A stretch of DNA of 64,000 bases. Source: an uncultured Rhodopila sp. (GTDB lineage: Bacteria; Pseudomonadota; Alphaproteobacteria; Acetobacterales; Acetobacteraceae). A program made the position numbers and the translations under genes. The DNA lies in assembly GCA_903932145.1 (NCBI GenBank), contig CAIZFE010000038.1:62001-126000 (forward strand), in the 5' to 3' direction. The notes under the pieces are model-generated. The model did not search any database and was not told where the DNA came from. It saw nothing but the letters and a program-made list of their open reading frames with translations. Shown here piece by piece: positions 1 to 64,000 of this stretch (position 1 is its first letter; every line of letters starts with the position of its first letter).

Positions 1-2
1 AA

Positions 3-1208
3 TTCGGCATATTTTACGAGCTACAGTGTCCGCGGCCGTGGGAGCCGGACACCGAGCTCAAGCTGTATCAGAATGCGCTGAGCCAGGTCGAACTGGCGGA
101 CAAGCTGGGGTATCATTACGCCTGGGAGGTCGAGCATCACTTCCTGGAGGAGTATTCCCACTCCCCGCAGCCGGAGGTTTTCCTCGCCGCCGCCAGCCAG
201 CGCACCAAGCAGATCCGCCTGGGTCACGGCATCATCCAGTTGACCACCAACCACCCGGCGCGCGTGGCCGAGAAAGTCGCCTGCCTCGATCTGGTCAGCA
301 ACGGCCGCGTCGAATTCGGCATGGGCGAAGGCGCCAGCATCACCGAACTGGGACCGTTCGGCCGTCAGATGGAGGACAAGCAGGCGGTCTGGGAGGACGG
401 CGTGCGTTGCGTGCTGCCAATGTTCAAGGACGGCGGCTGGGAATACGACGGCCCTTACTTTAAATTTCCCCTGCGCAACGTGCTGCCGAAGCCGATCCAG
501 AAACCACATCCGCCGCTATGGGTGGCCTGTTCTCAGTTGGAAACGATCGAGATGGCCGGCCGTTGCGGCATCGGCGCGCTGGGGTTTCAGTTCCTGTCGG
601 CGGACATGGCGAACGCCTGGGTGCATGCCTACTACAACTCGTTCGTGCTGCGGCAAAACAAGCTGGCAGACTATCAGTCCAACTGTAATATCGCCATGGT
701 CAGCTACTTCATGTGCGCCGAGACGGACGAGGAAGCGCGCCGTCGCGCCGATGGGGTCACGTTCTTCCAGTTTTCGCTGGCGTATTATAGCAACTCCCGC
801 AATCGCGAACGCGCGGCACCCGGAACGGTCAGCCTGTGGGAAGAATACCTGAAATGGAAGATCGCCAACCCGGAACTGGCGGACAAAGCCCTGACCGGCG
901 GTCTGATCGGATCCCCCGAAACAATCCGCAAGAAGCTGCGACGGTTTGAAACGTCGCATGTCGATCAGATCATCCTGCTCAATCAGGCGGGCAAGAACAG
1001 CCATCCGCATATCTGCGAAAGCCTGGAGATGTTCGCGTCCGAGGTGATGCCGGAATTCACCGCCAAGGAACCGGAACACCAGGAATGGAAGCGAAAGGTC
1101 CTGAGCCGGGAGATCGAACTGGAGGACATCGATACGACCCCGTACAAGACGCGCGCCGGCGTCGGCAAAGGCATTGCTATCGATAAACTGGCGACCGCGG
1201 CGGAATAG
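3..1208 (+). CDS. LLM-class flavin-dependent oxidoreductase (5' partial)
   Basis: The reading frame is open from the first bases of the window, so the true start lies upstream; 401 residues are visible. It reads as a luciferase-like (bacterial luciferase alpha/LLM) flavin monooxygenase: an early 'EVEHHFLEEYS' stretch, 'LGHGIIQLTTNHP' and the segment 'GRVEFGMGEGAS' are typical of the TIM-barrel core that binds reduced FMN. Members oxidise small organic substrates with O2 and FMNH2 from a separate reductase; the substrate cannot be read from sequence. It ends 3 bases before the following MmgE/PrpD gene on the same strand, so the two are probably cotranscribed. Family call is firm, specific function unknown. 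Confidence 0.9.
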   Translation, partial: FGIFYELQCPRPWEPDTELKLYQNALSQVELADKLGYHYAWEVEHHFLEEYSHSPQPEVFLAAASQRTKQIRLGHGIIQLTTNHPARVAEKVACLDLVSNGRVEFGMGEGASITELGPFGRQMEDKQAVWEDGVRCVLPMFKDGGWEYDGPYFKFPLRNVLPKPIQKPHPPLWVACSQLETIEMAGRCGIGALGFQFLSADMANAWVHAYYNSFVLRQNKLADYQSNCNIAMVSYFMCAETDEEARRRADGVTFFQFSLAYYSNSRNRERAAPGTVSLWEEYLKWKIANPELADKALTGGLIGSPETIRKKLRRFETSHVDQIILLNQAGKNSHPHICESLEMFASEVMPEFTAKEPEHQEWKRKVLSREIELEDIDTTPYKTRAGVGKGIAIDKLATAAE

Positions 1209-1211
1209 TCC

Positions 1212-2585
1212 ATGACGTCCCTGGCAACACAGATCGCCGAACGCATCCACGCCCTGCGGTTCGAGGACATCGACCCGGCGGCATTGGACTGGACCGCCAG
1301 TGCCTTCGTGGACACGGTCGCCTGCACCCTGGCCGGCATTCAGGAGGACGGCCCGCAAATCCTGCTGCGGGTGCCGGGGATCGCGACTTCCCCCGGCCCG
1401 GCCCTAATTCTGGGCACCAACCGGCGCACCAGCGTGCTGGATGCCGCGCTTGTCAATGGCGTCGCCTCGCACGCTCTGGACTATGACGACGTTGTGGGCT
1501 CGATGGGTGGCCATCCCTCCGTCATGCTCATCCCCGCCTTGCTGCCCCTCGGCGAAATGCTCGGCAGCACCGGCCAGGACCTCGTCACAGCCTATGTTGC
1601 TGGCTTCGAAACGGTCTGTCGGATCGGTCGCGGCGTGCATCACCATCATTACGAGAAAGGCTGGCACCCCACCGCCACGCTGGGCATTTTCGGCACGGTC
1701 GCCGGGGCGGCCCGCCTGCTGCACCTATCCATCGAGCATACCGCCATCGCGCTCGGCATGGCCGCGTCGTTCGCCGCCGGTCTGAAGGCCAATTTCGGCA
1801 CCATGACCAAGCCGCTGCACGTCGGACACGGCATCCGCGACGGACTGTTCGCGGCGCTGATGGCCAAAGAAGGCTTCACCGCCAGCCCCGGCGCCTTCGA
1901 GCACAAACAGGGTTTCCTCGACGTTTTCAACGGCCCCGGCACCTATGATACCGGCCGCATCCTGGATGGCTGGTACAGCCCGATCGAGTGCGGCGGCGCC
2001 GGCGATCCCGGCCTGAAACCCTATCCGTGCTGCGGCAGCACGCATCCCTCGATCGGGCGGGCGATCGATCTCGCGACCCGCCACGATCTGACGGCGGATC
2101 GCATCGCCAGCGTCACGGTCATGCCGCATCATCGCCGGCTGCCGCACACCGACAATCCGAATCCAAGAACACCGCTGGCCGCCAAATTCAGCATGCAATA
2201 CTGCGTCGCCCGCGCCTTGACCGACCGGTCCGTCAAGCTATCCGATTTTGAGGGCGATGCGCCATACGACCCAACGGTGCGCGCCCTGATGCAGCGTCTC
2301 GACGCGCATCCGCACCCGGATATGCCAGAGGACTGGGGCACCGAGGTCATCGTGGTCACAACCGACGGGCAACGCTTCGCCTCCAGGCTGGATGACTATC
2401 CCAGCCGCGGACCGGCTGGCGATCCGATGACGCATGCGGAACTGTGGACGAAATTCGTGGACTGCGGCGAACGCAGCCTGCCCCGGGCGGGACTGCAAGT
2501 TGCCTTCGACTCACTGATGGGCATTGCGGCGCTGACGAATGTGCGTGACCTGACGGCGTTGCTGCGGGCGCCAACCGGGGCGTGA
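1212..2585 (+). CDS. MmgE/PrpD family protein
   Basis: A 457-residue protein of the MmgE/PrpD family (2-methylcitrate dehydratase, cis-aconitate decarboxylase and relatives). Seen directly: the conserved 'DYDDVVGSMGGHPS' region near residue 90 and the all-helical N-terminal domain pattern, followed by the smaller alpha/beta lid with 'YPCCGSTHPSIG'. Family members dehydrate or decarboxylate tricarboxylates, but many alphaproteobacterial copies beside oxidoreductases have unknown substrates. There is no prpB or prpC here, so a role in the methylcitrate cycle is not supported. It follows the LLM oxidoreductase by 3 bases and ends just before a palindromic repeat. Confidence 0.88.
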   Translation: MTSLATQIAERIHALRFEDIDPAALDWTASAFVDTVACTLAGIQEDGPQILLRVPGIATSPGPALILGTNRRTSVLDAALVNGVASHALDYDDVVGSMGGHPSVMLIPALLPLGEMLGSTGQDLVTAYVAGFETVCRIGRGVHHHHYEKGWHPTATLGIFGTVAGAARLLHLSIEHTAIALGMAASFAAGLKANFGTMTKPLHVGHGIRDGLFAALMAKEGFTASPGAFEHKQGFLDVFNGPGTYDTGRILDGWYSPIECGGAGDPGLKPYPCCGSTHPSIGRAIDLATRHDLTADRIASVTVMPHHRRLPHTDNPNPRTPLAAKFSMQYCVARALTDRSVKLSDFEGDAPYDPTVRALMQRLDAHPHPDMPEDWGTEVIVVTTDGQRFASRLDDYPSRGPAGDPMTHAELWTKFVDCGERSLPRAGLQVAFDSLMGIAALTNVRDLTALLRAPTGA

Positions 2586-2673
2586 CCGCTGGACATCAGG
2601 CGGTCGCAAGCAAGGCATGGAAGCAGCCGGCGAGCATGACACCGACCCGCCGGGAGACCGGCTTTCGCGTCCC

Positions 2674-2758
2674 ATCCGTCATGCCCGGGCTTGTCCGGGC
2701 CACCCATCGCGGCACCGTCAGGGCACAGGTGGCCCGGACAAGCCGGGCCAAGACGGAT
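2674..2758. repeat. REP-like imperfect inverted repeat
   Basis: Two 31-base arms (2674-2704 and 2728-2758) are reverse complements with three mismatches, separated by 23 bases. The arm core is 'CGGGCTTGTCCGGGCCACC'-like, resembling the dispersed GC-rich palindromes in intergenic DNA of several alphaproteobacteria. It sits between two convergent genes (MmgE/PrpD and the sensor kinase), where it could fold as a hairpin and end transcripts from both sides. No T-run follows on either strand, so the terminator role is inference. Confidence 0.75.
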
Positions 2759-2815
2759 GTAGAGGAGCGTTGCGCGCCATGTCATTGTCGGTTTGCATTG
2801 CACCAACGCGAAAGC

Positions 2816-4156
2816 CTACACCGGTAAAGTCACGGTCGCCTTGGCACCGCCCTTTGGACGGTTCACCAACGTCACGTCACCCCCATGCGCGCGCACGATA
2901 TTCCGGGCGATCGGCAACCCGAGTCCCACCCCGCCCGTCTCCCGATTGCGGCTCGGTTCGCCACGATGGAACGGTTCAAACACCCGATCCAGATCACCGA
3001 GGGCCAGGCCGGGACCATCGTCCTCGATCTCCACCACAATCATGTGATGATCCGCATCGATCAGGCGCACGGTCGCTGATCCACCATAATTCACGGCGTT
3101 CGAGATCAGATTGACGAACACCCGCTTCAGCGACAGCGACCGCGCCCGAACGGTCAGATGCGCCGGTCCTTCGTAATGAAGCCCGTCCACAAGGTCAGGG
3201 TTGGCATCGCCCGTCTCATCCAAAATCGTCCGCAACAATTCCGCCAGATCCAGCGGCGAGACCGGTTCGGTTGTCCGCACATCCCGGCCAAAGGCCAGGG
3301 TGGCGGAAACCATCGCCTCCATCTCCTCCAGATCGGCGAGAATTTTGCCGCGCTGTTCGTCATCCTCCACGAACTCCGCGCGCAACTTCAACCGGGTGAT
3401 CGGCGTGCGCAGATCATGGCCGATCGCGGTCAGCAATTCCGTCCGGTCCTCAACGAAACGCCGGATTCGCGTCGCCATGGTGTTGAACGCGACGGCCGCG
3501 ATCGCGACCTCGGTTGGACCATCCTCCGGCAGCGGTGGCGCGTTGACGTCACGCCCAAGCGCCTCGGCGGCTTCGGCGAGGGTGCGGACAGGGGCGGTCA
3601 GACGGCGTACCGCCCACAAGGTTAGCCCCCCGGCCGCGGCGGTCATCAACAGAAAGGCCCACAGAAAGGCCGGCGAATGCCAGGGACGCAGCGGTTGCAA
3701 TTCGGCTGTAACGTTCAGCCACTCACCGTCCGACAAGCGTAGGCCGATGACCGCCTGATGCCAGTAATGGCCGCCGTAGATCACCATCTCTTTCCAGCGA
3801 ATCTGCGGGGCGCCCAGAGGCACCAGGTTCATGTTCACCCGCAGCAGACGTTGCTCCTGCGGCGGCATCTCCGGCAGGTCCACCTGCGGCGGCGAGGACC
3901 CCAAGGTCACCATCAACTCCGGACCACGATGCAGGTCAGCCAACACGGCCTCGCGGCGCGGCGGGTCCGTCAGCGCCATGGTGCGGTAAAGCCCGACCAC
4001 CCGCACCGCGATGTCTCGGGCCTGGCCCAGCCGCTGCACATCCAGCCGGTCGAGCGCATGGATCGTCAGGCCGGCGACCTGGACAATGGCCAGGCCCAGC
4101 AGCAGAACGAAGGCCGTCCGGGCGGCGAGGCTACCGGGCCAAAGGCGAATCTTCAT
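2816..4156 (-). CDS. OmpR-system sensor histidine kinase (EnvZ-like)
   Basis: A 446-residue membrane histidine kinase. Visible order: transmembrane helix about 13-33, a periplasmic sensing domain of about 130 residues, second helix about 163-183, HAMP linker, dimerisation helix with the phospho-acceptor H247 in 'AIGHDLRTP', and an ATPase domain with N box 'NLISNAVNYGG', G1 'EDDGPGLA' and G2 'GVGLGLPIARN'. All catalytic motifs are intact. Its ATG overlaps the TGA of the upstream response regulator by the 4-base ATGA arrangement, so the two are translationally coupled partners. The signal is unknown; the neighbouring His/Met-rich periplasmic protein and RND pump suggest an envelope or metal/drug stress, which is inference. 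Confidence 0.93.
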   Translation of the reverse strand: MKIRLWPGSLAARTAFVLLLGLAIVQVAGLTIHALDRLDVQRLGQARDIAVRVVGLYRTMALTDPPRREAVLADLHRGPELMVTLGSSPPQVDLPEMPPQEQRLLRVNMNLVPLGAPQIRWKEMVIYGGHYWHQAVIGLRLSDGEWLNVTAELQPLRPWHSPAFLWAFLLMTAAAGGLTLWAVRRLTAPVRTLAEAAEALGRDVNAPPLPEDGPTEVAIAAVAFNTMATRIRRFVEDRTELLTAIGHDLRTPITRLKLRAEFVEDDEQRGKILADLEEMEAMVSATLAFGRDVRTTEPVSPLDLAELLRTILDETGDANPDLVDGLHYEGPAHLTVRARSLSLKRVFVNLISNAVNYGGSATVRLIDADHHMIVVEIEDDGPGLALGDLDRVFEPFHRGEPSRNRETGGVGLGLPIARNIVRAHGGDVTLVNRPKGGAKATVTLPV

Positions 4157-4872
4157 ACACGCTCCACCGTCGCGGCCAGGACATACCCGCCCCCGCGCAC
4201 GGTCTTTATAAGCTGTGCATTCCGCCCGTCATCCTCCAGCTTGCGCCGCAGACGGGAGACCGCGACGTCGATCGCGCGGTCGAACGGTCCGGCTTGCCGC
4301 CCGCGCAACAGATCCAGCAGCATGTCGCGGGTCAGCACCCGATTGGCGCGCTCTATCAACGCCAACAACAAATCGTATTCGCCGCCGGTCAACGCGACTT
4401 CTACCTGTTCAGGATTCAGCAGGCGGCGGCGGGCGGGTTCCAGGGTCCAGTCGTTAAACCGGTAACCCCGGACGGTCGGGTCGTGACTCACCTCCGTCTG
4501 ATCCCCGGACCGGCGCAGCACAGCGCGAATACGGGCCAGCAGTTCCCGCGGATTGAACGGCTTCGGCACATAATCATCGGCACCGAGTTCAAGCCCGATG
4601 ATCCGATCGGTTTCGTCGCCCATCGCGGTCAACATGACGATGGGGATGGTTGACTGGGTGCGCAGCCAGCGGGCCAGATCAAGGCCGGATTCGCCCGGCA
4701 GCATGAGATCCAGCACGACAAGCTGGTAATGCCCGTTCAGCCACGCGCGCCGGGCTTCTTTCCCGTCGCGCACCGCCGTGACGCGCATACTCTGCTTTTC
4801 CAGGAAACGGGCGAGAAGATCGCGGATTTCGCGATCGTCGTCGATGACGAGGATGTGTGGGGTCTGGTCCAT
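4153..4872 (-). CDS. OmpR-family response regulator
   Basis: A 239-residue winged-helix response regulator: receiver domain with acidic pocket 'DDD' at 11-13, phospho-acceptor D55 in 'VVLDLMLPGES' and the conserved Lys in 'DDYVPKPFNP', then an OmpR/PhoB-type DNA-binding domain ending 'VRGGGYVL'. The frame stays open further upstream, but the start at 4872 gives the normal N terminus ('MDQTPHILVIDDD'); an ATG at 4884 is the next option. A start farther upstream would overlap the direct repeat that looks like its own operator. It is coupled to the histidine kinase downstream and divergent from the periplasmic protein gene. Confidence 0.92.
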   Translation of the reverse strand: MDQTPHILVIDDDREIRDLLARFLEKQSMRVTAVRDGKEARRAWLNGHYQLVVLDLMLPGESGLDLARWLRTQSTIPIVMLTAMGDETDRIIGLELGADDYVPKPFNPRELLARIRAVLRRSGDQTEVSHDPTVRGYRFNDWTLEPARRRLLNPEQVEVALTGGEYDLLLALIERANRVLTRDMLLDLLRGRQAGPFDRAIDVAVSRLRRKLEDDGRNAQLIKTVRGGGYVLAATVERV

Positions 4873-4914
4873 GGATTGTAACATACGACGCCGCGAGGCC
4901 AACTGGAACGTCAG

Positions 4915-4933
4915 TTGCATTTCATTGCAATTC
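4915..4933. promoter_or_regulatory. Tandem direct repeat, candidate response-regulator operator
   Basis: Two 9-base direct repeats, TTGCATTTC (4915-4923) and TTGCAATTC (4925-4933), start exactly 10 bases apart and differ at one position. This head-to-tail, one-helical-turn spacing is how OmpR/PhoB-family dimers contact DNA. The site lies 43 bases upstream of the regulator start and about 75 bases upstream of the divergent periplasmic protein gene, so it could control both. Binding is inferred. Confidence 0.55.
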
Positions 4934-5006
4934 GTCTTCTGATCGAGCGGTTTCCACGCGCTGAGGTCGCCTATGTATGCGCCATCAAAGGTCATGGAGA
5001 CAGCAG

Positions 5007-5438
5007 ATGCGTAAAATCATACTCGCGGCGACAGCGGCATTCGTGGTCGGTGGCATCGCCGCCGGGGCAGTGCTGTCGCAGGCCCAGCCGGCACCGCCGC
5101 CGGGTCCGCCGGTGGACGGCTCCGCGATGCAAGAGCATCCACATCACGGCCCGTTCGGCATGATGGGCTGGCATCGCGGAGAGCAGCATGAGCGCCGGTT
5201 CAATCCGCGCGATTTCGCCCTGATCTACCGTCAGGCGGATCGCCAGTTGGCGCCAGCGGATGTCCAGAAGATTGCTGAGGCGTTCCTGCTGTGGAACGGC
5301 AATCACACCTGGAAGGTGGCGAATGTCGCGGTCACCACCGACGGTCCGATCGGGTTCAGCCTGACGACACCAGAAGGGTCCGTCATCGCGAAATTCACGA
5401 TGGACCCGCACACCGGCAAGATCACCCGCGCCGGGTAA
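5007..5438 (+). CDS. Small His/Met-rich periplasmic protein
   Basis: A 143-residue secreted protein of no named family that I can identify. The start at 5007 is chosen because it gives a clean signal peptide ('MRKIILAATAAFVVGGIAAG', cleavage probably after 'LSQAQ') and has a GGAG box 7 bases upstream. After a proline-rich spacer comes a His/Met-rich segment ('EHPHHGPFGMMGWHRGEQ', about residues 46-63), which could bind a soft metal. The C-terminal half has a compact beta-rich pattern ('GPIGFSLTTPEG', 'AKFTMDPHTGKI'). Divergent position from the two-component genes, across a shared candidate operator, suggests a target or accessory sensor in the manner of CpxP/Spy, though no homology to those is visible. 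Confidence 0.8.
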   Translation: MRKIILAATAAFVVGGIAAGAVLSQAQPAPPPGPPVDGSAMQEHPHHGPFGMMGWHRGEQHERRFNPRDFALIYRQADRQLAPADVQKIAEAFLLWNGNHTWKVANVAVTTDGPIGFSLTTPEGSVIAKFTMDPHTGKITRAG

Positions 5439-5489
5439 TCTCAGCTATGGGACGACCGGGTCGCTTACAGGCGATCCGGCGGCCGCCAA

Positions 5490-8400
5490 CTATGCCGCAC
5501 GCGCCGCAGCCGTTGATTTGCGCTGCGCCAACCACTCCTCGAACCGCTGCATGATCACAAAGAAGCAGGGGACGAACACCACCGCCAGACAGGTGGACGC
5601 CAGCATGCCGGTCGAGACCGATATCCCGATCGACTTGCGGGCATTCGCCCCTGCCCCGGTCGCCAAAACCAGCGGCACCACGCCCAGGATGAACGCAAAC
5701 GACGTCATCAGGATCGGCCGTAACCGAGCCTTCGCCGCCCCGACCGCTGCGTCGATGATCGAGGCGCCGTGCAGCAGGCGCAGCTCACGGGCAACTTCCA
5801 CAATCAGGATCGCGTTCTTGGCGCCCAATGCGATCAGCAGCATCAGGCCGATCTGGGTGTACAGGTTGTTGTCCACTCCCAGGCCGGTCAGCGCCGAAAC
5901 CGGACCCAGCAGAGCCAGCGGCACGGCAAGGACGACCGACACCGGAGCAAGCCAACTCTCGTATTGGCCGGCCAGGACCAGATAGACCAGCAGGATCGCC
6001 AGACCGAACACCACGTACATCTGGCTGCCGACGGCTTTTTCCTGGTACGACATCGCGGTCCATTCGGATGCCGTCCCGGCGGGCAGGTCACTGCGGGCGA
6101 TCTGGTCCATCAGGTCGAGCGACTCGCCCGAACTGAATCCCGGGGCCGGCGAGCCGATGATCGTGGCCGACGGATACAGATTATAGAGTTGCACCAGCGC
6201 CGGCCCCGTCGTCGGGGTGATCGTCACGATCGTGCCCAGCGGCACCATCGTCCCGTCGTTGGTCCGTACCGGCAGTGCCTCGATATCCGCCGGAGTCAGC
6301 CGCGACGCCGCATCAGCCTGCGCATACACCTGGAAGGTCAGCCCGAACTTGTTGATCTGGCCAACGAAGCTGGACCCCACATAGGTGGACAGCGCCTGGA
6401 ACACCTGCCCGGTCGAGACATGCAGTTCCTCCGCCTTCGTCCGGTTCACCGCCACCGCCATTTGCGGCACGCCCGCTCGCATCGTCGTGTTCAACCGCGC
6501 CAGCCCCGACTGCGAGCGTGCATCCGCGACGATCGTGCGCGTCAACGACTGTAACTTGGAAAAATCGCCGCTGCCGTCCCGTAGTTCCACCTGCATGGAA
6601 AAGCCGCCGGAATTGCCGATCCCCTGAATGGCGGGCGGCGGGACGACCAGGATCGTTGCTTCCTCGATGGGCGCGATCGCCGCGGTCAACGCCTGATACA
6701 TGCCCAGCAGGCCCTGGCTGGCCAAGGTGCGCTGGCTCCAGTCTTTCAGAACGACATAAGCCACGCCGGCGCTGGACAGCGACGCGCTGTTGTCCAGCAC
6801 CGAGATGCCGGAGATGCAGACCACGTCCTGAACGCCCGGAACGGTGCTGACCGCGTGCTGGATTTTCTCCATCGCCGCCTGCGTGCGGCTGAGCGACGCG
6901 CCGTCAGGCAACTGGACCGACACCAGGAAGTAGCCCTGGTCCTCCAGTGGCAGGAAACCGGTGGGCAGGCGGCTGAGGCCATACAGCCCGCCGCCCATCA
7001 GGATCATGGCGAGGACGACCATCGCCCCACTGCGGCGGGTCATCGATCCGACCAACCGCACGTACCAGCGCTCCACCTTGCCATAGACAGCGTTGAAACC
7101 ACGATAGAAACGGTTGCGCTTTTCCGGCGGAACGGTTGGGCGCAGCCACAGCGCGCATTGGGTCGGCTTCAGGGTGGCGGCGTTGATGGCGCTGATGAAC
7201 GCGGTGGCGGCGATGACAAGAGCGAACTGGGCATACAGACGGCCGGTCAGGCCGGGCAAAAAAGCGGCTGGGATGAACACCGACATCAGCACCAGCGTGA
7301 TGCCGATGATCGGACCGAAGAGCTCATTCATCGCTTTGATCGCCGCGTCGTGCCCGCTCAGGCCCATTTCGATATGGTGGGCGGCGCCTTCCACGACGAC
7401 AATCGCGTCGTCCACCACGATGCCGATCGCAAGGACGATGGCAAACAGCGTGGACAGATTGATGGTGAACCCCAGCGCCGCCATCGCAGCAAAAGCGCCG
7501 ATGATGGTGACCGGAACGGTTGTCGCCGGCACCAACGTTGCCCGCACATCCTGCAAGAACACCAGGATGACGATCAGTACCAGCACACCGGCCTCGATCA
7601 GCGTCTTATAGACTTCATCCACCGAGGCCGAAACGAACTTCGTGGTGTCGAACGGCAGGTCGTACGCCATCCCCTGCGGGAACCCCTTCGACAAATCCTG
7701 CATTTTTGCTCGGACTTCATTGGCCACGGTTAACGCATTGGCGCCAGGCGCCTGGAACACCGCCATCCCGGCGGCCGGTTTGCCGTTGGAGGTGAAGGCC
7801 TGCGCGTAGGTCTGCGCGCCCAGTTCCACCCTTCCGATGTCGCGAATGCGGGTAACCGCGCCGTTCGCGCCGGATTTGACAATGATGTTTTCGAATTCCA
7901 CCGCGTCGGTCATGCGGCCGGCCACGTTCAGCGTGTACTGGAAACTTTGCCCGGTCGCGGGCGGAGCGCCGATCTGGCCGGCGGTCACCTGAGCGCTTTG
8001 CTGTTGCAGCGCCGATGTAACGTCACTCACGGTCAGCGCGCGCGCCTGCATCAAAGCGGGATCGAGCCAGATGCGCATCGCATACTGCCCCGCCCCAAAC
8101 ACCGTCACGCTGCCGACACCGGGTAACCGAGCCATCTCCTGCTGCAAATTAATCGCGGCGTAGTTGCTGAGATACAGACCGTCGAACCGCCCGCCGGGCG
8201 CGGTCAGCGTGACAATACCAAGAATAGTCGTCGATTTCTGCTGGACGTTGACCCCTTGGGTCTGCACCGCCTGAGGCAAAGAGGCCATCGCGCTGGCGAC
8301 CCGGTTCTGAACCAGCACCTGCGCGAAGTTCAGATCCGTGCCGATCGCGAAGGTGACGGTCAGTGCGTAACTGCCATCGCCGGCGCTGTTCGACTGCATA

Positions 8401-8633
8401 TACAGCATGCCTTGCACGCCGTTCACCTGCTGCTCGATCGGCAGGGCGACGGTGTTCATGACGTCGGTGGCGCTGGCGCCCGGGTAGCGCGTGGTGACCT
8501 GGACGGTTGGCGGCACCACGTCGGGAAGCTGAGCGATCGGCAGGTTGAACAGCGATACCCCGCCGATCAGCACGAACAGGATCGCGAGAACATTGGCGAG
8601 AACCGGCCGCTCGATGAAGAATTTCGCGATCAT
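5490..8633 (-). CDS. RND efflux pump inner-membrane transporter (HAE1 family)
   Basis: A 1047-residue AcrB/MexB-type proton-driven transporter of the inner membrane, the normal length for the hydrophobe/amphiphile efflux family. It begins 'MIAKFFIERPVLANVLAIL' (first transmembrane helix plus the FIxRP motif), has two large periplasmic loops and two sets of helices; the helix-4 proton-relay acidic pair is present in 'AIGIVVDDAIVVVEG'. The 'GAKNAILIVEVARELR' segment is the conserved helix-11 region. Its ATG overlaps the adaptor stop by four bases, so pump and adaptor form one operon. No outer-membrane channel gene is adjacent; the pump presumably shares a TolC-type channel encoded elsewhere. 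Confidence 0.95.
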   Translation of the reverse strand: MIAKFFIERPVLANVLAILFVLIGGVSLFNLPIAQLPDVVPPTVQVTTRYPGASATDVMNTVALPIEQQVNGVQGMLYMQSNSAGDGSYALTVTFAIGTDLNFAQVLVQNRVASAMASLPQAVQTQGVNVQQKSTTILGIVTLTAPGGRFDGLYLSNYAAINLQQEMARLPGVGSVTVFGAGQYAMRIWLDPALMQARALTVSDVTSALQQQSAQVTAGQIGAPPATGQSFQYTLNVAGRMTDAVEFENIIVKSGANGAVTRIRDIGRVELGAQTYAQAFTSNGKPAAGMAVFQAPGANALTVANEVRAKMQDLSKGFPQGMAYDLPFDTTKFVSASVDEVYKTLIEAGVLVLIVILVFLQDVRATLVPATTVPVTIIGAFAAMAALGFTINLSTLFAIVLAIGIVVDDAIVVVEGAAHHIEMGLSGHDAAIKAMNELFGPIIGITLVLMSVFIPAAFLPGLTGRLYAQFALVIAATAFISAINAATLKPTQCALWLRPTVPPEKRNRFYRGFNAVYGKVERWYVRLVGSMTRRSGAMVVLAMILMGGGLYGLSRLPTGFLPLEDQGYFLVSVQLPDGASLSRTQAAMEKIQHAVSTVPGVQDVVCISGISVLDNSASLSSAGVAYVVLKDWSQRTLASQGLLGMYQALTAAIAPIEEATILVVPPPAIQGIGNSGGFSMQVELRDGSGDFSKLQSLTRTIVADARSQSGLARLNTTMRAGVPQMAVAVNRTKAEELHVSTGQVFQALSTYVGSSFVGQINKFGLTFQVYAQADAASRLTPADIEALPVRTNDGTMVPLGTIVTITPTTGPALVQLYNLYPSATIIGSPAPGFSSGESLDLMDQIARSDLPAGTASEWTAMSYQEKAVGSQMYVVFGLAILLVYLVLAGQYESWLAPVSVVLAVPLALLGPVSALTGLGVDNNLYTQIGLMLLIALGAKNAILIVEVARELRLLHGASIIDAAVGAAKARLRPILMTSFAFILGVVPLVLATGAGANARKSIGISVSTGMLASTCLAVVFVPCFFVIMQRFEEWLAQRKSTAAARAA

Positions 8634-9766
8634 CTCGTGGTCTCCACCGTGGCGGGTTCCACTGTCTGGCCGGGCACCGCGCGTTGCAGTCCATCGACGA
8701 TAACCAGATCGTCCGGCGACAGGCCGGTTTCGATCACCCGCAGAGTTCCCTGCATCGGGCCGGTCGTCACATGCTTCTGCGCGACCACGTGATCGGCGCC
8801 GACGACCAGGACATACCGGCCGCCCTGATCAGCCCCGAGCGCGGCGTCGGGCACCAGCAACGCGTCGATGCCGGTTTCAAGCGGCACCCGCACGCGGGCG
8901 AAATAACCCGGCAGCAGGACCCCATCGGCGTTGTCCAGCACCCCGCGCGCCGACAGCGTCCCGGTTCCGGGATCGACCATCGGCGCGACGTAATCCATGT
9001 GGCCGGCATGGGGGAAGCCGGTTTCGCCTTGCAGGCCGATCTCGACCGGGATGGCCCTGATATCCTCGCCGCGACGGCCCGCCCGGGTGGCATTGCCGCG
9101 GATGCGGAGGACTTCTTGCTCGCTGACGTTGAAGATGACGTTCATCGGCTGCATCTGCACGATGGTGGCCAGTTTCGTGGGGGACGTTCCCACCAGATCG
9201 CCGATCGACACCAGATGCGCCGACACCCGGCCGCTGAACGGCGCCATCACCCGCGTGTAGCTGTAATTGATGGCGGCAAGCTGGGTGTTAGCCGCCGCCT
9301 GTGCCACGTTGGCCTGCGCACTGTCCCGTTGGGCGCGCGCGTCGTCCAGGTTCTGCACCGATGCCACCGCCCCCCGTTGCAACGATTCCTGCCTGGCGAA
9401 ATTGGTCTGGGCATTGACGAGCTGGGCCTGAGCGGACGCCTCGGCCGCCTGCGCCTGCTGCAATTTCGCCTGGTACGGTAGCGGTTCGATGGTGAACAGG
9501 ACGTCACCGGTCCTGGCCGGCGCACCATCCGTATAGCTGATTGCCTGCACAAACCCCTGGATGCGCGCCACCAAATCGACCGACGCCACCGCGGCGGTGT
9601 TGCCGGTCGCTTCCAGGTAACGGGTGATCTTCTGCTGCACCGGCCGGGCTCCACTGACCTTCGGTGGCGGGGGCGGCACGTACTGGTTGGATTTTTTGCA
9701 TCCGGCCACCACAAGAATCAGGGCCGTGAACGCCGCGTATCCGGCCAGATTGTGACGTTGCAGCAT
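8630..9766 (-). CDS. RND efflux periplasmic adaptor lipoprotein
   Basis: A 378-residue membrane-fusion protein (AcrA/MexA type) joining the inner-membrane pump to the outer-membrane channel. The N terminus carries a lipoprotein signal with lipobox 'VVAGC' at about 19-23 followed by 'KKSNQY', so it should be anchored in the inner membrane. A lipoyl half-motif ('LVARIQGFVQAISY'), an alanine/glutamine-rich coiled-coil hairpin (about 95-170) and the second lipoyl half ('TRVMAPFSGRVSAHLV') follow in the canonical order, then the beta-barrel and membrane-proximal domains. It is first gene of the two-gene operon and is coupled to the pump by an ATGA overlap. Confidence 0.94.
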   Translation of the reverse strand: MLQRHNLAGYAAFTALILVVAGCKKSNQYVPPPPPKVSGARPVQQKITRYLEATGNTAAVASVDLVARIQGFVQAISYTDGAPARTGDVLFTIEPLPYQAKLQQAQAAEASAQAQLVNAQTNFARQESLQRGAVASVQNLDDARAQRDSAQANVAQAAANTQLAAINYSYTRVMAPFSGRVSAHLVSIGDLVGTSPTKLATIVQMQPMNVIFNVSEQEVLRIRGNATRAGRRGEDIRAIPVEIGLQGETGFPHAGHMDYVAPMVDPGTGTLSARGVLDNADGVLLPGYFARVRVPLETGIDALLVPDAALGADQGGRYVLVVGADHVVAQKHVTTGPMQGTLRVIETGLSPDDLVIVDGLQRAVPGQTVEPATVETTR

Positions 9767-10456
9767 TATCTGGCCGCTCCTGGTTGGTTGGGGCGAAGGA
9801 TAGGCAGGATCGGCATCGTCCCGCCAGACCCTGCCTTACGGAGCAGGGCAATTGCACTTCAAAGGCTGGTCCGCCGACGACACGTTATGAAGCGGCCGAA
9901 GGAGGCATTTTTTGAAGGCGGATGAAGGCGCCTCCATCCAACCGAACCCCAGTGCATACGGCCCCGGTGCGCGCGGTATCGGGGCAGCATCTGGCCGACC
10001 TACCGGTCAAAGAGTCAATGATATCAAGGATGGCAAATGATAAGATTCGGAAGCGACCGGCTGCGTAGCGAAGGTTCGAACGCCTGCGATCACTCCGGCG
10101 TACGAACGGCGAGCGATGCCCGGTCATCATTTGCCATCCTTGATATCATTGATTCATAGTCACTGGATTGCTTGCTCCCCGCGAAACAACGCTCCTGATT
10201 GGAGCACGCCTCACGGCAAGTGGCCCCGGGGCACGATCCCCGGCAGGGTTGAATTCTCAAATGCGATAGCCCCGCCTTACGGAGTGATACCGCTACCATC
10301 TAAAAATATCTGTTGTGCAGTGCGCAAAAGCCGGCCTAGGCTTGGTTACTACCCTGATGGCTGGCCTCCCCGGGATACGCCGGACCCGGGCAGGCGTTAT
10401 CGCAACGACGACAGTCGTTCGCATGCCAGATCGGCGCCTTTACTGGGAGTAATGAC
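9767..10456. other. 690-bp region without a convincing gene
   Basis: This spacer separates the efflux operon (leftward) from a small rightward gene, so it must hold promoters for both. It contains the 138-bp palindromic element described separately. Short frames exist on both strands but lack ribosome sites and family resemblance. A perfect 6-base inverted repeat (AACGAC/GTCGTT) lies near 10403-10418, close to the downstream gene. No transposase is recognisable. Confidence 0.6.
10015..10152. repeat. Palindromic element with perfect 27-bp inverted repeats
   Basis: Arms 10015-10041 and 10126-10152 are exact reverse complements over 27 bases and are markedly more AT-rich than the surroundings. 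The 84-base centre holds a nested inverted repeat (TTCGAACGCC at 10075-10084 against GGCGTACGAA at 10098-10107, one mismatch) plus GACCGG/CCGGTC next to the arms, so the whole unit can fold as one long branched hairpin. There is no obvious target-site duplication. It could be a MITE-like element, a transcribed structured RNA or a bidirectional terminator; the sequence alone does not decide. Confidence 0.85.
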
Positions 10457-10624
10457 ATGTCAGACTCGCCTGGAACGAAAATCAGCGCCAAATCCGACAC
10501 CCCGAAGTCCGCCCGGGGTCCTGGTCCCGATGAGGAGCGGATGGAGGATGAAGAGAAAATCCTCGCTGGACGCTACGACGTTAACTACCCCGCCATGCTA
10601 ACGAAGGATGTGCCGGGCGGTTGA
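10457..10624 (+). CDS. Small acidic hypothetical protein
   Basis: A 55-residue frame that starts with ATG after a good ribosome site (TGGGAG, 8 bases upstream) and is rich in charged residues: a Lys/Ser/Pro-rich first third ('GTKISAKSDTPKSARGPG') and an acidic middle ('PDEERMEDEEKIL'), ending 'YDVNYPAMLTKDVPGG'. No signal peptide or membrane segment is visible; it looks soluble and probably partly disordered. I do not recognise the family. It is convergent with the CoA-transferase gene and sits downstream of the palindromic element. The ribosome site and protein-like composition are the main support. Confidence 0.55.
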   Translation: MSDSPGTKISAKSDTPKSARGPGPDEERMEDEEKILAGRYDVNYPAMLTKDVPGG

Positions 10625-10757
10625 CGGTAAACTCCCCCCGCCTTGGCGCCCCGACGATGGCTGCAATGTCGGCGTTCAATCGGCGGGTGGGAGATCGTGG
10701 TTCCATTTTATATTTCTTAACTTCCAGTATTGTCGAAGACTGATCCCGATATTCCGC

Positions 10758-12167
10758 TTATTCCCGATCGGGCCATACCGGCGGATGATATCCAAGCGGA
10801 ACGGCTGACCGCGCCCACCGGGGCTTCGTTTCTGACATTTGCACGACGGGTCCCAAATGCCGCAGACGGCCGGACGGGGTGTCGCTTTCAATCGACCAAC
10901 GAGCCAATTCCTGTTCGGTAAACTCTTCCGGAACACCCTGTAGAGCAGCGGCCGGTGTCTCGCCCAGATCGACGATCCATTTGCCGACCTGCGCCAGGGA
11001 TATCCGAACCATCCAGCTCCCCCCCTCCTCCGCCCGGCGTTTCAGGGCGATCATTGCGCCGGCCGCCATCAGGTAGCCGGTGCAGTAATCGATCGCCGAG
11101 ACCGGATAGAATTGCGGTCCCGGCGTCTTGCCCGGAACGATTTCGGCCTGTCTGGCGGTTATGCCGCTGACGCTTTGCACGACGGTGTCGAACCCGCGCC
11201 GCGATGCCCACGGGCCGGTATGACCGAACGCACACAGCGACACATAGACCAGACCGGGCCGGATTGCGGCCAGTTCCTCCGGCGACAGACCGCGCGCACC
11301 GAGTGTGCCCGGACGATAGCCCTGGGAGAACACGTCAGCCTGACGCACCAGATCACGCAGCGTATCGACGTTCTGTTGTTCACGCAGATCGAGATACGTG
11401 GACAGCTTGCCGTGCCCGGTGTCGAGTTCCTGGTAACCCAAATTCGGCAGATGCGGCGCGCTGATCTTCATCACGTCGGCACCGTGTTCGGCCAATGTGC
11501 GAGCGCAGGTCGGGCCGGCCAGGACGCGCGTGACGTCCACGACTCGGAAGCCCGAGAGCGGACGATCGCCGGCGGGAAGCGGTTCCGGAGGCGAGTCGCC
11601 GATCCGCACGATTTCCATCAGCGGCAGAGCCGCGATCGCTTTCGCCTGCGGGTGGGCCGCCCATTCGGTGTGCGTGCGCACCATGCCGCCGACGCCTTTG
11701 GCGGCAACCAGGGCTTCCTCCAGGTCGGCGGCGTTCCAGCTGGCGACGGCTTTGGTGACCGCCTCACGGCTTTCCTCACAGCCGAGCACCTGAAGGGCGA
11801 TGGCACGGTGGTTGGGGAAATTGGCGTGAACGTAGCTCCAGCGGCCATCTTTGGTCGGGTAGAAGCCCATGATCGAATTGCGGCCGGCGGAGATCGCGCC
11901 GTCACCCACCTTCAGATAGTGGCCGCTGCGTAGGGATGCCGTCGCCTGACGGACATCGACGGCAATGGTTTGCGAGCGGCCGGTGCGCTGTTCCCACAAA
12001 TCGGCAGCGGCAAGACCGGTGGCGGCGAGGGTGGCCGCGCCGGCCACGCCGATCCGGAACGGAGTCGGCAGGATCGGATCGGTGCCACCCGTAAAGGTGA
12101 CCGAATCCGCTCGGTCGGCGGACCAACCGGCGCTGGGGAAAATGGTGCGAAGGGCAGCATGCGGCAT
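10758..12167 (-). CDS. CaiB/BaiF-family CoA-transferase
   Basis: A 469-residue family III CoA-transferase, which moves CoA between carboxylic acids. The start at 12167 is chosen because family-like sequence begins there; the frame extends 99 bases further up with no resemblance. The Rossmann entry 'RVVDVTRVLAGPTCARTLAE' with 'HGADVMKI' lies near residue 195 rather than at the N terminus, and the usual active-site Asp region 'VSAIDYCTGYLMAAGA' follows near 375. The first 190 residues ('GFYPTKDGRWSYVHANFP', 'EWAAHPQAKAIAALP') resemble the part that normally comes after it, so the halves appear in permuted order. Substrate unknown. Confidence 0.85.
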   Translation of the reverse strand: MPHAALRTIFPSAGWSADRADSVTFTGGTDPILPTPFRIGVAGAATLAATGLAAADLWEQRTGRSQTIAVDVRQATASLRSGHYLKVGDGAISAGRNSIMGFYPTKDGRWSYVHANFPNHRAIALQVLGCEESREAVTKAVASWNAADLEEALVAAKGVGGMVRTHTEWAAHPQAKAIAALPLMEIVRIGDSPPEPLPAGDRPLSGFRVVDVTRVLAGPTCARTLAEHGADVMKISAPHLPNLGYQELDTGHGKLSTYLDLREQQNVDTLRDLVRQADVFSQGYRPGTLGARGLSPEELAAIRPGLVYVSLCAFGHTGPWASRRGFDTVVQSVSGITARQAEIVPGKTPGPQFYPVSAIDYCTGYLMAAGAMIALKRRAEEGGSWMVRISLAQVGKWIVDLGETPAAALQGVPEEFTEQELARWSIESDTPSGRLRHLGPVVQMSETKPRWARSAVPLGYHPPVWPDRE

Positions 12168-12362
12168 GATGGATTTCCCGGTCCCGTTATTCTTCCGGGT
12201 CCGATCATGCCGCAGTTCCGGCTCAGCGCAAACCGAGGGTCTTGAGGAAATTGAAAACGTGGCCATACGAAGGCCATGTCGACTAACTCGACTGACTGCG
12301 TGAGATTATGCGCGACCTGCCCCACCGGGGCGCCACGATGTGCCGTAACCCATGCAAGGGAA

Positions 12363-12437
<75 letters not shown>

Positions 12438-12496
12438 GCCGGGGGGTAACTGGCGGGGCCGTTACCTAGCCCGTCGGTTCCCCGCGCGCAAGCCTG

Positions 12497-13363
12497 TTAA
12501 TTCTGCATGCCCCAACGACGCACCGTCCGGTTCTCGATCGTGCGGAACACGACGTTTTCCACCAGCAAGCCAATCATGATGATCGTCAGCAGGCCGGCAA
12601 ACACCTCAGGGATATCGAGCTGATTTTTGCTCTCGAAGATATACCAGCCCAGCCCGCCCTTGCCCGAGGCCACGCCGAACACCAGCTCCGCCGCGATCAA
12701 CGTGCGCCAGGCGAAGGCCCAGCCAATCTTCAAACCCGCCAAAATCGAGGGAAACGCCGCCGGGATCAGGATTTTCAACACCAGTGGCAGGCCGGACAGC
12801 CCATAATTCCGCCCCACCATGCGCAGCGTCTGCGACACACCCCGGAACCCGGCGTGGGTGTTCAGCGCCACCGCCCACAGCACGGAATGCACCAGCACGA
12901 ACACCAGACTGCCAATTCCCAACCCGAACCAGATCAGCGCCAGCGGCAGCAACGCGATCGCCGGCAGCGGGTTGAACATCGCCGTCATGGTTTCCAGGAA
13001 ATCTGTCCCGATTCGCGTGGTGATCGCCAACACCGTCAGGATGCCCGCCAACGCCACGCCCGTGCTGAACCCGATTGCCAGCACTTGCAACGACGCCCAG
13101 GCCCTGTCGGGCAGCACGCCGGAGCTGACACCCTCCCACCACGCCGTAATGGTCGCGGTGAACGTCGGAACCAGCAGTTCGTTGTCCAGATGCCGGGCGT
13201 ACAGCTCCCACAGGATGATCAGGACAACGATCAGGAAGACTTTTCGCAGCCAGACCTGATTGTAAAGGCGTTCGAACAATGTCAGCGGCTTTTCGATGAT
13301 GCCGAAATCCTGCGCCCCACGGGGGGTTTGGACGATTTCCGGTCTCAGAATAATGTCAGACAT
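12497..13363 (-). CDS. ABC transporter permease, SsuC/TauC type
   Basis: A 288-residue inner-membrane permease for nitrate/sulfonate/taurine-type import systems. It has one helix near residues 45-65 and about five more in the BPD_transp_1 domain; the 'FNPLPAIALLPLALIWFGLG' stretch and the cytoplasmic EAA loop ('RMVGRNYGLSGLPLVLKILIP') that docks onto the ATPase are visible. The start at 13363 overlaps the end of the ATPase gene by 8 bases, which marks them as one operon. No periplasmic binding protein gene is adjacent, so substrate cannot be assigned. Confidence 0.92.
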   Translation of the reverse strand: MSDIILRPEIVQTPRGAQDFGIIEKPLTLFERLYNQVWLRKVFLIVVLIILWELYARHLDNELLVPTFTATITAWWEGVSSGVLPDRAWASLQVLAIGFSTGVALAGILTVLAITTRIGTDFLETMTAMFNPLPAIALLPLALIWFGLGIGSLVFVLVHSVLWAVALNTHAGFRGVSQTLRMVGRNYGLSGLPLVLKILIPAAFPSILAGLKIGWAFAWRTLIAAELVFGVASGKGGLGWYIFESKNQLDIPEVFAGLLTIIMIGLLVENVVFRTIENRTVRRWGMQN

Positions 13364-14144
13364 GCGCGTCCTCCTCCACCCGGTCGGCGAACAGCATCCC
13401 GTGAATCCGAGCCTCCAGCGCCGCGATCGATGCTCTGTCAGCATCCGCCGGCAGGCTGTTGAGTTCCGCCTTCACCTGCCCGGGATGCGGCGACAGCAGC
13501 AGGATGCGATTGCCGATCTTCACGGCCTCGGGAATCGAGTGGGTCACGAACAGCACCGTGAATTTCGTTTCATCCCACAGTGCCAGCAACTCCTCCTGCA
13601 TCTGACGGCGGGTCAGCGCGTCCAGCGCGGCGAACGGCTCATCCATCAGCAGGATATCCGGCTCCATCGCCATGCCGCGCGCGATGGCGACGCGCTGCTT
13701 CATGCCGCCCGACAGGGTGTGAGGATACGCATCGGCGAACCGCGTCAGATGCACCTTTTCGATATACTGCATGGCCTTTTCGTCGGCCGCCTTGCCCTTC
13801 AGCTTGCCGGACGTCTCCAGCGCGAACACCACGTTCTGACGGACGGTCTTCCAGGGCAGAAGCTGGTCGAACTCCTGAAACACCATCATCCGGTCGGGAC
13901 CGGGTTTGACGATGCGCTGGCCCTTCAGGTGAATTTCCCCCTCGGTCGGCGCCATGTAGCCGCCGACGGCCTTTAATAGCGTCGATTTTCCGCAGCCGGA
14001 TGGACCGAGCAGAATGAACCGGTCGGAACGGAGGACGGAAAAATCGACGCGGTAGGTGGCCGTGACCAGATGGTCGCGGGTCTTGTACTGGAGCGTGACG
14101 CCGCGCACGTCGAGCAGCGGGTGGGGTGGGCTGAGATCTGGCAT
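13356..14144 (-). CDS. ABC transporter ATP-binding protein, SsuB/TauB type
   Basis: A 262-residue ATPase partner of the adjacent permease. Walker A 'GPSGCGKST', Q-loop 'MVFQEFDQLLPWKT', signature 'LSGGMKQRVAIARGMA', Walker B 'ILLMDEPFAALD' and the switch His in 'FVTHSIPEA' are all present and spaced normally, so it should be active. The start at 14144 follows an AGGA box 6 bases upstream. Order is ATPase then permease, with overlapping ends. The usual third component, a periplasmic binding protein, is missing from this locus. Confidence 0.94.
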   Translation of the reverse strand: MPDLSPPHPLLDVRGVTLQYKTRDHLVTATYRVDFSVLRSDRFILLGPSGCGKSTLLKAVGGYMAPTEGEIHLKGQRIVKPGPDRMMVFQEFDQLLPWKTVRQNVVFALETSGKLKGKAADEKAMQYIEKVHLTRFADAYPHTLSGGMKQRVAIARGMAMEPDILLMDEPFAALDALTRRQMQEELLALWDETKFTVLFVTHSIPEAVKIGNRILLLSPHPGQVKAELNSLPADADRASIAALEARIHGMLFADRVEEDAHV

Positions 14145-14211
14145 TCCGGTCCTGGACGTTTTTTGATTTGTGGATCGGAGCATACAGGGCTGGGGGGCGT
14201 TGGCGAGTGGG

Positions 14212-14602
14212 CTAGACGTTCGCTTTAGAGCCACCCAGTTTCGCCGCCACAACATCGACGAAGCGCTTCGCCGAAGCAATCGCATTGACCGCGTCCTCCG
14301 GGCTGGTCACCGCCGCCTCGCCGATCCCATAGTCTGCGTCGGTCTGGAATTCGTAACCGCTCGCCAGGATCACCGAAAACCAGTCCAATTCGGGATCAAA
14401 GCGCGCGATATTGGAGAACTCCGACCGCACACCCCGATGTGTTTTCATCGCTCTGTCCCGGCGTTCGAAAATCAGTGCCTCAGCCGCATGAAACGCCGCC
14501 ATAAGCCTCTCGGGCCGCGACATCTGCTACTCCGGCAGCCAATATTGTTGCGGCATGGGCAAGGCATCGTGCCGCCTTCCGCAAGTAGCCTGCGGTCCCG
14601 GT
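14212..14602 (-). pseudogene. HEPN-domain gene, frameshifted (partner of MNT gene)
   Basis: The C-terminal 96 residues ('MAAFHAAEALIFERRDR' through 'AKRFVDVVAAKLGG') match HEPN-domain proteins that pair with minimal nucleotidyltransferases. The typical N-terminal helix is also encoded, but in another frame: 'YLRKAARCLAHAATILAAG' and 'VADVAAREAY' run to about 14501, where the reading must shift to continue into 'MAAFHAAE'. A two-base loss (or one-base gain) at 14500-14503 explains this. The in-frame ATG at 14523 would give only a truncated protein, preceded by a TAG two codons earlier. No ATG opens the N-terminal frame; TTG at 14584 is the only nearby candidate. The break falls inside the Arg-to-His region of the domain, so activity is unlikely. 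Confidence 0.75.
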
Positions 14603-14604
14603 CC

Positions 14605-14928
14605 TTAAAGATCGATTCCGTCGCGACGGATTTCGTGCATCAAGGGCGTAGGAAGATCGTAAGCGCCAGCGGCAAACGGTTTGGCCGACACAACTTCACC
14701 GGTATCGAACAGTATCTGCGTCGTTATTTTCGCTAATGTTCCGATTTCGGCCCACCGCTGCCCTGGATCGCGTACAAATACAGCGATGTCGTAATCAGAG
14801 TCGTGCTGCCAATCGTCGCGTGCGCGCGAGCCGAACAGGACGACCCGCTCAACGCGACTGCCATATACCAGATCAACGTCCGACCGAAAGCGTGTCAGCA
14901 CCGGGTCGGCGAAAGTCGCCGCTGCCAT
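14605..14928 (-). CDS. Minimal nucleotidyltransferase (MNT) domain protein
   Basis: A 107-residue protein with the polymerase-beta-type nucleotidyltransferase signature: 'VVLFGSRARDDWQHDSDYD' supplies the GS motif and the paired Asp residues that bind metal. In MNT/HEPN modules (type VII toxin-antitoxin, HepT/MntA) this enzyme AMPylates and silences the HEPN RNase. It lies directly upstream of the HEPN gene on the same strand, the usual order, but that partner is frameshifted. The antitoxin-like gene therefore appears intact and orphaned. Confidence 0.85.
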   Translation of the reverse strand: MAAATFADPVLTRFRSDVDLVYGSRVERVVLFGSRARDDWQHDSDYDIAVFVRDPGQRWAEIGTLAKITTQILFDTGEVVSAKPFAAGAYDLPTPLMHEIRRDGIDL

Positions 14929-15067
14929 GTCCTTGGGGCCTCAAGTTCTCGGCGTCACATTATCCAATTGGATAGGTCTACCGCAAATGCCGCATCCCGA
15001 TTCGGCGGCCGGCTGCCTTGACCTAATCCCTCCATTCGCCACAGTGCCCAAACAGGAGGAACCAATC

Positions 15068-15868
15068 ATGTCCGAAATCCGCACGATCCTGCGCAACCAC
15101 ATGAAGGAAAAACTGGCCCGCAATGAGGTCGTGGCCTCGATGACCGTTCGCTTCGCGCGCTCGATCGAGATCGCTCAGATCGCGAAATCCGCTGGTTTCG
15201 ACACGCTGTATGTGGATCTGGAGCACAACACGCTGTCGATCGACACCTGCTGCCAGATATGCATCAGCGCCCAGCAGATCGGCATCACGCCGCTAGTGCG
15301 CGTGCCGGCGAACACGCCCGATTATATTTGCCGTGTGCTGGACGGCGGCGCGATGGGAGTCATCACCCCGCACATCCGCTCCGCCGCCGAGGCCCGCGCC
15401 ATGGTCGAACTGGTCAAATTCCCTCCGCTCGGGCAACGCTCCGCCGGTGGGGCGCTGTCGCAGTATGGCTACCGCAGCTTCCCGATGGCCGAGACAAACG
15501 CCGCGATGAACGATGCAACGTCGCTGATCGTCATGATGGAGACGGTCGCCGCACTGGACAACGTCGAAGACATCATCGCTGTCGAGGGCGTCGATATGCT
15601 GTTGATCGGCAGTAATGATCTATGCGCCGAGATGGGGATCGTCGGGCAATACGATCACCCCCGGCTGAAGGACGCCTTCGCCCGCTGCATCGCGGCGGCG
15701 GCAAAAGTTGGCAAGCATGTCGGCGTCGGCGGACTGGCCTCGCGCGACGATCTGATGACGCAGTTCGTGCAGATGGGGGCACGGTATGTCTCGACCGGCA
15801 CGGATCTGGCGTTCCTGATCGCCGCGTGCGGCCAGAAAGCGAAATTTGTGAAGGATATTGCGATTTAA
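15068..15868 (+). CDS. HpcH/HpaI-family aldolase
   Basis: A 266-residue class II (metal-dependent) aldolase of the HpcH/HpaI and citrate-lyase-beta superfamily, which cleaves 4-hydroxy-2-oxo acids to pyruvate and an aldehyde. Seen: 'DTLYVDLEHNTLS' on an early strand, the metal-binding Glu in 'IVMMETVAAL' and Asp in 'LIGSNDLCAEMG'. The start at 15068 is preceded by a strong AGGAGG box; the frame is open 141 bases farther up without family resemblance. Followed on the same strand by a cupin gene. Natural substrate unknown; the C2-C3 acid enzymes nearby suggest a hydroxy-oxo acid. Confidence 0.9.
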   Translation: MSEIRTILRNHMKEKLARNEVVASMTVRFARSIEIAQIAKSAGFDTLYVDLEHNTLSIDTCCQICISAQQIGITPLVRVPANTPDYICRVLDGGAMGVITPHIRSAAEARAMVELVKFPPLGQRSAGGALSQYGYRSFPMAETNAAMNDATSLIVMMETVAALDNVEDIIAVEGVDMLLIGSNDLCAEMGIVGQYDHPRLKDAFARCIAAAAKVGKHVGVGGLASRDDLMTQFVQMGARYVSTGTDLAFLIAACGQKAKFVKDIAI

Positions 15869-15967
15869 GCGTCCCCGGATGGAGTCAGAAATTGATAACA
15901 TTCGTTCAGGTCAATTCGCTAGATTTGCACTCACAAGACCGCACAGCGTACAAAGAGGAGAAAAGCA

Positions 15968-16366
15968 ATGGAAGCAGCACAGGCCCGGACAAAGGGCGCA
16001 CAACCTACCATTGGCGGTTCGACCTACATCAAACCGCAGGAGATTGACTGGGCACCGACGCAGTTCCCCGGCATCTCCATCAAAATGCTCTATGAGGACA
16101 AGGAAAAGGGTGAGATGACCTGCTTCCTGAAATGGGAACCCGGCGCGACGCTGCCCATGCACAAGCACGCCGAGATCGAGCAGTCCTATGTGATCGAGGG
16201 TTCGTTCTACGATCATGATGGCATCTGCCGCGCCGGCGAGTTCGTGTGGCGGAAGGTGGGGTCTTTCCACGCGACGCAGTCCGACGAAGGCGCCATCATA
16301 CTGGCGATCTATCGAAAACCCAACGTTTTCCAGAACAGCACGGGCTACACGCCCACAGGCAATTAA
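15968..16366 (+). CDS. Cupin-domain protein
   Basis: A 132-residue single-domain cupin. The first motif ('GATLPMHKHAEIEQSYVIEG') supplies two His and one Glu and the second ('WRKVGSFHATQSDEG') the third His, so the metal site is complete. A good ribosome site (AAGAGGAG) precedes ATG. Single cupins of this type, often annotated as acetylacetone-cleaving-like or anti-sigma ChrR-like, have varied roles; this one lacks the ChrR zinc motif at the N terminus. It follows the aldolase by 99 bases in the same direction and may belong to the same pathway. Confidence 0.85.
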   Translation: MEAAQARTKGAQPTIGGSTYIKPQEIDWAPTQFPGISIKMLYEDKEKGEMTCFLKWEPGATLPMHKHAEIEQSYVIEGSFYDHDGICRAGEFVWRKVGSFHATQSDEGAIILAIYRKPNVFQNSTGYTPTGN

Positions 16367-16409
16367 CAACAAATCTGTGTCGCAACCGGGAAGCTGTTCG
16401 CCCCAACAA

Positions 16410-16573
16410 AACGTTAAACGCGAGAAAGCCCGCGAATGCTTCCGGCAAAAGGCTTTGGCGTCATGGGCTGCCTATGAAGAAACCGGGCGGCACGTGCCGG
16501 CCCAAGAGGCCCGCGCATGGCTGAACTCCCGGGAAGCGAGGACACGGGCGAGCCACCTGAGTGCCACGCGTAA
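16410..16573 (+). pseudogene. Frameshifted antitoxin-like remnant
   Basis: One frame reads 'VKREKARECFRQKALASW', 'AAYEETGRHVPAQEARAWL' up to about 16523. Reading then continues best in the frame one base earlier: 'ELPGSEDTGEPPECHA' to a TAA at 16571-16573. Joined, these give the pattern W-x2-Y-x2-TG-x-H ... AWL ... EPPECH, which I recall from small alphaproteobacterial type II antitoxins. No ATG opens the first frame and no toxin gene flanks it, so it is probably a decayed half of a toxin-antitoxin pair. Family recall is from memory and moderate in certainty. Confidence 0.5.
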
Positions 16574-16625
16574 TCCTGACGGAAGGGGCATTCGCGGGAC
16601 TGGAGCGGTGCCCACCCCGTCAGAC

Positions 16626-17192
16626 CTAATCCGGCAAATCCGTCCCCTCATAGAACTCCGCAACCGGGATCTCGATGCCGATCTCCGGCATGGACAGGAC
16701 ATCGCCGCTGGTCAGGGCGGTCGTCATCCAGGGGGTGTCGCCGGACGTTCGAACATGCACGGTCATCCCAACGCTGGCGTGTTCCAGGATCACGTACCGC
16801 CGGATGGAAGCAACCGCCCGGTATTCCAGCAGCTTTTCGATCCGGTCCACCCGGCCGGACGAGGGGTTCAACACCTCGAACACCACCACAACGCCCGGAA
16901 CCAGGCGATCCGTTCCCTTCGCCCGCGTGCAGGTCACCAGCGCATCGGGATACCGGACGATGTCGCCGACGGTCGCCACCCCGGCGTCCGGGCCGAGAGG
17001 TTCGCATCCTGAATCCTTCAACCGGGGCCGCAAGGCCGCATGAACGTTACGGATAATGCGGCTACGCCCGACCGTGCCGCCGGCCATTGCTACCGGCTCA
17101 AACCCATCAAACTCGTAGCGTTCCCGTCGGACCTCGGCCCAGTTGAGGAACTCATCGCGGGTCATAAGCGGCGTGCGATGGACGACGTTCAT
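16626..17192 (-). CDS. Uma2-family endonuclease-like protein
   Basis: A 188-residue Uma2 (DUF820) protein with a PD-(D/E)XK-type fold. Visible: the N-terminal 'MTRDEFLNWAEVRRERYEFD' module, 'VRYPDALVTC' supplying the Asp, and 'VVVVFEVLNPSS' supplying the Glu of the predicted metal site. The start at 17192 is chosen for the family-like N terminus; the frame is open for 117 more bases upstream. The biological role of Uma2 proteins is poorly known; they occur in many copies in cyanobacteria and in scattered proteobacteria. It lies next to an antitoxin remnant on the opposite strand. Confidence 0.85.
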   Translation of the reverse strand: MNVVHRTPLMTRDEFLNWAEVRRERYEFDGFEPVAMAGGTVGRSRIIRNVHAALRPRLKDSGCEPLGPDAGVATVGDIVRYPDALVTCTRAKGTDRLVPGVVVVFEVLNPSSGRVDRIEKLLEYRAVASIRRYVILEHASVGMTVHVRTSGDTPWMTTALTSGDVLSMPEIGIEIPVAEFYEGTDLPD

Positions 17193-17253
17193 CCGGTAAA
17201 CTTGACACACCGCGATCGCGGATGTCTTCCGCGTTTTACCTTGCCCGGCGACC

Positions 17254-17646
17254 TTATGCCGGCACGATATATCGCTCGATCGTCCGGTGCTGGAAGAACC
17301 ACTGCCCATCGACCTTCACCAGCCGATCCGCATACGCCCCGCCCGACCCGATGATCGGCACTCCGCCTGGCACATTCTGAATCAACACCCAGTTTGACCT
17401 GGCGGTCGCGGTGTCGCCGTCCAGATCGATGACGATATTCGTTGTCAAATGCACCCGCTTCGGCCGAACGCCCGTCGCAATGCTGTTCGCCTGAGCCACG
17501 ATCCCGGCGCGGCCGGTCCCGGTGCCGAACGCGGTCTCCCAAACGCCGTCAGGCGTGAACAGCGCGGCCATGTCCTCGAACCTGTCGGCATCCAGCGCGA
17601 AGCAATAGCGGGCCAGCAATTCGCGGATTTCATCCTTGTCAGACAT
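17254..17646 (-). CDS. SnoaL/NTF2-like family protein
   Basis: A 130-residue single-domain protein of the NTF2/SnoaL-like fold. The N terminus 'DEIRELLARYCFALDADRFE' followed by 'MAALFTPDGVWE' is the standard opening of the ring-hydroxylating-beta/SnoaL family, and 'GSGGAYADRLVKVDGQWFF' is the usual C-terminal strand pair. Members are polyketide cyclases, steroid isomerases or dioxygenase beta subunits, and many have no known reaction. It diverges from the PPOX flavoprotein gene, with 76 bases between the starts. Confidence 0.87.
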   Translation of the reverse strand: MSDKDEIRELLARYCFALDADRFEDMAALFTPDGVWETAFGTGTGRAGIVAQANSIATGVRPKRVHLTTNIVIDLDGDTATARSNWVLIQNVPGGVPIIGSGGAYADRLVKVDGQWFFQHRTIERYIVPA

Positions 17647-17722
17647 CGCTTCCTCCTTGTCCCGTCAGCACATTCAGGGCGAAGATGCCCCAACGGTCAA
17701 TCCGGTGCGGGAGAACGGGACA

Positions 17723-18355
17723 ATGGACGCGATCACCACGGACCATCTGATCAGGGACGAGGCCACCCTGACCGCGCTGTATGGCGATTCCCCCGCCGGG
17801 GCGATCGCGAAAGAGATCGACTACATCCATCCGCATTATCGCGCGCTGATCGAGGCCTCGCCGTTCATGGTCCTGGCGACCAGCGGGCCGGAGGGTCTGG
17901 ACGCCTCGCCGCGCGGCGATCCGGCCGGTTCGTTCGTGCAGGTGACGGACGACAAGACCGTGCTGATCCCGGATCGCCGCGGTAACAACCGCGTGGACAG
18001 TCTTCGAAACATCATCCGCGACGACCGCGTGGCGCTATTGTTCCTGATCCCCGGCGTCGGCGAAACATTACGCATCAACGGCCGAGCCTCTATTTCGATC
18101 GATCCAGATCTGATCAGGCGTTTTCCGCTGAAGGGCACCCTGCCGCGTTCGGTGATCGTCGTTCGCGCCGAACGGGTCTATTTCCAATGCCCGAAAGCGC
18201 TGGTCCGCTCCGAACTATGGAACCCCGACAAGCAGATCAGCCGAAAATCACTGCCCAGCACTGGCACAATCCTGGCCGATATCACCGCCGGCAAGGTCGG
18301 CGGCGAGCAATACGATCGCGACTATCCCGAACGCCTGAAGGCGACGATCTATTGA
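17723..18355 (+). CDS. Pyridoxamine 5'-phosphate oxidase-related FMN protein
   Basis: A 210-residue flavoprotein of the PPOX-type split-barrel fold, close to the MSMEG_1061 subgroup of FMN-dependent PPOX proteins. The core reads 'PFMVLATSGPEGLDASPRGD', then 'VLIPDRRGNNRVDSLRNI' and 'DDRVALLFLIPGVGETLRIN', which carry the phosphate- and isoalloxazine-contacting positions. The start at 17723 gives a family-length protein; the frame opens 87 bases farther up. Such proteins reduce or oxidise small substrates with FMN or F420. It is followed, 54 bases later, by the two hydroxyacid dehydrogenase genes on the same strand. Confidence 0.88.
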   Translation: MDAITTDHLIRDEATLTALYGDSPAGAIAKEIDYIHPHYRALIEASPFMVLATSGPEGLDASPRGDPAGSFVQVTDDKTVLIPDRRGNNRVDSLRNIIRDDRVALLFLIPGVGETLRINGRASISIDPDLIRRFPLKGTLPRSVIVVRAERVYFQCPKALVRSELWNPDKQISRKSLPSTGTILADITAGKVGGEQYDRDYPERLKATIY

Positions 18356-18409
18356 GGTGAACGCGCAGCCTCCGCTATGGTGATATCGCTAACAAGGGAA
18401 ACGACGACA

Positions 18410-19381
18410 ATGAAGCCTCGCCTGCTGCTGGCCTGCCTGACGACGACCGATGTGGTCGCCCGCGCACGCGCTGAATTCGACGCGATCGTCACGGAGGGCG
18501 CCAATGACATGACCGTCGCCGAGGTGATCCAGGCCGCCAACGCGCATCAGGCAGACGCCATCGCGTTCACCAACACGTTGCCGTTCAATGAAACGACCTT
18601 TGCCGCGCTGCCCGCCAGCGTGAAAGTCGGCGCCACTATCAGCGTCGGTTATGACCACGTCGATGTCGCCGCCGCCAGGGCACGCGGTCTGCCGGTCACC
18701 AACACCCCCGGTGTGCTGACGGAATGCACCGCCGACCACGGCATGATGCTAATGCTGGCCGCCGCCCGCCGCAGCGCCGAATACGATCGGATCATGCGGA
18801 AAGGATGGGGCTACCGCATCGGCCAGGGCGACCTGCTGGGCGTGCGCGTGACCGGCAAGCGCGTCGGCATCCTCGGGATGGGGCGGATTGGCCGGGCGTT
18901 CGCGCAGCGTGCGCGCGGTTTCGACATGAAGGTGATGTACCACGGCCGCACGCGGCTGCCGCCCGAACTGGAAATGGGTGCCGAATATTTCTCGGATTTT
19001 CACGCGATGCTGCCGCACTGCGACTTTCTGTCGGTGCATGCCCCCGGCGGTGCTGCGACCGACAAGATGATCGATGCGAAGGCGTTCGCTTTGATGCCCG
19101 ACGGCGCGGTGCTGGTGAATGTCGCGCGAGGCACATTGATCGACGAAGATGCCATGCTGGACGCTCTGAAATCCGGCAAATTGTTCGCGGCCGGCCTGGA
19201 CGTGTTCCGCGAGGAACCTGCTTACGACAAACGTTTCGCCGAACTGGACAACGTTGTCCTGTCACCGCACGTTGGCAGCGCATCGAAGGAAACCCGCGAC
19301 GCCATGGGTTTCCGAGCATTGGACAACATTGCCGCTGTTTTGGCCGGTAAGCCTGCTATCGACCCGCTCTGGAAGGACTAA
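18410..19381 (+). CDS. D-isomer 2-hydroxyacid dehydrogenase (first of tandem pair)
   Basis: A 323-residue NAD(P)-dependent dehydrogenase that reduces 2-oxo acids to D-2-hydroxy acids, for example glyoxylate or hydroxypyruvate. The nucleotide-binding motif is 'GKRVGILGMGRIGRAFAQRA'; the catalytic triad is in place: Arg in 'NVARGTLIDE', Glu in 'FREEPAYDK' and His in 'LSPHVGSAS'. The start at 18410 follows an AAGGGAA box; an in-frame ATG at 18377 is less likely. It ends one base before the next paralogue, so the two are coexpressed. No regulatory ACT domain. Confidence 0.92.
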   Translation: MKPRLLLACLTTTDVVARARAEFDAIVTEGANDMTVAEVIQAANAHQADAIAFTNTLPFNETTFAALPASVKVGATISVGYDHVDVAAARARGLPVTNTPGVLTECTADHGMMLMLAAARRSAEYDRIMRKGWGYRIGQGDLLGVRVTGKRVGILGMGRIGRAFAQRARGFDMKVMYHGRTRLPPELEMGAEYFSDFHAMLPHCDFLSVHAPGGAATDKMIDAKAFALMPDGAVLVNVARGTLIDEDAMLDALKSGKLFAAGLDVFREEPAYDKRFAELDNVVLSPHVGSASKETRDAMGFRALDNIAAVLAGKPAIDPLWKD

Positions 19382-19382
19382 C

Positions 19383-20339
19383 ATGTCGCGCCCCGTCCTG
19401 TTCGTTACCCGTCGCCTGCCCGCCTCTATCGAAGCTCAGGCCGAACAGGATTTCGTCGCGCGACTGACGGATTCGGATGTCGCAATTACCGATATCGTTG
19501 CGCGGGCGGAGGGCGCCGACGCGGTGCTGTGCTGCCCGGGCGACGTGCTGGACGCCGCGACCATTACGGCGCTGCCGACATCTGTGAAAGTCATCGGCAC
19601 ATTCAGCGTCGGATACGATCACATCGATGTCGCGGCAGCGAAAGCACGCGGCATCAAGGTGTGCAACACTCCGGACGTGCTGAGCGTCGCCACCGCCGAG
19701 TGCGCGATGTTGCTGCTGCTGGCAGCGGCACGCCGCGCCGGTGAGGGCGAGCGTCTGGTGCGTTCCGGCCAATGGGACGGCTGGGCGCCAACCCAACTGC
19801 TGGGCACCCAGGTTTCCGGCCGGCGGCTGGGTATTTTCGGCATGGGTCGTATTGGCCGAGAAATAGCTCGGATGGCGCGCGGGTTCGACATGGAAATCCA
19901 CTACCGCGACATGACCCGCCTGCCGCCGGAACTGGAGCAAGGCGCGATCTTCCACGACAACGATGATAGTTTTCTGCCGATTTGTCAGTTCCTGTCGCTG
20001 AATGCTCCCGGTGGTGACGGCACCCGCCATTGGCTGGGAGAAGAACGGATTGCGAAACTGCCGCCGGGTGCGGTCGTGGTGAACGCCGCGCGCGGCACGC
20101 TGGTGGACGACGCCGCGCTGATCGCCGCGTTACGCAGCGGGCAAATCGCCGCCGCCGGACTGGATGTTTATAATGGCGAACCTCGGTTGCACCCGGACTA
20201 CCTGACGCTGGAGAATGTCGTGCTGCTGCCGCATCTAGGCAGTGCCACGACAGAAACGAGGGACGCGATGGGCCGGATCGTGCTGTCGGGTATTGCAGCG
20301 ATTTTGGCTGGGGAGACGCCGTCTAATGAAGTGGGATGA
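19383..20339 (+). CDS. D-isomer 2-hydroxyacid dehydrogenase (second of tandem pair)
   Basis: A 318-residue paralogue of the preceding gene, with 'GRRLGIFGMGRIGREIARMA' for NAD(P) binding and an intact triad: Arg in 'NAARGTLVDD', Glu in 'YNGEPRLHPDY' and His in 'LLPHLGSATTETR'. The N-terminal halves differ more than the cofactor domains, so substrates probably differ. Resembles glyoxylate/hydroxypyruvate reductases and 2-ketogluconate reductases. The start sits one base after the TAA of the first gene. A hairpin follows the stop. Confidence 0.92.
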   Translation: MSRPVLFVTRRLPASIEAQAEQDFVARLTDSDVAITDIVARAEGADAVLCCPGDVLDAATITALPTSVKVIGTFSVGYDHIDVAAAKARGIKVCNTPDVLSVATAECAMLLLLAAARRAGEGERLVRSGQWDGWAPTQLLGTQVSGRRLGIFGMGRIGREIARMARGFDMEIHYRDMTRLPPELEQGAIFHDNDDSFLPICQFLSLNAPGGDGTRHWLGEERIAKLPPGAVVVNAARGTLVDDAALIAALRSGQIAAAGLDVYNGEPRLHPDYLTLENVVLLPHLGSATTETRDAMGRIVLSGIAAILAGETPSNEVG

Positions 20340-20373
20340 CCCGTATGGGCCTCAATTGTCCTTGGGATAGTTG

Positions 20374-20407
20374 ACGGGTGCATTTGGACTGAGCACCCGT
20401 TATTTTG
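20374..20407 (+). terminator. Probable rho-independent terminator
   Basis: An 8-bp perfect stem (ACGGGTGC at 20374-20381 with GCACCCGT at 20393-20400) and an 11-base loop lie 35 bases after the second dehydrogenase stop, followed by TATTTTG. The T-tract is short, so termination strength is uncertain. Confidence 0.6.
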
Positions 20408-20457
20408 ATGTGCCAAACGGCCACTGATATCTCTCATCAGTGCATTGGAGGAGCGAG

Positions 20458-20745
20458 ATGCGAACCGGTATACTTACCCTCTTATGTTTGGCCGGACAGT
20501 GTCAAGCTCTGCATGCTGAGGAATGCAGTAGAGAAATATTAAAAAGCTATGCCGGATCCGGCGAAATGGTGACAGTGTCCGGCAAAAAATTTCAGATCGC
20601 TGGGCAGGACTTCATCGACCCGAACGAGTGGCTCCCCGACCAAAAACTTATCGTTTGCCTGGATATCCTTCAGTCGAAAAAAAATGAACGAAAAAATCTA
20701 TCAAATCAAGAATCTAATCAAAGGCGAAACGCTGACGGCATATGA
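20458..20745 (+). CDS. Small secreted hypothetical protein, possibly frameshifted
   Basis: A 95-residue protein with a strong ribosome site (TGGAGGAG) and a signal peptide 'MRTGILTLLCLAGQCQALHA', then 'EECSREILKSYAGSGEMVTV' and 'GQDFIDPNEWLPDQKLIVCL'. After a run of eight A (20677-20684) the frame ends in a poor-quality Asn/Arg-rich tail. Removing one A, or a +1 ribosomal shift there, would join it to another frame that runs to 20824 and carries two more cysteines ('KDCTVGGGYSPGC'), giving a 121-residue protein. The natural product could therefore be longer than the annotated frame. Family unknown; probably periplasmic or secreted. Base composition is lower in GC than its neighbours. Confidence 0.6.
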   Translation: MRTGILTLLCLAGQCQALHAEECSREILKSYAGSGEMVTVSGKKFQIAGQDFIDPNEWLPDQKLIVCLDILQSKKNERKNLSNQESNQRRNADGI

Positions 20746-20824
20746 TCATCACGATAAGGAGAAGGATTGCACGGTTGGCGGCGGTTACAGTCCGGGCTGC
20801 ACGACGCAAGCCCCCACGCAATAG
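20684..20824 (+). other. Alternative-frame C-terminal extension of the small secreted protein
   Basis: A 46-codon frame begins with the ATG formed at the end of the poly-A run and ends at TAG 20822-20824. It reads 'MNEKIYQIKNLIKGETL' and 'TAYDHHDKEKD', ending in a Cys/Gly-rich tail. It overlaps the end of the annotated frame and has no ribosome site of its own, so it is best explained as the missing C-terminus of that gene rather than an independent gene. Confidence 0.45.
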
Positions 20825-21253
20825 GACCCGAAACCACCAGGACCAGTAATCCTCGAACCCGGGCTCTTGGGCATCGAAAGCAAGCATGCCGCTGCCAAAA
20901 TCCGGGAGAAAATAGTTCACGCTGAAGCCGGGGCGGAAATCCATAAAAAGCATAGCGAAAGCGACAACGCGACCACAGACTGTCGCGCGGTCGTTATGTT
21001 TGATGGCATCCATCAATCGCCAATGGAAGGTCAGACGCGTCTCGGGGTAATGCCTTAATGCTCAAGGCGTAATGGCCGGGCTAACAGTCGCTTCGGAAGT
21101 CTGCACATCGACCAAGCCGCAGCGGCGTCACTGCCTGTTCGATGCAAGCGCAACTCGCTGGGTATGCATCCATGATCCCGCCGCACGAAAAGGTTCCCCA
21201 ACGCCGTCGGCCATGCTACATTCTTACTCATCTGCGATCGATCAAAGAAACGC
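20825..21253. other. Gene-poor stretch before vapB
   Basis: About 430 bases with no frame I can support. A minus-strand frame (20714-21016) lacks a ribosome site and overlaps the secreted-protein gene, and the plus-strand frames have coding-like charge patterns only over short pieces ('AKIREKIVHAEAGAEIHKK'), which could be a remnant of a lost gene. The last part carries the promoter for the vapB gene, though no clear -35/-10 pair stands out. Confidence 0.5.
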
Positions 21254-21472
21254 ATGACAATGCCGGACACCGCCACCCTATCGGCCAAATTCCAGATATC
21301 CATCCTTAAAGCTGTGCGCACCGCGCAGCACTGGACTGCGGGTCAGCAATTTGCCTTCATCCCGAAGGGCGCTGGTGTCCTGCTGGTTCCCGTGCCAACG
21401 AAAGACGATTTGTTTGGCATCGCCAAGGAGGCAAACTCTGAGGATTACCGGGAGCGTGAAGACCGTTATTGA
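21254..21472 (+). CDS. vapB: VapB-type antitoxin (AbrB/SpoVT fold)
   Basis: A 72-residue swapped-hairpin AbrB-type DNA-binding protein. The N-terminal part 'TATLSAKFQISILKAVRTAQ' and 'WTAGQQFAFIPKGAGVLLVP' form the DNA-binding beta-barrel, and the acidic tail 'SEDYREREDRY' would wrap the toxin. In intact modules it neutralises VapC and represses its own operon. ATG at 21254 is used here, though the ATG at 21260 is possible. Its stop overlaps the start of vapC by one base (TGATG), the usual coupled arrangement. The partner is broken, so this antitoxin may be orphaned. Confidence 0.88.
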   Translation: MTMPDTATLSAKFQISILKAVRTAQHWTAGQQFAFIPKGAGVLLVPVPTKDDLFGIAKEANSEDYREREDRY

Positions 21473-21852
21473 TGCAGGTCGTGGACACCTCGGCCCAAAT
21501 CGAGTGGCTCACCGCATAGGCCGCCGGCGTGGCCATCGCGACGGAAATCCCACCGATACAGGAATGGCTGGTGCCGACCATCGTTCAGCTTGAACTCGCC
21601 AAATGGCTCAACCGAGAGGTCGGTGAGGCCAATGCCGATCGAGTTGCGGCCTTTACCGGGCAGTGCATCATCGTGCCTCTCGACACCAAGATAGCCCTGG
21701 CGGCGGGGGAGATCTGTGCACAACACAAGCTCGCCACAGCAGATGCCATTGTCTATGCGACGGCGTCGCTGCATGGGGCCGACCTGCTGACGTGTGACTC
21801 ACATTTTGAAGGGTTGCCCGGCGTGGCGTTCGTCCCCAAGACCGGGCGCTAA
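21472..21852 (+). pseudogene. vapC: VapC PIN-domain toxin with premature amber stop
   Basis: From the coupled ATG the frame reads 'MQVVDTSAQIEWLTA' and then TAG (codon 16, 21517-21519); past it the same frame continues without further stops to 21852. The downstream part is a normal PIN domain: 'WLVPTIVQLELAKWLNREV', 'ATADAIVYATASLHGADLLT', 'CDSHFEGLPG'. VapC proteins are Mg-dependent RNases, and the first essential Asp (D5 in 'VVDTS') lies before the stop. A restart at GTG 21529 would make a 107-residue protein lacking that Asp. Loss of toxicity is therefore expected unless the amber codon is read through. Confidence 0.82.
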
Positions 21853-21867
21853 AGCTTCCGCCGGCCC

Positions 21868-22824
21868 CTACCCCACCTTCCTGAACTTCCGTAACGACCG
21901 CAAATTTACCGGCATCGGGTCTTTCGGGAACAACTGCGGCCACTGCGTCCAGGACACCTCGCCCACATAAATGTCACCACGGCTGTCCACACACAGACCA
22001 TGCGGTGCCATGAACTGATCCACCCCCAACCCGGCGCACAATCCGCCCAACCGAGCGAGCTTCTTCCCGGTATTATCGACGATTGTGACCCTGGGCCCCA
22101 GGTTCGGAGCATCGCGGTTCACCCGCTGCACAGGCCCCAGTTCACCAACATAACAAACCGGACATTTCCCCGCAGGCATAAATATCCCACACGGCCGGTG
22201 CAGGTTGTTCCACTGAGTCTCGTAACGCCCGTTCCCATCGAACACCTGGATACGGTGATTCTCGCGATCCGCGACATACACCCAGCCATCCGCATCGCAG
22301 GTGATGTTGTGCGCGATATTGAACTCGCCCGGATCGGTACCCGAGCCGCCCCACGACAAAATCAACCGCCCGTCGGGCGTGTATTTGTGCACCCGCGCAT
22401 TGCCGTAGCCGTCAGATACATAAACGTCTCCTTGGGGAGACATCGCCGTGTGCGTGCACCGATGGAACGGATCGCCACTCATATACGGTGACGGTTTGCC
22501 GGACGTGCCCAGCGTCAGCAGCACCTTCCCCTCCAGGGTGCATTGCCGCACGGTGTGATCGCCGTCGTCGGTCAGCCACAACGTCTCGTCCGGAGCCACG
22601 TACACGCCGTGGGCGCGCGGAAACAGGCCCTCGCCCCAGGCGCGCAGGAAATTGCCGTCGCGATCGAACACGATCATCGGGTGCTCGCCACGGTTGAACA
22701 CATAGACGTTGTCTCTGCTGTCCACACCGATGCCGCCGATTTCCTTGAAACTCCAGCCGGGGGGCAGTTTTGCCCAGTCCTCAACCGATTCGTAAATGTA
22801 GTCGCCGCTGCCCAAGGTCACCAT
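21868..22824 (-). CDS. NHL-repeat beta-propeller protein
   Basis: A 318-residue protein built of about six NHL blades: 'GGIGVDSRDNVYVFNRGE', 'HGVYVAPDETLWLTDDGDH', 'TAMSPQGDVYVSDGYGNAR', 'HNITCDADGWVYVADRENHR' and 'HGLCVDSRGDIYVGEVSW' mark successive blades. It resembles the propeller of peptidyl-alpha-hydroxyglycine alpha-amidating lyases, and many bacterial copies have that annotation without evidence of activity. There is no signal peptide. The start at 22824 has a GGGGAA box; the frame is open 39 bases further. Divergent from the kdp operon across a 298-bp spacer. Function unknown. Confidence 0.85.
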   Translation of the reverse strand: MVTLGSGDYIYESVEDWAKLPPGWSFKEIGGIGVDSRDNVYVFNRGEHPMIVFDRDGNFLRAWGEGLFPRAHGVYVAPDETLWLTDDGDHTVRQCTLEGKVLLTLGTSGKPSPYMSGDPFHRCTHTAMSPQGDVYVSDGYGNARVHKYTPDGRLILSWGGSGTDPGEFNIAHNITCDADGWVYVADRENHRIQVFDGNGRYETQWNNLHRPCGIFMPAGKCPVCYVGELGPVQRVNRDAPNLGPRVTIVDNTGKKLARLGGLCAGLGVDQFMAPHGLCVDSRGDIYVGEVSWTQWPQLFPKDPMPVNLRSLRKFRKVG

Positions 22825-23122
22825 GTTCGTTCCCCACTTCTTTGGTTGGCCGAAGCTTGTCACTTGTCAGGATGTTCGGCCAGAGGGCACCCAAACGACC
22901 GGCCACCGGCCTGGAAACATTTGACTGAGGTCAATGCCATTCGACCGCCATGGCATAAGGCTTCCATCAGGCCGGAGCAGGTCCACTGCCACTTATATGG
23001 GAATCCTATACCGGGGCGAACCGACGCGCATGGTTTCTATAGTCCCATCGCCCTATCTCACGCATCGGACTGAACGAACGCCGAGATCGGCGCATCGGTT
23101 GATGACCACGGGAGCACCGCAC
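22825..23122. promoter_or_regulatory. Divergent promoter region, NHL gene / kdp operon
   Basis: This spacer must carry both divergent promoters. It contains a 7-bp perfect inverted repeat near its left end (GGCCGAA/TTCGGCC, 20-base loop) and a perfect FNR/FixK-like dyad, described separately. No KdpE site can be assigned by eye. Confidence 0.5.
22921..22934. promoter_or_regulatory. FNR/FixK-like dyad (TTGAC-N4-GTCAA)
   Basis: TTGACTGAGGTCAA is a perfect 5+5 dyad with a 4-base spacer, the geometry of CRP/FNR-family sites; alphaproteobacterial FixK/FnrL boxes follow TTGAY-N4-RTCAA. It lies 97 bases upstream of the NHL gene start and 189 bases upstream of the first kdp-linked gene. A CATAAG hexamer 20 bases downstream on the plus strand could be the -10 of a class II promoter. 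Role is inferred. Confidence 0.45.
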
Positions 23123-23206
23123 ATGCTTGATCTTATCTACCTCGCGACAGGCGCAGCCTTCCTGGCTCTTTGTGGCCTGTATGCCTACGCCTGCGATCAT
23201 CTCTAG
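23123..23206 (+). CDS. 27-residue membrane peptide at head of kdp operon
   Basis: A short frame encoding a single hydrophobic helix ('LIYLATGAAFLALCGLYAYA') bounded by 'MLD' and 'CDHL'. It lies 11 bases upstream of kdpF, with a shared direction. Very short single-helix peptides before kdpF occur in some alphaproteobacterial kdp operons; by position it may be a second KdpF-like stabilising subunit or a copy of one. The ribosome site (GGGAG, further from ATG than usual) is weak. Support comes from context and composition. Confidence 0.6.
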   Translation: MLDLIYLATGAAFLALCGLYAYACDHL

Positions 23207-23217
23207 GAGCAATTCAA

Positions 23218-23307
23218 ATGACCCTGGACTATGTTCTGGGCGGTTTCGTGACCGTCCTTCTCTTAGCATATCTTGTGGTTGCACTGATCAGGCCAGAACG
23301 GTTCTAA
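23218..23307 (+). CDS. kdpF: KdpF, small subunit of the K+-transporting ATPase
   Basis: A 29-residue single-helix peptide ending 'VALIRPERF', the diagnostic C-terminus of KdpF. In E. coli this peptide stabilises the KdpFABC complex in the inner membrane. A TAGGAG box 9 bases before ATG supports translation. It precedes kdpA by 67 bases. Confidence 0.88.
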   Translation: MTLDYVLGGFVTVLLLAYLVVALIRPERF

Positions 23308-23374
23308 ATGACATGACGCGCCGTCCAACCGTGTTTGAACGTGGCAAAAAACCTTTCCGCGGAAACCAACTTCC

Positions 23375-25084
23375 ATGACAATCAATGGCTGGTTGCAGAT
23401 TGCCCTTTACTGCATTCTGCTCACGCTCCTCACCAAACCGCTGGGGGGCTACATGACGCGCGTGTTCGCGGGCGAGCGAACACTACTCAGCCCGGTTTTA
23501 AGACCGCTTGAACGCGGCCTTTACCGCCTGTCCGGCGTTGATGACGCCGAAGAGCAGCACTGGGTCACCTATGCGATCGCCATGCTGGCGTTCAGCTTCG
23601 CGGGGTTTGTGGTCCTGTACGGACTGCAGCGCTTGCAGGCGGTGCTGCCGTTCAACCCGCAGAACCTCGACCCGGTGTCGCCCGATCTGGCGTTCAATAC
23701 ATCGGTCAGCTTTATAACAAACACCAACTGGCAGTCCTACACACCTGAAACCACCATGAGCTATCTGGTGCAGATGGCGGGGCTGACGGTGCACAACTTC
23801 CTCAGCGCGGCCACCGGCATCGCGTTAGCAATGGCGCTGATCCGCGGCTTCAGCCGCCGTTCAGCCAAAAGTGTCGGCAACTTCTGGGTCGATATGACCC
23901 GCTGCACGTTGTACGTGCTTCTGCCGGTCTGCATCGTGGTCGGCCTGGTCATGGTCTGGCAGGGCGTGCCGCAGAACCTGTCCGCCTATACCGATGTCAC
24001 GACGTTAGAGGGCGGCAAACAGCTCATCGCGCAAGGACCGGTCGCTTCCCAGGAAGTGATCAAGATGTTTGGCACCAACGGCGGCGGCTTCTTCAATGCC
24101 AACTCGGCGCATCCGTTCGAGAACCCGACAGCCCTGACCAACCTGATCCAGATCTTGCTGATATTCTCGATCGGAGCAGCCTTAACCAACATCTTCGGTC
24201 GCATGGTCGGCAATCAGCGTCAGGGCTGGGCGATTTTCGCGGTGATGGGGCTGTTGTTCCTCGCCGGGGTCACGACCCTGTATTGGTCCGAAGCCGGCGG
24301 AAACCCTCTGCTCGCACACCTGCCCGTCGACCAGTTCGGCGGCAACATGGAGGGCAAGGAGGTTCGTTTCGGCATCGCCAACTCGGCGCTGTTCGCGACG
24401 ATCACCACCGATGCGTCCTGCGGTGCGGTGACGTCCATGCATGACAGCCTGATGCCGCTGGGCGGTATGGTCCCGATGGTCAACATCATGCTCGGTGAGA
24501 TCATCTTCGGCGGCGTCGGATCGGGCCTATACGGGATGCTGCTGTTCGTCATCGTGGCGATGTTCGTCGCGGGACTGATGGTCGGGCGCACCCCCGAATA
24601 CATGGGCAAGAAGTTGGAGGCGAAAGAGGTCAAGATGGCCATGCTGGCGATCCTGATCCTGCCGCTGTCCATGCTGGGCTTCACCGCGCTCGCGGTGGTG
24701 ATCAAGCCAGGCCTCGATGCGCTTTCGAATGCCGGACCGCATGGCTTCTCCGAGGCGCTGTATGCCTACGTCTCCGCCACCGGCAACAACGGCAGCGCCT
24801 TTGCCGGCCTGTCCGCCAACGTGCCGTTCTGGAACTCGACGCTTGGCCTGGCGATGTTCATGGGCCGGTTCCTGATGATCATACCGATGCTAGCCATCGC
24901 GGGCTCTCTCGCCGCCAAGAAGATAGTACCAGCTTCCGCCGGCACCTTCCCCACAGATGGCGGCCTGTTCGTCGGCTTGGTCGTGGGCGTCATCTTGATC
25001 ACCGGCGGCCTGATCTTCCTGCCTTCGCTCGCTCTTGGTCCGATCGTCGAGCACCTGTCGCTGCACGCCGGCAAAACCTTCTGA
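23375..25084 (+). CDS. kdpA: KdpA, potassium-binding subunit
   Basis: A 569-residue membrane protein that forms the potassium-selective pore of the KdpFABC high-affinity uptake pump. The four pore loops are recognisable by '[11 protein letters not shown]', '[19 protein letters not shown]', '[11 protein letters not shown]' and '[13 protein letters not shown]', which follow the KdpA consensus for the selectivity filters. Ten or so transmembrane helices are predictable. Length and start ('[13 protein letters not shown]') match the family. The kdpB start is 11 bases after its stop. Confidence 0.97.
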
Positions 25085-25095
25085 GGCATATTCCG

Positions 25096-27201
25096 ATGGA
25101 AACCAGAACGCGCTCTCGCGATGCCAGATCCAGCCTGCTGGACCCGGCCATCCTGCTTCCGGCCGTTGGCCAGGCTCTGCAGAAGCTCGATCCACGGCTG
25201 ATGATCCGCAACCCGGTGATGTTCGTGGTGGAGGTCGTGGCGACCTTGACCACCATCATCTTCCTACGCGACCTGCTGACCGGTGGCGCCCATTTGGGCT
25301 TCACCTTTCAGATCATCCTGTGGCTATGGATCACCATCCTGTTCGCCAACTTTGCCGAGGCGGTGGCCGAGGGGCGCGGCAAGGCGCAGGCGGCCTCGCT
25401 TCGAAGCGCCCGCACAGACACGATGGCGATTCGGGTCACCGCGACCGGGACAGAAACGGTTGCAGCCCCTGAACTCCGCCAGGGCGATATCGTGCTGGTG
25501 GCGGCCGGCGAACTGATCCCGTCCGACGGCGAGGTGATCGAGGGCATTGCGTCCATCGATGAATCCGCCATCACCGGCGAATCCGCCCCCGTCATTCGGG
25601 AAAGCGGCGGCGACCGGTCGGCGGTTACCGGTGGAACAAGGGTGCTGTCGGACTGGATCAAGGTTCGCATCACCGCGGCCCAGGGCTCGACCTTCCTCGA
25701 CCGTATGATCGCCTTGGTCGAGGGTGCCGAACGGCAGAAGACGCCGAATGAGATCGCGTTGAACATCCTGCTGGCCGGCCTGACGATCATCTTTGTCTTC
25801 GCGGTCGCGACCATTCCCAGCTTCGTGACCTACGCGAGCGGCCAGATCTCCGTCGTCATCCTGGTCGCGCTGTTCGTTGCCTTGATCCCGACCACGATCG
25901 GCGCCCTGCTGTCGGCCATCGGTATCGCCGGCATGGACCGTCTGGTGCGGTTCAACGTCCTGGCGATGTCCGGGCGTGCCGTTGAGGCAGCGGGCGACGT
26001 GGATACCCTGCTGCTGGACAAGACCGGCACGATCACCTTGGGCAATCGCCAGGCAACCGAGTTCTATCCACTGGCCGGTGTCAGCCCGCGCGATCTGGCC
26101 GATGCCGCGCAACTATCCTCTTTGCCTGACGAAACGCCCGAAGGCCGCTCGATCGTTGTGCTGGCCAAGGAGAAATACGGCATCCGTGGCCGTGAAATGG
26201 CACCGCTGGACGCGCATTTTGTCCCGTTCACGGCGCAGACTCGCCTGTCCGGCATCGATTTCGAGGGTTCGTCCATCCGCAAGGGCGCCGTCGATGCGGT
26301 GCTGAACTGGGTGCAGATGCCAACGGCTGGCGCCCCGATGGGTAACGTCGTGACCGCGCTGCGCCCGGCTGTCGCGGCCGAGGCGGCGGTGAAGGAACTG
26401 ATGGCTCGGGCCGAGGAAATCGCCAGGGCCGGCGGTACGCCCCTGACCGTCGCGAAAGACGGCAAGCTACTCGGTGTTATCTACCTGAAGGACATCGTTA
26501 AAGGCGGCATCCGCGAGCGATTTAACGAACTTCGCCGCATGGGTATCCGCACGGTGATGATTACCGGCGACAACCCGCTCACCGCCGCCGCCATCGCGGC
26601 CGAGGCGGGGGTCGATGACTTCCTCGCCCAGGCGACGCCCGAGGCTAAATTGAAGTTGATCCGGGACGAGCAGGCCCAGGGCAAACTGGTCGCCATGTGC
26701 GGCGACGGCACCAACGACGCCCCTGCCCTGGCTCAGGCCGATGTTGGTGTGGCGATGAACACCGGCACGATGGCGGCGCGTGAGGCCGGCAACATGGTCG
26801 ATCTCGACAGCGATCCGACCAAGCTGATCGAAATTGTTGAGATCGGGAAGCAGTTGCTGATGACACGAGGCGCGCTGACGACGTTCTCCATCGCTAACGA
26901 TGTGGCAAAATACTTTGCCATGATCCCGGCGATGTTCATCGCGTTTTACCCGGACCTACAGGCGCTGAACGTGATGCACCTCGGGAATCCCCAAAGTGCC
27001 ATCCTGTCCGCGATCATCTTCAACGCGCTGATCATCGTGGCGTTGATCCCGTTGGCGCTGAAAGGCATCCCATACCGTCCCATCGGCGCCGCCGCTCTGC
27101 TACGACGGAACCTGCTGATCTACGGATTGGGCGGGATCGTGGCGCCGTTCGTGGGGATCAAGTTGATCGACATGGCTGTCACCGCGCTGGGCCTGGCATG
27201 A
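25096..27201 (+). CDS. kdpB: KdpB, P-type ATPase subunit
   Basis: A 701-residue P-type ATPase that energises the Kdp pump. The phosphorylated Asp is D308 in '[13 protein letters not shown]'; the actuator loop '[10 protein letters not shown]', nucleotide-domain motifs and the hinge '[20 protein letters not shown]' are intact. The Ser of TGES, the site of inhibitory phosphorylation in E. coli KdpB, is conserved. The stop codon overlaps the ATG of a 32-codon frame in the +2 register, described separately, before kdpC. Confidence 0.97.
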
Positions 27202-27296
27202 CTGCCCAACGCGAAGTCCGTTACATGGGCGTCATGGCAGGACTTGGCCCGATCATGAAACAGGGGCCAATGTCCCTGACTTTCTCTCAGGAGTAG
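27198..27296 (+). CDS. 32-codon frame coupled to the end of kdpB
   Basis: An ATG (27198) overlaps the kdpB TGA in the ATGA manner and opens 32 codons ('[20 protein letters not shown]' then '[12 protein letters not shown]') ending TAG just before the kdpC start. The product is basic, with no clear membrane segment or family. The overlap and the ribosome site for kdpC lying inside its last codons suggest translational coupling from kdpB to kdpC; whether the peptide itself matters is unknown. Confidence 0.3.
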
Positions 27297-27301
27297 TGAA
27301 C

Positions 27302-27907
27302 ATGCTTCAACATATCCGCCCCGCCGTCACGATGATCGTCTGCATGACCATCCTGACCGGCCTCGCCTATCCGCTGGCCATGACCGGCGTCGCGCAAGCC
27401 CTGTTCCCACATCAGGCCAATGGCAGCCTGATCGAACGTAACGGCAAGGTCGTCGGCTCCGCCTTGATAGGCCAGAACTTCACCGGCGAAACTTACTTCC
27501 ATGGCCGTCCGTCAGCCACCACGGACACCGACCCGAACGACGCGACCAAGACCATTCCGGCGCCCTACAACGCTGGCAATTCGGGCGGGTCCAACCTCGG
27601 GCCAACTTCGAAGGCCCTGGTGGATCGGGTGACAGAGGACGCGGGCAAGCTGGCGGCTGAGAACCCCGGCACGCCGGTTCCGATGGACCTGGTAACGACC
27701 TCCGCCAGCGGACTGGACCCCGACATCTCTCCGGCCGCCGCGTTGTTCCAGGTGCCGCGCGTCGCCAAGGCCCGCAACTTGCCGGAAGCCAAGGTCCGCC
27801 AACTGGTGCAGGATCACATCGTCGGCCGAATTGCCGGGCTTATCGGCGAACCGCATGTGAACGTGCTAGAGTTGAACCTCGCATTGGATGCAGCCAAAGA
27901 AACATAA
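27302..27907 (+). CDS. kdpC: KdpC, chaperone-like subunit
   Basis: A 201-residue subunit of the Kdp pump with one N-terminal transmembrane helix ('[20 protein letters not shown]') and a periplasmic domain carrying the family signatures '[20 protein letters not shown]', '[10 protein letters not shown]' and '[20 protein letters not shown]'. It stabilises ATP binding in KdpB and assembles with KdpFAB. The ATG at 27302, with CAGGAG upstream, is preferred over a GTG two codons earlier. Confidence 0.96.
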
Positions 27908-27923
27908 GTGGGTTCGAAGTTGA

Positions 27924-30632
27924 ATGGGTGAAAACTCAAATACCGACAGGCGTCCCTCGCCCGACGCGTTGTTGAGGGAGGCGGAGAAGTCCCAGCGGGG
28001 GCGCCTGAAGATTTTCCTCGGCGCCGCGCCGGGTGTCGGGAAAACGTACGAAATGCTCTCCGCCGCCCGGGCCAGGCAGCGGGACGATGTCGATGTCGTT
28101 ATCGGTATCGTCGAAACACACGGCCGAGCGGAGACGGACGCGCTGACGGCGGGCTTGGAAATCGTGCCACGCCGAACCATTGCCTACCGTGATCGCACCC
28201 TGACCGAGATGGACCTGGACGCGATCCTGGCACGCCGCCCCCGCCTCGTGCTGGTCGATGAACTTGCGCACACCAACGCGCCCGGCAGCCGGCATCCCAA
28301 GCGTTACCTGGACGTTGAGGAACTGCTCGCTGCCGGCATCGACGTTTACACCACTTTGAACATCCAGCACGTCGAAAGCCTGAACGACGTCGTGGCCAAG
28401 ATCACCCGCATCCGCGTGCGGGAGACCGTTCCGGACTCAGTCATAGAGCGCGCTGACGACATAGAACTCATCGACCTGACGCCGGAAGACCTGATCCAGC
28501 GACTGAAAGAAGGCAAGGTCTATGTCCCGGCGCAGGCCGAACGCGCCGTCCGCAATTACTTCCTGCCCGGCAACCTGACGGCGCTACGCGAACTAGCGCT
28601 GCGACGCACCGCACAGCGTGTGGACAACCAAATGGTTGACTACATGCGCAGCCACGCGATCGAGGGCCCCTGGCCGGCCGGGGAGCGTGTGCTGGTCTGC
28701 ATCCAGGGCGGCCGCAAGGCCACCGCCACAGTACGCCATGCCAAACGTCTGGCCGACCAGCTTCGGGCTCCCTGGACCGCGATCAGCGTCGAAACATCAC
28801 GGTCATCACGCGCCACCGCCTCGGAACAAAGCAGCGCGGTGGAGGCGTTACGGCTGGCGGAACAGCTGGGTGGGGAACCCGTGCTGATCCCCGGCCAGGA
28901 CGTCGCGGATTCTGTCATCGACTATGCCCGAGCCAATAACGTTACTCACTTGATCGTTGGTAAGTCGGATCGCCCGGGATGGCTGCAGTGGACACTGGGC
29001 TCGATCACGCAGCGTCTGATCAACCGAGCGGGCGGAATCAATATTCATGTGATCGACGTCCCGGTGGAACGGCAGGACGCACCGCCGATTGGCCCGCCTA
29101 AAGAGACCGGACAAAAATTCGATGCGTGGCCGTTTGTCGTCACCACGCTTTTCGTCGCGTTGGCGATTCCAATCGGCATGGGTCTTCACCAGATCCTTGG
29201 CATCACCAACGTTGCGCTGGTCTTTCTGACCGCGATCCTGATCGGCGCGGTTTTGCACGGGTTAGGCCCGTCGTTGTTTGCCTCCCTCGTCGCCATGCTG
29301 GCATACAACTTCTTTTTCCTGCCGCCGATCTATACGTTCACCATCGCAGACCCCGAAAACGTCGTCGCGCTGTTCTTTTTCGCGGTCGTCGCGATCATTG
29401 CCAGCAACCTGGCGGCCCGGGTCCGAGGTCAGGCCCTCTCCGCTCGGTTGCGCGCTCGCCAGACCGACGATTTGTATCAGTTCAGCCGCAAGCTGGCGGT
29501 GGCGATCACGCTGGACGACCTGCTGTGGGCCACGGCGCACCAGATCGCGCTGATGCTGAAGGTCCGCGTCGTCCTGTTGCTGCCAGCGGACGGTTCCATT
29601 GCCGTTCGGGCCGGATTTCCGCCGGAGGATATGCTGGACGAAGCGGACCTCGCCGCGGCCAAATGGTCATGGGAGAAAAACCATGTGGCCGGCCGCGGCT
29701 CCGATACGCTTCCAGGAGCGAAATGGCTGTTCCAGCCGCTACGAACCGGCCGGGGACCATTAGGCGTCGTCGGCATCATCCGAGACGAACCCGGCCCGCT
29801 GCTGACTCCGGATCAGCAGCGATTATTGGACGCACTCGCCGACCAGGCCGCACTGGCCATCGAACGTGTCAATCTGGCCCGAGACCTTCACCTCGCTCGC
29901 CTTGAAGTCGAAACGGATCGCCTGCGCTCGGCCCTGCTGACATCCATTTCGCACGATCTGCGCACGCCTTTGGCCTCCATCCTGGGATCGGCCACCAGCC
30001 TGCGATCCCAGGACGCCATCCTGGATGCCGCGACCAAGGAATCGCTGTTGGGCACGATCATCGAGGAATCCGACCGGTTGAATCGTTTCATCGGCAACCT
30101 GCTGGATATGACACGCCTGGAATCCGGCGCCCTGAAACCCCGAACCAGCCTGATCGAACTGTCCGACGTGATCGGGGCGGTGCTGCAACGTACCGCCAAA
30201 ATCCTGGCCGGGTATGAAATCAAAGTCGATCTGCCGGCCAACCTGCCGATGCTGGCACTGGATATGGTGCTGTTCGAGCAGGTGCTGTTCAACCTGCTCG
30301 ACAACGCCGCCAAACACGCGCCATCCGGCAGCACAATCACCATTGGCGCCACGCATGACGGCGAAACCGTCGCGCTGCGCATTATGGATGAGGGCGACGG
30401 TATTCCGCCCGATGATGTCGATCGCATTTTCGAAAAATTCTACCGCTCCGGCGGCACGGATCGCAGACGCGCCGGGACCGGATTGGGCCTTGCGATCTGC
30501 CGCGGATTCGTGGAAGCCATGGATGGCACCATCACCGCGGCGAACCGGCCCGACCGCCGCGGCGCGATGTTTACCATTTCCCTGCCCGTCCCGATCAACG
30601 CGCTGCTGCCGGAAGAGGAAACAACCCCATGA
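27924..30632 (+). CDS. kdpD: KdpD, sensor kinase for potassium
   Basis: A 902-residue sensor kinase. Order: KdpD N-terminal domain with Walker A 'GAAPGVGKT' (33-41) and 'LVDELAHTNAPGSRHPKR', a universal-stress-type domain, four transmembrane helices near 400-490, a GAF-like segment, and the kinase with H677 in 'ISHDLRTP' and the ATP-binding motifs 'NLLDNAAKHAP', 'DEGDGIPPDD', 'GTGLGLAICRGFV'. In E. coli it senses K+ shortage and phosphorylates KdpE. ATG overlaps nothing upstream (16 bases from kdpC); its last bases overlap kdpE. Confidence 0.97.
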   Translation: MGENSNTDRRPSPDALLREAEKSQRGRLKIFLGAAPGVGKTYEMLSAARARQRDDVDVVIGIVETHGRAETDALTAGLEIVPRRTIAYRDRTLTEMDLDAILARRPRLVLVDELAHTNAPGSRHPKRYLDVEELLAAGIDVYTTLNIQHVESLNDVVAKITRIRVRETVPDSVIERADDIELIDLTPEDLIQRLKEGKVYVPAQAERAVRNYFLPGNLTALRELALRRTAQRVDNQMVDYMRSHAIEGPWPAGERVLVCIQGGRKATATVRHAKRLADQLRAPWTAISVETSRSSRATASEQSSAVEALRLAEQLGGEPVLIPGQDVADSVIDYARANNVTHLIVGKSDRPGWLQWTLGSITQRLINRAGGINIHVIDVPVERQDAPPIGPPKETGQKFDAWPFVVTTLFVALAIPIGMGLHQILGITNVALVFLTAILIGAVLHGLGPSLFASLVAMLAYNFFFLPPIYTFTIADPENVVALFFFAVVAIIASNLAARVRGQALSARLRARQTDDLYQFSRKLAVAITLDDLLWATAHQIALMLKVRVVLLLPADGSIAVRAGFPPEDMLDEADLAAAKWSWEKNHVAGRGSDTLPGAKWLFQPLRTGRGPLGVVGIIRDEPGPLLTPDQQRLLDALADQAALAIERVNLARDLHLARLEVETDRLRSALLTSISHDLRTPLASILGSATSLRSQDAILDAATKESLLGTIIEESDRLNRFIGNLLDMTRLESGALKPRTSLIELSDVIGAVLQRTAKILAGYEIKVDLPANLPMLALDMVLFEQVLFNLLDNAAKHAPSGSTITIGATHDGETVALRIMDEGDGIPPDDVDRIFEKFYRSGGTDRRRAGTGLGLAICRGFVEAMDGTITAANRPDRRGAMFTISLPVPINALLPEEETTP

Positions 30633-31327
30633 GCGCCGGACCGCTTCGGGTCTTGGTTGTCGATGACGAACCGGCGATTCGCCGCTTCCTGCGCGCCGGT
30701 CTGTCCAGCCAGGGGTATGTTGTCAGTGAACTCGAAATCGGATTGCCGGCGGTTGATGTGGCCCGCCGCAAAGGCACCGATCTGATTGTCCTGGACCTCG
30801 GACTGCCCGATATCGACGGAACCGAAGTCATCGGCCGCATTCGCGCAGCCGGGTCGCCGATACCGATCATCGTCCTGTCCAGCAGAAACGATGAGGCCGC
30901 GAAGGTCGATGCGCTGGACCTGGGCGCCGACGATTACGTGACCAAACCGTTTGGCATCGACGAACTTCTGGCGCGAATCAGGGCCGCCCAGCGCCATCGG
31001 TTACAGACGGAGGGCGAAACACCGATATTCCGCAGCGGCGATCTGACGGTCGATCTGGTGCGCCGGCTTGTGACCGTCCGCGGTGAGGAGGTGAAGCTGT
31101 CGCCACGGGAATACGCGGTGTTCCGGCTGTTGGTTCAGCACGCTGGCAAGGTGCTGACGCACAAGATGATCCTGAAGGAGGTATGGACCGCCGACACCGA
31201 CGTGCAATACCTGCGTATCTATATTCGAGCACTGCGCCAGAAGATCGAAGCCGATCCGGAACGGCCGGTTCACATCCAAACCGAAACCGGCGTCGGCTAC
31301 CGGTTACGGATCAACGATCAAGGCTGA
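30629..31327 (+). CDS. kdpE: KdpE, response regulator for the kdp operon
   Basis: A 232-residue OmpR-type regulator with acidic pocket 'VVDDEPAIRR', phospho-acceptor D56 in 'IVLDLGLPDIDG', Lys in 'DDYVTKPFGIDE' and a winged-helix domain ending 'VGYRLRINDQG'. Its ATG overlaps the kdpD TGA (ATGA). Phosphorylated KdpE activates the kdpFABC promoter, here expected in the spacer before the 27-aa peptide gene. Confidence 0.96.
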   Translation: MSAGPLRVLVVDDEPAIRRFLRAGLSSQGYVVSELEIGLPAVDVARRKGTDLIVLDLGLPDIDGTEVIGRIRAAGSPIPIIVLSSRNDEAAKVDALDLGADDYVTKPFGIDELLARIRAAQRHRLQTEGETPIFRSGDLTVDLVRRLVTVRGEEVKLSPREYAVFRLLVQHAGKVLTHKMILKEVWTADTDVQYLRIYIRALRQKIEADPERPVHIQTETGVGYRLRINDQG

Positions 31328-31335
31328 CGTTCCGC

Positions 31336-31785
31336 ATGGACATTACAGATTTCCTCACACCCGAACGGGTCCTGCTGGATTCGCGGTCTCGCGACAAAAC
31401 GCAACTGATCGCCGAGATCGCCCGGTACTTCAGCAAGACCGTGCCGGCCATCAAGGCGCCAGCCGTGGAGGCCGCACTGGCGGCACGCGAGCAGTTGGGT
31501 TCGACCGGCCTGGGCGGCGGCTTCGCCCTTCCGCATGCGCGCATGGAAGGGCTGAACACCTATCTGGGAATGTTCATACGGTTATCGAAACCGATCGAAT
31601 TCGATGCGATCGATGGCAAACCCGTTCAACTGGTCTTCGCGTTGCTGATCCCATCGGAAACCGACGTACCGCATGTCGCAGCGCTGGCCGCCATCTCGCG
31701 CCGGTTTCGCGACCCGGAACTGGTGGCGCAACTCAGAAAAGCCCAAACACCCGCATTAGCTTATGGATATCTGACAAAAATTTAA
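31336..31785 (+). CDS. EIIA-Ntr/PtsN-like phosphotransfer protein
   Basis: A 149-residue single-domain PTS EIIA of the mannitol/fructose/Ntr class. The phosphorylated His is H67 in 'GFALPHARMEGL'; the N terminus 'MDITDFLTPERVLLD' and the 'AALAAREQLGSTGLGGG' helix are typical of EIIA-Ntr. It lies 8 bases after kdpE on the same strand. In E. coli and rhizobia unphosphorylated PtsN binds KdpD and raises kdp expression, so a dedicated EIIA in this operon fits a built-in regulator of KdpD. Substrate PTS genes are absent, which agrees with a purely regulatory role. Confidence 0.88.
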   Translation: MDITDFLTPERVLLDSRSRDKTQLIAEIARYFSKTVPAIKAPAVEAALAAREQLGSTGLGGGFALPHARMEGLNTYLGMFIRLSKPIEFDAIDGKPVQLVFALLIPSETDVPHVAALAAISRRFRDPELVAQLRKAQTPALAYGYLTKI

Positions 31786-31864
31786 TGCGGCACCGCACCG
31801 TATTGTGAGGTTCCGCCACCGGACCACTGCCTACCTACCGACAAACGAAGGCGGAGGCTCAGGC

Positions 31865-32446
31865 ATGGACGAGTTAATCACTCGACGAGAGGTCATGGTC
31901 GTGGCGGCAGGAGGGATGGCGCTATCGCAGGCGCCAGCACACGGGGCCGACCGCGCATCCGATGCGTCAGAGAAACAGACTTCGGACGTTCCAGTTTCGC
32001 TGCGGGTGAACGGCCGGGCGCTCACCTTGCACGTCGATCAACGGACGTCGCTTCTTGATGCGTTGAGGGAATACGCCGGCCTGACCGGCACGAAGAAGGG
32101 CTGCGACCGGGGCGCTTGCGGCGCCTGCACCGTCCATCTGGACGGCAGGCGGGTGATTTCGTGCCTGACCCTGGCGTCACGCTGCCAGGGCAAGGACATC
32201 ACCACGATCGAGGGCCTGGCGAACGGAGATCAACTGCATCCCGTACAGGCTGCGTTCATCGAGCATGACGGGCTGCAATGCGGCTACTGTACGCCCGGAC
32301 AGATCATGTCCGCCGCCGCGCTGATCAAGGAAGGTCACGCCGGCAGCGATCCGGAAATACGCGAGTGGATGAGCGGCAACATCTGTCGATGCGGCGCCTA
32401 CCCGAACATCATTGCCGCCATTCGTCACGCGTCGCGGGGGGCTTGA
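31865..32446 (+). CDS. Molybdenum hydroxylase [2Fe-2S] subunit (PaoA/YagT-like)
   Basis: A 193-residue small subunit of the xanthine-dehydrogenase family. A twin-arginine export signal opens it ('ITRREVMVVAAGGMALSQAP'), so the enzyme is periplasmic. The plant-type [2Fe-2S] motif is 'GCDRGACGACTV' with Cys further on ('VISCLTLASRC'), and the second cluster is 'GLQCGYCTPGQIM' with 'NICRCGAYPNI'. The start at 31865 has a GGAGG box. It begins a three-gene operon in the order Fe-S, FAD, molybdopterin subunit, matching PaoABC. Confidence 0.93.
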   Translation: MDELITRREVMVVAAGGMALSQAPAHGADRASDASEKQTSDVPVSLRVNGRALTLHVDQRTSLLDALREYAGLTGTKKGCDRGACGACTVHLDGRRVISCLTLASRCQGKDITTIEGLANGDQLHPVQAAFIEHDGLQCGYCTPGQIMSAAALIKEGHAGSDPEIREWMSGNICRCGAYPNIIAAIRHASRGA

Positions 32447-32449
32447 ACT

Positions 32450-33424
32450 ATGCAGGCATTCACCCTGACGCAGCCATCGAACATCCAGTCGGCGGTCGCC
32501 GCGGCGTCCGAACCTCAGACCAAATACATTGCCGGGGGCACCGATCTGTTACAGTTGGCGAAGGACGACATCGAAACGCCCCGGCAGCTTGTGGACCTGG
32601 AGCCGCTGCCGATGTCCGGCATTCATGCCGGCCCCAACGGACTGCGGCTGGAGGCTTTGGCGCGCATGAGCGACGTCGCCGCCCACCCCGCCGTGGTGCA
32701 CGGCTGGCCGGTGCTGTCACAGGCGCTGCTGGCGTCCGCATCACCGCAGATCCGCAATATGGCGACCGTTGGCGGCAATCTGTTACAGCGCACGCGCTGC
32801 GGCTACTTCCGCGACACCGGGTTCGCCTGCAACAAACGGGTCCCGGGTTCCGGCTGCCCGGCCATCAACGGCGAAAATCGCATGCATGCCATTCTGGGTG
32901 TCAGCGATCATTGTATCGCCACCAATCCCGGAGACATGGCCGTCGCGATGATGGTTCTAGATGCGGAACTCGAGCTGATTGGACGCAACGGAACCCGCAA
33001 AGTCGCGATCGGCGATTTCCACAGGCTTCCTGCCGATACTCCGCATATCGAAACCATCCTGCGGCCCGGCGAACTCATCACCGGCATCGCGATTCCAGCC
33101 TCCGCCGCGGCAAGACGATCCGGGTACCTGAAGGTCCGCGACCGGGCGAGTTTCGAGTTCGCCGTGGTGTCCGCCGCCGTCGCCCTTGATATGGACGGCG
33201 GCACGATCCGATCGGCCCGCGTCGCGGCCGGCGGGGTCGGCACGAAACCCTGGCGCCTGCCAGAGGTTGAGGCCGCGTTGACCGGCAAACCGGCCCGCGC
33301 CGCGACATTGCAGGAAGCGGCCGGGCGGGCCGGTGAAGGGGCGAAAACCACTGCGATGAACGCGTTCAAGCTGGTGCTGCTGCGGCGCGCGGTCCTGCGC
33401 GCGCTGCAAACCGTTGCGGCCTGA
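32450..33424 (+). CDS. Molybdenum hydroxylase FAD subunit (PaoB/YagS-like)
   Basis: A 324-residue FAD-binding subunit (FAD_binding_5 and CO dehydrogenase flavoprotein C domains). The FAD-contacting stretches 'YIAGGTDLLQLAKDD' and 'MATVGGNLLQRTRC' are present. A cluster of Cys in 'TRCGYFRDTGFACNKRVPGS' and 'GCPAINGENRMH' matches the extra [4Fe-4S] centre found in PaoB and 4-hydroxybenzoyl-CoA reductase, and this places it in the PaoABC branch. It passes electrons between the two other subunits. Starts 4 bases after the Fe-S gene stop. Confidence 0.92.
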   Translation: MQAFTLTQPSNIQSAVAAASEPQTKYIAGGTDLLQLAKDDIETPRQLVDLEPLPMSGIHAGPNGLRLEALARMSDVAAHPAVVHGWPVLSQALLASASPQIRNMATVGGNLLQRTRCGYFRDTGFACNKRVPGSGCPAINGENRMHAILGVSDHCIATNPGDMAVAMMVLDAELELIGRNGTRKVAIGDFHRLPADTPHIETILRPGELITGIAIPASAAARRSGYLKVRDRASFEFAVVSAAVALDMDGGTIRSARVAAGGVGTKPWRLPEVEAALTGKPARAATLQEAAGRAGEGAKTTAMNAFKLVLLRRAVLRALQTVAA

Positions 33425-33435
33425 GGGAGACTGTT

Positions 33436-35619
33436 ATGGCAATGATTGGACAGCCGCTCGATCGGATCGACGGCCGAGCAAAGGTGACGGGCGCGGCAAA
33501 ATACGCCGCCGAGTTCCGGGTTCCGAACGCGGTCCACGCGGTGCTGGTGCAAAGCACGATCGCCGCCGGATCGATTACCGGTTTCGATCTGAAGGAAGCC
33601 TCAGACATGCCGGGCGTGCTGGCGATCATCACTCCGAACAACGCGGGTAAGCTGACGCACCCCGAAAACGTTCCGCAGGCGGTCGCTGGCCCGCTGCTGC
33701 AGAACAAGGATATCCTGTTCAACGGTCAGCATGTGGCACTGGTGGTCGCCGAGACTCTGGAACAGGCGCAATCAGCCGCTTCCGCGGTGCGACTGACCTA
33801 CACGCGAGGCGAAGCCGCGACATCAATGGACGCTATGCTTGGGCAAGCCTACCCGCCAAAGCATTTTCGGAATGGCGCTCGGCCTCCCGACACATCCCGA
33901 GGCAACGCCGACGAAAGTTTCGCCACCGGCGCGGTGAAGATGGACGCGACATACGTAACGCCCATTGAACACCACAACCCGATGGAGCCACACGCAACGA
34001 TTGCCGCATGGGACGGCGACAGGGTGACGGTGTGGACGGCAACCCAGGGCATTTCTGGTGTTCAAAGCACGCTGGCCGGGCAGTTCGGGATCGATAAGGC
34101 GAACGTCCGAGCGATCTGTCCTTATGTCGGCGCCGGCTTTGGATCGAAGGGCAACACCTGGCCGCCGGCAACGTTGGCAGCCCTGGCGGCGCGGACCGTC
34201 AGGCGGCCCGTCAAGCTGGTGTTGAGCCGATCCCAAATGTACACATCGAACGGTTACCGGCCAAGAACGGTGCAGAAGTTGAAGATCGCGGCGGCGGCCG
34301 ACGGCGCCTTGCTCTCCATGCGGCATGACGGATTTTCGTCCATGTCGCGGCCGTCCTTAGGGGAGTTCGCCGAACCCGTCGCGTTGGCCACCGAGATGCT
34401 GTACGCCTGCCCCAACGTGGCGGTAACGCATCGCCTGGTGGCCCTGAATGCGGCGTTGCCGACCTATATGCGGGCCCCCGGCGAAGCCTCGGGCGTCTAT
34501 GCGCTGGAATCCGCGATGGATGAAATGGCCGTCGCGCTGAAAATGGACCCGATCGCGTTCCGGCTGAAGAACTATGCCGAAACCGACCCGCACGAAAACA
34601 AGCCGTTCGCCAGCAAGGCCCTTCGGGCGTGCTATGAGCAAGGCGCCCGTGCATTCGGCTGGGAGAAGCGTTCGGCGGAGCCACGCTCCATGCGTGATGG
34701 CAACATCCTGATCGGCTGGGGTTTCGCCACCAGCACATATCCGACCAACCGCATGCCGTCGGCGGTGAAAATTCGCATGGAAAAAGACGCCCGCGTTGTC
34801 TTGCAGTGTGGCACACAGGATATCGGCACCGGCACCTACACCGTGATGACTCAGGTCGCGGCGGATACACTGGGTATTCCCATGCATCACATTCGTTTCG
34901 AGCTGGGTGATTCGAATATGCCGCCCGGTCCGGTTTCCGGCGGTTCCATGACCGTCGCCAGTGTCTCGCCCAGTGTTCAGGCGGCCTGTCGCGCCTTGCT
35001 GGACAAAATCAAGGATCGTGCAGTGGCGCAACCCGGTTGGGGCGGCCAGTCACGCGATGGGCTGCAACTGCGCGATGGGCAGGTTGTCGGCATCGGTCAA
35101 CAGATTTCGCTGGCAACGTTGTTGGAACACGGCCCCATCGAAGCCGAGGCGAAAACGCAGCCAGGCGATGAGAAAAAAGAATTCTCGATGCACGCGTTCG
35201 GCGCCCAGTTCGCCGAGGTTCGCGTCGATCCCGACCTGGGCGAAATCCGCGTCAGCCGCTATGTCGGAGCGTTCGATGGAGGCAACATTCTGAATGCGAA
35301 AACCGCGCGCAGCCAGCTTATTGGCGGCATCACCTATGGCATCGGCATGGCGCTGCACGAAGAAACCCTGGTGGATCAGGAAACCGGGCGCATCGTCAAT
35401 ACCAACGTCGCCGAATACCTGATGCCGGTAAACGCAGACGTGCCTGATATCCAAACGATCATCGTTCCAAACGACGACAAGAACTCCAACCCGCTCGGTG
35501 TAAAGGGAATTGGAGAACTGCCGATGGTCGGGGTCGCGGCGGCCATCGCCAACGCGGTGTATCACGCCACGGGGGTCCGGGTCCGCAAGGTGCCGATCCG
35601 GATTGAGGATGTTCTGTAG
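33436..35619 (+). CDS. Molybdenum hydroxylase molybdopterin-binding subunit (PaoC/YagR-like)
   Basis: A 727-residue catalytic subunit of the xanthine-dehydrogenase family carrying the molybdenum cofactor. Visible: the N-terminal 'IDGRAKVTGAAKYAAEFRVP' domain, 'VGAGFGSKGNTWP', 'MRAPGEASGVYALESAMDE' and the C-terminal 'GVKGIGELPMVG' that contains the catalytic Glu. PaoABC oxidises a broad range of aldehydes to acids in the periplasm. A PaoD/XdhC-type cofactor-insertion protein, usually needed, is not adjacent. No signal peptide; it would be exported bound to the Tat-carrying Fe-S subunit. Confidence 0.92.
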   Translation: MAMIGQPLDRIDGRAKVTGAAKYAAEFRVPNAVHAVLVQSTIAAGSITGFDLKEASDMPGVLAIITPNNAGKLTHPENVPQAVAGPLLQNKDILFNGQHVALVVAETLEQAQSAASAVRLTYTRGEAATSMDAMLGQAYPPKHFRNGARPPDTSRGNADESFATGAVKMDATYVTPIEHHNPMEPHATIAAWDGDRVTVWTATQGISGVQSTLAGQFGIDKANVRAICPYVGAGFGSKGNTWPPATLAALAARTVRRPVKLVLSRSQMYTSNGYRPRTVQKLKIAAAADGALLSMRHDGFSSMSRPSLGEFAEPVALATEMLYACPNVAVTHRLVALNAALPTYMRAPGEASGVYALESAMDEMAVALKMDPIAFRLKNYAETDPHENKPFASKALRACYEQGARAFGWEKRSAEPRSMRDGNILIGWGFATSTYPTNRMPSAVKIRMEKDARVVLQCGTQDIGTGTYTVMTQVAADTLGIPMHHIRFELGDSNMPPGPVSGGSMTVASVSPSVQAACRALLDKIKDRAVAQPGWGGQSRDGLQLRDGQVVGIGQQISLATLLEHGPIEAEAKTQPGDEKKEFSMHAFGAQFAEVRVDPDLGEIRVSRYVGAFDGGNILNAKTARSQLIGGITYGIGMALHEETLVDQETGRIVNTNVAEYLMPVNADVPDIQTIIVPNDDKNSNPLGVKGIGELPMVGVAAAIANAVYHATGVRVRKVPIRIEDVL

Positions 35620-35810
35620 CGATCCCGGATGAGCCGGCTCGTGATAATTGGCGGCCGGTCGCAACGCGAACCCGCCAGGCATCTCCAGCAGGTGCTTCAT
35701 CCCGGGACGGGTAAACCGAACGCTTGACTTGGCCTCGCCACCAAGGCTTCTGTCCCGCCCCTGACAGAGTCGCTCGGTAAGCGGCCGAATTTCCACGGGA
35801 TACCCTGACC

Positions 35811-37607
35811 ATGCACGCCTACCGCACCCATACGTGTGGCGCCCTGCGCGCCGCTGATGCCGCCAACGAAGCCCGCCTGTCGGGCTGGGTGCATGCCAAG
35901 CGCGACCATGGCGGCTTGCTGTTTATCGACCTGCGCGACCATTACGGCCTGACCCAGTGCGTGTTCGCCGCCGGTTCCCCGGCGTTCGAGGCAATCGACG
36001 CGGTGCGGCCGGAATCGGTGATCACGGTCACCGGCAAGGTTGTGATGCGCGAGGCCGGCACCATTAACCCGCGCCTGCCCACCGGTGAGATCGAGTTGCA
36101 GGTCGCCGACATGACCGTGCAGTCCTTCGCCGAGGTCTTGCCGATGCAGGTCGCGGGCGACGAGAAATTCCCCGAGGACATCCGCCTCAAATACCGCTTT
36201 ATCGATCTGCGCCGCGAGAAGCTGCACAAGAACATGATGCTGCGCTCGCAGGTCATCACCTCGGTGCGCCAGCGGATGATCGACCAGGGCTTCCTGGAAT
36301 ACCAAACCCCGATCCTGACCGCGTCCTCACCCGAGGGCGCGCGCGACTTCTTGGTGCCGTCGCGCATGCATCCCGGCAAGTTCTACGCGCTGCCCCAGGC
36401 GCCGCAGCAGTTCAAGCAGTTGCTGATGGTCGCCGGGTTCGACAAATATTTCCAAATTGCGCCCTGCTTCCGCGACGAAGCGTCCCGCGCCGACCGCTCG
36501 CCCGGCGAGTTCTACCAGCTCGATTTTGAGATGAGCTACGTCACCCAGGAGGACGTGTTCAACACCATCGAACCCGTCATCGCCGGGGTGTTCGAACAGT
36601 TCGCCGATGGCCGCACCGTCACCAAGCCGCCGTTCCCGCGCATCCCGTATGATCAATCGATGCTGGAATTCGGATCGGACAAGCCGGATCTGCGCAACCC
36701 GCTGCGCATCACCGACGTCACCGCACACTATGCCGGCTCGGGCTTTGGCCTGTTTGCCCGGATCACCGCATCCGGCGGCGTGGTGCGCGCAATTCCCGCC
36801 CCGGGGGCGGGCGCCAATCCCCGCAGCTTCTTCGACAAGCTCAACGATTGGGCGAAAGCCGAGGGCCAGGGCGGCCTGGGCTACATCACGTTCGACGCGG
36901 AAGGCCCGAAAGGCCCGATCGCGCGTAACCTGGAAGCCGACCGCGCCGAGGCGATCCGGGTCGCTTGCGGCCTGAAGGCCGGCGACGCCGTGTTCTTCGT
37001 CGGCGGCAAGAAAGACGTCGCCCCAAAGTTCGCCGGGGCGGTTCGCACGCGGTTGTGCGACGACCTCGGGCTGCTGGAAAAGGGCACCTTCCGCTTTTGC
37101 TGGGTGGTCGATTTCCCGATGTTCGAACTGAACGAGGAAACCGGGCTGGTCGATTTCAGCCACAACCCGTTCAGCATGCCGCAGGGCGAACTTGAAGCGC
37201 TGAACAGCCAGGACCCGTTGACCATCAAGGCCTACCAGTACGACATCGTCTGCAACGGCATCGAGCTGTCCTCCGGCGCCATCCGCAACCATCGCCCGGA
37301 CATCATGATCCGAGCATTCGAGATCGCCGGCTACACGGCGGAACATGTGGAGGAACATTTCGGCGGCATGCTCAACGCGTTCCGCTACGGCGCGCCGCCG
37401 CATGGCGGATCGGCGCCCGGAATCGACCGCATGGTCATGCTGCTGGCCGATGAGCCGAACATCCGTGAGGTCATTTTGTTCCCGCTCAACCAGCAGGGCC
37501 AGGATCTGATGATGGGCGCCCCCGCGGAAATCCCGCCCGCCCGGTTGAAGGAATTGTCACTGAAGATTGAACTTCCCCCGGCGAAGCCCAAAGTCACGGG
37601 TAGCTGA
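35811..37607 (+). CDS. aspS: Aspartyl-tRNA synthetase
   Basis: A 598-residue class II synthetase of bacterial type: anticodon-binding OB domain first ('[20 protein letters not shown]'), then the catalytic core with motif 2 '[20 protein letters not shown]', the bacterial insertion domain (about 290-420) and motif 3 '[17 protein letters not shown]'. It attaches aspartate to tRNA-Asp, and in organisms lacking AsnRS can also charge tRNA-Asn. Stand-alone gene; it is followed by a 6-bp hairpin (CCACCG/CGGTGG, 37617-37636) without a T-tract. Confidence 0.97.
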
Positions 37608-37711
37608 GGCGGCATTCCACCGGTCTTAAGCGGTGGCGCGGTCAGGTCGCGTTGCCTATCCTGCCTCGTCATGCGACCAATTAACGCCCAGATGTTTCAG
37701 CGGAGTTCTTC

Positions 37712-38533
37712 ATGCGCCTTCCCGCCGTCCTCGGCGCGCTTCTCCTGACCGCTTCGGTCGCGGTTCACGCCGCGGCGGCGGCCAATGCTCCGGCACCCGC
37801 GGCGCAGGCGCCGACAGCCATGCTGGCGCACAAGGCGCTGTATAATCTGACGATGGACACCGCGAAGGGAAACGACGTGGTCGCCGCCCGTGGCACCATG
37901 GGATACGAGGTGACCGACGCCTGCGACGGTTGGGCGGTGCGACAGCGGCTGCGCATGACCATCACCAACGCTGATGGCCAGGACATCGAGATGGCCTCGG
38001 ATTATACGACCTGGGAGTCCAAGGACGGATTGAAGTTCCGTTTCCACATGCGCCAGACCACCGACACGGCGGTGACCAGTCAAACCGACGGTGAGGCGGT
38101 GTTGCAAAAGGCGGGCGGCGCCGGGTCCGCGCACTATACGACGCCACATGATACCGTCAGCAATTTGCCGGCCGGGACGGTTTTCCCGATGGCCCACACC
38201 TCGGCGATCATCGCCGCCGCCCGCGACAAGAAGCATTTCGTGACGCTGCCATTGTTTGACGGCACCGACGAAAACGGCGTCGAGGACAGCTTTATCGTCG
38301 TGCTGGACTGGAAGACGCCGGGCGCCAACAAATGGCCGGTCCTGGCGGGCCTTCCAAGCACGCGGGTGCATATCTCGTTCTTCGACCACGCACCGACGGC
38401 GATCACGCCGACGTATGAAGTCGGCATGCGCTACTGGGAAAACGGCGTGGCGGACAACATGAAGATGAATTTTGGCGACTTCATCATGGACGCCAAAATG
38501 AAGGACTTTGCGCCGCAACCCCGCCATTGCTAG
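37712..38533 (+). CDS. eipB: EipB-family (DUF1849) envelope integrity protein
   Basis: A 273-residue periplasmic protein of the alphaproteobacterial EipB family. A signal peptide ('AVLGALLLTASVAVHAAAAA') is followed by the domain start 'AHKALYNLTMDTAKGNDVV'. EipB of Brucella folds as a spiral beta structure closed by a disulfide between an early Cys and a C-terminal Cys; here C71 ('VTDACDGW') and the final residue C273 ('QPRHC') occupy those places. It supports cell-envelope stability. A GGAG box precedes the ATG. Confidence 0.88.
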   Translation: MRLPAVLGALLLTASVAVHAAAAANAPAPAAQAPTAMLAHKALYNLTMDTAKGNDVVAARGTMGYEVTDACDGWAVRQRLRMTITNADGQDIEMASDYTTWESKDGLKFRFHMRQTTDTAVTSQTDGEAVLQKAGGAGSAHYTTPHDTVSNLPAGTVFPMAHTSAIIAAARDKKHFVTLPLFDGTDENGVEDSFIVVLDWKTPGANKWPVLAGLPSTRVHISFFDHAPTAITPTYEVGMRYWENGVADNMKMNFGDFIMDAKMKDFAPQPRHC

Positions 38534-38551
38534 CGGGATTGCCTCGTCGGT

Positions 38552-39586
38552 TCAGGCCAGACGGCCGGAGTATTTCTCCAGTATGGCCCAGTTCTCCTCG
38601 CCCATCTTTGTCTTCAGGGCGGCATAATACCCGGATTTGCGCAAGACTTCGCGGAAGGTCTTGGGGTCAATGCTGTTGAAGGTCATCCCGGCGGCCTCCA
38701 GGTCCGTCCGCAGACTGACGTCGCCGGACGCGGTGTCCTGGCGTTGATGCAACCCGCTTTCGTCGAACGCGGCCGCCACGATATCTTTCAGTTTCGCTGG
38801 CAGCTTCATCCAGGACGGCGGGCTGATACAGATCCATTGACCGTCCCAAACGTGGTTGGTCAGCGCGCAATGCGATTGAGTGTCCGGTAGCGATGCGGCC
38901 TTGACCAATCCCAGCACGCTCTCCTGGCCATCGATGACATGGTCTTTGATCGCCTGGTCCATCGAACTGAGCGGCATCGCCAGGGGAAGTGCGTTCAGTG
39001 CCTGAAACAGCTTTATGAATTCGGCTTCGGGTGGCACACGCAGTCGCAATCCGTCGATATCCGCCGCGGTATTGATGGGTTTCCTGGTGGTGGTGATCTG
39101 GCGGAAGCCGAAATCCCAAACCCGATTCATCGGGACCAGTCCGACCCGTTGCTGCACCTGGTCCCTGAGAAATTGACCGAGGTCGCCATCCATCGCCCGC
39201 CAGAGCTGATCGTAGCCACCGAATGCGAAACCAACCATCGGCAATGCCGCGACCGCGAGGTTGGCCGACAGCAATTGGTTCGACAGCGGCACGCCATCGA
39301 TCGTTCCCGCGCGCGTCTGGGCCATCACGCCAACCAGACTGCCGAGTTCGCTGTTGGGATGAATCTCGATCGCCATTTTCCCTTCGGACTTCGTGGCAAC
39401 CGTCGCCGCTGCTTCCAGCAGGCGCACATGAAGGGGAAACTCTGTCGGCGCGCTATGTCCGACGCGCCACACAATGTCAGCCGCGCGCGCCATGCGGGGC
39501 ACGAACGGCGCGGCCAGTCCGGCCAGCGCCACCCGCCTTGGCAGTTTCAGCGGTCGGGCGGGAACGTCCCCTTTGGCGAAATGCAT
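38552..39586 (-). CDS. TRAP transporter substrate-binding protein (DctP-like), orphan
   Basis: A 344-residue periplasmic binding protein of the TRAP/DctP family with a twin-arginine-like signal ('LPRRVALAGLAAPFVPRMA', cut after 'ARA'). The core elements 'AQTRAGTIDGVPLSNQLL', 'RQITTTRKPINTAADIDGLR' with the carboxylate-binding Arg, and 'LPLSSMDQAIKDHVIDGQES' are typical for carboxylate-type ligands. No DctQ or DctM membrane genes are near, so the ligand and the transporter it serves are unknown. It faces the eipB gene convergently, 18 bases apart. Confidence 0.88.
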   Translation of the reverse strand: MHFAKGDVPARPLKLPRRVALAGLAAPFVPRMARAADIVWRVGHSAPTEFPLHVRLLEAAATVATKSEGKMAIEIHPNSELGSLVGVMAQTRAGTIDGVPLSNQLLSANLAVAALPMVGFAFGGYDQLWRAMDGDLGQFLRDQVQQRVGLVPMNRVWDFGFRQITTTRKPINTAADIDGLRLRVPPEAEFIKLFQALNALPLAMPLSSMDQAIKDHVIDGQESVLGLVKAASLPDTQSHCALTNHVWDGQWICISPPSWMKLPAKLKDIVAAAFDESGLHQRQDTASGDVSLRTDLEAAGMTFNSIDPKTFREVLRKSGYYAALKTKMGEENWAILEKYSGRLA

Positions 39587-39680
39587 TGAATCGAGCCTCC
39601 TTGGTCGGATGCTTATTCACACACATTCCGCTTTAAAATCCATCCGAGAGTCAGCTCTATCGGACTAACGGGTTACGATT

Positions 39681-39920
39681 TCAGTCGTTCGCGGAGGTTT
39701 CTTCGTTTTCGGGATGATGCGCGGTTTCCGTGCCGTGCCGGTCGGAGGTTGGTGTTCCGGTCGGTATCGGCTCGGCGGGGCGCTGATGCGGAGGCTGGTC
39801 CGGCCGGCCGATTCCGGTCACGCCCGAGCGGGCCGGCGCATCGCTGGCCGGAAAACTATCCTTCAAAGCGTCGTCGCGATCGTCGTCGAATGACCTGCCG
39901 GCGCCAGCTTTGTCTGTCAT
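39681..39920 (-). CDS. Small hydrophilic stress-type protein
   Basis: A 79-residue charged, probably disordered protein with the segment 'DDALKDSFPASDAPA', which I recognise from short alphaproteobacterial proteins of unknown function often tied to general stress. The rest is rich in Pro, His and Glu, and there is no signal peptide or membrane helix. The ribosome site GGAAAGGAAG precedes ATG. Upstream on the same strand is a possible EcfG-type promoter. Confidence 0.7.
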   Translation of the reverse strand: MTDKAGAGRSFDDDRDDALKDSFPASDAPARSGVTGIGRPDQPPHQRPAEPIPTGTPTSDRHGTETAHHPENEETSAND

Positions 39921-40414
39921 CGGGACTTCCTTTCCATGCTGTTGGCGTTCCGGGACCGGTGCCCGTGATGCCCCAACGCCCGGAACGACCGGAGGTTCGC
40001 TTAACAGTTGCGCTCATTGGTCCTGTCCGAACGGTCAAACCGCGATTGTCTGCGTCAGCCAGGCCCCGGGGCGCATCGAACAAACGCAGCAAATCCCGGT
40101 TGCGATGAAACAATAGTAATATTTTGAAATATATTATCCGCCTTGATTGCGGACGCGGCCACTGAGTGACAAAGACATAAAATGAAATAAATGGCTGATA
40201 ACAAAAATTTGACTCTACTCCAAAATATCCCTATCTGATTCGATATAATATAGGTTCTAAACTGATTCTTGGGTTGAGATCATTCGCGTATTTGGGAGGC
40301 ATGGCTGATCCGAACCGGCGCCTGTCGGAACGCTGCTCCGGCAGGTCAATCGACCCTCCCGCCACTGCTGTCAGCCTGTCATTCCCATGAATCGCCTGTC
40401 CTGAGGTCCACCCG
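39921..40414. other. Intergenic region with an AT-rich centre
   Basis: 494 bases separate the small stress-type gene (leftward) from the amine oxidase gene (rightward). On the minus strand CGAAC-N16-CGTT (39975-39999) is one base from the alphaproteobacterial EcfG general-stress consensus, 55 bases from the gene start. The stretch from about 40110 to 40270 is strikingly AT-rich compared with the rest of the window and includes TATAAT at 40244-40249, but no correctly spaced -35 hexamer is evident. No gene is visible. Confidence 0.6.
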
Positions 40415-41872
40415 ATGTCGCTCTATAAATCGTTGTTAAAGCGCTACCGCCCCGAAGCCTTGACGGTCTCGCGCCGCGGATTGGTGGGCGGCGCTCTTGC
40501 GAGTCTGGCCGTTGGCACGGACGCCCGGGCGCTCATGCCAGCGGCAGGGGCACCCAATGGCCGCCGGATCGTGGTGGTCGGCGCCGGATTTGCCGGGCTG
40601 AGCTGCGCGTATGAGCTGAAGAAAGCAGGCTACGACGTGCAGATCCTGGAGGCCCGGGGTCGCGTCGGCGGCCGCGTTCTGACGCACCGGACCTGGATTC
40701 CCGGCAAAGTCGCCGAAGGCGGAGCCGAACTGATCGGCAGCAACCACAAACTCTGGCTCCACTACGCGCACCAATTCGGCCTCGGCATGCGCCCGGTGTC
40801 GGAATCGGCGGAAGAACTCCGGCCGATCATTGTCAACGGACGCCGGTTGCCGGAAAAGGACATCAAGGCGCTGTTCGAAGCGGTCGATGCCATTTACACT
40901 GGCATGGTCGAGGCCGCGCGCCCGGTCAACGCCGAGACGCCCTGGAATACCGAGAACGTTGCCGCGCTCGACGCGCGCAGCCTGCTGGACTTTGTCCGCG
41001 ATCACAACCCGTCCGCGGACACGGTCAGTGTCATCACGGCCCATCTGGGTGGGGATAACGGCGCCCCACTCGAAAAACAGGGCCTGCTCGGCATGCTGGC
41101 CATGATCAAGGGCGGCGGGCTTGAAAAATTCTGGACGGAAACGGAAGTTTATCGTTGCCGCGAGGGCAATGACCGGCTTGCGACCGAGTTGGCCCGCGCC
41201 TTCGGGTCCGATCGCATCCATCTGAACACGCCTGTGGCGAACCTGCGCACCATGGCAAACGGCGTAGAGGTGACGGACATCACCGGCCGCGTATGGACCG
41301 CGGAACGCGTCGTGATGACCGCGCCGCCGACGACATGGCCGAAAATCCAGTTTCAACCGGCGCTGCCGGACGGGATTGCGCCGCAGATGGGGGTGAACGT
41401 TAAGTTCCTGTCCCGCCTGCGCGGTGACGCCTGGAAGCCGGCTGGGGCAGACGCGATGACCGACGGGTTTATTTCCCAGACCTGGGAAGGCACGGATAAT
41501 CAAAAGGGACCCGGCGTATGCATGGTCTCGTTCTCCGGCGGCGATCAGGCCCGCGCGGCGATCGCGCACTACAGGACCGACGGACGCAAACCGCATGTGG
41601 ATGAGATGCAGTCGATCTACCCGCGATTTGGCGAAAATTTTGTCGATTCGCGCTTCATGGATTGGCCCAATGACCCCTGGACGATGGCCGGCTACTCCTG
41701 CCCGGCTCCAGGTGACATCACACGGGTCGGACCCACGCTCTATAACGGCATTGGCCGGCTGACGTTCGCGGGCGAATACTCCTGCTACACCTTCCCTGGC
41801 TACATGGAGGGCGGGCTGCAATCGGGCGTCCGTGCTGCCCGGCAGATCGCGAAGTCGGCCGTGACGGCCTGA
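40415..41872 (+). CDS. Tat-exported flavin amine oxidase family protein
   Basis: A 485-residue FAD-dependent amine oxidoreductase (monoamine/L-amino-acid oxidase family). A twin-arginine signal ('LTVSRRGLVGGALASLAVGT', residues 18-37) predicts export of the folded flavoprotein. The dinucleotide-binding motif is 'RIVVVGAGFAGLSCAYELKK' followed by 'VQILEARGRVGGRV', and the C-terminal FAD contact is 'LTFAGEYSCYTFPGYMEGGL'. It would oxidise an amine or amino acid with O2, forming peroxide in the periplasm. Substrate unknown. The gene before the voltage-gated channel; 81 bases separate them. Confidence 0.9.
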   Translation: MSLYKSLLKRYRPEALTVSRRGLVGGALASLAVGTDARALMPAAGAPNGRRIVVVGAGFAGLSCAYELKKAGYDVQILEARGRVGGRVLTHRTWIPGKVAEGGAELIGSNHKLWLHYAHQFGLGMRPVSESAEELRPIIVNGRRLPEKDIKALFEAVDAIYTGMVEAARPVNAETPWNTENVAALDARSLLDFVRDHNPSADTVSVITAHLGGDNGAPLEKQGLLGMLAMIKGGGLEKFWTETEVYRCREGNDRLATELARAFGSDRIHLNTPVANLRTMANGVEVTDITGRVWTAERVVMTAPPTTWPKIQFQPALPDGIAPQMGVNVKFLSRLRGDAWKPAGADAMTDGFISQTWEGTDNQKGPGVCMVSFSGGDQARAAIAHYRTDGRKPHVDEMQSIYPRFGENFVDSRFMDWPNDPWTMAGYSCPAPGDITRVGPTLYNGIGRLTFAGEYSCYTFPGYMEGGLQSGVRAARQIAKSAVTA

Positions 41873-41953
41873 CCGAGCGGTGGAAACCAGGCGGTTCCAT
41901 CGCGATAGCCGGATCGGTGAATCCGTCCGGCAATCGCGCGGTGGCATAGAATA

Positions 41954-42799
41954 GTGGGCTGGCTGGCATCCCCGGACCCTCGCACAGCCGGACTCCCGTC
42001 CGGCGCCGCCGGGGCGGGCCAGTACGGCTCGCGCGGCATCCAGCGCGTTCAATCGTCCCGGCAATGGAACGGCCTGGTGGGGGCAATGATCCTCGCCAAT
42101 TCGATTACCCTCGGCATCCTGACCGGGGTTTCGATCGACCACCCGCTGCGGGCGTTGTGCGAGACTATCGATCGATTGACCCTCGTGGTCCTGGTTGTGG
42201 ATGTGTTGCTGACAATCATGGTCAAGCGGGCGGGCGTGCTGCGGAGCGGCTGGGACCTGTTCGATATTGTGGTGACCGCGGTCTCGATCGTTCCCGTGTT
42301 GCAGGCATTCGCGGCGTTGCGGACGTTCCGGGCCGTTCGGCTGTTGCGGCTGCTGTCTTTTATTCCGAACGGGCGCGCGACAATCGACGGGCTTTTCGTC
42401 GCGATGCGCAGCATGACCACGACGATGATCATCATCGGCGTGGTGTTTTATATCTTCGTCATACTGTTCACGTCGCTGTTTGGGGACGTTGATCCGGTTC
42501 ATTTCGGGACCCTCGGATCGACAGCCATCAGCCTCTACGAGGTCATGGTCTATTATGGTGCCGACCCCGAGGTGATGGGCAAGCTGACGAACGACGTGCC
42601 ATCGAGCTGGCTGCTGTTCATTCCGTTCGTATTTATAACAAGCTACGCGCTGTTGAACATGTTCATCGGGATTATCGCGGCCGCTTTGGAGATGGAAATG
42701 ATGAAAGACGACGAGGGCGCCGCGGCTCTGGTCCGTCTGGAAGCAAAAGTCGACACGCTGACGACACGCCTGGACGAGGCGCTGGCCCGCCTGAATTGA
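41954..42799 (+). CDS. Voltage-gated ion channel (6-TM, bacterial)
   Basis: A 281-residue six-helix channel. S1 starts near residue 45 ('[17 protein letters not shown]'); S4 '[13 protein letters not shown]' has four Arg spaced every three residues, the normal voltage sensor. The pore region is '[20 protein letters not shown]', where NaChBac-type channels have a LESW-like filter; here 'VYYGADPEV' stands in that place. S6 is '[19 protein letters not shown]', and a C-terminal coiled coil ('[20 protein letters not shown]') would hold a tetramer. The GTG start at 41954 is uncertain, having no clear ribosome site. The next gene, 52 bases on, encodes a UPF0114 membrane protein. Confidence 0.83.
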
Positions 42800-42851
42800 C
42801 CACCTATCGAATACGCGCGGGCAACAGCCGCGGCGCCAGCTAACCAGGAAC

Positions 42852-43418
42852 ATGAGCATGCTCGACATCACGACCAAGACAACCTCTGTCGGACACCCGG
42901 GGATGCGGGCCACGGCGTTTATTATTTTCGGGTCCCGGTGGCTGCAATTGCCGCTCTACATCGGATTGATCGTCGCTCAGGGCGTCTATGTCTTTCAGTT
43001 CGTGAAGGAATTGTGGGAACTCGTTCTCAACGCCTCCAGCTTCGGCGAGCAGGAGATCATGCTGGCGGTGCTCGGTCTGATTGACGTGGTGATGATCTCG
43101 AACCTGCTGATCATGGTCATCGTCGGCGGATATGAGACGTTCGTGTCACGTTTGAACCTGGCCGGACACCCGGACGTTCCGGAGTGGCTGAGTCATGTCA
43201 ACGCGGGTGTGCTGAAAGTAAAGCTGGCCATGGCCATCATCGGCATCTCGTCGATCAGCCTGCTTCGCACCTTTATCGAAGCGGGCGCCCTTGGAACGGA
43301 ACATGCGAAATTTACGTCCCAGGGCGTGATGTGGCAGGCCATCATTCACCTTTTGTTCATCATCTCCGCCATTGGCATTGCTTACGTCGATCGCATGAGC
43401 CAGCCTCCCCACCACTAA
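42852..43418 (+). CDS. UPF0114/YqhA-family membrane protein
   Basis: A 188-residue membrane protein of the UPF0114 (YqhA, TIGR00645) family. Signature '[20 protein letters not shown]' opens the first helix, with further helices at '[20 protein letters not shown]', '[18 protein letters not shown]' and '[20 protein letters not shown]'. No biochemical function is established for the family. It follows the voltage-gated channel in the same direction, which suggests the two are coexpressed and might act together at the membrane. Confidence 0.9.
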
Positions 43419-43523
43419 GGCAAGAGTCACGAGCCAGACCGTTCTTTTTGATGAAGCAGGCGTACCGCCTTCATCGGCGAGCGCTGGCCCCAATGAAACA
43501 ACCGGACAAAATTTACGACCGAG

Positions 43524-44729
43524 CTAGCGGCGGCGCTCCGCCCGCACCGCCATCGACATGGCCATCTGGCCCAGCAACGCGGACCCCAACAAAACGCAGG
43601 CGACTGGATACACCGCCCCCGGATGCCAGGTTTCAACCACGACTGTGCAAAGCATGCCGTATCCCATTTGGACGAACCCGTACATCCCCGATGCCGCCCC
43701 GATCGCCTGCGGATTGACGCTGACTGACCCGGCGAGGGCGAACGGGCTCGCCATGCCGGCACCCACCATGAACAGGCTCACCGGAGCCACCACCGTCGCC
43801 ACCGACAGGGCGTCACTAACATCCGCCAGCGCGAACAGCGCCGCGCCCAGAATGCAAAGGCCATTGGCGATGCGCAGCGCAGTGCGGATCGGCAGCCTCC
43901 CGGCGATACGGTTGGCTCCCAAACTGCCGGCTGCGACGCCCAGCATCAGCAACAGATAATACAAGCCGACCCGTTGCGGCGGCTGATGCAACTGCGCCTC
44001 AAAGATGAAGGGCGAGGCCGACATGAACCCGTAAAACGCGGTCGTCGAGCAGGCGCCGCCCACCGCGTATCCCATAAAGCGCGATGAGCGCAGCAGTCGT
44101 GCATAGGCTGTCACCATCGAACGTCGCGGCGCCAGCGGTTCGGTCAGCGTCTCGGGCATCAACAGGAAACAGGCCGTCAGCGTGACACCACCGAACAGCG
44201 CGAGCAGGACGTAGCTGGCTCGCCAATGGATATAGGCGGTGAGATAGCCGCCCACCGCCGGGGCGATGGACGGCACCAGGACCATGACCAACGTCAGCAA
44301 AGCGAGCTGACCGGCCGCCTTGTCCGCCGTGGCGCCATCGCGCACCGCCGCTCGGCCCAGCACCAGGCCGGCGCAGCCGCCGAGGGATTGGAGGATGCGG
44401 GCGCCGATCAGGATGGCGGGATTGGGGGCGAGCGCGGTCGCGATACTGGCGACGGTGAACAGCGACAGCCCGGCCAGCAGGACCGGTCGCCGGCCGAACC
44501 GGTCCGACACCGGGCCGTAGAGCAACTGACCGATCGCGAGGCCGATCAGATACAGCGTGATGGTTAGCTGAGAGGTGCCGATCGACATGCCCAACGCCCG
44601 TGCCGTCGCGGGCAGCGCAGGGATGATTATGTGCATGCCCAGTGTGCCGCAGGCGGTCACGGCAACGAGCAACAGGAACGGCGCCCGCGTGCGGTGGCGC
44701 GGTGTCGGAATGGTCAGAAATCGCATCAT
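43524..44729 (-). CDS. MFS drug efflux transporter (Bcr/CflA type)
   Basis: A 401-residue major-facilitator exporter with twelve predicted helices. The N-terminal half shows 'LYLIGLAIGQLLYGPVSDRF' with 'GRRPVLLAG' (the loop 2-3 motif A) and 'ARILQSLGGCAGLVLGRAAV' (the drug/H+ antiporter motif C region), characteristic of the Bcr/CflA group. It would expel small hydrophobic compounds in exchange for protons. Convergent with the UPF0114 gene. The assignment to the Bcr/CflA group is from motif look and is moderately sure. Confidence 0.88.
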   Translation of the reverse strand: MMRFLTIPTPRHRTRAPFLLLVAVTACGTLGMHIIIPALPATARALGMSIGTSQLTITLYLIGLAIGQLLYGPVSDRFGRRPVLLAGLSLFTVASIATALAPNPAILIGARILQSLGGCAGLVLGRAAVRDGATADKAAGQLALLTLVMVLVPSIAPAVGGYLTAYIHWRASYVLLALFGGVTLTACFLLMPETLTEPLAPRRSMVTAYARLLRSSRFMGYAVGGACSTTAFYGFMSASPFIFEAQLHQPPQRVGLYYLLLMLGVAAGSLGANRIAGRLPIRTALRIANGLCILGAALFALADVSDALSVATVVAPVSLFMVGAGMASPFALAGSVSVNPQAIGAASGMYGFVQMGYGMLCTVVVETWHPGAVYPVACVLLGSALLGQMAMSMAVRAERRR

Positions 44730-45096
44730 GGGTCCCGCTGTTCGGTGTCACCCTGCCCCCAAGACTAGGGCACAGCAACAGCAGAAACTAAAATCCGACG
44801 AACACGCACGAGATCCGAACCAGTCGCGCCTCAATATTTTCGTTAACAAAACAGCTAAGGCAATGAAGCTCCTGCTCGTTGCGTCTCGGCGACACGCGAA
44901 GCGATTGTAAGTAACCAATCCAAAGCCCTGGGCGTAAGATACCATGCACCAAGACATTCGCGCATGTAGTTGCTGGTCTCGTCTATCTCCCCACGCGTGA
45001 CGCTGCCGCGTTGTCCATGCCTCCCATGGCAAGCGGCGACGCTAAGCGGTCGAAGCGAGATCGAGTCAAGCGGCCTTGGTCTGCGCCATGCGATTA
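44730..45096. other. Gene-free spacer upstream of the MFS gene
   Basis: About 370 bases hold the promoter of the leftward MFS gene and the 3' end of a leftward hypothetical gene beyond. I see no frame with a ribosome site, no hairpin of note and no RNA gene here. Confidence 0.55.
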
Positions 45097-45474
45097 CTAA
45101 TGCAGCGTCACCCCGGCCGGCACGGCCATGGCGGTGCAGAATGCCAGGCGCGGACGCAACGCCGCGACGACGCCACAGAGCGAACTGAACACGCCGACTT
45201 CGGTCATCGTATCCCAGTGCACCTGGTCCAGGCGGAAACCGTAACTCTCGCGGCTGATCACGAAACTGGGGCCATTCTCATCATCACCGTCTTCGGGCAG
45301 CAGGACCAGCGAGGCCTCCTCGGCACAGATGCCCTGAAGTTCCACCGACCATTCCGGCGCGATCTCGCCCAGCACAAACTGCATCGACGCGAGATCTGCA
45401 TCGCCCAAAGCGCGCTGGCGAATGGTGAACGCAAGATCGAGGCTGCTTTGAACTTCCGGCCGTTTGGTGGACAT
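45097..45474 (-). CDS. Hypothetical protein
   Basis: A 125-residue soluble protein of no family known to me. The start at 45474 follows a TGGAGA box at a good distance; the frame extends 48 bases up. It has an acidic middle ('PEDGDDENGPSFVISRESYG') and a C-terminal segment 'GVFSSLCGVVAALRPRLA' that looks like a buried amphipathic helix. No signal peptide. The upstream region 45475-45595 is AT-rich, consistent with a promoter on the minus strand. Confidence 0.65.
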   Translation of the reverse strand: MSTKRPEVQSSLDLAFTIRQRALGDADLASMQFVLGEIAPEWSVELQGICAEEASLVLLPEDGDDENGPSFVISRESYGFRLDQVHWDTMTEVGVFSSLCGVVAALRPRLAFCTAMAVPAGVTLH

Positions 45475-45595
45475 CGCAATCTCCAGGTGTAGTCGAAGCG
45501 AGAACGTACGTTTTTGTCGCATGCCGACCGAGAGAAGACAAGTTTATTTAATCGTAATTTGTCCTAATTAAAATACAATTAATCCCAATGTTCCA

Positions 45596-46621
45596 CTACC
45601 GTCGCGCCGTGCGAGACGCCGCCACCGCGCGCCGAGCCAGTGTCAGCACCGCATTCCGGCACAACGCATCATCCGGCCAGCCGGTGCGCTTGCAACCGCG
45701 TTCCGCCTCGGCCAATGCCGCCATCGCGGCCGTCAGCGTTGCGGCCGGCCACAAGCTCAATGACCGGGTAAAGGCGCTGACCTTCTGATAAAACACCGGC
45801 GGCCGAACGCCCTTCACGGCATCGCCGGCGGTCATCCCGCCTTCCTCCATCGCCAGACGCGCGCGATGCAACTTCTGCAGATGACCGAGCGCCGCACGCA
45901 GGACCTGGACGGGTGCGGCCCCTTCGGCGATAGCGGCCTCCAAGGCCCGGTCGGCCGTGGCGACATCGCCGGTGGTCGCGGCATACAGCGCGTCGTCCAT
46001 CGACAGCCCGGCCAGGTCGCCGACACAGGTCATCGCGGCGTCCAGATCGACCCGGTTGCCCGGCCCGACATACAGCGCCAGCTTCTCCAGTTCCGCGCGT
46101 GTTGACGCCCGATCCGCCCCGAGTTGCTGCGTCAGCCAGGTCAGCGCATCCGGCTCGATTCCGGCGCCGTTGGCGCGGAGCGTCTCCCGGATCGTCTCTT
46201 CGAGCGCCCGCCCCTCCTCCGGGTAGCAGCCAATGGCCGCGCAGTCGGGGGCAGCCTCCAGCGCTGTCCGAAGCTTGGACTTGGAGGCCATGGCCGGCCC
46301 CTCCAGTACGACCAACGCTTCGGCCTTGGTCTTCAACAACGCAAGCACCGGTTCGGTCGCCGCATCGGTCGCGTCGCGCACCCGCACCACCCGGCGGCCG
46401 CCCATCAGTGACAGGCCCGCCGCTTCGTTGGTCAGGTGCTTGATCTCTTCGCGCGGCAGATCCGTCACCAAAAACGGATCGTCCAGGGAACCCGCAACCG
46501 CCCGCACCAGGGTTTCCGCGCGATCACGGATCATACCGGCATCGTCGCCGAACAGCAGCACGACCCGGCAGTCCCTCGGATTGCGCAGGAAGGCCGCAAT
46601 CTGGGCCGGCATGAGCTTCAC
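45596..46621 (-). CDS. holA: DNA polymerase III subunit delta
   Basis: A 341-residue clamp-loader subunit delta, which opens the beta sliding clamp. Family features: 'AAFLRNPRDCRVVLLFGDDA' at the N terminus, 'LSLMGGRRVVRVRDATDAAT' and the C-terminal helical collar domain ('AVKGVRPPVFYQKVSAFTRS'). The GTG start at 46621, 5 bases after the lptE stop, is preferred; ATG at 46612 is possible. It is last in the conserved alphaproteobacterial leuS-lptE-holA run. Confidence 0.92.
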   Translation of the reverse strand: MKLMPAQIAAFLRNPRDCRVVLLFGDDAGMIRDRAETLVRAVAGSLDDPFLVTDLPREEIKHLTNEAAGLSLMGGRRVVRVRDATDAATEPVLALLKTKAEALVVLEGPAMASKSKLRTALEAAPDCAAIGCYPEEGRALEETIRETLRANGAGIEPDALTWLTQQLGADRASTRAELEKLALYVGPGNRVDLDAAMTCVGDLAGLSMDDALYAATTGDVATADRALEAAIAEGAAPVQVLRAALGHLQKLHRARLAMEEGGMTAGDAVKGVRPPVFYQKVSAFTRSLSLWPAATLTAAMAALAEAERGCKRTGWPDDALCRNAVLTLARRAVAASRTARR

Positions 46622-46626
46622 GGGCG

Positions 46627-47156
46627 CTATCCCGCCTGTTTCGCCGCCTGTTGGCGAAACCAGACAGCGAGTTGCGTCGCGATCTGGGTGGCGATGTTTT
46701 CGGCGATGCTTTGCTGCTTTGCCTCGGATTCCAGATCTGACGCGAAATACTGGGAATCGAACACGTTCACGCCGTCCATCGCCCGGGCAGTGCCGGTCGT
46801 CAGCTTGGTTCGCTTGTCGTCTCTGCCGACCAGGGTCCAATTCGCCGTGCCCGTCAGCCTGATGCGGGTGGCAATAGTGGTCGATTGAATCGCCTGGCCT
46901 TCGCCAGCGATGGAAAACGACACTGTCAGGTCGTATTCCGGCAGCCCACCGGAATCATTGCCGAACCGCTCCTGCAACGCCTGCCGTAGCAACTGGCCGG
47001 GGCGCTCCGGGATCACCGGGATGTTGACCGAGGCCAGCCCTCGCTGCGCCGGGCCGGCCTTGCCGGACGCGGTGGGCATATAGACCGGCTGGAACCCGCA
47101 GCCCGCCAATGTGGCCAGTGAGCCGAGGCAGACCAGACGGCGTGCGAGCGGGGATT

Positions 47157-47160
<4 letters not shown>
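46627..47160 (-). CDS. lptE: LPS-assembly lipoprotein LptE
   Basis: A 177-residue outer-membrane lipoprotein that plugs the LptD barrel to place lipopolysaccharide at the surface. Lipoprotein signal ends at '[13 protein letters not shown]' with the lipidated Cys at 21; 'GCGFQPVY' is diagnostic for LptE. '[20 protein letters not shown]' and the C-terminal helix '[17 protein letters not shown]' complete the fold. Its ATG overlaps the leuS stop (ATGA), so it is coupled to leuS as in many alphaproteobacteria. Confidence 0.92.
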
Positions 47161-49769
<2,609 letters not shown>

Positions 49770-49818
49770 GCTGGGATGTATCGGGCGGAGACGCGCCACG
49801 CGCAAGTATGAGTGTGTG

Positions 49819-50292
49819 TCAGGTGGGATCCGCGGGCGAAAGACCTTGGACCAGGCCGTCCGGGTCCGCGTTCAGCAGTTGGTCCAGGGTGAACGGGTTG
49901 GCGTCTGGCCAGGGGCGCGGGATTTTGTTGCGGCGGTCGCCGATCCTCATTTGGCGAAGCGCATCGGCGTACAAGGCGCCTAGGTCAATCCTTTGCCGCA
50001 TGGACGGCGTAAAGCGGCGTTGCGCGTTGCCCTGGAACGCCGCGATTTCCGTGTGCCAGTGGTCCACGGCCAGGTCATCCGGCGACGCCTGAATTTTGAG
50101 GAGATGAACCATGATCAGAGTCAGGTAGCTCTCAACCGCATGCAGTTCGGATAACCCCACGTCTTCGATCTCCTCGGCGACGTGGACCCAATCGACGTCG
50201 TTCACCCGTTCCCCGCGCCCCAGGCGGCGGAGCAGGTCGGCCTGATGCTGCGACCAGACCAGGACATCGCGTTCATAGAGACCGTCTGACAT
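49819..50292 (-). CDS. DUF29-family protein
   Basis: A 157-residue protein of the DUF29 family, all-helical with the signature '[18 protein letters not shown]' and '[20 protein letters not shown]'. DUF29 proteins are common in cyanobacteria and alphaproteobacteria with no defined function. No signal peptide. It lies upstream of leuS on the same strand, with 49 bases between the start of leuS and its stop. Confidence 0.88.
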
Positions 50293-50349
50293 GATATATT
50301 ATCTAGGCCCAAGACCTGGTCTTGTCAGCAAGTTCCTGGAAGCTGCCCG

Positions 50350-51414
50350 TCAGGCGCAGGCAATCGCGTAAACGTCCTCGACCCCTTCCGGCAGCTTGTA
50401 GTCTTGCCATGACCCGCCCGCGTCCTCGGTCCCGAACACCTGGCCCAGGCGGGTGACGCAATAGATACGGGCGGCGTCGGACGCGTCCGCCGACACGGCC
50501 ATCAGGGTGGAATTCATCTTGATCCCGTGGTCGATCCGCTGCCACGTCTCCGCGAGATCGTTACTGCGATACAGCGCGCCATCGTCGCTGACCGCGGCCG
50601 GCGAAAGACAAGCATACAGCACACGCGGATCGTGCGGAGAAACGATCACGTCATGGCAGTATGTGATCGGCGAGAACCGGCCGATCTCGGTATCGCACCA
50701 CGTCTCACCGCGATCGTCGCTACGGAACAAACCCATGCGCAGCCCCAGAAACACCGTGTCCGGCGCGGCGGCGCTGATGGCGGAGGCGTGCGAGTCCAGC
50801 ATCCCCTCACGATGACCGCAATGCCGCCCGCCGACATTGCTGTGCAGATGCGGCAGATCGGCGAGCTCGATCAACTCGGCCGACATGTCCGCCCACGTCT
50901 CGCCGCCGTCGGTGCTGCGGATGATACCGCTGACTTCCAGCGCGGCGTAAATGTCGTCGGGACGGTTGGGATCGACCGTGATGCGCAGGACCCGGCTGTC
51001 GAAGCCGGCGCGCTCGCAATGACCGGGAGATGTGGCGTTGAGCAACCGAACCCAGGTGTCGCCGCAGTCCTCGCTGCGATACAGGGCGATCGGCGCCGAA
51101 CCCGCATACAGGATATTCGGCCGCGTCGGATGGATGGCGATCGTCCAGATCATGACGTTCCGGTCGGGAAACGCCAGCTTTTCCCAACTGTCGCCGCCGT
51201 CGGTGCTGCGATAGGGACCATCCTGCGTGCCGGCAAAGACGATGTTTGCATTGTTCGGATCGACGAGGATGGCATGCACCTCGGGGTTGGCCGGAAGGCC
51301 GTTGGTCAGCGCTTCCCACGCGCCCTCGCCGGCCTCGCGGCGGAACAGGCCGCCGACAGTCGGGACGCCGCTCGGCGAGGAGGAGGCGCCGGCTCCGGCG
51401 AAGATACGGGTCAT
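50350..51414 (-). CDS. BNR-repeat/sialidase-like beta-propeller protein
   Basis: A 354-residue beta-propeller with BNR/Asp-box repeats: 'GPYRSTDGGDSWEKL', 'LYRSEDCGDTWVRL', 'IIRSTDGGETWADM', 'LFRSDDRGETWCDT' and 'LYRSNDLAETWQRI' repeat the S-x-D-x-G-x-T-W pattern. The fold is shared by sialidases and the photosystem II factor Ycf48, but no sialidase catalytic residues can be placed, and no signal peptide is present at the chosen start. A role as a binding scaffold is likely; function unknown. Confidence 0.85.
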   Translation of the reverse strand: MTRIFAGAGASSSPSGVPTVGGLFRREAGEGAWEALTNGLPANPEVHAILVDPNNANIVFAGTQDGPYRSTDGGDSWEKLAFPDRNVMIWTIAIHPTRPNILYAGSAPIALYRSEDCGDTWVRLLNATSPGHCERAGFDSRVLRITVDPNRPDDIYAALEVSGIIRSTDGGETWADMSAELIELADLPHLHSNVGGRHCGHREGMLDSHASAISAAAPDTVFLGLRMGLFRSDDRGETWCDTEIGRFSPITYCHDVIVSPHDPRVLYACLSPAAVSDDGALYRSNDLAETWQRIDHGIKMNSTLMAVSADASDAARIYCVTRLGQVFGTEDAGGSWQDYKLPEGVEDVYAIACA

Positions 51415-51608
51415 GGCGATGCTTTCTATGGACGTCTGTCGGAAGCGTACCCCCGCTTCGCGCCGATGACCAGGGACGGCCCGCAGCGCATGGGTGATCG
51501 TCCGAACCAATCGTTTCGCCGGATGTCAGCCGCCCTCCCCGATTGTCCTGTCAGGACGAGGCCAAGGCGGACATATTCGTCATCCACGCCGTTCCGGAGG
51601 TGCGCGGC

Positions 51609-51974
51609 CTATCGCCCGGCGTTCGGATCGTAGGCATCCGGAAGTTGTTTGGGCCCCGCGCCGAAGCTGCGAGAGCAGGCACCTTTTTGGATCAGCGCGT
51701 CGCGAGAACACTGACTGGGATCGGAATAGCCGCATGTGGTACGCCCGTCGGTCATCACCAGGCAGTAATCGCCAACCCGGCTGGTCGGCAGATGTACTTC
51801 GGTGGGGTTAATTTGGCATGAGCCATTCTGGCGGTTGGCATCACGAGAGCACTCGGCGCCGTCGTAATACATGCATTGCGGCGCGCCCATGGGCAGCACC
51901 AAACAGAAAGGCGCCGCCATCGCCGAAGCCGAAGCCGCGAGCAGGAAGGCGGAAGCGACGGCGAACTTGATCAT
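51609..51974 (-). CDS. Cysteine-rich secreted protein with internal duplication
   Basis: A 121-residue protein with a clear signal peptide ('VASAFLLAASASAMAAPF'). The mature part is two repeats: 'FCLVLPMGAPQCMYYD' followed by 'AECSRDANRQNGSC', and 'YCLVMTDGRTTCGYSD' followed by 'QCSRDALIQKGAC'. Each repeat has four cysteines in the same spacing, so two disulfides per repeat are likely. It resembles DUF3551-type secreted proteins of alphaproteobacteria but I cannot confirm membership. Function unknown. Confidence 0.78.
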   Translation of the reverse strand: MIKFAVASAFLLAASASAMAAPFCLVLPMGAPQCMYYDGAECSRDANRQNGSCQINPTEVHLPTSRVGDYCLVMTDGRTTCGYSDPSQCSRDALIQKGACSRSFGAGPKQLPDAYDPNAGR

Positions 51975-52233
51975 GGGGCATCCTCTGTTCGATTCGCGAA
52001 AGACCGAACCCTACCAGCCCCGTGGAAAGGCCGGGCCAGCGCGGTCCTGTGTGTGGCGCGACATTAGGCCGGCGCGACCGGCCCGTTGGCGCAATCATGC
52101 GTGCCACAACCTTTTGTGAAGCGTGGCGGGCGGAGCGGCCGCGCCGCATGGATCGAACGTGGGGCGTTCGATCCATGCCCCGACGCCCAGAAGAGTCTTT
52201 CCCGGGCCGTGCCAATCCGCTAATGGCACGCCC
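51975..52233. other. Spacer with a 14-bp perfect hairpin
   Basis: This region lies between the leftward secreted-protein gene and a rightward glycan-cluster gene, so it should hold two divergent promoters. Its main feature is a perfect palindrome described separately. No other feature is recognisable. Confidence 0.5.
52146..52178. repeat. Perfect 14-bp inverted repeat with 5-base loop
   Basis: Arms 52146-52159 and 52165-52178 are exact reverse complements around TGGGG (the loop). The stem core is ATGGATCGAACG/CGTTCGATCCAT. No T-run follows on either strand, so a rho-independent terminator is unlikely. It lies at the left edge of the AT-rich cluster, 56 bases before the first gene of that cluster, and could be an operator, a structured leader or a scar of insertion. 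Confidence 0.8.
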
Positions 52234-52425
52234 ATGGAACCCGACGAAATGACTGACTTGCTCGGTGCGGCCCGCGAGATGCTCGCGGCGCTGTGGACGC
52301 GCGCAATGAACAACGAGCTGACCGACGAAGAAGCACGAGCGGTGAAACGTGGGTGCATGGCAATCGCACTGACCGACAAAGGCATCGCGGGCGTCTCGCC
52401 GTTTCCGGGCTGGAGAGAGCGATGA
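52234..52425 (+). CDS. Small helical hypothetical protein
   Basis: A 63-residue protein, mostly helical by composition ('MTDLLGAAREMLAALW', 'TDEEARAVKRGCMAIALTDK'). Its TGA overlaps the ATG of the next gene (ATGA), which is the main reason to call it real. There is no strong ribosome site at the chosen ATG. It would be the first gene of the glycan cluster; function unknown. Confidence 0.5.
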   Translation: MEPDEMTDLLGAAREMLAALWTRAMNNELTDEEARAVKRGCMAIALTDKGIAGVSPFPGWRER

Positions 52426-54965
52426 GCAGAACATTGGTGTTCTGCACCTCTTATGCGGAAACAGAGTCTCTCTGGACGAACCGTTACCGCTTGTGGGTAA
52501 ACGCGATCCGCGGCGGTGATGTCGAACATGACCATGTGTTGCTGGTTGATGACGCTTCTCCGGTTCTGCCGGCGTGGCCGGACACCCGGGTGACAAATCG
52601 CCTGACGGATGGGCCACTGTCCAAGCCCGTTACAATTTATCGATTTGACAAGCGGCTGGGACGACAGGCCCGCACGGTGTATCCTGGCTGGTATCGTTCC
52701 TTTTGCTTTGCCGCGCGGTTTGCTGAGGCCCATGGTTTCGACCGGGTTGTCCATATCGAATCGGATGGCTTCATCGTCAGCCGCACAATGCAGCACTACA
52801 TCAATACGATCACGGATGAATGGATCGCGCCCGGCATCCAAAGCCATGACATGCCGGAATCCGCGATCCAGGTCATGGCGGGAACGGGTTTTCGATCTTT
52901 TGTCGAATTTGCAAAAAAACCTTATAGTGAGAGCGTTGGCTACGAGGCAGAGAATTTACTTCCGTTGACCCGAGTCGTCCGTGAATTCATCGGCTCTCGT
53001 TATGGAGAAACTTTACACCACGTACCCCGTGATGCGGACTTCGTCACTCAGACCAATCCATCGATGCTTGGACAAGCCGATTATTATTGGTGGCTTCGGT
53101 CCGATATTTTGCCATTTTCCACAGCCGGGAAGCCTCCCACGATGACGAGCGATATTCAAAGCGCATCCGAGGCCGATGATCGGTGGCGGCTGGACAACGG
53201 ACCGACCAGGGATAAAGCCCCATCCGATCGGACGGACATTGGGCCTGCCGCGCCGCGAATCATCGCTCTCTCGATGGTCAAGAATGAGCAGGATATTATT
53301 GAGCCGTTCGTTCGGCACACCAGCATGTTCGTCGATCATCACGTTATCCTGGACAATGGCTCGGTCGATGACACCCGGCGAATTCTCACCGATCTGATGC
53401 GAGAGATCGACGGCGTCATCGTGACGTCATGTTCCGAATTCGCCTATTCGCAGTCCGAACGGATGACCAAATTACTCCGTTCCTGCCAGACCGCATTTTT
53501 TGCAGACTACGTTATATTTTTGGATGCTGATGAATTCATCTCCAGTGAAAGCAGATCAGAGTTCGAGCAAACTCTTGCCCGCATACCTGTCGGGGGATAC
53601 GGCCAGATTCCATGGCGAACCTTTGTCCTGACGCCATTTGATCTGGTCCCTGATCAGAATGACCCGCCCCGATCTATGCCATGGCGGCGCACCGCCGAAC
53701 ATGAACGGTATAATGCCGTGCTGCGTTTGGATCGAAAATATTGGCACGACCTTGTCGTTGCCCAGGGTAATCACGGCGTCAACGCGGTTACCGGGCGTTT
53801 AGTGACTGGTTTGCCGCTTGAGGGACTTTACCTTAATCATTTTCCGCTACGAAGCATTAAGCAGTTTATTGCAAAGTCGATTGTCGGCTGGATGGCCTAT
53901 TTGGGCAAGGACCCGCACGCCGGGAAGAAAGGTGACGGCTACCATTGGCGCCACAATTTTTATTCGGCAATCAATGGGGCACCTATCGACTACAAAATGC
54001 TATGTGATTTGAGCATGCGCTCCGATCAACCTACCCACGAATACGACTGGACCATTGATGTCATGCGCGGAGACGCGCCGGATCGCTATGAACGGCGCTA
54101 TTCCAACGGACAATACGCAGATCCATTGGTGCTCGTCGCGAAGTCATGGCAAGCGACATTGGAAGCGCACGAACCACCCATAGCATTCACCCGACAAGCC
54201 CCCCCATCTGACCCAACGGAACTGTCGGAAGCCGAGACGGCCTTCGATTCTCAGTGGCATTGGGAAAATCCCTTTGCGGACGTGGCTCCATTTCGATATC
54301 TGGCTGAGAAATACAGCCCCCAGTCGATCCTTGACGTTGGCTGCGGCATAGGGGCCTATCTCACTCTATTCAAGAACCTCGGCGTCAGGCACGTCTTTGG
54401 CGCCGATGGCATTCCAAAATCTGCTACAATGCTGAGTGACACGGAATATCAGAAAGTCGACCTGACACAGCCATTATCGTTAGGCCGAAAGTTTGATATC
54501 GTGATGTGCCTTGAAGTTGCCGAACACCTGCCTCCCGACGCGTCCTCTACCATCTTGGAGACCTTACGGGCTCACGCCGGGGGATTAATTGTATTTTCGG
54601 CAGCCGAACCGGGGCAGCCGGGCCATGGACACATTAACAATCTGCCGATTGAGCAATGGCTGCGCCAGTGGGAGACCCTGGGTTGGTTGCCATCGTTGCA
54701 GGAAACCTTCGCGATGCGGGCTCTGTCTACCCTATCCTGGTTCAAGCGCAATATCGTTGTCCTCAAGCAAGGCGCCGATTCAGACAGCGAAGCTGCGATC
54801 CGCGAACTGGCGCATATCGGATCACTGCCGTATGGCTGGCATCATACGAATCCCGGTGTGCGCGCGGAGGTCCTGATGGACGATACGCCGCCTCCACCGT
54901 TTGGATACCACAGCGAGAGCCACACCGGCGATCGGCACCCCATCGAAGGCACTCAGAAGTCATGA
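52422..54965 (+). CDS. Three-domain glycosyltransferase-glycosyltransferase-methyltransferase fusion
   Basis: An 847-residue multidomain protein. Residues about 1-240 look like a glycosyltransferase-type Rossmann module with 'VHIESDGFIVSR' near 112 (possible metal/sugar-nucleotide site). Residues about 275-560 are a GT2-like domain: 'RIIALSMVKNEQDIIEPFV', 'HHVILDNGSVDDTRRIL' and 'VIFLDADEF' near 367 (DxD-like). Residues about 610-800 are a class I methyltransferase with motif I 'ILDVGCGIGAYLTLF' near 637 and 'MCLEVAEHLPPD'. The three would add and cap sugars on a glycan. The ATG overlaps the previous stop and its TGA overlaps the next ATG. Codons are visibly more AT-rich than in flanking genes. 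Confidence 0.82.
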   Translation: MSRTLVFCTSYAETESLWTNRYRLWVNAIRGGDVEHDHVLLVDDASPVLPAWPDTRVTNRLTDGPLSKPVTIYRFDKRLGRQARTVYPGWYRSFCFAARFAEAHGFDRVVHIESDGFIVSRTMQHYINTITDEWIAPGIQSHDMPESAIQVMAGTGFRSFVEFAKKPYSESVGYEAENLLPLTRVVREFIGSRYGETLHHVPRDADFVTQTNPSMLGQADYYWWLRSDILPFSTAGKPPTMTSDIQSASEADDRWRLDNGPTRDKAPSDRTDIGPAAPRIIALSMVKNEQDIIEPFVRHTSMFVDHHVILDNGSVDDTRRILTDLMREIDGVIVTSCSEFAYSQSERMTKLLRSCQTAFFADYVIFLDADEFISSESRSEFEQTLARIPVGGYGQIPWRTFVLTPFDLVPDQNDPPRSMPWRRTAEHERYNAVLRLDRKYWHDLVVAQGNHGVNAVTGRLVTGLPLEGLYLNHFPLRSIKQFIAKSIVGWMAYLGKDPHAGKKGDGYHWRHNFYSAINGAPIDYKMLCDLSMRSDQPTHEYDWTIDVMRGDAPDRYERRYSNGQYADPLVLVAKSWQATLEAHEPPIAFTRQAPPSDPTELSEAETAFDSQWHWENPFADVAPFRYLAEKYSPQSILDVGCGIGAYLTLFKNLGVRHVFGADGIPKSATMLSDTEYQKVDLTQPLSLGRKFDIVMCLEVAEHLPPDASSTILETLRAHAGGLIVFSAAEPGQPGHGHINNLPIEQWLRQWETLGWLPSLQETFAMRALSTLSWFKRNIVVLKQGADSDSEAAIRELAHIGSLPYGWHHTNPGVRAEVLMDDTPPPPFGYHSESHTGDRHPIEGTQKS

Positions 54966-55501
54966 CTGTCAACCACTGGTGCCGCGCGGTTATGAATGCC
55001 GAAACCGAAAGGCTGGTCAGGGAACTTGGCCCGTCGGAGCTTGACGCACTGGAAATTTCCGGAGACGCTTGGTCCGGATTTGGATTTCGATCCTACCAAA
55101 GCTGCCACTGGCCAGAATTTGACGTCTGTAAAGATCGACTTCCCGGCAATTTTGATTTTATCGTCGCTGAGCAGGTATTCGAACACATACGGTACCCCCT
55201 TCAGGCCGCACGCAACATCCACCGTATGCTGCGCGGAGGGGGGACGTTTATGATCACGACCCCATTCCTGATCAAAATTCATCCCATGCCGAATGACTAT
55301 TGGCGATGGACCCCGGCTGGCCTTGGCGCACTTCTGGAAGACGCCGGTTTTGGATCCATTCAGGTCGGCGCATGGGGCAACAGGGCCTGTGTCAGCGCGA
55401 ACCTGGGCGATTGGCCCGTTTTCAACCCCGAGGAACACAGCCTGGTGGCCGAAGCGGATGTGCCGCTGGTCGTGTGGGCGACCGCAAGACGAGGCAACTA
55501 G
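54962..55501 (+). CDS. Class I SAM-dependent methyltransferase
   Basis: A 179-residue methyltransferase-type protein. 'FDFIVAEQVFEHIRYPLQAA' and 'MLRGGGTFMITTPFLIKIHP' with 'NDYWRWTPAGLGALLEDAGF' are the post-motif segments typical of SAM methyltransferases that act on glycan or lipid substrates. The N-terminal SAM loop is short ('LDALEISGDAWSGFGFRS') and lacks the canonical GxGxG, so SAM binding is less certain than the fold. Its ATG overlaps the fusion gene's stop (ATGA). Confidence 0.78.
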   Translation: MTVNHWCRAVMNAETERLVRELGPSELDALEISGDAWSGFGFRSYQSCHWPEFDVCKDRLPGNFDFIVAEQVFEHIRYPLQAARNIHRMLRGGGTFMITTPFLIKIHPMPNDYWRWTPAGLGALLEDAGFGSIQVGAWGNRACVSANLGDWPVFNPEEHSLVAEADVPLVVWATARRGN

Positions 55502-55502
55502 G

Positions 55503-56819
55503 TTGAACCGAGAGTTGGCGCGGCGGTCCTCTCGTCTTTCCTGGGCACCGTCTGGCTGGCTGTTGAAACACCCTGTTGCAGATATTTCCCCGGGTACGCA
55601 AATGCTGACCCTGGGATGCCCGGCTGCCTTCTGCGCAGTACGCCTTGGTTTTGCCAATATCAGCTCCACGCCCTTTGTAATCAAACGAGCGATCGCCGCG
55701 CCTTCGACGACCTTTTCCGACTACTGTAATCCGACAGGCGATACCAAATGGACCTCTTTGACCTTCGTTAATGAAGGGGCTGATTCAGACAGGATCGTTA
55801 CGACGATTGACGCCCCAACCGAAATCGTTGTGCGCGGCAATGCACCTGATCAGGCGACGGGGGAGACTTCGGCGCCACGCTGGACATGGACAGATTGGGT
55901 GCCCCTGTCGAGCCTGCCGCGAGCCGACGCTGCAAACGGTGTCAGCGTTCTGATGATTCGGACTCTTCTGGAGGGCAACCAAACCTTAACTATGCCTAAT
56001 GGGACATTCGCCGCCTTCATGGGGCAGCCTGAGCTTAACAAAGGTTTTGATTATTGTGCGGGCTGGTATCCACACGACGCAGTAACTACCACGACGGACA
56101 TAAATACACATTTGGCGCATTTGCAGGTCAATGGGACAGCCGTCGCCTGCGTGCAATTTCTGACACACGCGCCGGGCTTTACTGGATTGATCGCAGGCGA
56201 TAGTCACCAGCAGGGCACGAGCACAACGACCCAGTTTGCAAATCTACTGTTTCGATCCATTCTGTCGATTGGCGCTGAGAACATTGGTTCGACCCCGTTC
56301 GGGTATTGGTCCACGGCTTTCGGAGGGGCGACGACAAACCAAATATTCCTGGCGTGCAATCGAGTTATAAAGCAGGTGAAACCAGCCTTCGCAGTGTTGC
56401 CTGGATGGACTTTCAACGACTATTCAGATGCCGGGTCATCCGACGCTTTTGCGGGGAATTCATTTCTTTCTCATCTTATTCAATCGGCATCCCTCTGCCG
56501 GGACGCAGGTACCGTGCCCATTTTTCTTACACCATTTCCTCGGGATAAATGGAATATGACCGGTCCGCGGGTGAAACACTGGCTTTCCCTCCGGCGGACG
56601 ATTTTAGAAATGGAGGCAACAGGTGCAGTCGTCATCGACGCCACAAAAATTCTTGGAATGGTAACAAATGGCCAATTTGACGGCACCTATCTACCGGAGT
56701 ACTCCGACGATGGCATGCATCCAAACGATGCTGGCCACCTTGCACTCTCAGAGCTATTGATACCCGTTGTTCGTCGCATCTGTGGGCTTGCCGGCGCATC
56801 CAGCCAAACTCATCCGTAA
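55503..56819 (+). CDS. SGNH/GDSL-type hydrolase
   Basis: A 438-residue protein with an N-terminal beta-rich module and a C-terminal SGNH hydrolase domain: block I 'LIAGDSHQQGTSTTT' (GDSH, near 233) and block V 'DDGMHPNDAGHLALSELL' (Asp-His pair, near 405) with 'FGGATTNQ' between. It would act as an esterase, for example removing or adding acetyl groups on a polysaccharide. The TTG at 55503, two bases after the previous stop, is used here; ATG at 55602 is the alternative and would remove 33 residues. No signal peptide seen. Confidence 0.72.
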   Translation: MNRELARRSSRLSWAPSGWLLKHPVADISPGTQMLTLGCPAAFCAVRLGFANISSTPFVIKRAIAAPSTTFSDYCNPTGDTKWTSLTFVNEGADSDRIVTTIDAPTEIVVRGNAPDQATGETSAPRWTWTDWVPLSSLPRADAANGVSVLMIRTLLEGNQTLTMPNGTFAAFMGQPELNKGFDYCAGWYPHDAVTTTTDINTHLAHLQVNGTAVACVQFLTHAPGFTGLIAGDSHQQGTSTTTQFANLLFRSILSIGAENIGSTPFGYWSTAFGGATTNQIFLACNRVIKQVKPAFAVLPGWTFNDYSDAGSSDAFAGNSFLSHLIQSASLCRDAGTVPIFLTPFPRDKWNMTGPRVKHWLSLRRTILEMEATGAVVIDATKILGMVTNGQFDGTYLPEYSDDGMHPNDAGHLALSELLIPVVRRICGLAGASSQTHP

Positions 56820-56831
56820 AGCCGTTCGCTG

Positions 56832-58184
56832 TCAGGCCACAGCCCGTTCTTCGTCCCGTTGAAGAACAGCCGTTCTCAACGCCTGGCCTTTCAGCGCTGC
56901 GGCCTCGGCGGCAGCCGTATCATTAAGCTGATAAAGTAGAGACGAAAGCCAGTGATAGGGCGGATCATAATAAGGCAGCCAGTGAATTATATTTTCGATG
57001 ACCGGCTTGATATCTTCCAGTCTGCCATCTCGACGTAAAATCGCCATGAGTTGGTCGGCAAAATACGGTTGATACGGCCTGAGGTCGATCGCCCTCCGCA
57101 GAGCAAACTCTGCCCCGCCGATGTCCGTTGTCCTGCCCAGCAGGTCGCCCAACAGGCTAAAAACATAGGGATTGTCTTCACCGTAGATCGCAGCCTGTCG
57201 GGCCATCGAAACTGCATCTTCAAGGCGATCCTGCTTGAGCCGAACTCGTGCTAAACAGAGATAGCCGATTGCTGACGTTGGTGATTTTAGCAACCCGGCC
57301 ATCAGCAATTTTTCAGCGCGATCCGGTGCACCATGCTCTGAGATCGCAATTCCCTCCGCGAGCGATTCATTATATTCGTAGGTCATATATCGCGACACGT
57401 ACTCGTGGAATGTGAAGCTACCTTCATTGAGGAAGGGATACCTGTCATCACCTCGCGAGAACTCAAGCCCAAAATGATCTTTGACCGCGGGATGGATTGG
57501 CAATGCATCATACGGAAATGGAGACACGCTCAATGAGCGAGTCATTCTGTCAGTGTCAGCCGGGCTCACATGCAATTTTTCAAAGAGCTGAGTGGCGAGG
57601 CTCCGAAAAATTCGGATGTTCGGATGATGCGGGGTGCGAAACAGTGCTTCCGTCCGAAAGTGAGAGGCGATTTCGTCTGCGATCCGAAAGCCTGAAATTT
57701 CATCGCGTGACCTCTGCCGGTCAATCCAAATCTCAAATAGCCTATCTAAATTAACTATTTTTCGGACATCCAGAGAGGAATACCGAACAAAGGCATCCGC
57801 TGGATCAGTCCCGGCCAGGACGAGACGATTAAGATAGGAATCGCCAACCTCGTTTCCATATGGCCCGCTCGGCAAGAAGCTCGTAGGGGCATTTTTTGGA
57901 TGGGCTGGGCCGGCGAACGGCCAAAGAAAACCCGCAGCCACGAGAGGCACAAAATGCCGCCGCGCTCCTGCGGCGACTCCTTTGAGGTCTATCGCCGGCG
58001 CCAGGTCGAGCACCTGCTCTATCAAGATATCAGCTTTCGCCAGAGATGCCCTGCCTTGTTCCGTCAAGTGCTCGTAGGATGGTAGATACGAGATTACCGA
58101 ACTAATTGTATCCTCGCTAAAGAGGCGATAGAGTTCGCAAAGCGAAGCCATTTGGCAATTTCCGACAAAAACGATCTGCGTCAT
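56832..58184 (-). CDS. WcbI-like putative acetyltransferase fused to TPR repeats
   Basis: A 450-residue protein. The first 250 residues look like WcbI, the capsule-biosynthesis putative acetyltransferase, with its 'IVFVGNCQMASLCELYRLF' start (GNCQ at 8-11). The C-terminal 170 residues are tetratricopeptide-like helical pairs ('AIGYLCLARVRLKQDRLEDA', 'YVFSLLGDLLGRTTDIGGAE', 'YQPYFADQLMAILRRDGRLE'). No export signal. It converges with the SGNH hydrolase gene 12 bases away and so closes the glycan cluster. Start at 58184 is preferred to an ATG 21 bases upstream. Confidence 0.8.
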   Translation of the reverse strand: MTQIVFVGNCQMASLCELYRLFSEDTISSVISYLPSYEHLTEQGRASLAKADILIEQVLDLAPAIDLKGVAAGARRHFVPLVAAGFLWPFAGPAHPKNAPTSFLPSGPYGNEVGDSYLNRLVLAGTDPADAFVRYSSLDVRKIVNLDRLFEIWIDRQRSRDEISGFRIADEIASHFRTEALFRTPHHPNIRIFRSLATQLFEKLHVSPADTDRMTRSLSVSPFPYDALPIHPAVKDHFGLEFSRGDDRYPFLNEGSFTFHEYVSRYMTYEYNESLAEGIAISEHGAPDRAEKLLMAGLLKSPTSAIGYLCLARVRLKQDRLEDAVSMARQAAIYGEDNPYVFSLLGDLLGRTTDIGGAEFALRRAIDLRPYQPYFADQLMAILRRDGRLEDIKPVIENIIHWLPYYDPPYHWLSSLLYQLNDTAAAEAAALKGQALRTAVLQRDEERAVA

Positions 58185-58424
58185 GAAACCCCACGTGCGG
58201 CCCATCGCGCCACAGAATTATTTGTCGGAAAATCGTAGTCATTCTAGCATCTAATCGGCAAGCGTCACCTGGAATTTTTCAGCTAGACGTTCGATGGGAA
58301 AGGTCGCCAAGGGCGATTGGGGCCACGCAACCCCATGACTGTGAATCCGAAATCAGGCTTCCAGCGTCTGCTGGACCGCTTCCTGCAAGTCTGCCAGGAA
58401 GATTTAAGAAATACACAACAATCC
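58185..58424. other. Spacer between WcbI-TPR gene and tRNA-Glu
   Basis: Holds the promoter of the leftward WcbI-TPR gene and a 7-bp hairpin (CTTCCTG 58379-58385 with CAGGAAG 58395-58401). The hairpin lies downstream of tRNA-Glu in its direction of transcription but lacks a T-run. No gene or attachment-site copy is visible. Confidence 0.5.
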
Positions 58425-58500
58425 TGGCGTCCCGTACCGGATTCGAACCGGTGTTGGTGCCGTGAGAGGGCACTGTCCTGGGCCTCTAGACGAACGGGAC
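58425..58500 (-). tRNA. tRNA-Glu(CTC)
   Basis: The minus strand folds as tRNA-Glu: acceptor GTCCCGT/ACGGGAC, D-arm TCGTCTAGAGGCCCAGGACA, anticodon stem GTGCC/GGCAC around CTCTCAC (anticodon CTC), and T-arm with GGTTCGAATCC. CCA is encoded (58425-58427). Its 3' end points at the AT-rich glycan cluster, the side where integrating elements usually enter tRNA genes. Confidence 0.97.
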
Positions 58501-58679
58501 ATCGGCCAAGAAGGGTTGTTTAGCCCGGGACTTCTGGAACCTCAAGCCCTCAAATGCCGAGTCTGCCACCAGCAGTCATAGCGCATTCATCCGGCGCGGG
58601 GCCCCTCCCCCATCGCTCAGGCATTCAGCCACAACCCGAACCGACCCGGCCACACCGCCGGAATGCAGAACCAATCGCG

Positions 58680-59258
58680 TCACGTATCCTCACCAACCGC
58701 CTTCCGCTTGAGCAGCCGCAACCGCTCCTCCCCTCCCGCCGTCTTAGGATCGATTTCCATGACCTTCTGCCATGCCGCATAGGCCCCCTTCCAATCCTCC
58801 CTGGCGGTGGCGATGTCAGTCAGGGTGCGGAACGCGGCGAAATCTCGCGGTTCCAGTTGCACGGTCTGTTCCAGATCGTGGATCGCCCCGTTCACATCGC
58901 CCGCGTGGTACCGCGCCCGAGCGCGCTGACGCCAGGCTTCGGCCATCTCGGGTTGCAGGGTGATCGCGTCGGAAAAAGAGCCCACCGCCTCATCGTCCTG
59001 GCCCGCTTCCAGCGACCGCAGCCCCCGGCTCATAAGCAAGGTGACCGTCGGGGTGCCCGCGTGCAGCCATGTTTGTTCGATTTGGCCTTCCAGCGCGGCG
59101 GCGGCCTGCTCGTTCGGCGCGGCTTTCAGCGCGTCGAGCAGTTTGTCCGTGGCCGCACCCTTGTCGTTCGGGGTTTGGGCCAGGACCGGCGCGGCGAGGC
59201 AGAGGATCGCTAACACAACCGCGTAGAGAGTCCCCTGCCAGGACCGACACATCCCCAT
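58680..59258 (-). CDS. Secreted tetratricopeptide-repeat protein in glc operon
   Basis: A 192-residue protein with a signal peptide ('GTLYAVVLAILCLAAPVLAQ') and three TPR motifs ('TVTLLMSRGLRSLEAGQDDE', 'AEAWRQRARARYHAGDVNGA', 'FAAFRTLTDIATAREDWKGA'). It should act in the periplasm as a protein-interaction adaptor. The start 2 bases below the glcF stop ties it to the glycolate oxidase operon, of which it is the last gene. Link to glycolate metabolism is positional only. Confidence 0.82.
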   Translation of the reverse strand: MGMCRSWQGTLYAVVLAILCLAAPVLAQTPNDKGAATDKLLDALKAAPNEQAAAALEGQIEQTWLHAGTPTVTLLMSRGLRSLEAGQDDEAVGSFSDAITLQPEMAEAWRQRARARYHAGDVNGAIHDLEQTVQLEPRDFAAFRTLTDIATAREDWKGAYAAWQKVMEIDPKTAGGEERLRLLKRKAVGEDT

Positions 59259-59259
59259 G

Positions 59260-60558
59260 CTACGCGGGCACACCCGGCGGACGCGGGCCGCCGGCCATCC
59301 AGTCCAACAACTCGATCGTATGCACGACCGGCAGCGCATCGCCCGACAATTGAGTAATGCAGCCGATATTGCCGGCGGCGATCAGGTCGGGTTTCGTCGC
59401 CTTCAGGTTGCCCAGCTTCCGATCCCGCAGGCGTCCGGCGATCTCGGGTTGCAGCAGATTGTAGGTGCCGGCCGATCCGCAGCAGATATGCGGCTCGCGC
59501 GGTTCCACCACCCGAAAACCGGCCTGCTTCAGCAAGGTCTTCGGTTCCGCCGTGATCCCCTGCCCGTGTTGCAGACTGCACGCGGAGTGATACGCCACGG
59601 TCAGGCCGGGCGCCGCGCGCGTCGGCGCATAGCCGAACCGGGCCAGGAACTGCGTCACATCGACGGTCAGGCCGGCGATCCGCTCGGCCTGAACCCGGAT
59701 CGCGTCCGGTTCAGACCGGAACATGAAGCCGTAATCCTTCACCGTGGTGCCGCAGCCGGAGGCGTTGATGACAATGGCGTCCAGGCCTTTCTCCCCTGCC
59801 CAGGCCTCGATATTGGCGCGCGCCAGCCCCATCGCCCGGTCGTGCTGACCGATATGATGGTTCAACGCGCCGCAGCATCCGGCCCCGCGGGAGACAACAA
59901 CCTCCACACCCAGCCGCGTGAGCAGCCGGATCGTCGCCTCGTTGATGCGCGGCATCAGCACCTGCTGGGCGCAGCCGGTCATTAGCGCGACGCGCGCCTT
60001 GCGTACGCCCTCGGCCGGATAGACGCGCGGTTTTTCCACCGGACTGGGAGCCGGCACGGACGCGGGTGCCAGCGACAGCATCGCGCGCAGCCGTTGCGCC
60101 AGCATCGATTCGCCCGGGATCAACCGCCCGAGCGGACGCGCAAGACGGGCGCCGGTCAGCGCCGCGCGGAACAAAGCCGGGCGCGGCAGCAGGAATCCCA
60201 GCAGCGACCGCAACGACCGCTCCGCGAACGGGCGGCGATAGGTTTGCTCGATATAGGTGCGGGCGTGATCGACCAGGTGCATGTAGTTCACGCCAGATGG
60301 GCAGGTCGTCATGCAGGACAGGCACGACAGGCAGCGATCGACGTGGCGCACCACCTCTTCAGTGGCGGGACGGCCGGTTTCCAGCATGTCCTTGATCAGG
60401 TAGATGCGGCCGCGTGGGCTGTCGAGCTCGTCACCCAGCAGCAGGAAGGTCGGGCAGGTTGCGGTACACATGCCGCAATGGACACAGGTCCGCAGCACCG
60501 CGTTGGACGAGGCGGTTTCCGGGTCGCGGAGCTGTTCGGCGGTGAAATTCGTTTGCAT
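59260..60558 (-). CDS. glcF: Glycolate oxidase iron-sulfur subunit GlcF
   Basis: A 432-residue electron-transfer subunit. Two ferredoxin-type motifs are near the start: 'CVHCGMCTATCP' (C25, C28, C31, C35) and 'CLSCLSCMTTCPSG', and two CCG domains of the heterodisulfide-reductase type follow ('GAGCCGALNHHIG', 'PHICCGSAGTYN'). It passes electrons from GlcD/GlcE flavins to the quinone pool. It begins 7 bases after the small membrane protein's stop. Confidence 0.94.
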   Translation of the reverse strand: MQTNFTAEQLRDPETASSNAVLRTCVHCGMCTATCPTFLLLGDELDSPRGRIYLIKDMLETGRPATEEVVRHVDRCLSCLSCMTTCPSGVNYMHLVDHARTYIEQTYRRPFAERSLRSLLGFLLPRPALFRAALTGARLARPLGRLIPGESMLAQRLRAMLSLAPASVPAPSPVEKPRVYPAEGVRKARVALMTGCAQQVLMPRINEATIRLLTRLGVEVVVSRGAGCCGALNHHIGQHDRAMGLARANIEAWAGEKGLDAIVINASGCGTTVKDYGFMFRSEPDAIRVQAERIAGLTVDVTQFLARFGYAPTRAAPGLTVAYHSACSLQHGQGITAEPKTLLKQAGFRVVEPREPHICCGSAGTYNLLQPEIAGRLRDRKLGNLKATKPDLIAAGNIGCITQLSGDALPVVHTIELLDWMAGGPRPPGVPA

Positions 60559-60565
60559 GGACCGC

Positions 60566-60832
60566 CTACTCGAAGGGTTTTCTGGGCGGGATCAAGCGGT
60601 GCTGACGAATCGTCAATCCCAGACATCCCACCGCGATAAGAAGAAAGACAAGCGACAGCCAGGGATCGGTTTTGTCGTAAAGCGCGACGATCACCACCAT
60701 CACCAGCGAAAACGCCATCGTGAAGAACTGGACATTCATGACGGGGTTCACCCGGTTGAACTGCACATGCTGATACCCGGCAACGTAGCAGGTAACGAGA
60801 AACATCACATTGGCGATCCAGCCCGGGATCAT
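60566..60832 (-). CDS. Small membrane protein between glcE and glcF
   Basis: An 88-residue protein with three predicted helices: 'MIPGWIANVMFLVTCYVAGY', 'MNVQFFTMAFSLVMVVIVAL' and 'WLSLVFLLIAVGCLGL', with a basic cytoplasmic tail 'RQHRLIPPRKPFE'. The ATG at 60832 is chosen because a GAGG box precedes it by 6 bases; upstream ATG or TTG codons are weaker. It sits between glcE (ends 9 bases upstream) and glcF. It is not in the E. coli glc operon. A membrane anchor for the glycolate oxidase complex is a plausible but untested role. Confidence 0.75.
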   Translation of the reverse strand: MIPGWIANVMFLVTCYVAGYQHVQFNRVNPVMNVQFFTMAFSLVMVVIVALYDKTDPWLSLVFLLIAVGCLGLTIRQHRLIPPRKPFE

Positions 60833-60840
60833 GATCATCC

Positions 60841-62031
60841 TCAAAGTCCCGCGTAAAGCCGGCCGGGATTCAGAATGCCGGCCGGGTCCATCGCGGCTTT
60901 CACGCCCCGGGTGATGCGCGCCAGCGGGGCGGCTTCATCGGGCACGACCCGAACCGTCGCTCGCAGTGTATCGGGGGCCCGCACCAACATCCAAACACCG
61001 CCCGCCGCGCGCGCCGCTGCTTCGACCGCCGCATGGGTCGCGGTGTCCGCCGGGCCGGCCAGCCATGCCAAACCGCCGCCCCAGTCCAGGAATCCGGCGA
61101 CACCGGCGGACCGAACCGCCTCCAGCACGCCCGGGCCGGAGGACGGCCGCGTTGACACCCGCCACACGGCATCCTCCGGCGCGGCAGCCAACGGCCGCGC
61201 ATCACGGATGTCTTTCCACACCGCCAGGGAGGCCGGCGTGTCGAGCGTGATCGCATTGGATGCCGCTAACTGATCCTTCAGGCGACCAATCCGGTACACG
61301 ACAGACGGCGCGAATTCCTCGATGCGAATCAGCGTGGCCGATCCGTTGATGCCGGCCAGACCGGGGACACGGGCGACCGCTTCGGGCGGCAACCAGGCGG
61401 CACCGGATACGCCGAATGGCGACCCCAGGGCTGCTGATAACGCCTGGACCGCAACCACGGCATCAAGACCCGGCAGGATCAGTGTGCCGGTCGCTTCCGG
61501 AGCGGGCAGGACCTTCAGCGTGATCTCGGTGATGATACCGAGTGTGCCGTGGCTGCCGGTGAAGAGCTTGCACAGATCCAGGCCGGTGACATTTTTCAGC
61601 ACCCGCCCACCCGAACGGATGACCTCCGCGCGTCCCGTAACCGCTCGGATTCCCATGACGTGGTCCCGCATCGCCCCCCAGGCGACCCGGCGCGGGCCGG
61701 ACAGATTGGTGGCCGTCACGCCACCCAGCGTTTGCGGTTTGCCGCTTGCGCCGAGCAGATCCGACAGGTCCGGCGGTTCGGCGATCAGGTGCTGACCAGC
61801 CTCCGCCATGGCGTTTTCGATCACCGGCAGGGGCGTGCCCGACGCGGCGGAGATGATCAGTTCCTTCGGCGCGTAGAGGTTGATCCCGGACAACCCGGAT
61901 GTGGACACGGTTCTGGCCGCCTGCACCGGTCGCAGCATGCCGGCTTTGGTGCCGTTGCCTTGAACCAACAGCGGTTCGCGGGTGCGGATGGCGTCCTGGA
62001 CGAGGGCGACGATTGAGTCTTCGGTGGTCAT
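60841..62031 (-). CDS. glcE: Glycolate oxidase FAD-binding subunit GlcE
   Basis: A 396-residue FAD-linked oxidase subunit (PCMH-type FAD domain). The N-terminal FAD site reads 'EPLLVQGNGTKAGMLRPVQA', and 'TLGGVTATNLSGPRRVAWGA' with 'RSGGRVLKNVTGLDLCKLF' are typical GlcE segments. It works with GlcD and GlcF to oxidise glycolate to glyoxylate. Its ATG overlaps the glcD stop by four bases. Confidence 0.94.
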   Translation of the reverse strand: MTTEDSIVALVQDAIRTREPLLVQGNGTKAGMLRPVQAARTVSTSGLSGINLYAPKELIISAASGTPLPVIENAMAEAGQHLIAEPPDLSDLLGASGKPQTLGGVTATNLSGPRRVAWGAMRDHVMGIRAVTGRAEVIRSGGRVLKNVTGLDLCKLFTGSHGTLGIITEITLKVLPAPEATGTLILPGLDAVVAVQALSAALGSPFGVSGAAWLPPEAVARVPGLAGINGSATLIRIEEFAPSVVYRIGRLKDQLAASNAITLDTPASLAVWKDIRDARPLAAAPEDAVWRVSTRPSSGPGVLEAVRSAGVAGFLDWGGGLAWLAGPADTATHAAVEAAARAAGGVWMLVRAPDTLRATVRVVPDEAAPLARITRGVKAAMDPAGILNPGRLYAGL

Positions 62032-63479
62032 GCGGCTTGCGGCAACTCAACGGCCTCGGGTTCGAGTAGCGGGAAGACCTTGCTGGGGTTCAACAGCCAA
62101 TCAGGGTCGAAGGCGGATTTCAGGGCGCGCTGCTGTTGCAATTCATGGGCATGGAACTGCACCGGCATCAGGTCGCGTTTTTCGATGCCAACGCCATGCT
62201 CGCCGGTCAGGCAGCCACCGACCTCGACGCAGAGTTTCAGGATGTCGGCGCCGAAGTCTTCAGCCGCGTGGAAGCTGGCTTCGTTGTTGGCGTCGAACAT
62301 GATCAACGGATGCAGGTTGCCGTCGCCAGCGTGGAAGATGTTGGCCACCTTCAGGCCGTAGCTGTCCGACATCTCCTGAATGCGGCGTAGCACCAGCGGC
62401 AACTGGCTGGTCGGGATCGTGCCGTCCATGCACAAATAGTCCGGACTGATCCGGCCGACAGCGCCGAACGCGCCTTTGCGGCCTTTCCAGATCGCAGCCG
62501 ATTCCTCGGGCGACTGCGAGATCTTCAGGCTGATCGGGTCGAATTTCTGGCAGATTTCGGACAGTTGCGCGAGCAGGCGATCCTGTTCCTCGACGCTGCC
62601 TTCGACTTCGATGATCAGCATGGCTTCGGCGTCCAGCGGGTAGCCGGCGTGTGCGAAGGCTTCGCAGGCGTGGATGGCCGGGCGGTCCATGAATTCCAGC
62701 GCCACCGGGATGATGCCGGAGGAGATGATTGCGTCCACCGCACCGCCGGCGATTTCGTTCGAACTGAACGCGGCAAGCATGGCGCGGGCGCCTTCCGGGC
62801 TGCGCAGGATGCGGACTGTGATTTCGGTGACGATGGCAAGCATGCCCTCACTGCCGGTAAGCAAACCGAGCCAGTCGTAGCCGGCGGCGTCGAGGTGGGC
62901 GCCCCCGATGTCGATGATCTCGCCGTCGATGGTGACGATTTTCAGACCGAGCAGGTTGTTGGCGGTGACGCCGTATTTCAGGCAGTGGGCGCCGCCGGAG
63001 TTCATGTTGACGTTGCCGCCGATCATGCACGCGAGCTGCGATGACGGGTCGGGGGCGTAGAAGAACCCGTCGGCGGAAACGGCGTTGGTGATGCCAATGT
63101 TGGTGACTCCGGCCTGCACGACGGCGCAGCGGTCGGGGTAGTTGATGTCGAGCACCTGGTTCATGCGCATCATGCCGACGACGACGGCGTCTTCCATCGG
63201 CAGGGCGCCCCCCGACAGGGATGTGCCGGCACCGCGCGGGACAACTCGGACCCCGTTCTGGTGGCAGAAGCGCAGGACGGCGGCAACCTGTTCGGTGGTC
63301 TCCGGCAGCGCGACCGCGAGCGGGACCTGGCGATAGGCCGACAGGCCGTCGGTCTCATACGGTTTCAGGCGCAGGGGTTCGGCGATCAGGCCGGTTTCGG
63401 GCAGCAGAGCGCGGAGGCCGGCGACAATGCTGTCGCGTCGGGCCATCACGTCGGGCTTCGGGTCCGGTTGACGGATCAT
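62028..63479 (-). CDS. glcD: Glycolate oxidase subunit GlcD
   Basis: A 483-residue FAD-linked oxidase. 'VRVVPRGAGTSLSGGALP' (FAD diphosphate site), 'GVTNIGITNAVSADGFFYAP' and 'MIGGNVNMNSGGAHCLKYGV' mark the FAD domain; the C-terminal 'ANIFHAGDGNLHPLIMFD' carries the metal/His site, and 'GCLTGEHGVGIEKRDLM' the signature region. The start at 63479 has a family-like N terminus. First gene of the glcDE-x-F-TPR operon. Its product would feed glyoxylate to the D-2-hydroxyacid dehydrogenases near 18-20 kb. Confidence 0.95.
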   Translation of the reverse strand: MIRQPDPKPDVMARRDSIVAGLRALLPETGLIAEPLRLKPYETDGLSAYRQVPLAVALPETTEQVAAVLRFCHQNGVRVVPRGAGTSLSGGALPMEDAVVVGMMRMNQVLDINYPDRCAVVQAGVTNIGITNAVSADGFFYAPDPSSQLACMIGGNVNMNSGGAHCLKYGVTANNLLGLKIVTIDGEIIDIGGAHLDAAGYDWLGLLTGSEGMLAIVTEITVRILRSPEGARAMLAAFSSNEIAGGAVDAIISSGIIPVALEFMDRPAIHACEAFAHAGYPLDAEAMLIIEVEGSVEEQDRLLAQLSEICQKFDPISLKISQSPEESAAIWKGRKGAFGAVGRISPDYLCMDGTIPTSQLPLVLRRIQEMSDSYGLKVANIFHAGDGNLHPLIMFDANNEASFHAAEDFGADILKLCVEVGGCLTGEHGVGIEKRDLMPVQFHAHELQQQRALKSAFDPDWLLNPSKVFPLLEPEAVELPQAA

Positions 63480-63693
63480 GGAGCGCGCCTTCTCTTCGGT
63501 ATGAATCTGCGCCCTGTATAGCGTGGTCCGGGCGCGGCGCACAGGTGGCGCGGGCCAGGTCTCGATTTGATTGAACGACGATCGGTTCCAGATTTGGCGT
63601 CCCCTATGCGATGCGCCGGGATGTCGCCCATTCCTTCAAGTACCCCCGGCGTTCCAATGGTCCACCGTCTTCCGCCGCAACGACCGCGCGAGG

Positions 63694-63969
63694 TCAGTCC
63701 GCAACGAAGGTGCCTTTCGGCACACGGCCCATGCGGGCCAGCAACCTGGTGCCGAAATCGTCCTCCAGCGCGAGCTTGACCAGCGCGTACGTCAGCAGGT
63801 CGGTGGTCTCGGCGATGCCGCTGACACGCTTCGCCTGTTCGACGGGGGCCTCCGGGAAGCGGCCGCCCAAGGCGCGGTCCATGGGGCCGAGCAGTCCTTG
63901 CTCCCGCGCGGTTCGAAGGGACGCATCCCGCAGCGAGGTCTGTTGTGGGGGGCTCGGGTCATTTGGCAT
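63694..63969 (-). CDS. Hypothetical protein
   Basis: A 91-residue soluble protein, no family recognised. Features: a polar N terminus ('PNDPSPPQQTSLRDASLRTA') and helical segments 'GLLGPMDRALGGRFPEAP' and 'TTDLLTYALVKLALEDDFGT'. Start at 63969 is preferred to one 21 bases upstream. It is encoded upstream of glcD with a 214-bp gap. Confidence 0.6.
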   Translation of the reverse strand: MPNDPSPPQQTSLRDASLRTAREQGLLGPMDRALGGRFPEAPVEQAKRVSGIAETTDLLTYALVKLALEDDFGTRLLARMGRVPKGTFVAD

Positions 63970-64000
63970 CGCAACACCTGTATGCACCACATTAAATGAT

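What the first reader, a model, noticed from the sequence alone, without database searches (positions are those of the whole stretch)
52234..58184. AT-rich glycan-modification island next to tRNA-Glu
From about 52.2 to 58.2 kb composition drops (28 G/C in the 60 bases from 53521, hand count) compared with flanks, and genes are joined by ATGA overlaps: small protein, three-domain transferase, methyltransferase, SGNH hydrolase, with a convergent WcbI-TPR gene. The tRNA-Glu 3' end faces the island, a usual entry side for integrating elements. The set could build and decorate a surface or protein glycan not yet described. No integrase or att repeat is visible.
Basis: partly seen in the sequence, partly recalled or inferred. 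Interest (0 to 1): 0.7.

Follow-up and report, generated by a model that had tools for sequence, protein, structure and literature searches.

The report
Modular glycan-building and decorating gene island
A patch of unusual, probably imported genes in a bacterium of the acetic-acid-bacteria family seems to encode one machine that builds a sugar chain and decorates it with methyl and acyl groups, and it includes a sugar-transferring domain that the protein-family libraries searched here do not name.

The parts
52234..52425 (+). 63-aa protein of unknown role, overlapping the next gene by ATGA
   Evidence: 78% identical gene overlaps an N-domain gene in G012; 28 synonymous vs 14 non-synonymous codon changes
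52422..54965 (+). 847-aa chimera: N domain (predicted GT-A fold, unnamed family) + GT2 glycosyltransferase + SAM methyltransferase
   Evidence: Pfam PF13704 at residues 287-377 and PF13489 at 626-751; residues 1-249 are 76% identical to P0002 (N-MT24) and 278-836 are 76% identical to stand-alone P0043
52422..53141 (+). N domain: predicted GT-A fold with invariant VDD (42-44) and HxExD (111-115)
54962..55501 (+). 179-aa class I SAM methyltransferase-like protein
   Evidence: PF13489, PF08241 and PF08242 above gathering
55503..56819 (+). 438-aa two-domain SGNH protein (N-terminal beta domain plus SGNH catalytic domain)
56832..58184 (-). 450-aa WcbI domain plus TPR repeats, convergent
   Evidence: PF18588 58.7 bits, cut-off 29.2; PF14559 28.2, cut-off 25; GNCQ and HHP motifs
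58425..58500 (-). tRNA-Glu (CTC), 3' end towards the island
   Evidence: ARAGORN; differs from most relatives' copies at two T-stem pairs, changed on both sides (pairing read by eye)
58425..58555 (-). tRNA-Glu plus ~55 bp of upstream DNA that stayed with it; breakpoint at its upstream edge
   Evidence: homology to the 7 relatives compared begins at 58,555 (two) or 58,547 (five); their further upstream DNA matches G000 contig C72 instead

Best explanation
The island is a horizontally spread, mix-and-match module that builds and decorates a glycan, probably in the cytoplasm. Two glycosyltransferases in one chain (the unnamed N family and a GT2) add sugars. The fused and the free SAM methyltransferases methylate the product or its end. 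The SGNH protein, which has a carbohydrate-binding-like front domain, adds or removes an acyl group on it. The WcbI-TPR protein holds acyl-CoA and docks on its partners through TPR repeats. Shown by computation: domain identities, intact SGNH residues, a predicted GT-A fold for N, natural fusions that link the parts, and patchy distribution. Suggested only by a crude hydropathy score: no signal peptides or membrane segments. Inferred: order of action, direction of the SGNH reaction, CoA binding by this WcbI, and the identity of the glycan. Confidence about 0.55 for the module as a whole and about 0.2 for WcbI donating the acyl group to SGNH.
For: Fusions among 245 collected proteins: SGNH-N-GT2-MT in P0047 (1288 aa), P0051 and P0037 (SGNH part incomplete); SGNH-N-MT24 in P0039 and P0041; WcbI-TPR-N-MT24 in P0012. 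In same-genus G023 an SGNH-N-MT24 gene, a WcbI-TPR gene and a GT2-FkbM gene lie within about 8 kb. In G293 a WcbI domain is about 7 kb from N-MT24, and in G021 two distant WcbI-like domains are 1.4 kb from the SGNH gene. Genomes with N carry WcbI more often than expected: 6 of 14 against 36 of 298, own genome excluded, nominal hypergeometric p 0.003, not corrected for relatedness. Fold matches: N to GT-A enzymes, SGNH to two-domain carbohydrate acetyl esterases. No 19-residue stretch of the five island proteins exceeds a mean hydropathy of 1.41; the one predicted secreted neighbour used as yardstick reaches 2.04.
Against: SGNH does not co-occur beyond chance with WcbI (2 of 11, p 0.39) or with N (1 of 11, p 0.42) in the same 299 genomes. 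Of the six N-and-WcbI genomes only G293 has both on one contig. Of 14 N loci outside the window that I read (4.7-20 kb each), only 2 (G023, G293) show WcbI; of 5 SGNH loci outside the window, 2 (G023, G021) do. The cysteine in the GNCQ motif is present here but only in 6 of 9 aligned domains. Relatives by fold of the SGNH protein are esterases, not transferases. No sugar-nucleotide, flippase or export gene is among the five proteins. The fused proteins are predictions from public collections, and I did not check their contigs.
Confidence: 0.55

Rival explanations
1. The SGNH protein is an ordinary esterase that edits or strips acetyl groups, and WcbI-TPR is an unrelated neighbour that acts by itself or with other proteins. 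The cluster is a loose collection of glycan genes.
For: The closest folds are acetyl xylan and polyvinyl alcohol esterases; SGNH and WcbI co-occur no more than expected in 299 genomes; WcbI is on the opposite strand.
Against: SGNH and WcbI are each fused to the same N domain in other proteins and sit in one cluster in G023. An esterase fused to glycosyltransferases is odd if it acts only on external polymer.
Confidence: 0.25
2. The module modifies a protein, not a free polysaccharide: TPR repeats bind the protein target, and N plus GT2 build the glycan on it.
For: N is fused to TPR repeats in P0007, P0018, P0035 and P0042 (Pfam column; N position); TPR in WcbI-TPR.
Against: No flagellin or other obvious target gene among the five proteins. 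WcbI is reported from a capsule cluster (PMC4104973, abstract and passages seen).
Confidence: 0.15
3. There is no integrated island: AT-rich glycan genes gathered by ordinary recombination, and the tRNA is next to them only because of a chromosomal rearrangement.
For: No att repeat, no integrase on C38, breakpoint ~55 bp upstream of the tRNA with the other side on C72, chimeric 847-aa gene, related genes near leuS without this tRNA in G018 and G023.
Against: The 3' side of this tRNA differs among the nine relatives readable there; of the ten, G008 has an integrase and G009 a weak match close to it.
Confidence: 0.45

Closest known systems
WcbI (PF18588), capsule biosynthesis protein studied in Burkholderia pseudomallei (PMC4104973)
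   Same: WcbI domain 58.7 bits over a cut-off of 29.2; a cysteine and a histidine in motifs that could correspond to the published Cys14 and His201 (correspondence inferred, that sequence was not fetched).
   Different: Here it carries TPR repeats, and in P0012 it is fused to N and MT24; the cluster is in Acetobacteraceae with SGNH and GT genes.
AT3-SGNH and PatA-PatB type glycan O-acetyltransferases (PMC7448272)
   Same: An SGNH protein beside a partner that may hold acyl-CoA, acting on glycan.
   Different: No membrane acyltransferase among the five island proteins; the parts look cytoplasmic by hydropathy; the donor would be WcbI.
FjoAcXE/PbeAcXE type two-domain acetyl xylan esterases (PMC9105624)
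   Different: GDSH instead of GNSI around the serine, 13% identity, no secretion signal by hydropathy, fused to glycosyltransferases in relatives.
GT-A glycosyltransferases (GT2, GT6, GT8 structures; family numbers partly recalled)
   Different: No Pfam match and no relevant PDB sequence match; no family stands out, rows are tied.

Membership tests
GT-A fold glycosyltransferases (N domain) | GT-A fold | tested here: met
GT-A fold glycosyltransferases (N domain) | acidic DxD-like motif after the central strand | tested here: inconclusive
   HxExD (111, 113, 115) invariant in 23 aligned sequences; profile alignment puts it on the GT2 DAD motif but with probability 0.7%
GT-A fold glycosyltransferases (N domain) | sequence match to a named glycosyltransferase family | tested here: not met
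   0 Pfam families at E<=1 for the domain; no NCBIfam (E<=0.1) or PHROG (E<=0.01) match in that part; no relevant PDB sequence match; CAZy not searched
SGNH hydrolase superfamily | Ser, Gly, Asn, His of blocks I, II, III, V | tested here: met
   S234, N305, H406 invariant, G274, G275 and D403 at 90% or more in 43 sequences; Pfam PF13472 itself is below its cut-off, 23.8 vs 32.9 bits
FjoAcXE-type esterases | GNSI motif around the serine | tested here: not met
   GDSH here, and GDS invariant in 43 sequences; GNSI stated in PMC9105624
WcbI family PF18588 | score over the curated cut-off | tested here: met
   58.7 bits vs 29.2
WcbI family PF18588 | CoA binding and acyl transfer | not testable with these tools
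   needs protein
AT3-SGNH O-acetyltransferases | membrane AT3 domain | tested here: not met
   no AT3 match at E<=0.1 in the five island proteins and low hydropathy; the rest of the genome was not searched for AT3
tRNA-integrated genomic island | direct repeat of the tRNA 3' end | tested here: not met
   no other place in the window with fewer than 5 mismatches in the last 20 bases, or fewer than 3 in the last 15
tRNA-integrated genomic island | integrase gene | tested here: not met
   8 PF00589 matches in G000, none on contig C38
tRNA-integrated genomic island | absent at the same site in relatives, odd composition | tested here: met
   relatives of some genes near leuS in G018 and G023

The most novel reading that the evidence does not exclude
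WcbI and the SGNH protein form a soluble, cytoplasmic acyl-transfer pair: WcbI holds acyl-CoA, and the SGNH protein, with its carbohydrate-binding front domain, presents the glycan acceptor. The pair is tied through an unnamed GT-A domain to chain-building and methylating enzymes, so a single assembly builds, methylates and acylates a glycan. This would supply the partner that WcbI has lacked and would be a membrane-free counterpart of the AT3-SGNH and PatA-PatB systems.
Probability: 0.2. Interest if true: 0.75.

Novelty: new variant of a known kind. Interest (0 to 1): 0.52.

Why it matters
It points to an unnamed, predicted GT-A glycosyltransferase domain that is shuffled among many glycan enzymes, and it offers a testable candidate, outside the pathogen in which WcbI was studied, for the missing partner of WcbI, a protein whose activity could not be shown when it was assayed alone (PMC4104973).

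Tried and rejected
PDB by sequence for the N domain gave 12-oxophytodienoate reductase at E 0.11-0.17, taken as chance (other rows match the methyltransferase part of the profile or are equally weak). Profile comparison of N with the GT2 domain was not significant (probability 0.7%); in the same run the N-Anp1 'hit' is an artefact, because my Anp1 slices ran into the N domain. Heptose linkage: a GHMP kinase beside the G023 cluster best matches HddA but at 147 bits against a cut-off of 600, so it is not claimed. A possible shared secreted neighbour in G012 and G023 is only 26% identical. Literature: no paper in the held library with all six terms chosen for SGNH-glycosyltransferase-methyltransferase fusions, none with at least five of six terms in an earlier try, none with all four terms for Acetobacteraceae tRNA-Glu glycan islands, and 11 papers with the word WcbI, of which one is about its structure; most subscription journals are not covered. 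A Foldseek 'pdb' search of either model could not be run; the VIA second look, an offered library, was used instead. Families absent from its lists are not excluded.

Selection of rows: of the 32 genomes (own included) with a tRNA-Glu match I read 10 relatives' loci; of the 33 (own included) with glcF, 17; of the 33 with leuS, 10, plus G018 and G023, which hold related genes on the leuS contig. L190 stops at the tRNA 3' end, so 3' evidence rests on nine. The breakpoint comparison used 7 of the 10 tRNA loci. The search for GT2-MT relatives scored only the 8000 candidates sharing most words and listed 120 of 199. Alignments used 23 sequences of the N family and 43 sequences of the SGNH family.
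Full report
What is there. The window lies on contig C38 of a 6.66-Mb genome. Contigs of two genomes in its genus match by length, and by the homologous gene they carry, the public records of Acidisphaera sp. S103 and a Rhodopila MAG, both Acetobacteraceae; the species itself is not named. Between leuS and glcF lies a 6-kb patch with GC 0.545. Outside it, 926 windows of the same length in the 64 kb have mean 0.623, sd 0.014, minimum 0.592. Five proteins are encoded: 63 aa, 847 aa, 179 aa and 438 aa on the plus strand, and 450 aa convergent.

The 847-aa protein is a chimera. Residues 1-249 are 76% identical to P0002, a two-domain N-MT24 protein, and residues 278-836 are 76% identical to P0043, a stand-alone GT2-methyltransferase whose first residue falls at the junction. 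The 63-aa gene travels with the N domain: in G012 the pair is kept at 75-78% identity at another chromosomal place, with N followed by a different methyltransferase. The 63-aa gene has the substitution pattern of a coding gene; its role is unknown.

One module. Among the 245 proteins collected, N is fused in one chain as SGNH-N-GT2-MT (3, one with an incomplete SGNH part), N-GT2-MT (4, with the window's own), SGNH-N-MT24 (2) and WcbI-TPR-N-MT24 (1). So each large part of the island, except the free 179-aa methyltransferase, is joined to N somewhere. In G023 an SGNH-N-MT24 gene, a WcbI-TPR gene and a GT2-FkbM gene are neighbours. Presence is patchy: N in 15, SGNH in 12 and WcbI in 37 of the same 299 family genomes, own included, at E<=1e-10. 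Without the own genome, N and WcbI co-occur more than expected (6 of 14 against 36 of 298, nominal p 0.003), though only G293 has both on one contig. SGNH and WcbI do not (2 of 11, p 0.39), nor do SGNH and N (1 of 11, p 0.42). The fusion evidence and the co-occurrence evidence therefore do not fully agree.

WcbI. The published WcbI binds CoA, showed no acetyltransferase activity alone, and was proposed to need a partner that presents the acceptor (PMC4104973, abstract and passages seen). For AT3-SGNH enzymes the authors' model is that the AT3 part delivers the acetyl group and the SGNH domain transfers it to the sugar (PMC7448272, abstract and discussion seen). Putting these together, I propose that WcbI and SGNH divide the same work in the cytoplasm here. 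This is inference, at about 0.2. The simple alternative, an editing esterase, stays open. The window's WcbI has GNCQ and HHP; the cysteine is present in 6 of 9 and the histidine-proline in 9 of 9 aligned domains.

How it got there. In nine of ten relatives read, an RluC-like gene lies within about 2 kb 5' of tRNA-Glu (named by Pfam in one, by homology in the others), while the 3' side differs among the nine that can be read. G008 has an integrase 3.2 kb 3' of the tRNA, and G009 a weak, below-cut-off match about 135 bp 3' of it. That fits an insertion hotspot. In this genome, however, the RluC gene is on C72, and homology to the 7 relatives compared switches from C72 to the window about 55 bp upstream of the tRNA. 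The tRNA has thus been moved beside the glcF-TPR genes by a rearrangement. No att repeat and no integrase on C38 were found. Against a simple tRNA story, a WcbI-TPR gene lies 1.8 kb from leuS in G018 and the G023 cluster lies 15-21 kb from leuS, so the leuS side may itself collect such genes. The island is accessory DNA at a plastic spot; the route is not settled.

Verdict. The reading as a glycan-modification island is well supported; the reading as a tRNA-integrated element is not shown. Novel points are the unnamed modular GT-A domain and the fusion evidence that links WcbI, SGNH, glycosyltransferase and methyltransferase parts.

Noticed in passing
G000 contig C72:4467-5600 (L204, L207) and window 58425-58555: The tRNA-Glu/RluC locus, kept in nine of ten relatives read, is split in this genome about 55 bp upstream of the tRNA; the tRNA also differs from most relatives at two T-stem pairs, changed on both sides.
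   Followed up: partly
G000 contig C55:15593-16057 and C55:19150-19226: The genome's other tRNA-Glu-like gene (88% identical) has an integrase match about 3.1 kb on its 3' side.
   Followed up: no
L105:1895-2890 (G012) and L194:11881-12924 (G023): Two related (26% identity) predicted secreted proteins without Pfam family sit beside N-domain gene clusters in two same-genus genomes; role unknown.
   Followed up: partly
L196:6960-8243 (G018), L194 and L195 (G023): WcbI-TPR genes lie on the leuS contig in two other same-genus genomes (about 1.8 kb and about 21 kb from leuS), though not at the window's position.
   Followed up: partly
L195:206-3007 (G023): A 933-aa protein with a distant SGNH-like C-terminal part lies near the SGNH-N gene; function unknown.
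   Followed up: no
window 50350-51510: BNR/sortilin-type repeat protein with relatives in 31 of 33 same-genus genomes, mostly about 42-51% identical, and 72-78% in four.
   Followed up: no
window 49819-50292: 157-aa gene beside leuS, kept next to leuS in several relatives and duplicated in G008.
   Followed up: no
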